From: a virus
Length of the DNA: 33,674 bases
Direction: 5' to 3' (one strand)
Virus record (IMG/VR): IMGVR_UViG_3300034257_000002
Span: 1-33,674 of that record
The notes beneath the pieces are model-generated. The model had not been told where the DNA came from. It saw only the letters and a program-made list of their open reading frames with translations, and did not search any database. The translations under genes were made by a program, and so were the position numbers. Shown here in pieces: positions 1-33,674 of the stretch; the stretch's first letter is position 1, and each line of letters opens with the position of its first letter.

Positions 1-219
1 CTCTAAAATTCCTCCGGGGGGATATTTGGGGGCATGCTTTTAAACGGGGTACCGGTAGTTTCACTAAAAAGGTAGTTTGGTTTCCTCCTTCTCCTTTCAA
101 GAAGCCGATTCGGTCTTTGAAACTCTCGGTATCTCGTCTAAAAGTATGCTCAACCATATTTAAAGAAAGTAAAACAGGGAACAATGTTTGAATAACTATA
201 CAAGGAGGAGCAAAAAATA
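1..219. other. Non-coding left end, possible packaging-site (cos/pac) region
   Basis: No credible gene is present. The stretch has a G/C-rich block (CCTCCGGGGGG near 11-21, then a run of G near 28-32) and two direct copies of GGTAGTTT at 54-61 and 71-78, 17 bp apart. It lies just upstream of the packaging genes. In many Gram-positive siphoviruses a G/C-rich end sequence and terminase-binding repeats sit in this place, so I infer a packaging site, but no cut site can be read from sequence. The last 20 bases hold the ribosome-binding site (AAGGAGGAG) of the first gene. No promoter of the type found in the right arm is present. Confidence 0.3.
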
Positions 220-486
220 ATGACAGAGCCTAAACCTATCCTACATCAAGCGGATGTTGAAGCTGTTATTGCGCATGTACATGGTGAATTGGCTGAGGCT
301 GAGTCGCCATCTAGTGCGACAGCAGCTCAATTGGCCGATGCCACCCATGCAATCAACACGACAGGCAAGGTCGCGGGCAAACAAGTTTGGGATACTACTA
401 ATAATATTCCGCTTTTTGCAGATGGACCACTTGCTACGGATCACTGGTTCACCATTGCTGGGGTAGATACGATTACTCCAATCTAA
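220..486 (+). CDS. Small virion-like protein, function unknown
   Basis: An 88-residue soluble protein starting at ATG 220 behind AAGGAGGAG. Residues 1-35 are acidic and probably helical. Residues about 45-88 (NTTGKVAGKQVWDTTNNIPLF, then ADGPLATDHW) resemble a short beta-rich module seen at the ends of phage head-fibre and tail-fibre proteins, where a GK-x-V-x-(D/N)-TT start and a W-x-x-x-x-G turn recur. That resemblance is from memory of the family, not a search. It is the first gene before the packaging block, with 62 bases to the next. It could be a small decoration or head-fibre component; an unrelated regulatory protein is possible. There is no signal peptide or membrane segment. Confidence 0.6.
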   Translation: MTEPKPILHQADVEAVIAHVHGELAEAESPSSATAAQLADATHAINTTGKVAGKQVWDTTNNIPLFADGPLATDHWFTIAGVDTITPI

Positions 487-548
487 TACTGGACTAAACA
501 TTGTTTCTTGTTTTACTTTTTTCTATATTTGAGGAATGGAGGTGAATG

Positions 549-893
549 GTGGTGGCTAGTTCGAGAAAGTCTGCTAGTCAGCCCGCAAGACGATGCCCTC
601 CGGCATCTACACCAGAGATTCGAGAGCATCAACTAATTTCTCTTGCCGTCGACTTAGCTGAAAAGCAACTTTCAGAGGGAACAGCATCATCGCAAGTCAT
701 AACTCATTACCTCAAACTCGGTTCTACTAAAGAACGTCTCGAAAAAGAAAAACTCGAAGGTGAGAATGCGTTATTACGAGCTAAGACGGATTCTCTAAGG
801 TCTGCAAAGAATGTTGCGGAGCTCTACCAAGACGCTCTTACAGCGATGCGGACTTATAGTGGCCGAGATAGGAGAGACGAGACCGATGATTAA
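549..893 (+). CDS. terS: Candidate terminase small subunit
   Basis: About 114 residues, mostly helical and charged. It contains HQLISLAVDLAEKQLSEGTA, a Q-V-I-T-H-Y-L-K-L-G segment and a Lys/Glu-rich coiled-coil-like helix, then an acidic tail. Proteins of this kind usually lie just before the HNH and large terminase genes of Gram-positive siphoviruses and are treated as small terminase or terminase-associated proteins. The start is ambiguous: GGAGG ends at 542, so ATG 546 is only 3 bases away, whereas GTG 549 and GTG 552 are 6 and 9 bases away. I chose GTG 549. The stop overlaps the next start (ATGATTAA, 886-893), which suggests coupled translation. No helix-turn-helix is obvious, so the terminase role rests on position and family memory. 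Confidence 0.6.
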   Translation: MVASSRKSASQPARRCPPASTPEIREHQLISLAVDLAEKQLSEGTASSQVITHYLKLGSTKERLEKEKLEGENALLRAKTDSLRSAKNVAELYQDALTAMRTYSGRDRRDETDD

Positions 894-1296
894 AACTTAC
901 TCTGAGTTGCAAAAGATAGCGTTCTTTAAAGATCGCTATAAGTACTTACGTCTTGGTGGAACAGTAGGAATGAGCACGTTTGGGTTTGATAGGTATTTAA
1001 ATCAAGTTTTATACAGATCAAACCGATGGAGAAAGACTCGACGTGATATAATCATTAGAGATAATGGTTGTGATCTTGGCGTTGAGGGTTATGAGATTAC
1101 CCATAGCGTGTTTGTTCATCATATGAATGCCCTTTCTCTTGAAGACATTGAGTTTCTTCGAGAAGACATATTTGATCCAGAGTTTCTAATCTGTACATCA
1201 GAGAAAACTCACAACGCCATTCACTTTGGCGATGAAAGTTTATTGCCGCAGCCACTAGTTGAACGAAGAGCTGGGGACACGTGTCCTTGGCGGTAA
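886..1296 (+). CDS. HNH endonuclease-like packaging protein
   Basis: A 136-residue protein with a probable zinc/metal HNH fold. It has C62 in RDNGCDLG, the paired H78-H79 followed by N81 (HHMN), then a helix and H109-N110-x-x-H113 (THNAIH) and a terminal ERRAGDTCPW. This arrangement matches phage HNH proteins next to terminases. In HK97-like phages such proteins work with the terminase to cut concatemers at the packaging site. I chose ATG 886, which overlaps the previous stop and has AGGAGA upstream, over the longer frame from 811, whose first 25 residues lie inside the previous gene. The stop (1294-1296) is next to the following gene's ribosome-binding site. Confidence 0.75.
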   Translation: MIKTYSELQKIAFFKDRYKYLRLGGTVGMSTFGFDRYLNQVLYRSNRWRKTRRDIIIRDNGCDLGVEGYEITHSVFVHHMNALSLEDIEFLREDIFDPEFLICTSEKTHNAIHFGDESLLPQPLVERRAGDTCPWR

Positions 1297-1307
1297 GGAG
1301 GATCTTT

Positions 1308-1709
1308 ATGCCGGTAGAAATGGATCCAAAAACTATAATCCTTACAAGTATTAAAAAAATGCTTGGTATGGAAGCCTCATATGTAGCTTTTGATACGGAT
1401 ATTATTATCCTTATCAACTCCGCATTCATGGTACTTAACCAACTTGGTGTTGGTCCCTCTGCTGGTTTTAGTATTAGCAGTGGTGCCGAGCTATGGTCTG
1501 CTTTTATCACCGATGCGACCATTATCGAAGAAGTTAAAGCTTATGTCTATCTCAAAGTAAAATTGATATTTGATCCTCCAACTAGTGCCGCAGTAATCCA
1601 GGCTTTTAAAGAGGCCATTGCGGAAGCTGAGTCTCGAATGAATACTCAAGTAGAATATTTAGCCGCACAAGCGGCAGCGCTTTTGGTTGTTGTAGATCCT
1701 GAAGAATAA
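1308..1709 (+). CDS. Head-tail connector, HK97 gp6-like
   Basis: A 133-residue all-helical protein (TSIKKMLGM, DTDIIILINSAFMVLNQLGV, then EEVKAYVYLKVKLIFDPPTS). This pattern is typical of gp6-like adaptor proteins that form a ring under the portal. It ends in an Ala/Glu-rich helix (EAIAEAESRMNTQVEYLAAQ). The start is ATG 1308 because AAGGAGG at 1296-1302 is correctly spaced for it; an in-frame upstream GTG at 1281 lies inside the HNH gene. It is unusual that it precedes the large terminase and portal rather than following the capsid gene, but this order is seen in related Gram-positive phages. The family assignment is from recognisable pattern only. Confidence 0.7.
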   Translation: MPVEMDPKTIILTSIKKMLGMEASYVAFDTDIIILINSAFMVLNQLGVGPSAGFSISSGAELWSAFITDATIIEEVKAYVYLKVKLIFDPPTSAAVIQAFKEAIAEAESRMNTQVEYLAAQAAALLVVVDPEE

Positions 1710-1724
1710 AGGAGGTGAGAAGCA

Positions 1725-2294
1725 ATGAACGACATGATTGGCAAACAAATTGCTGACGATTACATCGAACATTTCGGCATTAATGGCATGAAATGGGGAA
1801 TCCGAAGAACTCGAGAGTTTCTTGCAAAACTTGCTGGCCGATATTCTGCAAATAGGAAAGCCAGGGCGGTAGCAAGAGTCGAAAAAGCGGGGCCGAACGC
1901 TAATAGAAAAAGACTTAGTGAGATTGACGATGAAACTCTTAAAAGGGTTATCGCTCGTCTTAAACTAGAACAAGAGTACAAAACTTTGGCGGCATCCGCA
2001 GAAGTTGCAACGGGTAAAGGATTAGCCCGCAAAATTTTAGAGGCATCTGCTGCGGATCTTGCTAAAAAGTTTATTGAGGGTTCTGGCGCAAAGCTCGGTT
2101 CTTATGCGGCGGACAAATTTACCAAACCTAAACAGGCAGAACTGGACGCCGCGCTTCAGGACGAAGCAAATCGCACTAAGTACGAGAACGAGAGACGAGA
2201 CGCTGCTCGCCGAGCAAAGGGAGCAAAAGAAGACGCCGAGGACGCTGAGAAGAAGGCTAAAAAGGAAGCCAAGAAAGCGGCAAAGAAAAAGTAG
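1725..2294 (+). CDS. GM-x-x-WG-x-R signature protein, charged helical tail
   Basis: 189 residues. The N-terminus carries the signature EHFGINGMKWGIRR (residues 16-29). The motif H-(F/Y)-G-x-x-GM-x-x-WG-(V/I)-R recurs at the start of many phage head-region proteins (DUF7211-like). The rest is almost entirely charged helix: Arg-rich at first, then a Lys/Ala/Glu-rich coiled-coil-like C-terminus (residues 140-189) ending in repeated KKAKKEAKKAAKKK. There is no membrane segment or enzyme motif. A paralogue of the signature is encoded at 4063-4515, on the other side of the large terminase. A scaffold, packaged or portal-associated role is possible; this is inference. The start, ATG 1725, follows AAAGGAGGTGAG. 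Confidence 0.7.
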   Translation: MNDMIGKQIADDYIEHFGINGMKWGIRRTREFLAKLAGRYSANRKARAVARVEKAGPNANRKRLSEIDDETLKRVIARLKLEQEYKTLAASAEVATGKGLARKILEASAADLAKKFIEGSGAKLGSYAADKFTKPKQAELDAALQDEANRTKYENERRDAARRAKGAKEDAEDAEKKAKKEAKKAAKKK

Positions 2295-2305
2295 GAGGCA
2301 TCTAA

Positions 2306-4051
2306 ATGGGTCTATCGAATACAGCAACGCCGATCTATTACGGTCAGTTTCGTGCGGCTGTAATACGAGGAGAGATTCCAGTCTGTAAAGAGATAGTCAT
2401 GGAGATGAATCGGATTGATAGTTTAATTGCTAACCCAGCGTTTTACTATGATGATCAAGCGGTTAATGGCTTTGTCGAATTCTGCGATAATGAACTAACT
2501 CTTACAGATGGTGGAGACCTGCATCTTCTCGACAGCTTTAAACTTTGGGCAGAACAAGTATTTGGATGGTACTACTTTGTTGAGCGAAGTGTATACCAGC
2601 CAACACCCAACAATCATGGTGGCAGGTATGTTAAGAAGACGATTATGAAACGTCTTGTTAATAAACAGTTCATAATTACCGCGCGTGGGGCTGCGAAGTC
2701 AATGTACGAGTCTTGTGTTCAGGGGTTCTATCTAAATGTTGACACGGACACAACTAAACAGATTACAACCGCCCCAACAATGAAACAAGCAGATGAAGTT
2801 ATGTCCCCGCTTCGAACGGCTATTGTTAGATCTCGAGGACCACTGTTTAGGTTTCTAACAGAAGGGTCCCTTCAGAACACCACAGGGTCTAGAGCAGATA
2901 GAGTTAAACTTGCCTCTACAAAGAATGGTATTGAGAACTTTTTAACGGGTTCTCTTCTCGAGGTTCGTCCTATGTCTATTGACAAACTGCAAGGACTTCG
3001 TGTTAAGATAGCCACTGTTGATGAATGGCTTTCTGGGGACATTCGCGAGGATGTTATAGGCGCGATCGAACAAGGTGCGTCTAAGTTGGATGACTATCTA
3101 ATCATTGCGACAAGTTCAGAAGGTACTGTTCGTAATAGTAGCGGCGATACAATCAAAATGGAATTACTTAGTATTCTTCGTGGTGACTACATTAATCCCC
3201 ATGTCTCCATTTGGTATTACAGACTTGATGACGTTCAGGAGGTTAATGACCCTTCCCTTTGGTTGAAAGCTAATCCCAACTTGGGAAAGACTGTTACGTA
3301 CGAAACCTATCAGTTGGACGTCGAAAGAGCAGAACAGGCCCCCGCATCAAGGAATGATATTTTAGCTAAACGGTTTGGCATTCCTATGGAGGGCTATACT
3401 TACTTTTTTACTTATGAGGAAACCATTCCTGGAAAACAATGTGACTTCTGGCAAATGACGTGCGCTCTTGGAATCGATCTTTCTCAAGGTGATGACTTCT
3501 GCGCCTTTACGTTTACCTTTCCTTTGCCCAATGGTACGTTTGGCGTCAAGACTCGATGCTATATTTCAGCCATAACTCTGATGAAACTTCCTGGGGCAAT
3601 GCGTTTTAAGTACGAGCAGTTTATCAATGAGGGAAGTCTCATGGTTTTGGATGGAACAGTTCTCGACATGATGGAGGTGTATGAGGATTTAGAGAAACAT
3701 ATTGCAAACTGTGGTTATGACGTTCGCTGTGTGGGTTTCGATCCTTATAATGCTAAAGAGTTCATGCAACGTTGGGAACAGGAGAATGGTCCTCAAGGAA
3801 TAGAGAAAGTAATCCAGGGTGCAAGAACGGAGTCTGTGCCACTAGGTGAACTGAAGAAGTTTGCTGAGCAAAGGATGCTAATCTTCGATCAGGAGCTTAT
3901 GCGTTTTGCTATGGGCAATGCTATAACTCTTGAGGATACTAATGGTAATCGGAAACTTCTTAAAAAGCGTCAAGAGCAGAAAATTGATAGTGTCTCTGCG
4001 CTCATGGATGGTTACATAGCCTATAAAGTAAACAAGGAAAGCTTTGAGTAA
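2306..4051 (+). CDS. terL: Terminase large subunit
   Basis: A 581-residue DNA-packaging motor ATPase and nuclease. The ATPase half has a degenerate Walker A, T125-A-R-G-A-A-K131-S132, and a Walker B ending in V-D239-E240-W. The nuclease half has the RNase H-like acidic residues D391 (ALGIDLSQGDD), D479 (VGFDPYNAKEF) and D561/D568 (QKIDSVSALMDG). Length and motif order fit a full, intact TerL. It pumps DNA through the portal into the prohead and cuts the concatemer. The start, ATG 2306, has AGGAGG 7 bases upstream and begins 11 bases after the previous stop. The next gene follows after 11 bases. No frameshift or missing catalytic residue is seen. Confidence 0.95.
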   Translation: MGLSNTATPIYYGQFRAAVIRGEIPVCKEIVMEMNRIDSLIANPAFYYDDQAVNGFVEFCDNELTLTDGGDLHLLDSFKLWAEQVFGWYYFVERSVYQPTPNNHGGRYVKKTIMKRLVNKQFIITARGAAKSMYESCVQGFYLNVDTDTTKQITTAPTMKQADEVMSPLRTAIVRSRGPLFRFLTEGSLQNTTGSRADRVKLASTKNGIENFLTGSLLEVRPMSIDKLQGLRVKIATVDEWLSGDIREDVIGAIEQGASKLDDYLIIATSSEGTVRNSSGDTIKMELLSILRGDYINPHVSIWYYRLDDVQEVNDPSLWLKANPNLGKTVTYETYQLDVERAEQAPASRNDILAKRFGIPMEGYTYFFTYEETIPGKQCDFWQMTCALGIDLSQGDDFCAFTFTFPLPNGTFGVKTRCYISAITLMKLPGAMRFKYEQFINEGSLMVLDGTVLDMMEVYEDLEKHIANCGYDVRCVGFDPYNAKEFMQRWEQENGPQGIEKVIQGARTESVPLGELKKFAEQRMLIFDQELMRFAMGNAITLEDTNGNRKLLKKRQEQKIDSVSALMDGYIAYKVNKESFE

Positions 4052-4062
4052 AGGAGGTAAGC

Positions 4063-4515
4063 ATGAGTAATAAACTATTGACTGAAAAAGAAGTTGCCCC
4101 ATTGTTACACTATGGCAAACTAGGTATGCATTGGGGAGTTCGTAATGAACCAAAGCCCTCTCCTGGAGGAAGGAGATTGCGGGACCTATCCGATGCAGAA
4201 CGACAAGCAATTATGGACGATGAGAAATCTCAGCGAGCAAAAAGTGCAACCGCTTACAAAAATGCAAAAACTGATGCTGAAAAAACGAGGATAGCGGACA
4301 AGCGGGATAAAGAAGAATCGGATAATCAAAGTATTTGGGAAATCGATTTGGAAATAAGTCCTCGTATGGCTAAGGTTATTTCTAAAGTAAAACCAATGCT
4401 GCGGACACAGGTGTCTGATATGTGGGGTCCAAAGGCAACACCTGAAGAGGCCGCTGCTTTTTGGAAGGGTCTTGCTGCTTCGTACGAAGAAGAAGCTAGA
4501 CAAAAGAAACGCTAA
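4063..4515 (+). CDS. Second GM-x-x-WG-x-R signature protein
   Basis: 150 residues. The N-terminal signature is PLLHYGKLGMHWGVRNE, the same H-Y-G-x-x-GM-x-WG-V-R pattern as in the protein at 1725-2294. The remainder differs: a Pro/Gly segment, a highly charged helix (ERQAIMDDEKSQRAKSATAY and following), then a shorter folded-looking end (DLEISPRMAKVISKVKPML, AAAFWKGLAASYEEEARQKKR). There are no transmembrane helices. It lies between large terminase and portal, 11 bases after the former and 30 before the latter. The shared short tag on otherwise unlike proteins suggests a common binding partner in the head, but that is inferred. The start, ATG 4063, follows AAAGGAGG. Confidence 0.7.
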   Translation: MSNKLLTEKEVAPLLHYGKLGMHWGVRNEPKPSPGGRRLRDLSDAERQAIMDDEKSQRAKSATAYKNAKTDAEKTRIADKRDKEESDNQSIWEIDLEISPRMAKVISKVKPMLRTQVSDMWGPKATPEEAAAFWKGLAASYEEEARQKKR

Positions 4516-4545
4516 CTATATTTACTAAGAAGGAGGTGGTGTGCA

Positions 4546-5790
4546 ATGGGAGAATCATTCGGTAGTAGGCTTCAACATGCGTGGAACGCCTTCTTCAGTC
4601 GAGACCCGACTAAACTTTATAGGGAAGACATTGGCCTAACTTATAGTAATCGTCCGGACAGACTTCGATTAAAGTCTGGAAATGAACGGTCTATTATTTC
4701 CGCTATCTATAATCAGATTTCTACGGACGTCGCTGCTATTGATATTCGGCATGTTAGGCTTGATGAAAACGAGAGATACGCAGAAACAGTCAAGTCTGGT
4801 TTGAATAATTGTCTTACTTTGGAAGCTAATATTGACCAATCGGGAAGGGCTTTCATACAAGATATTATGTTGTCCATGTTTGAAGAAGGCGCTGTGGCGA
4901 TTGTTCCAGTCGATACAACATCTAGTCCTACAGCTTCTAATTCTTACGATATTCAAACTATGCGCACGGGAAAAATTCTTGAATGGGCTCCAAGGCATGT
5001 TCGGGTTAACGTGTACAATGATAAAACCGGTCAGAGAGAAGAACTTACCCTTCCCAAAACCATGGTCGCCATCATTGAAAACCCATTCTATGCGGTAATG
5101 AATGAGCCAAACTCAATTGCGAGAAGGCTGGTTGAGAAACTTAATTTGCTCGATGCCATTGATAATCAAAGTGGGTCGGGTAAGTTGGACATCATCATTC
5201 AGTTGCCATTCATAGTAAAGTCTCCCGCGCGTATACTGCAGGCCGAAGAACGGCGAAAGCAAATCGAGAACCAGTTAACAAATTCCAAGTATGGCATTGC
5301 TTACATTGATGGTACTGAGCATGTAACACAGTTAAATCGGCCAGTCGAAAACAATTTGATGGCTCAAATCGAGTTTCTAACGAGTATGCTTTACAGCCAG
5401 TTAGGCTTGACAAAAGCGATCTTTGATGGGACTGCCGATGAAGCTACCATGCTTAATTACTATAATCGTACGGTCGAACCAAGTTTGTCGGCGATTACGG
5501 GTGGTATGAAACGAACGTTATTGACGAAGACGGCTCGATCCCAAGGTCAATCGATCATGTATTTCAGAGACTCGTTCAAACTTGTGCCACTTATCAATCT
5601 GGCGGACATTGCTGATAAGTTTACTCGTAACGCAATCCTAAGTTCTAATGAAATGCGTTCTGTTGTAGGGTTTAAACCCTCTAAACAACCGGATGCGGAC
5701 GAATTGCGTAACAAGAATCTTAATCAGGCTGACAATCAGGAACCAGAAAAGATAAGCAGACCACCCATTAAGTTGATCGCTAACAAATAG
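4546..5790 (+). CDS. Portal protein
   Basis: 414 residues, the usual size for a siphovirus portal. It has the N-terminal segment RDPTKLYREDIGLTYSNRPD, a region around residues 40-80 (ERSIISAIYNQISTDVAAID, then IRHVRLDENERYAE) and the characteristic C-terminal helix-loop LGLTKAIFDGTADEATMLNY with the following Y-N-R-T-V-E-P. These match portals of HK97/SPP1-like phages, which form the dodecameric ring at one vertex that DNA passes through. The start, ATG 4546, follows AAGGAGGTGG. It is placed between the second GM-x-x-WG-x-R protein and the protease-capsid gene, as expected. Its C-terminal tail (QADNQEPEKISRPPIKLIAN) is likely disordered. Confidence 0.9.
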   Translation: MGESFGSRLQHAWNAFFSRDPTKLYREDIGLTYSNRPDRLRLKSGNERSIISAIYNQISTDVAAIDIRHVRLDENERYAETVKSGLNNCLTLEANIDQSGRAFIQDIMLSMFEEGAVAIVPVDTTSSPTASNSYDIQTMRTGKILEWAPRHVRVNVYNDKTGQREELTLPKTMVAIIENPFYAVMNEPNSIARRLVEKLNLLDAIDNQSGSGKLDIIIQLPFIVKSPARILQAEERRKQIENQLTNSKYGIAYIDGTEHVTQLNRPVENNLMAQIEFLTSMLYSQLGLTKAIFDGTADEATMLNYYNRTVEPSLSAITGGMKRTLLTKTARSQGQSIMYFRDSFKLVPLINLADIADKFTRNAILSSNEMRSVVGFKPSKQPDADELRNKNLNQADNQEPEKISRPPIKLIANK

Positions 5791-5805
5791 AAAGGACAAA
5801 TCAAA

Positions 5806-7740
5806 ATGGAAAAAAAATGGGATTTTAGTGGGTATGTCACTAAGAATGATCTTAAATGTTCCGACGGTCGTACGATTCGTAAGGATGCATTTAAGGATAG
5901 TGACGGGATTACTGTTCCTTTGGTGTGGCAGCACATGCATAATGATCCTGCCAACGTTCTTGGCCATGCGCTTCTCGAGAATCGGAGTGACGGTACCTAT
6001 GGTTATTGCCTGTTGAATGACACGCCAACTGGTAAGAACGCAAAGGTCCTCATAGAGCATGGCGATATTTCTTCAATGTCAATCTACGCAAATCAGTTAA
6101 AACAGGCGGGACAGGACGTTCTTCATGGTTTTATTCGTGAGGTAAGTCTTGTTCTGACTGGAGCAAATCCTGGTGCTCATATCGAGAACATCAGTTTTTC
6201 TCACTCTGATGGAACAGAAAAGATTGACGACGAAGAAGCAGTCATTTTGGCCGGTGAAAAGATTACCCTCGACGAGGAGGAAGACATTGAGCATGCGGAT
6301 GAGGAAAAAGGGAAGACTGTTGGCGATGTATTTGACAGTCTAAACGAGGAACAGAAAAACGTAGTGTATGCTATGTTGGCGCATGCTGTTAGCGACAAAG
6401 AAGACGGCCAAGGTGAGGCTGCCGCCCAGTCTGATGCGGAAACTGAGGACTCAATTAAACATTCTGATGAAGGAGAAAGCGTTATGAAAAACAACGTATT
6501 CGAAGGTAAACAAGAAACACTTCCGGAAAAGAAGCGGGTTACTTTGACTCGTGAGCAACTTAAGGAGCTCTTCGCGGATGCTGAGAAAACTGGTTCTCTT
6601 AGGACGAGTTTCTTGGCACATGCTGGCACCTATGGCGTGGACAACATTGACTATCTTTTCCCGGATGCCAGGACCGTTACCCCGACTCCCGATGTTATCG
6701 GGCGTAACATGGAATGGGTGACCACTGTTCTTAACGGGGCCAAACATTCTCCGTTCTCTCGGATTAGGTCAACGGCCGTGACTCTTACGGCTGATCAGGC
6801 CCGTGCTAAAGGTTACGTAAAGGGTAACCTGAAGAAAGAGGAAGTCATTCCGCTGCTTAAGCGCGTGACTACTCCGACGACCATCTACAAGAAACAGAAA
6901 CTAGATCGTGATGATATCATCGACATTGTCGATCTTGATATTGTTGCGTGGCTTAAAGCCGAGATGCGCACGATGCTGGATGAGGAAATTGCTCGTGCGG
7001 TTCTGATTGGTGATGGCCGCCAGATCGACGACGAGGACAAGATCAACGAGGACTGCATTCGTCCGATCGCGTATGACAATGATATGTATGCGCATCAGAT
7101 TCTGCTTCCCGCAAACGTTGTCGGCGACGCAATGATTGAGGGCATTCTTCGTGCTATGCCGTTCTATAAAGGATCTGGCAATGTGACCATGTTCACCACT
7201 ACGGCGATCCTGACGGATCTTCGTTTGGTTAAAGACGCGTATCAGCGTCGTATGTACCCGACTGTTGCTGATGTTGCAGCGGCGGCTGGCGTGGACAGAA
7301 TTGTTGCCGTTGAGGTTATGGAGTCTATTCCGGACATCATCGCCATCATTGTCAACATGAGAGACTATACCATCGGCGCAGATCGTGGCGGAGCTGTCGA
7401 GTTCTTCGACGATTTCGACATCGATTACAACCAGTACAAATACCTCTTGGAAGGCCGCATGTCTGGTTGCTTGACCCATCCCAAGTCTGCTCTTGTCATC
7501 AAACGTACTCCTGGCACCTTGGCTACTCCTGCGGTTCCGACTTTCGTACCGGCTACAGGCGTGGTTACCATCCCGGCGACGACTGGTGTTGTCTATAAAC
7601 AGGATGGTGTGACTGCTTCTGCTGGTGCTCAGGCCGCTATTGCTGCTGGTGCGAGCACGATCATCACTGCAACTCCTGCTACCGGCTACTCCTTCCCGCA
7701 CAACTTTGATGCTGATTGGACGTTCACTCGGAACGCATAA
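5806..7740 (+). CDS. Prohead protease-major capsid protein fusion
   Basis: 644 residues. Residues 1-130 are a HK97-type serine prohead protease. The likely catalytic His is in VWQHMHND (H43 or H45), and the likely Ser is in DISSMSIYA (S92, or S90), followed by EVSLVLTGANPGAHI. Residues 130-226 are an acidic Asp/Glu-rich linker that may act as a built-in scaffold (delta domain). Residues 227-577 are a HK97-fold capsid protein with landmarks AHAGTYGVDNIDYLFPDA, YKKQKLDRDDIIDI, EEIARAVLIGDGR and DDFDIDYNQYKYL. Residues 578-644 form an Ig-like domain (PTFVPATGVVTIPATTGVVY). Protease-capsid fusions are known in Gram-positive phages. An internal start at 6484 may also give the capsid part alone. 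Codon choice is biased, as in highly expressed genes. Confidence 0.93.
   Translation: MEKKWDFSGYVTKNDLKCSDGRTIRKDAFKDSDGITVPLVWQHMHNDPANVLGHALLENRSDGTYGYCLLNDTPTGKNAKVLIEHGDISSMSIYANQLKQAGQDVLHGFIREVSLVLTGANPGAHIENISFSHSDGTEKIDDEEAVILAGEKITLDEEEDIEHADEEKGKTVGDVFDSLNEEQKNVVYAMLAHAVSDKEDGQGEAAAQSDAETEDSIKHSDEGESVMKNNVFEGKQETLPEKKRVTLTREQLKELFADAEKTGSLRTSFLAHAGTYGVDNIDYLFPDARTVTPTPDVIGRNMEWVTTVLNGAKHSPFSRIRSTAVTLTADQARAKGYVKGNLKKEEVIPLLKRVTTPTTIYKKQKLDRDDIIDIVDLDIVAWLKAEMRTMLDEEIARAVLIGDGRQIDDEDKINEDCIRPIAYDNDMYAHQILLPANVVGDAMIEGILRAMPFYKGSGNVTMFTTTAILTDLRLVKDAYQRRMYPTVADVAAAAGVDRIVAVEVMESIPDIIAIIVNMRDYTIGADRGGAVEFFDDFDIDYNQYKYLLEGRMSGCLTHPKSALVIKRTPGTLATPAVPTFVPATGVVTIPATTGVVYKQDGVTASAGAQAAIAAGASTIITATPATGYSFPHNFDADWTFTRNA
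6471..6486 (+). promoter_or_regulatory. Internal ribosome-binding site and in-frame ATG in the protease-capsid gene
   Basis: AGGAG at 6471-6475 lies 8 bases before ATG 6484, which is in frame (residue 227 of the fusion). Translation from here would give a 418-residue free capsid protein beginning MKNNVFEGKQ, almost exactly at the boundary between the acidic linker and the capsid domain. Stand-alone capsid proteins of this family start with a similar MK-(H/N)-NVF sequence. The spacing matches that of the real gene starts in this window. I infer two products from one gene, capsid in excess and fusion as minority. Confidence 0.6.
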
Positions 7741-7768
7741 TCAATCAAAATGGAAGGTGGAATCCTAG

Positions 7769-8122
7769 ATGGCAAAGTTTTATGGGCCAGTAGGGTACGC
7801 AGAGAATATTGAAACGGACCCTGGTGTGTGGGAAGACCTTGTAACAGAGGTGTATTACTATGGGGATATTTTACGTAATAGCCAACGTTACATAGACGCA
7901 CAGGGTCCGTCCAGTCTTAATGACAACCTTACTATTAATAACTTGGTTAGCATTCTCGCGGATGCGTATGCTTTCAAGAATTTCTTTGCCATTCGATACA
8001 TCAAATGGATGGGGACCGCTTGGGAAGTTACAAAAGTGGAAGTCCAGCGGCCCCGTCTTATTTTGTCGATGGGAGGTGTGTATAATGGGAACTCGACAGA
8101 ACCTGCACCTTCTCCTGCTTGA
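7769..8122 (+). CDS. Head closure / head-tail connector protein
   Basis: 117 residues, soluble. The pattern is MAKFYGPVGYAENIETDPGV, then YYYGDILRNS near residue 30, NNLVSILADAYAF, IRYIKWMGTAWEVTKVEVQR and PRLILSMGGVYNG. It belongs to a family of small proteins between the capsid and tail tube genes of Gram-positive siphoviruses (DUF7253-like), taken as head closure or stopper proteins. Beta-rich content fits that role. The start, ATG 7769, follows GGAAGGTGGAA. Its last 38 bases overlap the next gene in another frame, so the two are likely translated together. The C-terminal NSTEPAPSPA is probably flexible. Confidence 0.7.
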   Translation: MAKFYGPVGYAENIETDPGVWEDLVTEVYYYGDILRNSQRYIDAQGPSSLNDNLTINNLVSILADAYAFKNFFAIRYIKWMGTAWEVTKVEVQRPRLILSMGGVYNGNSTEPAPSPA

Positions 8123-8384
8123 TATAAGTACGAATGTGTACTTTCAACCCCCATCGACTCAAAGTATGGTGTACCCGTGTATCGTTTATGCTCGATCTTC
8201 TGGAAAAACCAAGTTTGCAAACAACGTACCTTATAACCACCACAAAGGTTATACTGTGACAGTTATCGCAAAGAGTCCGGATAGTGATATTCCAGACAAA
8301 GTTGCGGCGCTTCCAATGGCTGTCTTTAGTAGGTTTTTTGTGGCTAGTAATCTCAATCACTGGGCCTATACTTTATACTATTGA
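8085..8384 (+). CDS. Tail terminator / head-tail joining protein
   Basis: 99 residues: MGTRQNLHLLLLDISTNVYF, PPSTQSMVYPCIVYARSSGK, YTVTVIAKSPDSDIPDKVAA and FVASNLNHWAYTLYY. The PxMxYPxIVY strand and the D-S-(D/E)-I-P-D-K motif recur in minor tail/neck proteins between capsid and tube genes. They are thought to cap or terminate the tail tube (gpU/gp17-like fold). I chose ATG 8085 because GGGAGGTG at 8071-8078 is correctly spaced. The longer frame from 7920 has an unrelated N-terminal extension lying over the previous gene. It ends 14 bases before the tube gene. Confidence 0.65.
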   Translation: MGTRQNLHLLLLDISTNVYFQPPSTQSMVYPCIVYARSSGKTKFANNVPYNHHKGYTVTVIAKSPDSDIPDKVAALPMAVFSRFFVASNLNHWAYTLYY

Positions 8385-8398
8385 AGGAGGACATTTAA

Positions 8399-9286
8399 AT
8401 GTCTAAAATCATTTGGGACGCTATTGGCGAGAAACTTTTCGAGCTTGGCATCGATCGTGGTGTTTTGTATCCGCGGGATGTCAATGGCGCCTATCCTTTG
8501 GGCGTTGGCTGGAATGGTCTTACTGGAGTAACCGAGAGCCCCGGCGGTGCAGAACTTACTGATTTGTGGGCGGATAACCGGAAATACGCTTCTATGCGTG
8601 CTGCCGAAACGTTTGCTGCAACGATTGAGGCGTTTACCTATCCTGATGAATTCGCGGCGTGTGATGGATCCGCGGAACTTGCTGCTGGCGTAATGATTGG
8701 CCAACAGGGTCGTGATGTCTTTGGCTTCAGTTATCGTACCTTGATTGGTAACGATGTTGACGGCGCTGATGGAGAAGGCGGGTATATGCTGCATCTTGTG
8801 TATGGTGCGGAAGCCAATCCTTCTGAGAAGGCGTATGCCACAGTCAATGATTCTCCCGATGCGATCACCTTCTCTTGGGAAGTCGTTACAACTCCTGTTC
8901 CTGTTACCGGTCATAAACCGACCGCGTGCCTTACTATCAACTCAAATAAAGTCGGTGCTCCGGCATTGGCCGCACTTGAGGACATTCTCTATGGCGTTGA
9001 TGGAGTTGCCCCGCGTCTTCCGCTTCCCGATGAGGTTGCCAGTTTGATGCTTGGTGAGTCCGCAGCTCCTGTTACTGCTCCGACTTTCGTCGCAGCGACT
9101 GGCGTTCTTACTATCCCGACTAAGGTTGGTGTGGTCTATCAGATTGATGGTGTCACCATTCCTGCTGGACCGATGGCCGCCATTGATGGTGGTGTTTCTG
9201 TGCATCCTGTTGCCATTCCTGCTACAGGATACTATTTCCCGGCTGGTACGAACGACAATTGGGACTTCGTTAGCACCAAGCCTTAA
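8399..9286 (+). CDS. Major tail tube protein with C-terminal Ig-like domain
   Basis: 295 residues. Residues 1-225 are a tail-tube fold of the Gram-positive siphovirus type (GVLYPRDVNGAYPLGVGWNG, KYASMRAAETFAATIEAFTY, PDEFAACDGSAEL, and TFSWEVVTTPVPVTGHKPTA). These subunits stack around the tape measure to form the tail. Residues 228-295 are an added domain (PTFVAATGVLTIPTKVGVVY, then IPATGYYFPAGTNDNWDF) closely similar to the last domain of the capsid protein. The start, ATG 8399, follows GAAGGAGGAC. A strong hairpin lies 16 bases after the stop. Codon use is biased like the capsid gene, consistent with very high expression. Confidence 0.88.
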   Translation: MSKIIWDAIGEKLFELGIDRGVLYPRDVNGAYPLGVGWNGLTGVTESPGGAELTDLWADNRKYASMRAAETFAATIEAFTYPDEFAACDGSAELAAGVMIGQQGRDVFGFSYRTLIGNDVDGADGEGGYMLHLVYGAEANPSEKAYATVNDSPDAITFSWEVVTTPVPVTGHKPTACLTINSNKVGAPALAALEDILYGVDGVAPRLPLPDEVASLMLGESAAPVTAPTFVAATGVLTIPTKVGVVYQIDGVTIPAGPMAAIDGGVSVHPVAIPATGYYFPAGTNDNWDFVSTKP

Positions 9287-9302
9287 CCATTCCTGGTTGG
9301 TA

Positions 9303-9339
9303 ATTAGTGGAGCTCTCTATAGTAGGGGGCTCCACTAAT
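9303..9339 (+). other. Strong hairpin after the tail tube gene
   Basis: ATTAGTGGAGC (9303-9313) pairs perfectly over 11 bp with GCTCCACTAAT (9329-9339). The loop can extend the stem by four more pairs, two of them G-T, leaving 7 bases (9318-9324). No T-run follows; the next bases are CTCAAAATTG. It therefore does not look like a standard intrinsic terminator. It could slow or partly stop transcription or protect the upstream mRNA from 3' decay, so that the capsid and tube genes are made in excess over the downstream tail genes. That function is inferred. Confidence 0.75.
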
Positions 9340-9366
9340 CTCAAAATTGAAAGGAGACTAAGGGTC

Positions 9367-9777
9367 ATGCTTAAGAAAACGATTACCTACATGGATTATG
9401 ACGACACTGAACGTAAAGAGGACTTCTTCTTTAATCTCAACAAGGCAGAATTGACCGAGATGGAACTGCAGATTCCCGGTGGGATGCAGCGACTTCTTGA
9501 GAAGATCGTCGCAGAGAGAGACTCCAAGCGCATTATTGAGCTTTTCAAAGACATCATCTTGCGCTCATATGGCGAGAAGACCGCCGATGGTAAGCACTTT
9601 GTTAAGTCTAAAGAACTTACCGATGCGTTTACACAAACGAATGCCTACAGTGAACTTTTCATGGAACTGCTTAATGACGCGGGTGTGGCGTCCAAGTTTG
9701 TTGCTGGGATTCTTCCGTCAACTGAACCCCAAGATCATCTAAAACCGGCCGTAACGGTGGTTCCTAAGAACCCGTAA
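9367..9777 (+). CDS. Tail assembly chaperone 1 (gpG-like)
   Basis: 136 residues: MLKKTITYMDYDDTERKEDF, FFNLNKAELTEMELQIPGGM, KRIIELFKDIILRSYGEKTA, DGKHFVKSKELTDAFTQTNA, then YSELFMELLNDAG. This matches the first of the paired tail-assembly chaperones between tube and tape measure genes in Gram-positive siphoviruses. They bind the tape measure while the tube assembles and are absent from the finished virion. The start, ATG 9367, follows AAAGGAGAC; an upstream in-frame start at 9307 would overlap the hairpin at 9303-9339 and lacks a ribosome-binding site. The next gene starts 19 bases after this stop and has its own ribosome-binding site. Confidence 0.8.
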   Translation: MLKKTITYMDYDDTERKEDFFFNLNKAELTEMELQIPGGMQRLLEKIVAERDSKRIIELFKDIILRSYGEKTADGKHFVKSKELTDAFTQTNAYSELFMELLNDAGVASKFVAGILPSTEPQDHLKPAVTVVPKNP

Positions 9778-9796
9778 AAAGAATGGAGGTGAGAGA

Positions 9797-10336
9797 ATGC
9801 TTCAAGTAGTAATCCCCGAAAGTGAGTTTTATAATGAGGCCGAAGACCTTTTTATAACCACTAAAGAACAGGTTATCCAACTGGAGCATTCCCTTGTTTC
9901 CCTGTCCAAATGGGAATCAAAATGGAAGAAACCTTTCATCTCAAAAGAACGTCACACTTTCGAAGAGACGATAGACTATATTCGTTGTATGACAATGACG
10001 CAGAATGTTAACCCATTATGCTATAACGGAATTACTGATGAAATAGTTACTATAGTTGATGCGTATATTGACGATTCTATGACTGCCACATGGTTTAATA
10101 AGAAAAATCGTAGACCATCCAGTGAAGCGGTTACTGCTGAAATTATCTATTACTGGATGATTTCTTTAGATATTCCATTTGAGTGCCAAAAGTGGCATTT
10201 GAATAGACTATTAACTCTAATCCAGGTATGCAATGTTAAGAATGGTCCTGAGAATAAGATGGGTAAAAAAGAACTAATGTCTCGTAACCGTTCTCTTAAT
10301 GCTGCTCGAAAGCAAGGGCTGCATACTAGCGGATAG
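9797..10336 (+). CDS. Tail assembly chaperone 2 (gpT-like)
   Basis: 179 residues: MLQVVIPESEFYNEAEDLFI, TTKEQVIQLEHSLVSLSKWE, SKWKKPFISKERHTFEETID, YIRCMTMTQNVNP, then EIIYYWMISLDIPFECQKWH and LNRLLTLIQVCN. The family is regularly found as the second chaperone gene before the tape measure. In lambda-type phages this part is made by frameshifting. Here GGAGGTGA lies 7 bases before ATG 9797, so independent initiation is likely. The C-terminus (KMGKKELMSRNRSLNAARKQ) is basic. The protein is soluble and probably helical. Confidence 0.75.
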   Translation: MLQVVIPESEFYNEAEDLFITTKEQVIQLEHSLVSLSKWESKWKKPFISKERHTFEETIDYIRCMTMTQNVNPLCYNGITDEIVTIVDAYIDDSMTATWFNKKNRRPSSEAVTAEIIYYWMISLDIPFECQKWHLNRLLTLIQVCNVKNGPENKMGKKELMSRNRSLNAARKQGLHTSG

Positions 10337-10348
10337 AAGGAGTTACTA

Positions 10349-10729
10349 ATGATAACATTTAAACACAGAGGAAACTTTAATAAAACAAGGATTTTCTTTG
10401 TTCGTATGATCAAGGCTAAATACCTGAGTGTTCTAGAAAAGTATGGCCAATTAGGAGTCGAGGCTTTAGCGGCGGCTACTCCTATCGATTCTGGATTAAC
10501 AGCTGCTTCTTGGAGTTTTGAAATTGAGTATGGTGTCGATTCCACAACGATCAAATGGGCAAATAGTAATGTTGTTGGTGGTTGGGCGAATGTCGCCATT
10601 CTTCTTCAGTATGGACATGGGACTGGTACTGGAGGGTATGTTGAAGGAATCGACTATATTAATCCCGCATTGAAACCAATTTTTGATAAGTTAGCAGAAG
10701 ATGTATGGATGGAGGTGACTGGATCGTGA
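10349..10729 (+). CDS. Tail completion protein, HK97 gp10-like
   Basis: 126 residues: MITFKHRGNFNKTRIFFVRM, YLSVLEKYGQLGVEALAAAT, PIDSGLTAASWSFEIEY, then ILLQYGHGTGTGGYVEGIDY and INPALKPIFDKLAEDVW. The A-x-x-x-TP-x-D-x-G-x-x-A-x-x-W and YGHGTG-x-GG-x-(V/I) motifs mark the gp10-like family of tail completion proteins at the head-tail interface. Its position between the chaperones and the tape measure is unusual compared with HK97, where it lies before the tube gene, but is common in this phage type. The stop TGA overlaps the GTG start of the tape measure gene (GTGA, 10726-10729), which suggests coupled translation. Confidence 0.8.
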   Translation: MITFKHRGNFNKTRIFFVRMIKAKYLSVLEKYGQLGVEALAAATPIDSGLTAASWSFEIEYGVDSTTIKWANSNVVGGWANVAILLQYGHGTGTGGYVEGIDYINPALKPIFDKLAEDVWMEVTGS

Positions 10730-13700
10730 GCAGCATTGACGAACGTATTGTACAAATGCAATTTGATAATAAACAATTTGAGAATGGCATTAAGACAAGT
10801 ACTCAATCACTTAAAGATTTAGAGAAAAGTCTTGAGCTTAAGGATGCTGGAAAGAGTTTTCTAGCTCTTGAGAAAGCAAGTAAAGCGCTTAATTTTGACC
10901 ATCTTATGAATTCTGTCGATACTATCGCAAAAAGGTTCACCTCTCTCGGAATCATGGGGAAAGCCGTTCTTGAAGATATTGCTAGATCTGCGTATAATAC
11001 TGGTAAGCAGTTACTAAAGTCTCTCTCGGTAGATCAGCTTACTGAGGGATTTAGCAAATACGAAAAGAAGATTGCAAATGTTCAGGCCATAATGAATGCT
11101 ACCGGGAAATCTGTTGACGAAGTAAATGGGTATCTCGACGAGCTTCTATGGTTCTCAGATGAGACTAGTTTTGGCTTTACTGATATGACCCAAGCCTTGG
11201 CCGGAATGACTTCGGCTGGTGGTGATATAGCAACTGTTATACCGTTGATTACAGGTATGGCAACTGCTACTGCTTATGCCGGTAAAAGTGCTGCGGACTA
11301 TGGCTTAGCAATGCGTAACATTACCCAATCGTACCAAAAGGGATATTTAACTGGTATGGACTGGAAAAGCTTGGAGGGGGTTAGCGTTGCGAGCAAAGCT
11401 CTTAAACAAACTTTTATAGATACTGGCGTTGCTATGGGAAAAATCAAAAAGGGCGAAGTTACTCTCGAGAATTTTGTAGATACTTTAACAGATGATAAAT
11501 GGGCAGATAAATCAGTAATGGAAACTACCTTAACGTATTGGTCTGCTGTGTCTAGTGAGGCATATGATTTAGTAAAATCTGGAAAATTTAAGACTACAAA
11601 AGAAGCCATAGAATCCCTCGCTGCAAAGTATTCCGAACTCCAAATGAATGCTGTAAAATCTGCTCAGTCAGCAAAGACGTTTACAGAAGCTATTAAGGCA
11701 ACAAGAGACGCCGTAAGCACTGGCTGGATGAAATCTTATGAGATTATAGTTGGTAATCTAGTAGATGCAACCCAACTTTGGTCTAAGGTTACGGGCACAT
11801 TATGGGAAACGTTTGCTTCGGGTGCGGAAGCTCGTAACGAGATGATACAGGGATGGCGAGATCTTGGGGGAAGAAACAGCCTTATAACCGGTTTAGTAAA
11901 CTTGTACAATGCTTTAACCTCAATTGGAAAGATAATAAAGCATGCATGGGAAGTGATATTTCCTCCAGCTACAGCAGACAGTCTTTTCAATGTAACTAAG
12001 GGGTTCGAAGGTTTTACTAAAGGTATTCTAGATTGGTTATTTGCTATGAATGGCAGTACCACAAGGCTAGAGCAAATTGGTAAAATCTTTGAAGGGTTCT
12101 TTGGAATTTTAAGTATTGGCTGGAAAATTGTTAAAAGTGTATTTGGGGCTATTGGTAAGGCTATAGGATTTCTTCTTCCTGGTTCTGCTGTGGACAGTAT
12201 ACTCACTTTCTTTGCCAATGTCGGTGACGCGATTGGAAACTTTGCTAAGAATTTAGAAGTAAACGAAACTTTTATCGCAGTTTTCAAAGCGATTGGGGAC
12301 GCCCTTGGCTATGCCGTCGGATTTATAGGCGCTGTTATAGACGTAATTCCTGGATGGATTGCCTCGCTTAATGTGTTCTTTAAGTTCTTGTTTAAAGATA
12401 TTGGCGAGTCTAAGATTTGGGGTGGGATACTTACTGTAATACAAGAGACTTTCAATTTTCTTATCGGTTTTATACCAGCCGTTTTAAGCGCAATTCCGGG
12501 ATGGATCTCCTCACTTGGTGTATTCTTTAAATTTTTGTGGGGGGATATTTTCGGAGACAAATACGTAACTGGTACTAAAGGTGGCGGTGGAACTCCTCCT
12601 GTAGTCGATTTCTTTGCTCAGATAGTTACCTTCTTAAAAGGTATCGGAACATCACTTGGCGGCGAATGGGTTAAAAGATTCGACCAAATTAGTAAAATCT
12701 TTGAAGGATTCTTTGGAATTCTTAAGATTGGTTGGGAAGTTGTTAAAAACGTATTCAAATCCATTGGCGTCGCATTAAGTGCGCTTGGCGGGTCCATTGA
12801 ATCCGGTTCGATTTTCGATAGTATACTTGGTTTCTTTGCGGGGATTGGCACCTCGATCAGTGATTTTGCCAAGAATCTAAAGACAAACGAAACTTTTATC
12901 GCATTTTTCAAAGCGATCGGAGATGTCGTTGGGCCTATTGCTGCGGCACTTCCGGGGATTGCTAAGAGTATTTGGGAGTTCTTCAAAACTACGATCGCAT
13001 CAATCAGAGGTTCTGAGGTATTTAAGAAAGCTAAAAAGATATTTCTTGACTTTATCTCAGCTATTCCGACTATTATTGCTGCTATCTGGCAATTTGCTAA
13101 GGGTATCTATGTCTGGTTAACAACGTCCGAGCAAGTTAAAGGCTGGGTTAAAGCAATTACCGATTTCCTTGCTCCAGTTATTAATCTTTTAAAGGGCTGG
13201 GCCAAAACAGTTGGAACGGCTCTTCGTGGTCTCTTTGGGGCTAAGGGATTAGACACGACTAAGAGTTTCTGGCAGTTACTTAAGGAACAATTTGCCACAA
13301 AAGAGGGCGCCTCAGAGTTTATCGACAACGTGGTTGCCCTAGTAAAGAGTGTTTGGGCGTCAATAAAGGCCAAGGTTGTCGCTATATTTACTGGTAAGGG
13401 TGGCCCAGATACGTGGCTTAGACTAGCTTCTGGTGGTGCTACCGACTTTTCATTCACAGATAAAAAGAAGCCAGGTTTCTTTGCTGGCCTTTTCGGTTTC
13501 TTAGGAGAACTAGTGAAGTGGCTTGGTGCTAATTGGGGCTGGATAATTGCTGGTTTGGGTGCAGTGGCTCTTATTAAACTCGCATTCGCAGTTACAAGGG
13601 TTTTAGACATTTTCGGAGGTATTGCCGGGACTATAGTGAATTTCAAAGCCGCTGCGCCAATCATTGTCAAGAAGAATATTGGTGACACTTTCCTTAAAGT

Positions 13701-16700
13701 TGCTGGGGCGATAGGTATTATTGTCGCGGCGATATATTCGATAACTCTTATGGCGAAGGATTCGAATTTTGATAAAGCATTAATGGTTGTTGGCGGTATT
13801 GTTGCTGTATTAGCTGGATTAGTGGTATTAGACGCAGCAATCAATAAGGCAGCTGGCGCCGCGTCTTTAGTAAAGAAACCCAGTATGGGCGGCATTGGTA
13901 CTAGTATGCTTGCAATGGCCGGAGCAGTAATGCTCATTATTATGGCCGTACAGAAGATGAAGACTATTCTGGATTCTGTTAAAGGTAAGTTCTTAGAAGA
14001 GATGGGCCCTGCTTTGGTTGCCGTTGGTGCTATATTACTTGCACTCATTGTACTCTCTAAGATACCTGGCGGTGGGGGTATTAATGGTAACTGGAAGAGT
14101 ATTATAGCTACTGCTGCCGCTGTCTGGATTATCGTCCGTGCTCTTAAACCTATTATTGGTGTGGAGTGGGAAGATATTAAGAAAATGGGCGCCGTTCTTG
14201 GCGGAATAACTGTAGCAATCGGTGCTTTAATATTGATAAGTAAAATAGGTGGCGGTGGTAAAGGTAAGATTGCGGGTATTATAGGACTAGCTCTTGGTAT
14301 CGCGCTTCTTATTGAGGTATTAAGACCATTGGTACAATACAAAGATGAAGACCTTAAAAAGATGGGTTGGATTCTTGCAGGAGTTGTACTAGCCCTATCT
14401 ATATTTATCAAGTCAGCCAAAGGAATGACTTGGAAGAGTGCTGGCGCAAGTGTCCTTCTTATGATAGCTTTTGCTGGAATGATATACTTATTAAGTAAAG
14501 CTTTAGTTAGGATTAAAGAAGTAGACGAGAAAAAGATAAGCGCGTTCACTACTGGGCTAACAGCCTTTATGATTGGCTTTGGAATCTTCTTAAAAGCAAG
14601 TAAGAAAGCTGGTTTAAAGGGCGTTGGCGTCGCATTGTTAGCAATGGTCGGACTAATTGCGATTATTTCACTTGTCGCCATTGCGTTTAGTGCGCTAAGC
14701 AAAGATCAAGGGATTAAAGATTTCTTAAATGGCGGCGCAACATTCCTCGGTGAACTTGTTGGGAACTTTACAGGAGCAATGAAGGCGGCCGAGTTTAAAG
14801 GTTTCTCCGCAGGACTAGCGGGGTTCAAAGATCTTAAAATCGATCAGGCTGCTATACGCAACGCAACTGACGCTGGGAAAATACTTTCCGACTTTTCTGA
14901 AACTCTCCCAAAGAAGGGCGTGGTTCAACAGATACTCGATTGGCTTGGCGCGTCTAATTTAGCAGTCTTCTCAAGAGACATCGGGTTATTTGGCGAGGGG
15001 TTTGCTTCCTTTGCGGCGTCTATGGGAAAAGTAAAACTTTTGGATATTCCTCTTCTTGCTTTAAAAACGGGCGGGGCTATACTCATTGCGGAAGCCATGG
15101 GCGCATTCGATGCAGGTCTTGAGGGTGTTGGTACTTTTACTAGGATAGCCTCATTACTCGCGGGAAAAAGCATGAGCAACCTGGCTCTATTTTCAGAAGA
15201 CTTAGCGTCATTCGGTACCGCGTTTAATGCCTATGCTGTGTCTATGGATACATTAGCTGTTAACAAGGCACTAACTGCCGAAGAGTTGAAAACGAAGACT
15301 GACTTTGCATTGGATATTGCTGGGTCGATAGCGCTATTCTCAACAGGTCTTGACGAGGTTGGGTTAGTTACTTCGATAACTTCCTTGTTCTCTTGGATAG
15401 CTGGAATGAGCAGTACAAGTGGGCTTGGGTTACTTTCAAAAGATATGCCAGCTTTTGGTAAAGCGTTTGAGACGTATAATGATACTATGAGCAAAATGCC
15501 AGAAGTTGACGAGACACTACTAACTGGTAAAACAAAGGCCGCAATAGCAATTGCTCAGCAAATAGTCGATTTTAATGCTGGCGTAGAAGATCCTGGTGAC
15601 TTATCTAAGATTAGTACGTGGTTTACCACACAAAGTGCAACTAAATTAGGAATGTTTTCTAAAGACATGGCGGGTTTTGGTACAGGTTTTAACACTTTCG
15701 TTACGGCCATGACGCCAATACTAGAAAACATCACTCCATTATTGGGTGAGAAAACAACAGCAGCCATAGCAATTGCTCAACAATTAGTTAATTTTGAAGG
15801 TGGTATACCCACATATGAGCCTTTAACTAAGGTTACTACTTGGTTCACAGATGTACCGGCGACAGAACTAGCTCTTCTTTCTGCGGGAATAGCGGCATTT
15901 GGACCAGCTATGAACGCGTATGTTACTGCCATCGACCCAATAAAAGAAAAGCTTAACGGGGATTTGGAAGCCAAAACAAAAACTGCTATAGCTATAGCAA
16001 AGGCGATTTCTTTGTTCGAAACTGAGGATTTACCGCCGGTAGACTTGAATACCATAATCCCAGAATGGATACTTGGAACCAGTCCAATAGTTGAAAATGC
16101 TAAGGACATGGATGCTTTTGTAACTGGGTTTAATGAATTCGCTATTGGGATGGAAGGTATAGACGCAATCACCAATCTTAAAGGTTGGGAGGGTAAATCG
16201 GCATCAGCTATAGCCATTGCAAAATCTATATCAGACCTTGCAACTAATCTACCCCCAATAAGTGGTGACGAATTATTAAATAACTGGTTGCTTAATCCTG
16301 ACTATACAAAACGTTTTAATCGAGTAACAGAAAACTCGGCTAAGATGAGGGATTTCGCCATTGGGTTTAATGAATTTGCTACCGAAATGATGAAGCTAAC
16401 GGTTCCTGAAGGGTTCGCCACCCAGGTCGATGTGGCAGTGGGATCAGCTAATAAAGTTGGCGACGCTATAGCTAGTCTGTCTGTTGGCATAACACCCGAA
16501 AAGGTTCAAGTTTTAAAAGCTGCACTTTCTGAACTTTCTATAGCATTCGCAACTAGTTTCTATACTGGAGTCCCATTAGGAATTCAAAATGGAACCGATC
16601 TGGTATTAGAACAAGTACGACTTGTGTTGGCCGCCAGTGTTCTTACGGCGGATTCTTTTGCTGGATCGGAGGGCAGTGAGGGTGGAGAAACCTTCTTTAA

Positions 16701-17571
16701 AGCTGGTGTAAATGCGGTTCAAGGATTTGCCAATGGTGTTGCTTTGTCAACTTGGATTGCAGAGAATGCCGCGTGGAACATGGCTGATGCTGCAATTACT
16801 GCAGCTATGGATGCGCTGGGAGAAGGGTCTCCTTCGGCTAAATTCGAGGATATTGCCGATAATGCTGTACTAGGATTTGTAATTGGTATGGATAAAAACA
16901 CTAGTAAAGCTGAGAAAGCAGCAAGGGTTATGGGCGAAGGCATTACATCTGGACTTCAACGAGGACTGGGTAATGCTAAAGATGTATCATCTGGATGGCT
17001 TAGATTGGCCACAGCTGGAGATACAGATTTCTCATTCCAGCCATATGTTGACGAGACTGTAAAAACTATAACCACGGCTATTCCAGGATCGAAATCTTTT
17101 ATAGACGGTTTAAAGGACGCTTATGGCACTGTCATTGGAAAAGCTCCTGTTGATTCTTATATGGATAGTACTAAATTAAAACCGTCACTTTCACAAACCA
17201 TAAAGGGAGCTTGGCAAAATCCTCTCGACTGGTTTGCTAACCTATTTGGCGGATCAAAAACTCCTACTGTTAGTATGGGAGGGTTACATATTGCCGAACG
17301 GGATGAAGCGGCTCGTCTTAAAGCCCTCAATCCACCCAAAGGTGTCAGTACTAAAAGAACTATCGAGCGTATTAACTGGTCTGAGACTGTGGGCAAATCT
17401 CTTAGTCAAATGCGAGACATGTCCATTCTTGCTAATAAACTCGATCATTTGGGTGAGGCCGTAACTAACATGAAGATTGTCATGAACAGTGGAGTTGTTG
17501 TCGGACAAATTAGAAGCGAAATGGATAGACAACTCGGTGTTCTGGCACAGAATGCGGGAAGGAGGAACTAA
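10726..17571 (+). CDS. Tape measure protein
   Basis: 2281 residues from GTG 10726, which has GGAGGTGA upstream; the alternative ATG 10705 lies inside the previous gene. The N-terminal 270 residues match the tape-measure domain (GITSTQ-like helices, YEKKIANVQAIMNATGKSVD, EVNGYLDELLWFSDETSFGF, AAGMTSAG-like core, then MRNITQSYQKGYLTGMDWKS). Residues about 440-800 contain repeated blocks such as FEGFFGIL-x-IGW. Residues about 930-1330 hold roughly ten hydrophobic segments that could cross the host membrane. Residues about 1410-1900 contain about seven 70-80-residue repeats (LALFSEDLASFGTAFNAYAV type). A motif WLRLA-x3-TDFSF occurs at W897 and W2091. If the usual ratio of about 1.5 angstrom per residue holds, the tail is near 340 nm, which is long. 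It sets tail length and may help DNA entry. Confidence 0.95.
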   Translation: MSSIDERIVQMQFDNKQFENGIKTSTQSLKDLEKSLELKDAGKSFLALEKASKALNFDHLMNSVDTIAKRFTSLGIMGKAVLEDIARSAYNTGKQLLKSLSVDQLTEGFSKYEKKIANVQAIMNATGKSVDEVNGYLDELLWFSDETSFGFTDMTQALAGMTSAGGDIATVIPLITGMATATAYAGKSAADYGLAMRNITQSYQKGYLTGMDWKSLEGVSVASKALKQTFIDTGVAMGKIKKGEVTLENFVDTLTDDKWADKSVMETTLTYWSAVSSEAYDLVKSGKFKTTKEAIESLAAKYSELQMNAVKSAQSAKTFTEAIKATRDAVSTGWMKSYEIIVGNLVDATQLWSKVTGTLWETFASGAEARNEMIQGWRDLGGRNSLITGLVNLYNALTSIGKIIKHAWEVIFPPATADSLFNVTKGFEGFTKGILDWLFAMNGSTTRLEQIGKIFEGFFGILSIGWKIVKSVFGAIGKAIGFLLPGSAVDSILTFFANVGDAIGNFAKNLEVNETFIAVFKAIGDALGYAVGFIGAVIDVIPGWIASLNVFFKFLFKDIGESKIWGGILTVIQETFNFLIGFIPAVLSAIPGWISSLGVFFKFLWGDIFGDKYVTGTKGGGGTPPVVDFFAQIVTFLKGIGTSLGGEWVKRFDQISKIFEGFFGILKIGWEVVKNVFKSIGVALSALGGSIESGSIFDSILGFFAGIGTSISDFAKNLKTNETFIAFFKAIGDVVGPIAAALPGIAKSIWEFFKTTIASIRGSEVFKKAKKIFLDFISAIPTIIAAIWQFAKGIYVWLTTSEQVKGWVKAITDFLAPVINLLKGWAKTVGTALRGLFGAKGLDTTKSFWQLLKEQFATKEGASEFIDNVVALVKSVWASIKAKVVAIFTGKGGPDTWLRLASGGATDFSFTDKKKPGFFAGLFGFLGELVKWLGANWGWIIAGLGAVALIKLAFAVTRVLDIFGGIAGTIVNFKAAAPIIVKKNIGDTFLKVAGAIGIIVAAIYSITLMAKDSNFDKALMVVGGIVAVLAGLVVLDAAINKAAGAASLVKKPSMGGIGTSMLAMAGAVMLIIMAVQKMKTILDSVKGKFLEEMGPALVAVGAILLALIVLSKIPGGGGINGNWKSIIATAAAVWIIVRALKPIIGVEWEDIKKMGAVLGGITVAIGALILISKIGGGGKGKIAGIIGLALGIALLIEVLRPLVQYKDEDLKKMGWILAGVVLALSIFIKSAKGMTWKSAGASVLLMIAFAGMIYLLSKALVRIKEVDEKKISAFTTGLTAFMIGFGIFLKASKKAGLKGVGVALLAMVGLIAIISLVAIAFSALSKDQGIKDFLNGGATFLGELVGNFTGAMKAAEFKGFSAGLAGFKDLKIDQAAIRNATDAGKILSDFSETLPKKGVVQQILDWLGASNLAVFSRDIGLFGEGFASFAASMGKVKLLDIPLLALKTGGAILIAEAMGAFDAGLEGVGTFTRIASLLAGKSMSNLALFSEDLASFGTAFNAYAVSMDTLAVNKALTAEELKTKTDFALDIAGSIALFSTGLDEVGLVTSITSLFSWIAGMSSTSGLGLLSKDMPAFGKAFETYNDTMSKMPEVDETLLTGKTKAAIAIAQQIVDFNAGVEDPGDLSKISTWFTTQSATKLGMFSKDMAGFGTGFNTFVTAMTPILENITPLLGEKTTAAIAIAQQLVNFEGGIPTYEPLTKVTTWFTDVPATELALLSAGIAAFGPAMNAYVTAIDPIKEKLNGDLEAKTKTAIAIAKAISLFETEDLPPVDLNTIIPEWILGTSPIVENAKDMDAFVTGFNEFAIGMEGIDAITNLKGWEGKSASAIAIAKSISDLATNLPPISGDELLNNWLLNPDYTKRFNRVTENSAKMRDFAIGFNEFATEMMKLTVPEGFATQVDVAVGSANKVGDAIASLSVGITPEKVQVLKAALSELSIAFATSFYTGVPLGIQNGTDLVLEQVRLVLAASVLTADSFAGSEGSEGGETFFKAGVNAVQGFANGVALSTWIAENAAWNMADAAITAAMDALGEGSPSAKFEDIADNAVLGFVIGMDKNTSKAEKAARVMGEGITSGLQRGLGNAKDVSSGWLRLATAGDTDFSFQPYVDETVKTITTAIPGSKSFIDGLKDAYGTVIGKAPVDSYMDSTKLKPSLSQTIKGAWQNPLDWFANLFGGSKTPTVSMGGLHIAERDEAARLKALNPPKGVSTKRTIERINWSETVGKSLSQMRDMSILANKLDHLGEAVTNMKIVMNSGVVVGQIRSEMDRQLGVLAQNAGRRN

Positions 17572-17572
17572 T

Positions 17573-17986
17573 GTGTATCATTCAATAACCTTTGGTATTA
17601 AGAATACTTGGGATGATTGGCACTTAATTCCTTCTTCCCGACCCATATTTGCACCAGCCCCATTGAAAACCAACTATGTAGACCTACCTAATACAGATGG
17701 TCATATAGATTTATTAACGAGGCTTGTAGGGGCTCCTACGTACGCTAACCGAACTGGTTCCTTCGAATTCATCGTAGCAAACGAGTATTGGAGTTGGGAA
17801 GTAGCATATTCGACAATTCTAAACTACTTACATGGCCGAGCAATGCATGCAGTACTAGAGGACGATCCTTTATATTACTATGATGGACGTTTCGGAGTAA
17901 ACTCGTGGCAGTCTGACAAAAACTATTCCTTAATTGTTATTAACTATAACGTTATTCCTGCTAAACAATTAGTGGGAGGTGTATAG
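17573..17986 (+). CDS. Distal tail-like protein, first tandem copy
   Basis: 137 residues starting at GTG 17573 (written M in the protein): M-Y-H-S-I-T-F-G-I-K-N-T-W-D-D-W. This start is set by alignment with the next gene, which begins ATG-TAT-CAT-TCA in the same way, and by GGAGG at 17561. It is a beta-rich domain with NRTGSFEFIVANEYWSWEVA and LNYLHGRAMHAVLEDDPLYY, YDGRFGVNSW near the end. It resembles the N-terminal ring domain of distal tail (Dit) proteins that link the tube to the tip. It lacks the extra C-terminal domain of its neighbour. Its last codons include the ribosome-binding site GGGAGGTG of that neighbour, 2 bases away. Confidence 0.7.
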   Translation: MYHSITFGIKNTWDDWHLIPSSRPIFAPAPLKTNYVDLPNTDGHIDLLTRLVGAPTYANRTGSFEFIVANEYWSWEVAYSTILNYLHGRAMHAVLEDDPLYYYDGRFGVNSWQSDKNYSLIVINYNVIPAKQLVGGV

Positions 17987-17988
17987 TT

Positions 17989-18690
17989 ATGTATCATTCA
18001 ATAACATTTGGAGCAAAGAATACTTGGACGGATTGGCATTTGGTTCCATTAACACGTCCAGTCTTTAATCCTCCTCCTGTAAAGACAAAGTACGTAGAGA
18101 TTCCAGGAGTGTCAGGAGAGTTGGACGTGTCTACCTTACTAGCAGGTCGGCCTATATTTGGTAATCGAACTGGCTCGTTTGAGTTTGTCGTGTATAGTGA
18201 TACTTATAGTTGGCTAGACGCATATTTAGCCATCGAGACTTACTTGCATGGCAAAGAGAAACAAGCCATTCTAGAAGACGATGACATCTGGTATTACGAA
18301 GGTATATTTGTACTAAATCAGGTTAGTTCTGAGAAGTCGTTCGCCAAAATTGTAATCAATTACGACGTTAAACCATACAAAAAACGGATAAATACTGCCT
18401 GGCTTTGGGATCCTTTTGACTTCGAAACTGGGTACGTTCCTGGCAGCGATGGTACTTTTATAGTAAACGGCACAGATTCTATATTAGTCCAGATAACCGG
18501 GGATCCACAAATAATTATTCCTACTTTTACCACATCTGCTGCAATGTCTGTGAAATTTGATGGACATGAGTATCAACTTCCTTTAGGACTTAGCCGTGTT
18601 CACGATATAGCGATTACAGAGGGTCTTAATTCACTGCTCTTCTCTGGAGTAGGGAACGTGACTATTGGGTACAGAGGGGGTAGTTTGTAA
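17989..18690 (+). CDS. Distal tail protein, second tandem copy with added C-terminal domain
   Basis: 233 residues. Residues 1-135 are clearly homologous to the preceding protein: YHSITFGAKNTWTDWHLVPL, then RP-x-F-N/A-PPP-x-K-T, NRTGSFEFVV and ETYLHGKEKQAILEDDDIWY. Residues 145-233 are an extra beta-sandwich-like domain (DGTFIVNGTDSILVQITGDP, DGHEYQLPLGLSRVHDIAIT, LLFSGVGNVTIGYRGGSL). Such a domain may be structural or contact the host surface. Distal tail proteins form the hexameric hub between tube and tip. The final TAA overlaps the next ATG (TAATG, 18688-18692), indicating coupled translation with the tail tip gene. Confidence 0.8.
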   Translation: MYHSITFGAKNTWTDWHLVPLTRPVFNPPPVKTKYVEIPGVSGELDVSTLLAGRPIFGNRTGSFEFVVYSDTYSWLDAYLAIETYLHGKEKQAILEDDDIWYYEGIFVLNQVSSEKSFAKIVINYDVKPYKKRINTAWLWDPFDFETGYVPGSDGTFIVNGTDSILVQITGDPQIIIPTFTTSAAMSVKFDGHEYQLPLGLSRVHDIAITEGLNSLLFSGVGNVTIGYRGGSL

Positions 18691-21218
18691 TGTTTACAAT
18701 TTATGCTGGTAATAATCTGTTATATTCTAGCGAGTATCAAGAAGATGAATTTCTAGTACTATCTCCAACCTGTAGTAGAGAGATTGGCAAGTCTGGGTCA
18801 GTAGATTTTATTCTATTACCAGGTCATTATCTTTACAACACAATGGAAAAATTGGCGACTAAAGTCTATGCCTACATGGACGAGGTTGAGATATTTGGTG
18901 GCCGAGTTCTAAACTGGGATATTGACTTCTACAAGCAAAAAACTGTTCATTGCGAAGGTAGATTGTCATATTTACTCGATACACTTCAGCCACCAAGAAG
19001 TGAAAGTAGGACTGTCGCGACTTATTTCGCCGCTTTAATTCTAGAGCACAATCTACAAGTGGAGGCCGACAAGCAGTTTGTAATTGGTGTCGTTACTATT
19101 CCTGCTGCAGAGACAGTGGCCCGGATTACAAGCACCACTTATAGAGATACTAGAGAGGCTATCGACAGTGACCTAATTGAGAAGTATGGTGGCTTTCTTA
19201 GAACTCGGACTATATCTGGTGTAACCTATATCGATTACATCGATGAGTATGATCTCACAAGTTCTCAGACTATTGAGTTCGGTTCTAACTTACTCGACCT
19301 TTCGCAAAGTATCGCAGCGGCAGACATGTTCACTATGTTTCTCCCAACTGGCGATACGGTAGAAGGTAGTGTTGAAGGAATGCCACCATTGCCGGTAACA
19401 ATCGAAACCGTGAACGATGACAGTAAGCTCTTAGAAAATCTTGCTGGTGTGGAGAAGTATGGTCGGATTGTTCATACGGAGAATTTTCCCGGGGTTACAG
19501 ATCCAGCAGAACTTAAGTCAAAAGCGCAATCATATTTTACTAGGTTCTACAAAGAACCACCCATAACGTTAAACATTACAGCCTTAGATCTCCATCTATT
19601 TAACACATCTCTTGACCGTTTTATGGTCGGTTATAAGATGCATACCATATCTTCACCGCATGGTATCAATGTAACTTTGACTTGCCTAAGTATCAAGTAC
19701 GATCTTGAGAATGTTGAGAAGACCGAACTTGTAATTGGAACTTTCTCAAGTAAACCCGCGGTGAAGATAAGTTCGAAAGTTGGTAAAGCAACCGGTGGAG
19801 GTGGCGGTAGCGGCGGTGATGTCGGCGAGCAGTTTAAACATATTAAACAAGATAAGGATAACTATGTAATAACTGCTAAAAACATAGGTCTTGTTGCCGA
19901 GCAAATTCTACTCGAGTCCACAGCAAGAACAGCAGAAGGCGTGGATATGCGGGCGGCTATTACTGTAGAAGCTAACAAAATCAATGCCGAGGTAACAAGG
20001 GCTAGTACAGAAGAAGGGAACCTTGCTGGGAGAGTCACCATCGAAGCAGACAGAATTACAGCCGAGGTTACAAGATCTGGTTTGGCTGAGGGCGATCTCA
20101 GTGGTAGACTCACTATCGAAGCTGATAAAATTAATGCCGAAGTAACAAGAGCTAGTACTGCTGAAGGAACTCTCAGCGGCCGTATCACTGTTGAGGCTGA
20201 TAAAATAACCGCTGAGGTAACGAGGGCAGGCACTGCAGAAGGAGTTCTTACTGGTAAAATTACTGTTGAAAAAGATCGGATTACTTCTGAGGTAACAAGG
20301 GCGGGCATTGCAGAAGGTCTACTTAGTGGACGAATTACAGTTGAGGCTAATAGAATTACAGCTGAAGTAACTAGATCTACTGCTGCAGAAGGACAACTTA
20401 GTGGTAGAATTACGGTTGAAAAAGACAAAATTGATATCGAAGTAACACGTGCTGTAGGAATGGAAACAAGTCTTGCTTCTAGAATCACAGTAACAGAAGG
20501 CAATATTGCTTTAACTGTTCGTAAAGGCACGGTCATCTCAGAGATTAATGTCAGTACTGAAGCGATCAAAATTAAGGCTGCCCAGATTATTCTGACTGGT
20601 ACAAATGGCATTATAGTTCAAGGCGCTTTGACTGTTCAGGCGGAACTTAGCGCAGCCAATGCTTCAATTCAGAATCTTATAAGTGGAATTGCGCATTTTG
20701 ATCTTATTCATTCACTCGGGATCATTCATGCCGACGGAGTTATGTATAGTGATGGACTAGATGTAACTGGCAATGGAGATATTAGTGGTACTTTGTGGGT
20801 TCATGGTGCTTTTACTGGATTAAGCGCAGTTTTAAGTGCTCGGTTAACAGCATTAAATTTGACAATAACTGGGTCCGCTACAATGGCCGCCATTAGTGCT
20901 ACTACTCTTGCTCTTAGTGGCACTGCTACTATGAAAAAAATTACTGCTACTGGTGATATCAATGCAACTGGTAATATTACAGCAGGTGTTGGTCTCTATG
21001 GAGATCTTATAACTGTTACTGGAAAAGTAACGTGCGGGTCTTTAACTCTTGGCGCAGAGATTATTACTAAAAGAAGTAAAACTGTAGTGACGGATGTATC
21101 GCTTGATAAGGGTTATGATTATGCTCGAAACGCTTCAAATACTGGAACTATGCAAGTATTGACGATTTGTAATATTATCAAGACTACTTCGATAATCTAC
21201 TACTTAAGCGATGAATAA
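18690..21218 (+). CDS. Tail tip / tail-associated structural protein with 25-residue repeats
   Basis: 842 residues. Residues 1-365 resemble the gp27-like tail hub part of phage minor structural (Tal) proteins: MFTIYAGNNLLYSSEYQEDE, PTCSREIGKSGSVDFILLPG, GRVLNWDIDFYKQKTVHCEG, then EKYGRIVHTENF. A glycine linker (TGGGGGSGGDVGEQ) follows at about 368-380. Residues 423-622 contain eight copies of a 25-residue repeat (RITVEADKITAEVTRAGTAE, then GxLSG). Residues 650-800 are beta-rich with short Thr/Gly repeats (SGTATMKKITATGDINATGN), probably a triple-stranded fibre. No peptidase or lysozyme motif is recognised. It likely forms the trimeric tip that attaches fibres and contacts the host. Confidence 0.8.
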   Translation: MFTIYAGNNLLYSSEYQEDEFLVLSPTCSREIGKSGSVDFILLPGHYLYNTMEKLATKVYAYMDEVEIFGGRVLNWDIDFYKQKTVHCEGRLSYLLDTLQPPRSESRTVATYFAALILEHNLQVEADKQFVIGVVTIPAAETVARITSTTYRDTREAIDSDLIEKYGGFLRTRTISGVTYIDYIDEYDLTSSQTIEFGSNLLDLSQSIAAADMFTMFLPTGDTVEGSVEGMPPLPVTIETVNDDSKLLENLAGVEKYGRIVHTENFPGVTDPAELKSKAQSYFTRFYKEPPITLNITALDLHLFNTSLDRFMVGYKMHTISSPHGINVTLTCLSIKYDLENVEKTELVIGTFSSKPAVKISSKVGKATGGGGGSGGDVGEQFKHIKQDKDNYVITAKNIGLVAEQILLESTARTAEGVDMRAAITVEANKINAEVTRASTEEGNLAGRVTIEADRITAEVTRSGLAEGDLSGRLTIEADKINAEVTRASTAEGTLSGRITVEADKITAEVTRAGTAEGVLTGKITVEKDRITSEVTRAGIAEGLLSGRITVEANRITAEVTRSTAAEGQLSGRITVEKDKIDIEVTRAVGMETSLASRITVTEGNIALTVRKGTVISEINVSTEAIKIKAAQIILTGTNGIIVQGALTVQAELSAANASIQNLISGIAHFDLIHSLGIIHADGVMYSDGLDVTGNGDISGTLWVHGAFTGLSAVLSARLTALNLTITGSATMAAISATTLALSGTATMKKITATGDINATGNITAGVGLYGDLITVTGKVTCGSLTLGAEIITKRSKTVVTDVSLDKGYDYARNASNTGTMQVLTICNIIKTTSIIYYLSDE
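19956..20555 (+). repeat. Eight 75-bp in-frame repeats in the tail tip gene
   Basis: Eight consecutive units of 25 codons encode variants of RITVEADKITAEVTRAGTAE-GxLSG; the first begins AITVEANKINAEVT and the last is the most divergent (RITVTEGNIALTVRKGT). Conserved positions are I-T-V-E-x-(D/N)-x-I-x-x-E-V-T-R and a G before the next unit. DNA identity between units is partial, so the expansion is not very recent. The regular hydrophobic spacing suggests an elongated trimeric coiled coil or beta-prism shaft. Confidence 0.88.
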
Positions 21219-21237
21219 AAATTGAAAGGGGACCCAA

Positions 21238-21453
21238 ATGCTTGAAGTAATTAATGGTCTACTCACTTCTCTGAATCTGATCGAGGTGCGCGGCTCACAA
21301 AATCTGGCTCTTCTCTACAACGCTATTGACACTCTTAAACAAATGCGTGATGCATATTCTAAACCTGTAGCGCAAGTTCCAGTAGAGAATAATGCAGTTG
21401 CTCATGTAGGAGAAGCAAAGGAGGAACCGAATGTGGAAAATCCTACTCAATGA
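21238..21453 (+). CDS. Small tail-region protein, function unknown
   Basis: 71 residues: MLEVINGLLTSLNLIEVRGS, QNLALLYNAIDTLKQMRDAY, then a Pro/Glu/Asn-rich tail. It is probably helical in the first 45 residues and disordered after. The start, ATG 21238, follows AAAGGGGAC. Its last 23 bases overlap the next gene, whose ribosome-binding site (AAGGAGG) lies inside this coding region, so the two are likely translated together. I do not recognise the family. The position between tail tip and fibre genes suggests a minor tail or assembly protein. Confidence 0.6.
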   Translation: MLEVINGLLTSLNLIEVRGSQNLALLYNAIDTLKQMRDAYSKPVAQVPVENNAVAHVGEAKEEPNVENPTQ

Positions 21454-21670
21454 CGGGTCAGAGTATGTGGTTAAATGGTGCGGGGCTAATTCTGGGGTTT
21501 TGTGGATTGACGGTCTTGTAATGACTATTCTTGAAGCAATTCCTATATTTTCAGATCAAACTAAAACCTCGCACATCATTGCTCCTGGAAATGTCTCGCA
21601 CGATGGCTACATAAATTTAATTCATATTAGTGCGGCAGATGGATTGGTGAAGGTAGCCTTACGTCAGTAA
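21431..21670 (+). CDS. Small beta-rich tail-region protein, function unknown
   Basis: 79 residues: MWKILLNDGSEYVVKWCGAN, SGVLWIDGLVMTILEAIPIF, then ADGLVKVALRQ. The pattern of short strands is like small beta-barrel or beta-sandwich proteins. Equivalent small proteins with a W-x-x-x-L-x-DG start are common just before fibre genes in Gram-positive siphoviruses; none has a function known to me. The start, ATG 21431, has AAGGAGG upstream inside the previous gene. It ends 14 bases before the fibre gene. Confidence 0.6.
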   Translation: MWKILLNDGSEYVVKWCGANSGVLWIDGLVMTILEAIPIFSDQTKTSHIIAPGNVSHDGYINLIHISAADGLVKVALRQ

Positions 21671-21684
21671 GGAGTGGTTAGTGT

Positions 21685-23304
21685 ATGAGCATTACGCAAA
21701 ATCTAATTGATATTCTAGCTGCTCGATACGGCAGAGACGTACGCCAAGCCATTCACGATGGTATTCAGCAATGTTATATTGACGCTATACAGGGTATCCC
21801 GGGACCGGCAGGGCCACTTGGTCTTACCGGTCCTGCGGGCCCTCAAGGGCTTCAAGGAATCCAAGGTATTCAAGGATTAATTGGTTTAACTGGGCCAATT
21901 GGTTTAACAGGACTTCAAGGTATCCAAGGACTTCAAGGTATCCAGGGGCTTATAGGAGGCACTGGCCCGCAAGGTGCTCAGGGGCCTACTGGTCCGACAG
22001 GTCTTCAAGGTATCCAGGGTCTTCAGGGATTAGTGGGGGATACTGGTCCTCAGGGAATTCAAGGAGAAATAGGCATAACTGGCGAGATAGGACCGCAAGG
22101 AATTCAAGGTCCTATAGGAAATGCTGGGCCTCAAGGGTTACAAGGGATTCAAGGTATCACAGGAGAGACTGGTCTTCAGGGTTTAACAGGCGAACAGGGT
22201 CTTCAAGGGATTCAGGGTGCCCAAGGAGTAATCGGAGAGACCGGCCTTCAAGGCCTTCAAGGCATTCAAGGTCCAACAGGATCTCAGGGAATAGTAGGAA
22301 ACACAGGGGCAACTGGCCCAACCGGCGCAACCGGTCCTCAAGGTCCTGGTATTACCGATATTCTTAAGACTGCTGGAACAGGTGTTGGAGGAACTCTTGA
22401 CACCTATACTATTTACTATGCTGACGCTAGTACATTTGATTTCTATGTTTACAATGGCGAAGACGGAGCAGCGACGGTCTTAGCTAATGCTCGTATGTTT
22501 ACTCTTGGGTTAACTGGTAAGCCTTTTGATGGCTCAGCAGACCTTGAATGGACACTAGAAGAGATTGGTGCTGCTGCAGAACTTCATCAGCACACTATTG
22601 GCGATCTTACTGATTTTCCTTTAGTATTTACTCCCGATATTCATGCGCATTTGGTCGCCGACATTACTGATTTTCCTTCAGTGTTTACTCCCGACACTCA
22701 TGCGCATTTGGTCGCCGACATTACTGATTTTCCGCTATCCATGCCTGCTTCAGATGTCTCGGCATGGGCTAAGGCTGCTACAAAACCTTCGTATACTGCT
22801 ACTGAAGTAGAAGCTTTACCAATAATCGGCGGTACTCTTACTGGCATTCTTAGAGTAAAAAATGTCGGAACACATAATACCGTTGTTCAAAATAGTACCA
22901 TAGATGGAGAATTCCTATTTGGTGGTTCCTTAACAGATGGAGGTGCGGTTGGTCCTTATATTCGTGTTGGGGTAGCTAAACTGCAATATATGGACGGAAC
23001 GACGCAGTCTGATATTTTACACCTTGGCCGTGCTACTCTATTGGCCGATATTGGAGCCGTTCCTTTGGTCAATGCTATGACAGGGCCAACGAAGCAAACA
23101 AATCTAAATGACGCCACGGATCTCTGGGCACTTTATTCAAGCTCAGCCACTAATAGTCCTACCGCGCATTATTACTATGTCCAGACAATTAGCTATCAAA
23201 GCACTAGTAACAAGTTCCAAGTTGCTTATGGGTACAATACATCAGCGGTTTACTATCGTAGATGCTATAGCACTGTTTGGTCAGCATGGATTCTACTCGG
23301 ATAA
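21685..23304 (+). CDS. Collagen-like tail fibre with pyocin-knob-like tip
   Basis: 539 residues. Residues 1-32 (MSITQNLIDILAARYGRDVR, QAIHDGIQQCY) are a typical attachment segment of phage baseplate or fibre proteins. Residues about 36-218 are Gly-x-y triplets rich in GLQGIQ, GPTGPT and GETGLQ, predicted to form a collagen-like triple helix. Residues 219-305 are a globular spacer. Residues about 308-350 contain 19-residue repeats with HAHLVADITDFP. Residues about 470-539 (LNDATDLWALYSSSATNSPT, HYYYVQTISYQ, then YRRCYSTVWSAWILL) resemble the pyocin-knob domain. It is likely a trimeric receptor-binding fibre. The start, ATG 21685, follows AAGGAG. Confidence 0.85.
   Translation: MSITQNLIDILAARYGRDVRQAIHDGIQQCYIDAIQGIPGPAGPLGLTGPAGPQGLQGIQGIQGLIGLTGPIGLTGLQGIQGLQGIQGLIGGTGPQGAQGPTGPTGLQGIQGLQGLVGDTGPQGIQGEIGITGEIGPQGIQGPIGNAGPQGLQGIQGITGETGLQGLTGEQGLQGIQGAQGVIGETGLQGLQGIQGPTGSQGIVGNTGATGPTGATGPQGPGITDILKTAGTGVGGTLDTYTIYYADASTFDFYVYNGEDGAATVLANARMFTLGLTGKPFDGSADLEWTLEEIGAAAELHQHTIGDLTDFPLVFTPDIHAHLVADITDFPSVFTPDTHAHLVADITDFPLSMPASDVSAWAKAATKPSYTATEVEALPIIGGTLTGILRVKNVGTHNTVVQNSTIDGEFLFGGSLTDGGAVGPYIRVGVAKLQYMDGTTQSDILHLGRATLLADIGAVPLVNAMTGPTKQTNLNDATDLWALYSSSATNSPTAHYYYVQTISYQSTSNKFQVAYGYNTSAVYYRRCYSTVWSAWILLG
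21790..22345 (+). repeat. Collagen-like Gly-x-y coding repeats
   Basis: About 180 residues of Gly-x-y triplets. At DNA level short units such as CTTCAAGGTATCCAAGG recur many times with small changes. Such stretches expand and shrink easily by recombination and can mislead assembly. Fibre length may vary between related phages here. Confidence 0.9.
22607..22735 (+). repeat. 57-bp tandem repeat in the fibre gene
   Basis: TTACTGATTTTCC starts at 22607, 22664 and 22721, a 57-bp (19-residue) period with two full units and a partial third. The encoded unit is TDFP-(L/S)-VFTPD-(I/T)-HAHLVADI. The two copies differ at few bases, so this is a fairly recent duplication. The His pairs (HAH, and HQH upstream) could bind metal along the fibre shaft, as seen in some trimeric phage fibres; that is inference. 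Confidence 0.85.
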
Positions 23305-23315
23305 GGAGGTATAGC

Positions 23316-23675
23316 ATGAAAATCAAAGCAAATGGAATTGAAATCGACAATGTTACCGTGCATGAAGAACGTCAACTTGTGGTGCAAGAAACAAGTCCAA
23401 CATTGGCTATGGACGACCGCCCTATTCGCCGAATAAATCTACCAACAGGAATATCGGACGCCATGGTGACTGCTCTCAAAGCAGGACCGTGGACGGTCAC
23501 AGATAACGCAAAGAAGGAAACCGTGCATACTGGGTTTAACCAGTTATTACGCCATGAAATTGTATTCGCGGGATGGGACGACGCTCCAATATTGCAGACA
23601 GTCAAAGCGCTCCAGACAGAAAACGCGAACCTTAAAGTGCTTCTGGCTGCGGCTGAAGCAAAGATACCTAAGTGA
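23316..23675 (+). CDS. Unknown protein between fibre and lysin genes
   Basis: 119 residues: MKIKANGIEIDNVTVHEERQ, LVVQETSPTLAMDDRPIRRI, NLPTGISDAMVTALKAGPWT, VTDNAKKETVHTGFNQLLRH, then a C-terminal helix QTVKALQTENANLKVLLAAA that looks like a coiled coil. The first part is probably a small beta domain. The start, ATG 23316, follows AAGGAGG; an in-frame ATG at 23277 lies inside the fibre gene. I do not recognise the family. A fibre chaperone or minor fibre component is possible because of the position and the trimerising-type helix. Confidence 0.6.
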   Translation: MKIKANGIEIDNVTVHEERQLVVQETSPTLAMDDRPIRRINLPTGISDAMVTALKAGPWTVTDNAKKETVHTGFNQLLRHEIVFAGWDDAPILQTVKALQTENANLKVLLAAAEAKIPK

Positions 23676-23697
23676 GTATACAAGGAGTTGATTAATC

Positions 23698-24435
23698 ATG
23701 TTTGCAAGTGATAAGATGCTAGCCTATGCACGAGAACAGATTGGCGAACCCTATGTGTTTGGGCACTCTGGTCCGGACGAATGGGACTGTTCGGGGCTAA
23801 CTAAGTCGGTAGTGCGATTACTCGGTTATATTTGGTATCATGGCGCCACCCAGCAATGGTTGCGTGGCTTTATGATAAAAACCCCAACAACTTGGTATGG
23901 ATATTGGTCTGATAGTGGTCCAATAGATACCTTACCGAGAAACAAATTCGCGTTTCTGTTTAATCAAGATAAGACGGTGACAAGCAGGGTTGTGATGTCG
24001 CACACTGGCCTTTATGACGGACGTGGTAGAGTAGTACAAGCGGGTGGGTACGGTGGAAAGGGCGTACATGAAAACCCGTTTGACGAACGTAGATTTACAC
24101 ACTGGGCAACATTGAAAGGAGCAGAAAACATTATGGATGGTATTGGATTGGGACAGATTGGGGTCCCGGTAAAGACTCTTCAAAACACGTTGGTTGGACT
24201 TGGCTATGACTTGGGATCTTTTGGAGCCGACGGTAACTTCGGGGCAAAGACCTTGGCCGCAGTGAAGAAATTCCAGATCGATCACAAACTACCCGTTACC
24301 GGTGTATGGACAGACGCGGAACGAGCCGCCCTGCCTGTTGAACCGATTGTGGATGTCTTGGGGGCTCTAACTAAGATGGACAATCTACTGGTGCAAATGA
24401 AAGCACTTGTAGACATGGTTCGTTCTGCCAAGTAA
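23698..24435 (+). CDS. Endolysin: NlpC/P60 peptidase with peptidoglycan-binding domain
   Basis: 245 residues. Residues 1-140 are an NlpC/P60 cysteine peptidase: AREQIGEPYVFGHSGPDEWD, then catalytic C31 in DCSGLT and the likely catalytic H102 in MSHTGLYDG. Such enzymes cut between D-Glu (or D-iGln) and the diamino acid in peptide stems. Residues about 150-210 are a PG_binding_1 domain (VKTLQNTLVGLGYDLGSFGA, DGNFGAKTLAAVKKFQIDHK). Residues 212-245 are a helical end. No signal peptide is present, so it depends on a holin. The start, ATG 23698, follows AAGGAG. It opens the lysis cassette. Confidence 0.9.
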   Translation: MFASDKMLAYAREQIGEPYVFGHSGPDEWDCSGLTKSVVRLLGYIWYHGATQQWLRGFMIKTPTTWYGYWSDSGPIDTLPRNKFAFLFNQDKTVTSRVVMSHTGLYDGRGRVVQAGGYGGKGVHENPFDERRFTHWATLKGAENIMDGIGLGQIGVPVKTLQNTLVGLGYDLGSFGADGNFGAKTLAAVKKFQIDHKLPVTGVWTDAERAALPVEPIVDVLGALTKMDNLLVQMKALVDMVRSAK

Positions 24436-24459
24436 AATTATATTTAGGAGGATACTATC

Positions 24460-24741
24460 ATGGCAAAGACAGGAAAAATGGTAGTCGTGGAAAACTCAAA
24501 CGGAAGAATGGCCGGTGTTCGTCTTCGTGCTAGGCCGAATCCCACTTCGCCTATCGTTGCAAATGTTCCTGTGGGGATTTCTCTCGAGCATCTTCAGACC
24601 ATGGAAGACTGGGCAGAAGTCCAGTATGGAGCCATCAGTGGCTGGTTGGAGGTCGCATATTTAAAAGGTCTTCCGAAGGCTGCAGAAGTTACTCTCGAAG
24701 ACAAAGTGGCCATCCTTTGGAGGGACTATTTGAAAGGATGA
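24460..24741 (+). CDS. Free-standing bacterial SH3-domain protein
   Basis: 93 residues. Residues 5-70 are a bacterial SH3 (SH3_3-like) fold: G-x-x-V-V-x-x-S-N-G-R, VRLRARPNPTSPIVANVPVG, then DWAEVQYGAISGWLEVAYL. These domains normally bind cell-wall peptides and are usually fused to a lysin. Residues 75-93 (AEVTLEDKVAILWRDYLKG) form a short helix. There is no signal peptide. It follows the endolysin, which has its own wall-binding domain, after 24 bases. It could be a separate wall-targeting subunit or a tail component. The start, ATG 24460, follows AGGAGG. Confidence 0.8.
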   Translation: MAKTGKMVVVENSNGRMAGVRLRARPNPTSPIVANVPVGISLEHLQTMEDWAEVQYGAISGWLEVAYLKGLPKAAEVTLEDKVAILWRDYLKG

Positions 24742-24745
24742 TCCT

Positions 24746-25486
24746 ATGATCGACTTTAAAGCAATTCTCGATGCTATAGTTCAGTATGGGACTCCTCTCG
24801 TGGTCGTGGTGCTTCTCATTATTTATATTCGAGATCGCGCAAAAACTCGTAACAAAATTACGGATAAACGAGAGGAAGAAGATGCCGAGCAGGGAAGTCA
24901 GTGGGCAGAACTAGCTTATGATACTGTTCGTACTGCTTTGAAAGACAATAAAGTTGAAGCTTCACTTCAACAAGAAGGGCAAGAGAAGGTAACTGCTCGC
25001 TTCGACATGGCAAAACACACATTAATGAGGACGGCATTAAAGAATAGCGGTGGGGCAAAGCGTATTCTATATTTTGCATACCACAATGGTGGAGACGACT
25101 ACGAACGCAATCCTTTTAAAAGAATGTCGTGTGAGACTGAAGTGGTTGGCCCTGACGTACCGCCTATTCAGAACAAGTATAACAATCTTTTCAGGACGTT
25201 CTTATATCCCGTCTACACCCAGTTTAATGCGGGTAAATCCGTGGCAATCACCAACATGGAACTATATAAAGAGAGTGATCCCGGCTTCTACACTACTATG
25301 ACCCAAGATGGGATCGGTGCATTCTATGCCGAGCCAATTAAAAATGAGAGGGGTAACACTTTTGCTTTCATTGCATACTGTTACTCCGATCCGCAAACGA
25401 ATGCTGCTATCCCAGAGATGGTGGACAATACTGCTCATCGACTTGAAGGCTTGTACATGACAAAAATTAAAGGAGGTACCCCATGA
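24746..25486 (+). CDS. Membrane-anchored GAF-like domain protein in the lysis cassette
   Basis: 246 residues. A single N-terminal membrane helix (about residues 9-29, YGTPLVVVVLLIIYI, followed by positive RDRAKTR) places the rest in the cytoplasm. Residues 33-95 are charged helices. Residues 105-240 look like a GAF-type sensor fold: KRILYFAYHNGGDDYERNPF, then SCETEVVGPDVPP, SVAITNMELY, TQDGIGAFYAEPIKNERGNT, FAFIAYCYSD. A YHNG motif with this layout is known in phage membrane proteins of unknown role. The start, ATG 24746, is 4 bases after the SH3 gene. The stop overlaps the holin start (ATGA, 25483-25486). Coupling to the holin suggests a lysis-timing or holin-control role; this is inference. 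Confidence 0.7.
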   Translation: MIDFKAILDAIVQYGTPLVVVVLLIIYIRDRAKTRNKITDKREEEDAEQGSQWAELAYDTVRTALKDNKVEASLQQEGQEKVTARFDMAKHTLMRTALKNSGGAKRILYFAYHNGGDDYERNPFKRMSCETEVVGPDVPPIQNKYNNLFRTFLYPVYTQFNAGKSVAITNMELYKESDPGFYTTMTQDGIGAFYAEPIKNERGNTFAFIAYCYSDPQTNAAIPEMVDNTAHRLEGLYMTKIKGGTP

Positions 25487-25962
25487 GACGACTCGTTGCA
25501 ATGCTTCTACTGCTCCTTATGCTGCTACCCATTATGGGCGTAGTAGCTGAGGTGGTGGTTCCTACTGCCGAACCGGTTGTGGTAATCGTCCCTGAGCCGC
25601 AACCATTTTTCAATCTGACCAACATTGTGGTAGCGATTATTGGCGTATGCGCCATGGTTGTGACGCGATATTTGGTTCCTATGTTCAAAGCAAACGCCTC
25701 GGAAAGCACACAAAACTTTGTATCAGTTGTTGTATCTATGCTCGTTTACGCCGCCGAGCAACTTTATAAGGGTGAAGGTCGCGGTGCAGAAAAAATGATG
25801 TGGGTAAAGGGTGAACTGCAAAAAAGGGGGCTAGACATTGATATCGCCGAAATTGAGGCGGCGGTGATGGCCCTTAACATGGAGCAGTGGGCTATATTCG
25901 CTGATACTGGAACGCTACTTACTTCAGAAGAAGAAGAATCTCCGGAGCCCATTAAACTATAG
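25483..25962 (+). CDS. Holin, LLH family (superfamily 6-like)
   Basis: 159 residues. Residues 1-22 are a signal-peptide-like hydrophobic start (MRRLVAMLLLLLMLLPIMGV). Residues about 47-70 form a membrane helix (NIVVAIIGVCAMVVTRYLVP). A cytoplasmic or surface helical domain follows with LVYAAEQLYKGEGRGAEKMM, WVKGELQKRGLDIDIAEIEA, the pattern of Phage_holin_6 (LLH) proteins. The tail is acidic (TSEEEESPEP). It permeabilises the membrane to release or activate the endolysin. AAGGAGG inside the upstream gene serves ATG 25483. Confidence 0.85.
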   Translation: MRRLVAMLLLLLMLLPIMGVVAEVVVPTAEPVVVIVPEPQPFFNLTNIVVAIIGVCAMVVTRYLVPMFKANASESTQNFVSVVVSMLVYAAEQLYKGEGRGAEKMMWVKGELQKRGLDIDIAEIEAAVMALNMEQWAIFADTGTLLTSEEEESPEPIKL

Positions 25963-25973
25963 GTTATATTTGC

Positions 25974-25998
25974 GATAATTACAAAGCCTATAACGGGA
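25974..25998 (+). promoter_or_regulatory. Conserved promoter-like element, copy 1
   Basis: Matches GANAWWTACA-N5-TATAAYGRRA, with TATAAC at 25989-25994. It lies 12 bases after the holin stop and drives the gene at 26027. It is the only copy before the main late terminator. Confidence 0.7.
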
Positions 25999-26026
25999 AG
26001 CATCAAATCATGAAAGGAGACGATGC

Positions 26027-26311
26027 ATGTTTAATGGGATAACCGATTGGATGAAACGCCGGAAACTGGAGAAACAGATCGCGGAACGACTGACGACATT
26101 GATAGAGAAATCAAATACTGAAGAGGAACTTTCTAGACTGATTATGCTAAAAGAAAAGGCTAACCAAACCAAGAAAAAGAGTTTGTTTACGCCCGATACT
26201 TTGCTGATCGTCGGGGGGAACCTTGTGGGCATTTGGATGATCTTGAAATTCGAGAAGTTCGAACCGGTCGTATCAAAAGCTTTTGGACAACTTCTGAGGG
26301 GTAGGCTATAA
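26027..26311 (+). CDS. Small single-helix membrane protein
   Basis: 94 residues. Residues 1-50 are a charged, probably coiled-coil region (MKRRKLEKQIAERLTTLIEK, EEELSRLIMLKEKA). Residues about 54-80 (LFTPDTLLIVGGNLVGIWMI, LKFEKF) contain one membrane helix, followed by EPVVSKAFGQLLRGRL. A (T/S)PD-x-L-L-x-x-x-x-N-(L/I)-x-GI-x-x-I-L-x-x-E-(K/R)-x-x-V-x-(T/S)-SKA pattern is widespread in small proteins of Gram-positive phages, with no function known to me. It has its own promoter element upstream and a strong terminator downstream, so it can be expressed separately from the lysis genes. The start, ATG 26027, follows AAAGGAGAC. Confidence 0.75.
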   Translation: MFNGITDWMKRRKLEKQIAERLTTLIEKSNTEEELSRLIMLKEKANQTKKKSLFTPDTLLIVGGNLVGIWMILKFEKFEPVVSKAFGQLLRGRL

Positions 26312-26349
26312 ACTGAACTGTTACTAAACGACTTAGATGCTTCTCTTAA

Positions 26350-26382
26350 AAGGGTATGTGAAAAACATACCCTTATTTTTTT
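26350..26382 (+). terminator. Strong intrinsic terminator ending the late operon
   Basis: A perfect 10-bp stem, AAGGGTATGT (26350-26359) with ACATACCCTT (26365-26374), has a 5-base loop and is followed by ATTTTTTTT. It is the first clear terminator in the window and separates the structural and lysis genes from the accessory arm. Confidence 0.93.
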
Positions 26383-26426
26383 CCCTAAAATTTCCCCGAC
26401 GGGATTTTTGGTAAAATGTTTTCTGC

Positions 26427-26451
26427 GAGAAATACATACCCTATAATGAGA
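26427..26451 (+). promoter_or_regulatory. Conserved promoter-like element, copy 2 (before RNA 1)
   Basis: The element has TATAAT at 26442-26447. The expected start of transcription is near 26453-26455. The first open frame downstream is 180 bases away and has its own element copy, so this promoter appears to serve the structured RNA. Confidence 0.72.
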
Positions 26452-26452
26452 A

Positions 26453-26591
26453 GGATTGGGAATTAACCCGATAGAGGCATAATGTTAGTCGCACACGCGC
26501 GGTATGTTAGCTATCCTAATAGTTCAATAGTTAGAACGCCATAGCAATATGGAAACGTAAGGTCAGAGCTTACAGATCCTTTAATTTTTTT
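26453..26591 (+). ncRNA. Candidate structured non-coding RNA 1
   Basis: About 130-140 nucleotides between a promoter element and a T-run (26585-26591), with no credible gene. Ends pair: AAGGAT (26451-26456) with ATCCTT (26576-26581), of which at least GGAT/ATCC lies in the transcript. Inside, GGG/CCC closes a 6-base loop (26458-26469). GATAG/CTATC (26470-26474, 26511-26515) encloses GGCATA/TATGTT and CGC-ACAC-GCG. Then come three successive hairpins: GTTC/GAAC (26522-26537), CCATA-GCAA-TATGG with a GNRA loop (26539-26552), and GTAAG/CTTAC with a 7-base loop (26557-26573). The order of the last three plus the end helix resembles D, anticodon and T arms, but it is not a standard tRNA. The pairings were done by eye. 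Role unknown. Confidence 0.55.
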
Positions 26592-26594
26592 CTC

Positions 26595-26619
26595 GATATT
26601 TACAGGTCCTATAATGAAA
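26595..26619 (+). promoter_or_regulatory. Conserved promoter-like element, copy 3
   Basis: TATAAT at 26610-26615, directly after the T-run of RNA 1. It drives the gene at 26635. Confidence 0.72.
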
Positions 26620-26634
26620 GGAAGGTGCACTTAT

Positions 26635-26880
26635 ATGGACGAGAAATTGATTGTTATCTTGGAGAATTTGAAAGAGTTGATTCTGGATCGATATAGGGCG
26701 GTTGCGGCTTTAGACAAGCTTCTTTTGGAAATCGAGGGGTACTCTAATGCAGAGGACCCAATTTACAAAAAGATGTTTGTCAAGGTACAACTAGCTTATT
26801 ATAGAGATTCCACAAAAAGCGACTTTGAGAGGAGAGAACTTGAGATCTTCAATAAACTTATAGAAGTAAGCCTATTCTAG
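26635..26880 (+). CDS. Small soluble helical protein, function unknown
   Basis: 81 residues: MDEKLIVILENLKELILDRY, RAVAALDKLLLEIEGYSNAE, DPIYKKMFVKVQLAYYRDST, then KSDFERRELEIFNKLIEVSLF. It is acidic and all-helical with no membrane segment. I chose ATG 26635 because GAAAGGAAGG precedes it; the longer frame begins at ATG 26614, which lies inside the -10 box of its own promoter and cannot be in the mRNA. It forms a one-gene unit with a promoter element before it and a GAAA-loop terminator 8 bases after it. I do not recognise the family. Confidence 0.65.
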   Translation: MDEKLIVILENLKELILDRYRAVAALDKLLLEIEGYSNAEDPIYKKMFVKVQLAYYRDSTKSDFERRELEIFNKLIEVSLF

Positions 26881-26888
26881 TGAGATTT

Positions 26889-26915
26889 GGCTACGGAAAC
26901 GTGGCCTCTCTTTTT
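26889..26915 (+). terminator. GAAA-tetraloop terminator, copy A
   Basis: GGCTACG (26889-26895), loop GAAA, CGTGGCC (26900-26906) with one G-T pair, then TCTCTTTTT. Promoter copy 4 begins three bases after the T-run. Confidence 0.88.
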
Positions 26916-26917
26916 AC

Positions 26918-26942
26918 GATATTTACAAGTCCTATAATGGAA
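26918..26942 (+). promoter_or_regulatory. Conserved promoter-like element, copy 4
   Basis: TATAAT at 26933-26938. It directly follows terminator copy A and drives the gene at 26966. Confidence 0.75.
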
Positions 26943-26965
26943 TTAAATATTAGGAGGGTATTGGA

Positions 26966-27268
26966 ATGAGCGAGATCAAAAAGCAAATGAAGGAACTTAA
27001 CGAACAGAAACACGTACTAATGGGGAAGCTTCTCAACCTTTTGCTCGTCTTTGGATTTTCGATGGTCGGCTATGCATACGTATTCTCGATTAGTGGAATC
27101 TTTTTCAAGATACTAGTCGGGGTAATGTATGTTGGACGGCTTTTCGATGTCATACAGGAAGCTGGAAGGTCGATAAACGTTATCAAATTAGGGAATGCTG
27201 TTCTTAAGTTAGGGAAATTTGCTGACGAAATCGAAGCCAAATCAACCACTTCAGAGAAACAAGACTAA
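26966..27268 (+). CDS. Small two-helix membrane protein
   Basis: 100 residues. A charged N-terminus (MSEIKKQMKELNEQKHVLMG) is followed by two hydrophobic segments at about residues 21-43 (LLNLLLVFGFSMVGYAYVFS) and 44-60 (GIFFKILVGVMYVGRLF). The C-terminal helix is charged (GKFADEIEAKSTTSEKQD). The start, ATG 26966, follows TAGGAGG. It is a single-gene unit with its own promoter element and a terminator beginning 7 bases after the stop. No family recognised; a membrane-acting accessory protein is likely. Confidence 0.68.
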   Translation: MSEIKKQMKELNEQKHVLMGKLLNLLLVFGFSMVGYAYVFSISGIFFKILVGVMYVGRLFDVIQEAGRSINVIKLGNAVLKLGKFADEIEAKSTTSEKQD

Positions 27269-27274
27269 AGGTCT

Positions 27275-27304
27275 GGCTACGGAAACGTAGCCTTTCCTTT
27301 TCTT
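27275..27304 (+). terminator. GAAA-tetraloop terminator, copy B
   Basis: GGCTACG (27275-27281), loop GAAA, CGTAGCC (27286-27292), a perfect 7-bp stem followed by TTTCCTTTTCTT. The hairpin is identical to copy C and differs from copy A at one base. Confidence 0.88.
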
Positions 27305-27306
27305 AC

Positions 27307-27331
27307 GAGAATTACAAGCCCTATAATGGAA
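27307..27331 (+). promoter_or_regulatory. Conserved promoter-like element, copy 5
   Basis: TATAAT at 27322-27327, two bases after the T-run of terminator copy B. It drives the gene at 27360. Confidence 0.75.
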
Positions 27332-27359
27332 CGAATACTATATTTAGGAGGAGACTGAA

Positions 27360-27566
27360 GTGTTTATGAGTTTGTTACTGCTTGCCCTTGCGGTTGCGAT
27401 TGGGATGTTGCTGGCTTACGGTGTGTTGTTTGCGATTGGGCTTAATAAGAGATTTATTAAGTTCATGGTCAAACGGATGCTAAAAGCCACAGCCGAACTT
27501 TCCGATGTGGGGTACGGACTGGAACTCGATTTCACTAAGCCCGAACTTGAAAAGGTAAGGACCTAA
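27360..27566 (+). CDS. Small membrane protein
   Basis: 68 residues from GTG 27360, which is 8 bases after GGAGG; the in-frame ATG 27366 would be 14 bases away. Residues 3-27 are strongly hydrophobic (MSLLLLALAVAIGMLLAYGV, LFAIG), giving one long or two short membrane helices. They are followed by a basic stretch (NKRFIKFMVKRMLK) and an acidic C-terminus (DFTKPELEKVRT). The unit has its own promoter element and terminator. It looks like other short phage membrane proteins with unknown targets. No homologue is recognised. Confidence 0.65.
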   Translation: MFMSLLLLALAVAIGMLLAYGVLFAIGLNKRFIKFMVKRMLKATAELSDVGYGLELDFTKPELEKVRT

Positions 27567-27572
27567 AGATTT

Positions 27573-27600
27573 GGCTACGGAAACGTAGCCTCTTCTTTTT
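27573..27600 (+). terminator. GAAA-tetraloop terminator, copy C
   Basis: GGCTACG (27573-27579), loop GAAA, CGTAGCC (27584-27590), then TCTTCTTTTT. Two bases separate the T-run from promoter copy 6. Confidence 0.88.
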
Positions 27601-27602
27601 GT

Positions 27603-27627
27603 GATATTTACAAACCCTATAATGGAG
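27603..27627 (+). promoter_or_regulatory. Conserved promoter-like element, copy 6 (before RNA 2)
   Basis: TATAAT at 27618-27623. Transcription should start near 27629-27631. There is no gene before the next T-run, so it appears to serve the structured RNA. Confidence 0.75.
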
Positions 27628-27628
27628 A

Positions 27629-27716
27629 GAGTCCTTGTGGTTAGCAAAGTAGTGCCCCATCCGGCATGTAGAATGATGGAAAGCGAAACGTATGCACACA
27701 AGGGCTCTTTCTTTTT
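27629..27716 (+). ncRNA. Candidate structured non-coding RNA 2
   Basis: About 85 nucleotides between a promoter element and CTTTTT (27711-27716). The ends pair over a long helix: 27626-27639 (AGAGAGTCCTTGTG) with 27697-27710 (CACAAGGGCTCTTT), 14 pairs with two G-T; at least 11 lie inside the transcript. This helix plus the T-run is also a good terminator. The 57-base interior contains CCATC/GATGG (27657-27661, 27675-27679) with a 13-base loop and a weak TGC/GCA helix below it. It has no ribosome-binding site and only a 15-codon frame, so it is not a likely gene. The layout (own promoter, closed ends, no gene) suggests a small stable RNA. No known family is recognised. Confidence 0.6.
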
Positions 27717-27718
27717 GT

Positions 27719-27743
27719 GAGAAATACAGAGCTTATAACGGAA
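27719..27743 (+). promoter_or_regulatory. Conserved promoter-like element, copy 7
   Basis: TATAAC at 27734-27739, two bases after the T-run of RNA 2. It drives the gene at 27774. Confidence 0.7.
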
Positions 27744-27773
27744 GGTCTATAAATCGAAAGGAGAACTACTGGT

Positions 27774-27920
27774 ATGAGCTTTTTGGCATTTGTTGGTATG
27801 CTAGCACTCGTCTTGTTTATATTCAAGAATGGGATGCGGGCTATCAGACTGGTGTTCAAAGTTTCACGACATTTGTTTGACCGAGCAGAGGAAAAGATCG
27901 AACACTGGATTAAGGGCTAA
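27774..27920 (+). CDS. 48-residue membrane mini-protein
   Basis: Begins MSFLAFVGMLALVLFIFKNG, one membrane helix (residues 2-17), then a basic amphipathic helix (MRAIRLVFKVSRHLFDRAEE, KIEHWIKG). GAAAGGAGA upstream supports ATG 27774. Promoter copy 7 lies just upstream, and a terminator hairpin starts 4 bases after the stop. The shape, hydrophobic anchor plus cationic amphipathic tail, is like small membrane-active or regulatory phage peptides, but no family is recognised. Confidence 0.6.
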   Translation: MSFLAFVGMLALVLFIFKNGMRAIRLVFKVSRHLFDRAEEKIEHWIKG

Positions 27921-27924
27921 TAGC

Positions 27925-27950
27925 TAAGGGCTAACAAGCCCTTAATTCTT
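27925..27950 (+). terminator. Probable terminator hairpin
   Basis: TAAGGGCT (27925-27932), loop AACA, AGCCCTTA (27937-27944), 8 perfect pairs followed by ATTCTTT. The T-run is short, so termination may be partial and allow read-through to the next two genes, which have no promoter element of their own. Confidence 0.65.
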
Positions 27951-27971
27951 TGCATAAGAAAGGAGGATAAA

Positions 27972-28064
27972 ATGAAGGTACTTTTTCATCTATTCATGAC
28001 AGTGATCACTGGGGGACTCTGGCTCATCTACTTGCTTGTGCGATATTTAGTGAGGAATAGCTAA
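27972..28064 (+). CDS. 30-residue membrane mini-protein
   Basis: Reads MKVLFHLFMTVITGGLWLIY then LLVRYLVRNS: a single membrane helix with a central TGGLWL motif and positive ends. Despite its size it has a very good ribosome-binding site (AAAGGAGG) 6 bases before ATG 27972, and the next gene starts one base after its stop without a ribosome-binding site of its own. The T-x-x-TGG-x-W-L pattern recurs in short phage and bacterial membrane proteins, including some superinfection-immunity-like ones. That link is from memory and is tentative. Confidence 0.65.
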   Translation: MKVLFHLFMTVITGGLWLIYLLVRYLVRNS

Positions 28065-28065
28065 A

Positions 28066-28278
28066 ATGGGAGCACACAAGCATAACCCGACGGCTATATT
28101 AGCCAAAGAAGGAAAACTTCCGCCAAAGAAGCACCGGCCGACAAACGCTGAGATCAAGCGTTGGATTCGCGAAAAGATGAACGAAGAAATTGAAAATCGT
28201 ATAATGAACGCTTTTCTTTGTGGCGATCCGGAGCTTGCAGAAGAAGCACGAAAAGCACGAGAAATACAGGGGCTATAA
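28066..28278 (+). CDS. Small basic protein, function unknown
   Basis: 70 residues: MGAHKHNPTAILAKEGKLPP, KKHRPTNAEIKRWIREKMNE, EIENRIMNAFLCGDPELAEE, ARKAREIQGL. The N-terminus is basic and probably flexible; residues 26-65 are helical and charged. The two His and the KKHRP segment could contact nucleic acid, but there is no recognised domain. It has no ribosome-binding site and starts one base after the 30-residue gene, so it is probably translated by re-initiation. A promoter element (28259-28283) overlaps its last codons. Confidence 0.6.
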   Translation: MGAHKHNPTAILAKEGKLPPKKHRPTNAEIKRWIREKMNEEIENRIMNAFLCGDPELAEEARKAREIQGL

Positions 28279-28283
28279 TGAAG
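28259..28283 (+). promoter_or_regulatory. Conserved promoter-like element, copy 8
   Basis: TATAAT at 28274-28279 overlaps the stop codon of the upstream gene, so 20 bases of the element are also coding sequence. It drives the gene at 28322. Confidence 0.72.
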
Positions 28284-28321
28284 AGCTATTATGGCTCTAT
28301 AAAAAAGGAGGAGGTCACCAA

Positions 28322-28564
28322 ATGAAGAAGTTTCTGAGGAAGGCAAAGGTGATTGGGGAACTATTCGGAAAAGGAGTCGCGATGCAGTTCGAGTCTGACA
28401 GCGCTATGGCACTCGCTGGGGTAGTCGGGTTATATCAAGGGCTAAAGTACAGAGGTAGCTTGGCCCGCGGTGTTAAGGCTAGCGTAGCGGTGGTCGCAGT
28501 GCTTGGAACAGTCGACGGCATCAGAATGGTAATTAAGAATAGGGAGTTCATCAAAAGCGCCTAA
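28322..28564 (+). CDS. Small Ala/Gly/Val-rich membrane-associated protein
   Basis: 80 residues: MKKFLRKAKVIGELFGKGVA, MQFESDSAMALAGVVGLYQG, LKYRGSLARGVKASVAVVAV, LGTVDGIRMVIKNREFIKSA. It has a basic N-terminus and two moderately hydrophobic stretches (about 28-40 and 50-64) that could be membrane helices. The start, ATG 28322, follows AAAAGGAGGAGG; an in-frame ATG at 28220 lies inside the previous gene. It has its own promoter element and a terminator 8 bases after its stop. Family not recognised. Confidence 0.65.
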   Translation: MKKFLRKAKVIGELFGKGVAMQFESDSAMALAGVVGLYQGLKYRGSLARGVKASVAVVAVLGTVDGIRMVIKNREFIKSA

Positions 28565-28572
28565 ATCAAATT

Positions 28573-28598
28573 GAGAGCAACGTGCTCTCTTTCTTTTC
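28573..28598 (+). terminator. Intrinsic terminator
   Basis: GAGAGCA (28573-28579), loop ACG, TGCTCTC (28583-28589), a perfect 7-bp stem followed by TTTCTTTTC. No promoter element follows before the next gene at 28623, so that gene may depend on read-through or an unseen promoter. Confidence 0.85.
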
Positions 28599-28622
28599 GT
28601 AAATGCTTGAAAGGAGCATACT

Positions 28623-29453
28623 ATGGATTTCTCTGGGATTACTAGAATCGGAAAACACCTAGTGGGTGTTACCACAAAACACGCCCCAACCATATTTACC
28701 GTATTGACCGGAGCAGGCGTCATTGTGACGGTAATACTGGCTATTGACGCGACGCCGAAGGCTATCCATATTCTTGAGGAGGAACGTCATAGAGTATGGC
28801 TCGAAATTGAGAAAAATAGAGCACCGGACGATCATCATAAGTACTCTGAAAAAGAGTTTGTCATCTCAAGAATGGACGTTGTCAAACTTGTTTGGCGATG
28901 CTATATTCCAGCCGCAATTGCTGGGGTCGCCACAATCGGTCTTGGTATAGGCGCTAACTCAATTAATCTGCGTCGTAACGCGGCTCTTGCCAGCGTCTAT
29001 GGCATCACTAAGGCCACTCTTAAGGAGTATGAGGATAAGGTGGTTGAGACCATTGGCGCAAACAAAGCTCGAAAGATTAAAGACGAGATTGCACAGGATC
29101 ATCTGACTCGTAACCCTATAGAGAGTAATCAGGTTTTCCTTACTGGACGTGGCGAGATGCTATGTTATGACAAGTACTCCGGACGATATTTCAAGGGAGA
29201 TATTGATAAAATACGCAAAACAGAGAACAAATTGAACAGGCAAATGTTGGCGGATATTTACGTTTCTCTCAATGATGTATATGGAGAAATTGGACTTCCC
29301 TATATTCCGCTTGGGGATGATGTCGGGTGGAATAGAGACTACACGCTAACATTTGTTGACCCCTTTCCTACTATGCTTTCTACGGACGAACAACCATGTC
29401 TAGTAATAGATTTTATGGTAGGACCTAAACCAGGGTACAAAGATCTATATTAA
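28623..29453 (+). CDS. DUF6353-like membrane protein, copy 1
   Basis: 276 residues. Two membrane helices lie at about residues 22-42 (TIFTVLTGAGVIVTVILAID) and 91-112 (WRCYIPAAIAGVATIGLGIG), with a charged helix between them (EEERHRVWLEIEKNR). The remainder is a soluble domain: LRRNAALASVYGITKATLKE, YEDKVVETIGANKARKIKDE, VFLTGRGEMLCYDKYSGRYF, MLADIYVSLNDVYGEIGLPY. This order matches a phage family I recall as DUF6353, with no known function. A paralogue is at 31577-32527. The start, ATG 28623, follows AAAGGAGC. A role in the host membrane during infection is likely but unspecified. Confidence 0.78.
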   Translation: MDFSGITRIGKHLVGVTTKHAPTIFTVLTGAGVIVTVILAIDATPKAIHILEEERHRVWLEIEKNRAPDDHHKYSEKEFVISRMDVVKLVWRCYIPAAIAGVATIGLGIGANSINLRRNAALASVYGITKATLKEYEDKVVETIGANKARKIKDEIAQDHLTRNPIESNQVFLTGRGEMLCYDKYSGRYFKGDIDKIRKTENKLNRQMLADIYVSLNDVYGEIGLPYIPLGDDVGWNRDYTLTFVDPFPTMLSTDEQPCLVIDFMVGPKPGYKDLY

Positions 29454-29465
29454 TAGGAGGAAAGA

Positions 29466-29636
29466 ATGGAAATCGACCAAATGGTTCAGTTTACTGTTTA
29501 TCACCGCGCTGAGGGAACGTACGATTGCGTTGTTGAAGGATCTGGATATCTAAGCCCAAGGGCAGCAGTTAATGCAACAATGGATATTTTGCAGCAACTT
29601 GCGAAAATTACACTTCCTATAATGGAACCTAAATAA
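29466..29636 (+). CDS. 56-residue soluble protein, function unknown
   Basis: Begins MEIDQMVQFTVYHRAEGTYD, then CVVEGSGYLSPRAAVNATMD, ILQQLAKITLPIMEPK. It looks like a small beta-hairpin plus helix fold without a membrane segment. The start, ATG 29466, follows AGGAGGAAAG and is 12 bases after the previous stop. Promoter copy 9 lies inside its last 12 codons (LAKITLPIMEPK), so the end of the protein may be dictated in part by the element. It is reasonably supported by its ribosome-binding site, but short. Confidence 0.6.
   Translation: MEIDQMVQFTVYHRAEGTYDCVVEGSGYLSPRAAVNATMDILQQLAKITLPIMEPK
29603..29627 (+). promoter_or_regulatory. Conserved promoter-like element, copy 9 (inside a gene)
   Basis: TATAAT at 29618-29623, wholly within the 3' end of the 56-residue gene. 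It drives the gene at 29656. Confidence 0.7.
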
Positions 29637-29655
29637 AGAAAAGGAGACTACAAAC

Positions 29656-29871
29656 ATGGCGAAGGACAGATCGATCCCCGAGGACACTTTTGTTCAGGAA
29701 AAGAGGGGCGCAAAGGTCAAACGCACTTACGAGAGGCATAAGTTTGCAACCGGCGTGGTTGTGGGCGTTGCTCTCGGACTTGTGGCGGACGTTGCTGCCG
29801 GGATTTTCAAGGAGAAGAGGGAAGCCGTGGCGGTTGAAAGCGATCCCTGGGTGGATGTCAACAAAGACTGA
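29656..29871 (+). CDS. Small single-helix membrane protein
   Basis: 71 residues: MAKDRSIPEDTFVQEKRGAK, VKRTYERHKFATGVVVGVAL, GLVADVAAGIFKEKREAVAV, ESDPWVDVNKD. There is one membrane helix at about residues 31-51, with a basic N-terminal side and an acidic C-terminal end. The start, ATG 29656, follows AAAGGAGAC. A promoter element lies upstream inside the previous gene and a GAAA-loop hairpin follows, so it is a one-gene unit. No family is recognised. Confidence 0.65.
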   Translation: MAKDRSIPEDTFVQEKRGAKVKRTYERHKFATGVVVGVALGLVADVAAGIFKEKREAVAVESDPWVDVNKD

Positions 29872-29884
29872 AAAGGGGTTCTGC

Positions 29885-29924
29885 AAGCGGGGTGTTATGG
29901 AAACATAGCACCTTAGCTTTCTCT
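29885..29924 (+). terminator. GAAA-tetraloop hairpin, probable terminator
   Basis: GGTGTTATG (29891-29899), loop GAAA, CATAGCACC (29904-29912), nine pairs with one G-T, extended by AAGC/GCTT outside small bulges. TTTCTCTT follows. It shares the GGAAAC core with terminator copies A-C but not the stem sequence. Confidence 0.72.
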
Positions 29925-29937
29925 TGAAAGGAGAAAA

Positions 29938-30156
29938 ATGAAAATCTGTATTATAAAGGACGATCCTAAGGACCCCTTTGAAGGACGTATTACCTGCATT
30001 GTTGGAACTGGCCAAAAGGTAACCATACGTTTAGCCGAAAGTAAGGGAGAAGAGTCTGCTATATTTATTGATCCATCAACTATTCCCGGTAATGAATGCC
30101 AAGGTGATGGCATGGTTATTCCTCATGGGTATAACCAAATAATACTCTATCCCTAA
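29938..30156 (+). CDS. Small soluble protein, function unknown
   Basis: 72 residues: MKICIIKDDPKDPFEGRITC, IVGTGQKVTIRLAESKGEES, AIFIDPSTIPGNECQGDGMV, IPHGYNQIILYP. It is beta-rich and without membrane segments; the three Cys (C4, C20, C54) are not in a recognised metal motif. The start, ATG 29938, follows GAAAGGAGA. No promoter element lies directly before it, so it may be transcribed by read-through past the hairpin at 29885-29924. The next promoter copy begins 4 bases after its stop. Confidence 0.65.
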   Translation: MKICIIKDDPKDPFEGRITCIVGTGQKVTIRLAESKGEESAIFIDPSTIPGNECQGDGMVIPHGYNQIILYP

Positions 30157-30160
30157 TCAT

Positions 30161-30185
30161 GAGAATTACAAACGGTATAATGGAA
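30161..30185 (+). promoter_or_regulatory. Conserved promoter-like element, copy 10
   Basis: TATAAT at 30176-30181. This is the last copy in the window and the only one with GG rather than CC/CT/GC just before the -10 box. It drives the gene at 30209. Confidence 0.7.
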
Positions 30186-30208
30186 CTATATTAAAAAGGA
30201 GGATTACC

Positions 30209-30466
30209 ATGGACGGGTTATTCTGGACTAAATTTGCTGTTGGTGCTATTGCCGCCGCTGGGACTACTGTTGTTGTGGACGCTGCCTATAAGTCGCTTGA
30301 GGATCATTTGCCGAAGAAGCCTATTGGAAAGGCTTTTGCGATAATTGGCGCAAGTACGTTGGTGGGCATCGCCGCAGTAGCAGCAGTGAAGTATACGGAC
30401 AACAGCATCAACACAATTATCGAACTGAAGGACATCGTCAAGGAAAATCGGAAAAAGAAGAAATAG
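30209..30466 (+). CDS. Small two-helix membrane protein
   Basis: 85 residues. Two hydrophobic segments are seen: residues about 8-26 (KFAVGAIAAAGTTVVVDAAY) and 41-60 (KAFAIIGASTLVGIAAVAAV), separated by a charged loop (KSLEDHLPKKPIG). The C-terminus is very basic (KDIVKENRKKKK). The start, ATG 30209, follows AAAGGAGGA. It has its own promoter element and a 12-bp terminator 6 bases after the stop. Family not recognised. Confidence 0.66.
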   Translation: MDGLFWTKFAVGAIAAAGTTVVVDAAYKSLEDHLPKKPIGKAFAIIGASTLVGIAAVAAVKYTDNSINTIIELKDIVKENRKKKK

Positions 30467-30472
30467 GGCCTA

Positions 30473-30507
30473 AAAAGGATTAAGGAAACTTAGTCCTTTT
30501 ATATTTT
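30473..30507 (+). terminator. Long GAAA-tetraloop terminator
   Basis: AAAAGGATTAAG (30473-30484), loop GAAA, CTTAGTCCTTTT (30489-30500), 12 pairs with one G-T, then ATATTTTT. The stem itself ends in T, so the T-tract is effectively long. No promoter element follows it. Confidence 0.85.
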
Positions 30508-30523
30508 TCAAAGGAGAAACCAA

Positions 30524-31228
30524 ATGAGCGAAAAACCGGAAAACAAGATTCCTGATCTTCCCAGCAATTCTTATAAGAGCAAGCAGCAAAAGATAGACGA
30601 TGTTCCTAAAAAGACTGTTGAGAAGGTCATTAAAGGAAAGGTTACGCAGAAGAAGAAGCCGCTTGGTAAAAGGTTTACCGAGACCTTTTTCGGTGGAAGT
30701 CTTGTTGGGACATGGAGATATCTTTGGCAGGATGTCCTGGTCCCTGCGCTGCAGAATCTTTTCATCGATGCGGTCAGAGGAGGAACTGAGAGACTGGTAT
30801 TTGGTGAGAGGGTTACTGGACGGTATCGACCGCCAGAGCCAGGAAGACCGATTATCAACTATGGCCAGCATTATAATGCTAGTTCAGTATACAAGGGATA
30901 TCCTACTGAGCCAGTAACTCAACCAAGACGAAGTGGGCGGTCATTTGAGAATCCCATATTTGTACCTCAAGACTATACGGAGAATGGTGTACTAAAGCAT
31001 CAAACCTTGGACGATGCGAAGCACGATGCCCTAAATGTCTTGAGCTCTATGGCAGACTATCTCGGACGGTATCAGCAGGTCACAATTGGGGATTTCAATG
31101 ACTTCGTTGGTGAGACCGGTGAGTTTACTGACATAAAGTGGGGCTGGCTTAATCTGGCAACCGCAAATGTCACAAGGGTACGAGAGGGCTGGGTACTTAA
31201 TCTGCCGCCACCGGCATATTTAGAATAG
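30524..31228 (+). CDS. Conserved phage protein with basic N-terminus, function unknown
   Basis: 234 residues. Residues 1-50 are Lys-rich and probably disordered (LPSNSYKSKQQKIDDVPKKT, VEKVIKGKVTQKKKPLGKRF). Residues 52-95 are more hydrophobic (TETFFGGSLVGTWRYLWQDV, LVPALQNLFIDAVRGGTERL) and may associate with membrane. Residues 100-155 are Pro/Arg/Tyr-rich linker. Residues 160-230 are a small folded domain: LDDAKHDALNVLSSMADYLG, YQQVTIGDFNDFVGETGEFT, IKWGWLNLATANVTRVREGW and VLNLPPPAYLE. I recognise this as a protein often seen in Gram-positive phages and mobile elements, without known function. The start, ATG 30524, follows AAAGGAGA. Confidence 0.75.
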   Translation: MSEKPENKIPDLPSNSYKSKQQKIDDVPKKTVEKVIKGKVTQKKKPLGKRFTETFFGGSLVGTWRYLWQDVLVPALQNLFIDAVRGGTERLVFGERVTGRYRPPEPGRPIINYGQHYNASSVYKGYPTEPVTQPRRSGRSFENPIFVPQDYTENGVLKHQTLDDAKHDALNVLSSMADYLGRYQQVTIGDFNDFVGETGEFTDIKWGWLNLATANVTRVREGWVLNLPPPAYLE

Positions 31229-31237
31229 GAGAAGACT

Positions 31238-31564
31238 ATGACAGCAATGGATTATTTCAACAGGCATTCCAAGGCCCTACTCTATGAGCACAAGAATCCT
31301 CAGCGGCTTTCCGAAATCTCGGTCAAAGCTAAGCTGATGCAGGCTTTTCTGGACGAAGCCAAGGTTGGCGTTGAGGCCCGAGCAGGAAGAAGTGTTGACG
31401 ATCAAAGGTCGGTTCTTCTTTTTCAGAATGAAAAGTGGAATGTCTTGGTTCGGATCTTCGAAAGAAGGTACCCGGAATACTCAGACTATCCGGTTGTCTA
31501 CAACGAATTCCTAGTCGCGGCACAAAACACGTGGCCGAATCTCTTCGTACACGAAACAAAATAA
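31238..31564 (+). CDS. Soluble helical protein, function unknown
   Basis: 108 residues: MTAMDYFNRHSKALLYEHKN, PQRLSEISVKAKLMQAFLDE, AKVGVEARAGRSVDDQRSVL, LFQNEKWNVLVRIFERRYPE, YSDYPVVYNEFLVAAQNTWP. It is rich in charged helices, without membrane segments or recognised motifs. The start, ATG 31238, follows AGGAGAAG; ATG 31247 in the same frame is a weaker alternative. It lies 9 bases after the previous stop and 12 before the next gene, in the right-hand operon. Confidence 0.65.
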   Translation: MTAMDYFNRHSKALLYEHKNPQRLSEISVKAKLMQAFLDEAKVGVEARAGRSVDDQRSVLLFQNEKWNVLVRIFERRYPEYSDYPVVYNEFLVAAQNTWPNLFVHETK

Positions 31565-31576
31565 AGGAGAAGAATA

Positions 31577-32527
31577 ATGTTTAGCTTTGGTAATATTTCT
31601 GCAATCGTTACCCGGGGAGCTCTGCTGGCCAGAAAAGTCAGCCCAACGGGGCTTCTAATCCTTGGTCTTGGCGGTATTGTTGTGGGAACCGTCATGGCTT
31701 GTAATGCAACCCTCAAGGTTGAGGAAATCATCGACACAGCAGACGAGAAGATGGACAACATCGAGAGCATCCACGCAGATGAAGCGTACAAAGACAGGTA
31801 CAGCGAGAGAGATTATCAAAAAGATAAGATGCTCGTCAAGGTACGGACAATCAAATCTCTGGTCAAGATCTATGGCCCGGCCGTCTTGGTAATGGTCGTA
31901 TCTGGGGCAGCTATCGTGGGCGGTCATCATATTCTCACTGTGCGTAATGCTGGGTTGGCCGCTGGTCTTAAGGTGGTAAGCGCCGCATTCGAGAAGTATC
32001 GTGGCCGTGTAGTGCTGGCAGAGGGCCAAGCGAAAGACGATGAGTACCGTTATGGCATCGTTCAGAAACAGATTACCGAGACTGTTACGGACGAAGATGG
32101 CAAGGAAAAGAAAGTCAAGAAAGCTGTCAACTTCTCAGAGGAAACGGAAGGGAGTATGTATGCTCGGTATTTCCAGCCGGGGAATCCTAGCTGGGGAAAC
32201 AATTTGGACGACAATCTATATTTCATCCAACTCGCACAGAATCATGCGAACGATTTAATAAAAAGCCGCGAAATCGTTTCTGGTCGGGGTAAAAATAGGA
32301 AGGTCAAGCCTGGACACGTATTCTTGAATGAAGTGTACGAGTCTCTTAACCTCCCGCACAGCGATATCGGAGCGCTTGTTGGCTGGGTTCGTGGTAGCGA
32401 AGTCGGAGACAAGGACATCGATTTCGGTATCAAGCCAATCATCAGCGACCTGAGTAATGGCCTGAAGTACGCGCCAAGGATCTTGCTCGACTTCAATGTT
32501 GACGGGGTAATCTGGAATCTTATTTGA
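31577..32527 (+). CDS. DUF6353-like membrane protein, copy 2
   Basis: 316 residues. Two membrane helices lie at about residues 26-43 (TGLLILGLGGIVVGTVMACN) and 97-117 (YGPAVLVMVVSGAAIVGGHH). Between them is a charged helical stretch with EEIIDTADEKMDNIESIHAD. The distal domain parallels copy 1: LTVRNAGLAAGLKVVSAAFE, KYRGRVVLAEGQAKDDEYRY, then FLNEVYESLNLPHSDIGALV, GWVRGSE, and LLDFNVDGVIWNL. It is longer than copy 1 because of an insert around residues 165-215 (TVTDEDGKEKKVKKAVNFSE). Function unknown. The start, ATG 31577, follows AAAGGAGAAG. Confidence 0.75.
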   Translation: MFSFGNISAIVTRGALLARKVSPTGLLILGLGGIVVGTVMACNATLKVEEIIDTADEKMDNIESIHADEAYKDRYSERDYQKDKMLVKVRTIKSLVKIYGPAVLVMVVSGAAIVGGHHILTVRNAGLAAGLKVVSAAFEKYRGRVVLAEGQAKDDEYRYGIVQKQITETVTDEDGKEKKVKKAVNFSEETEGSMYARYFQPGNPSWGNNLDDNLYFIQLAQNHANDLIKSREIVSGRGKNRKVKPGHVFLNEVYESLNLPHSDIGALVGWVRGSEVGDKDIDFGIKPIISDLSNGLKYAPRILLDFNVDGVIWNLI

Positions 32528-32535
32528 AGGGAAAA

Positions 32536-32558
32536 CGGACTCGAAGCCAAAGGGTCCG
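32536..32558 (+). other. Intergenic hairpin without T-run
   Basis: CGGACTC (32536-32542) pairs with GGGTCCG (32552-32558) over 7 bp with one T-G pair and a 9-base loop. GGTCATGAGTGG follows, so it is not an intrinsic terminator. It sits in the 95-base gap between two genes and could be a partial terminator or an RNA-processing site. Confidence 0.45.
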
Positions 32559-32622
32559 GTCATGAGTGGCAAGATCAACTAAACTATCCGGGACTATATT
32601 CTTACTATTGAAAGGAGAATCC

Positions 32623-32865
32623 ATGTTAAAGCTGCCTCTCGGCGTAATGCCTAGATTCATATTCTACGAAGGTCGAATGCGTGATCTGTCTCGAGCAATC
32701 GAGGAAACGCTATGGCTGGTAGAGTGCCCAACGACTCAAGACTGGAAAAGAATCGAAGACTGGGCAACCGAGTTAGCTCAAACGGCGAGCATGATGAGGG
32801 GTGTCGGTAGTAGGCAACGCGACGATCCTTTGGCAAAAGGAAGAAAACTAGATGAAGGAGGATGA
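32623..32865 (+). CDS. Small soluble protein, function unknown
   Basis: 80 residues: MLKLPLGVMPRFIFYEGRMR, DLSRAIEETLWLVECPTTQD, WKRIEDWATELAQTASMMRG, VGSRQRDDPLAKGRKLDEGG. It is mostly helical. The MPRFIFYEGRMRDLSRAI and W-x-x-I-x-x-W-x-x-E pattern recurs in small phage proteins of unknown role. I chose ATG 32623 because GAAAGGAGA lies upstream; an in-frame GTG at 32566 overlaps the intergenic region and has no ribosome-binding site. Its stop is one base before the next start. Confidence 0.65.
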   Translation: MLKLPLGVMPRFIFYEGRMRDLSRAIEETLWLVECPTTQDWKRIEDWATELAQTASMMRGVGSRQRDDPLAKGRKLDEGG

Positions 32866-32866
32866 C

Positions 32867-33274
32867 GTGGTAACCAATTATCTCGAGATACGTAAACTTG
32901 CGAAGCTGCTGGCGGACGCTGGGATCTCATTCTTCTTTCAAGAACTAACCAACGGCTATGCTATTATGTGTTTTGGCATGGCAATTCGAGAAATTGGAGA
33001 CGTAAATCTATTTCTCCCCTCTTATGGGGAAGGCGCAGACCGTCTATCGGTTGAGAGATTAGCCGAGCCACCAAGAAGACAGACAGAGGTTTTGTTTGAG
33101 GGTAGGCTCGTTCCTTCCACAACTGTCTTCCTACTCTTGCAGAGTTTGCATGACAACACCGATACTTTCAAGAACTTTCTACGAACATGGAACTTTTCCG
33201 GACGTGTCGGAGAAGCCTATCAGGACGAAGCGCAGATGTACACCGATCAAAAAAGAAAGAGGAGCTTGAAATGA
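32867..33274 (+). CDS. Soluble protein, function unknown
   Basis: 135 residues from GTG 32867, which has AAGGAGG 5 bases upstream and lies one base after the preceding stop. An in-frame ATG at 32852 would overlap that gene and has a poorer site. Sequence: VTNYLEIRKLAKLLADAGIS, FFFQELTNGYAIMCFGMAIR, EIGDVNLFLPSYGEGADRLS, then EVLFEGRLVPSTTVFLLLQS. It is an alpha/beta-looking fold, not membrane-bound. The C-terminus is Gln/Lys-rich. No family is recognised. The stop overlaps the next ATG (ATGA, 33271-33274). Confidence 0.65.
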   Translation: MVTNYLEIRKLAKLLADAGISFFFQELTNGYAIMCFGMAIREIGDVNLFLPSYGEGADRLSVERLAEPPRRQTEVLFEGRLVPSTTVFLLLQSLHDNTDTFKNFLRTWNFSGRVGEAYQDEAQMYTDQKRKRSLK

Positions 33275-33504
33275 CAAGGGATAAGACGGTTGGCGACGAG
33301 ATCGACAGGCTTGACGCAGCAAAGGATGAGTCGGACAGTATGGTTCAGAAGCTTCAACACGAGATTGACGGAATGCGTCTTACCATCAATCAACTCCAAA
33401 ACCGTTGCTGGGTTTTCACCTACGGTGTGGTCTGTAGGAACTGTGGCTGGAAAGACACCTGTACGCATGGGAAGGAGAAGCTGAAAGATGATGATCCCAG
33501 GTAA
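33271..33504 (+). CDS. Small protein with coiled coil and Cys-rich C-terminus
   Basis: 77 residues. Residues 1-45 are a charged coiled coil (DEIDRLDAAKDESDSMVQKL, QHEIDGMRLTINQLQNRCWV). Residues 45-70 contain four Cys and one His (C46, then VCRNCGWKDTCTHG), which could bind zinc, although the spacing C-x2-C-x5-C-x-H is not a textbook finger. The start, ATG 33271, overlaps the previous stop and follows GAGGAG. The last 17 bases overlap the following small gene. No function can be assigned. Confidence 0.65.
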   Translation: MTRDKTVGDEIDRLDAAKDESDSMVQKLQHEIDGMRLTINQLQNRCWVFTYGVVCRNCGWKDTCTHGKEKLKDDDPR

Positions 33505-33658
33505 CATGATTGTACAAGTGGGCAAGCGTTGGGAAGTGCAGGACGCGCATGGGGTTTGCATCTGCTCGGGGGACAGTAGAGCAGAAGCCATCTTAGCCTA
33601 TGAAGACATAGTAGAGGATCAAGGCGATAACGGACTTGGTAAGTACGACCTGGACTAA
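33488..33658 (+). CDS. 56-residue protein, function unknown
   Basis: Begins MMIPGNMIVQVGKRWEVQDA, then HGVCICSGDSRAEAILAYED, IVEDQGDNGLGKYDLD. It has a short beta part with a C-x-C pair and an acidic C-terminus. AAGGAG upstream, inside the previous gene, supports ATG 33488 (ATG 33491 in the same frame is also possible). The W-E-V-x-D and S-R-A-E-A-I-L-A-Y pattern is like small phage proteins with unknown roles. A ribosome-binding site (GAAAGGA) for another gene reaches the last base of the window. Confidence 0.6.
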   Translation: MMIPGNMIVQVGKRWEVQDAHGVCICSGDSRAEAILAYEDIVEDQGDNGLGKYDLD

Positions 33659-33674
33659 ATCATATTTGAAAGGA

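Follow-up and report, generated by a model that had tools for sequence, protein, structure and literature searches.

The question raised by this locus is what reads a set of ten near-identical promoter-like elements gathered in one region of a soil phage genome. The window (the whole stretch of DNA analysed, a 33,674-base virus record in IMG/VR) was searched for GANAWWTACA-N5-TATAAYGRRA with up to three mismatches, and 10 matches were returned, all on the + strand (0.28 expected by chance in shuffles, with a shuffle maximum of 2). The pattern is exact at eight of the ten sites; those at 27603 and 28259 each differ by one mismatch, at the final base. Scored with a position matrix, the ten sites reached 29-37, the runner-up 18 (at 4007, within the terminase gene) and the best - strand position in the window 11. 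No element was found by pattern or matrix in 1-25.9 kb or beyond 30.2 kb of the window. The first-pass annotation had listed ten + strand sites without gap variation and a structural region free of them; all ten were recovered at the same positions, box-to-box spacing was identical at every one, and its account of strand and of the empty structural region was borne out. A matrix scan of the window and of relatives, which it had suggested, confirmed the array and found the left structural arm empty ahead of the major tail gene.

The full element is longer than first described and reads TYGCRNNWWTACANNNCCTATAATGAGA. Aligned, the ten sites give approximately T-(T/C)-(A/G)-(C/T)-GANAWWTACA-N3-CC-TATAAY-GRRA, with information spanning from about 4 bases 5' of GANA to 4 bases 3' of the hexamer. 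The upstream extension of about 4 bases is TNRY in the window and TYGC in relatives, and the RRA 3' of the hexamer belongs to the element. The absence of a shared -35 hexamer, claimed earlier, was reproduced across the ten sites: the best TTGACA match at a spacer of 16-18 averages 2.5/6, against 2.5/6 at random positions. An extended -10 (TGn) is present at 0/10 window sites, and no dyad symmetry was found in the element at these sites. The window hexamers carry A-11 in 10/10 and T-7 in 8/10 cases, and a sigma-70 consensus scan selects none of the TATAAY boxes.

The array begins just 3' of a holin-like gene (25483-25962, Pfam Holin_LLH), and its features are collected in Table 1. Each site was said to stand ahead of a small gene or a structured RNA, and this agrees with what was found: eight precede small genes with Shine-Dalgarno sequences and two precede RNAs without an obvious ORF. 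Rfam gave no match for 26448-26594, and across the window neither Rfam nor tRNA searches yielded anything useful. Use of the small-RNA stem as a marker of the transcript start was set aside given its ambiguous placement. Terminator-like hairpins with T-runs are enriched (12 observed versus 3.6 expected), and since several abut the next element the region reads as consecutive promoter-gene-terminator units.

Table 1. Elements, putative RNAs and terminator-like hairpins of the array (window coordinates)
Feature	Position	Strand	Context
Element 1 (TTGCGATAATTACAAAGCCTATAACGGGA)	25969..25998	+	Ahead of 94-aa ORF 26027-26311
Element 2	26422..26451	+	Ahead of non-coding stretch 26448-26594
Element 3	26590..26619	+	Shine-Dalgarno GAAAGGAAGG immediately adjoins TATAAT box; ATG 26635
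Element 4	26913..26942	+	Ahead of ORF 26966-27268
Element 5	27302..27331	+	Ahead of ORF 27360-27566, GTG start
Element 6	27598..27627	+	Ahead of ~90-nt structured RNA
Element 7	27714..27743	+	Ahead of ORF 27774-27920
Element 8	28254..28283	+	Overlaps 3' end of ORF 28066-28278; ahead of ORF 28323-28564
Element 9	29598..29627	+	Within 3' end of ORF 29466-29636; ahead of ORF 29656-29871
Element 10	30156..30185	+	Ahead of ORF 30209-30466
Predicted small RNA	27624..27712	+	16-bp closing stem ending in T-run; -34.3 kcal/mol, z -3.7
Possible structured RNA, no obvious ORF	26448..26594	+	z -2.2
Terminator-like hairpin	26350..26374	+	Ahead of element 2
Terminator-like hairpin (GGCTACGGAAACGTGGCC + T-run)	26889..26906	+	Adjoins element 4
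Terminator-like hairpin	27275..27292	+	Adjoins element 5
Terminator-like hairpin	27573..27590	+	Adjoins element 6
Small-ORF block served by the array	26027..30466	+	Contains DUF6353 protein 28623-29453

Streptomyces phages ClubPenguin and RosaAsantewaa and Gordonia phage Duffington have terminases with 77-78% identity to that of the window, and with the terminases of many IMG/VR contigs identity reaches up to 81%. Kin of the window phage include actinophage clusters BI, DJ, AM/AU, EL and CC and lactococcal phage 1706. Genomes of these relatives (43-79 kb) run from structural genes at the left through a middle section of small genes to primase/polymerase, helicase, VRR-Nuc and Cas4, with a protein of about 900 aa rightmost. 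No match to this right-end protein was found in the window's own record, and by comparison with the layout of relatives the window appears to be a fragment lacking the right part. A near-DNA search of phages with the right arm as query gave no match, and the DUF6353 protein, used as bait, recovered a single contig.

Related genomes were scanned with a matrix built from the window and then refined genome by genome; some weaker sites in the resulting per-genome lists are likely false. Besides the window, 20 related phages or contigs carry 6-15 sites on the + strand and 0 on the - strand (0-0.25 expected per strand), and a 21st, the divergent MT835495, has 2 sites only, which is chance level. The element drifts by lineage. 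Phages of Gordonia, Streptomyces and Rhodococcus have TCGCA...TTACA...CCTATAATGAGACCCC, those of Curtobacterium have CTATAATAGA or CTTTAATAGA, and the Lactococcus phages CHPC971 and P118 have CTATAGTAGAAA and CCTATAATGAAAG, respectively. Hosts of element-bearing phages span Lactococcus to Streptomyces. The sites of relatives lie mostly between tail/lysis and primase/replication genes, and none precedes the major tail gene. VRR-Nuc is the first gene of a VRR-Nuc/Cas4/RNA-polymerase operon in the actinophage relatives, and of 16 actinophages, 13 carry a copy of the element at most 1 kb upstream of it (mostly 55-264 bp; 687 bp in two). Per-genome motif search gave 0 sites in the control phages Trumpet and ChuckDuck, as did the pattern in a third control, jm2, all three being distant relatives only. 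No close relative lacking the polymerase came to light; Microbacterium phage Count was considered as one and rejected, as it encodes the enzyme.

IMG/VR was also scanned for TCGCANNNWWTACANNNCCTATAATGAGA alone, which gave at least 120 matching stretches, and 50 contigs among the listed matches were tested. Of these 50, 32 match the polymerase family phrog_4291 (one or two of them weakly) and 33 match the terminase of this lineage; 40 have one or both, and the other 10 are all <28 kb. Every contig >46 kb among the listed matches encodes the full polymerase. Scanning IMG/VR with the window-type motif yielded single-site contigs only, near chance.

The right-end protein of about 900 residues aligns along its entire length with phrog_4291 ("RNA-dependent RNA polymerase"; E=0), and all complete relatives tested encode it. 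LSGADFDGD is invariant across 49 aligned sequences, so that the DxDGD catalytic motif is present; Pfam RdRP is weakly matched by 22 of the 49, and most members match HTH families, including Sigma70_r4-like ones, at both ends. An AlphaFold model (pLDDT 81.9, pTM 0.63) was compared by Foldseek, in which QDE-1 was the best match (E 1e-9, prob 1.00), followed by P74-26 gp62, P23-45 gp64 (E 1e-6) and plant RDR2. Global TM-scores of the model are low (0.25-0.33), which means that the domain arrangement differs or that the model is imperfect. Profile comparison with YonO was weak (probability 4.6%, E 0.009), with the catalytic motif aligned. By motif and predicted fold, the protein is a two-barrel RNA polymerase of the YonO/QDE-1-like family. 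Among the 27 related genomes no Sigma70_r2 factor was found, and a T7-like polymerase (PF00940) gave no match in a search of 27 genomes run without a positive control. Virion packaging of the enzyme is not proposed: the ReqiPepy6 record says "similar to 1706 gp75, structural protein", but gp75 carries no structural label in the record of 1706 itself.

The ten elements are probably promoters of this phage-encoded, single-chain two-barrel polymerase, a reading favoured because the same signals recur in related phages that carry it. The polymerase gene, rightmost in related genomes, would lie past the end of the window fragment, and relatives suggest that the window's own genome encodes it. The enzyme, with its HTH domains at both ends, would recognise the TYGC and TACA boxes, melt the TATAAT box and begin transcription shortly after it, at the conserved purines (GRRA/GAGA). 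Every small gene or RNA of the array would then form a promoter-gene-terminator unit of its own. We infer the promoter role, its reader, the start positions and the part played by the HTH ends from sequence. With a copy of the element ahead of the VRR-Nuc/Cas4/polymerase operon in most related actinophages, the polymerase probably boosts its own expression. In its widest form, put forward tentatively as possible rather than probable, the proposal is that a self-sufficient polymerase with built-in HTH domains reads a bipartite promoter alone, possibly starting almost directly after TATAAT, and drives single-gene units and its own operon across phages of Actinobacteria and Firmicutes.

Motif distance correlates with the distances of all core genes (r 0.36-0.64), and a Mantel test found no polymerase-specific covariation (partial r = -0.03 for polymerase given terminase distance), so that the co-occurrence holds for the lineage as a whole and is not specific to the polymerase. 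What ties the element to the polymerase is the nature of the enzyme. The first-pass annotation had proposed a promoter class needing a phage- or host-encoded factor; a phage-encoded factor is the better supported part of that proposal, with the two-barrel polymerase of the lineage as candidate, although motif divergence does not point to the polymerase specifically. Because this drift follows the whole phage and its phylogeny generally, the elements might instead be promoters of host RNA polymerase with its housekeeping sigma, at which an activator of phage or host origin bound to TACA/TYGC replaces the -35. We regard this as unlikely, yet it is the alternative that survives best. It agrees with TATAAY at 10/10 window sites, with the -10-like hexamers of most relatives (in most of the phages the hexamer is a perfect bacterial -10) and with terminator-like hairpins of the ordinary intrinsic type. 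It does not agree with the lack of both -35 and extended -10 at the window sites, with the strong conservation of bases 3' of the hexamer or with one element being common to Lactococcus and Streptomyces phages. An A at the second hexamer position is critical for sigma-70, and this A-11 is lost across the arrays of several relatives (absent in most sites of RosaAsantewaa and Yotsuba and in 6/6 listed sites of record G034). At some sites the Shine-Dalgarno sequence also overlaps the region where a sigma-70 start is expected: it begins 1-6 nt after the hexamer in 10 of 158 scored sites, for example in window element 3, L101 (3021) and CHPC971 (27139 and others). If transcription began about 7 nt 3' of the hexamer, such a Shine-Dalgarno would be cut off, leaving no room for a sigma-70-type start there; being limited to 10/158 scored sites, this spacing is only suggestive.

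That the elements are operators bound by one repressor, as the first-pass annotation had also raised, or by some other DNA-binding regulator is very improbable. Many near-identical intergenic sites would suit such a role, and actinophage stoperators are a known precedent (PMC10276819, PMC5559632), but the element lacks dyad symmetry, contains a TATAAT box, occurs on the + strand only and in one region, and keeps a constant placement directly ahead of genes and RNAs. In addition, neither a repressor nor an integrase was identified in the relatives of cluster EL (PMC7302621). Least probable of all is a post-transcriptional leader (a conserved 5' UTR signal), which would fit the placement directly ahead of Shine-Dalgarno sequences but not the copies ahead of RNAs without an ORF, the position directly 3' of terminator-like hairpins or conserved bases that form a TATAAT-containing, DNA-like element.

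Promoters of phage-encoded polymerases as such are already known. Promoters of T7-like single-subunit polymerases are about 25 bp long, with fixed spacing, conserved initiation bases and one orientation; promoters of the two-barrel polymerase would work alike, but the candidate enzyme belongs to an unrelated, two-barrel family that is not Pol I-like, and the promoter sequence differs. Bacterial sigma-70 promoters have the TATAAT box in common with the element, which differs from them in having no -35 or TGn, extra conserved boxes and conserved bases after the hexamer. In the Thermus phage P23-45, promoters of vRNAP gp96 and nvRNAP gp64 have been described, and an AT-rich motif occurs only in relatives encoding vRNAP (PMC10770324). 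Both systems combine single-chain two-barrel polymerases with short conserved motifs, ahead of early transcripts in P23-45, and the top fold matches of the present enzyme include gp64 together with its P74-26 homolog gp62. Host, phage lineage and genome layout differ, the vRNAP of P23-45 forms a fusion with the tape measure protein whereas a separate right-end gene is seen here, and transcription was measured there and is predicted here from sequence.

In SPbeta, YonO transcribes the late genes as a single operon with a single start; the study describing this did not determine the promoter sequence and left open how YonO-like polymerases find promoters (PMC5467207). Both it and the present enzyme are single-chain two-barrel DNA-dependent polymerases of Gram-positive phages with the D-x-DGD motif, but their sequence similarity is near the detection limit, and one operon with one start contrasts with an array. 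The region upstream of SPbeta yonK was considered as a similar element and rejected: TATAATGGG is present, yet no TACA box accompanies it, and the start given in the literature could not be placed on it.

Papers on these actinophage clusters describe arrays of small membrane-protein genes and the gene content that the phages share; in the searched passages of the open-licence literature, no such promoter motif is reported for these clusters or this enzyme group. If correct, promoters of the two-barrel polymerase would give Gram-positive hosts a new polymerase-promoter pair and would account for the expression of those small-gene arrays (PMC5513430). The consensus is concrete and occurs in many sequenced phages, some of them in culture collections, and the candidate enzyme is a named one: the phrog_4291 protein is found in about 250 phage records, many of which label it merely as an HTH protein.

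Putative tRNA genes were observed immediately downstream of individual promoter-like elements (in the window, a TACA box 5 bp before TATAAY) in the related phages MediumFry (about 30191) and CHPC971 (about 30686), a placement that would favour a transcriptional role for the elements. In the window, a segment resembling a tRNA D-arm (AGTTCAATAGTTAGAAC) was seen within the non-coding stretch at 26448-26594; despite this segment, neither ARAGORN nor Rfam gave a match there.

The two-barrel RNA polymerase of this lineage is labelled in many records as "helix-turn-helix DNA-binding protein", "hypothetical", "excise" or "tail fiber protein"; example loci are listed in the table below. Phages of the lineage are abundant in IMG/VR, with at least 600 terminase matches. 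Additionally, the major capsid protein in the window seems to be fused to the head maturation protease (5806-7740), as it is in the related clusters.

Coordinates of features in the window, related phages and SPBc2
Feature	Record	Position	Strand	Remark
Two-barrel RNA polymerase	L102 (related phage)	33037-35757		Example locus
Two-barrel RNA polymerase	L104 (related phage)	28215-30917		Example locus
GCTTATAATGGG	SPBc2 (L413)	9868-9874	minus	Inside long non-coding stretch 5' of yonK
DUF6353 protein (Pfam PF19880)	Window	28623-29453		Right arm
DUF6353 protein (Pfam PF19880)	Window	31577-32527		Right arm
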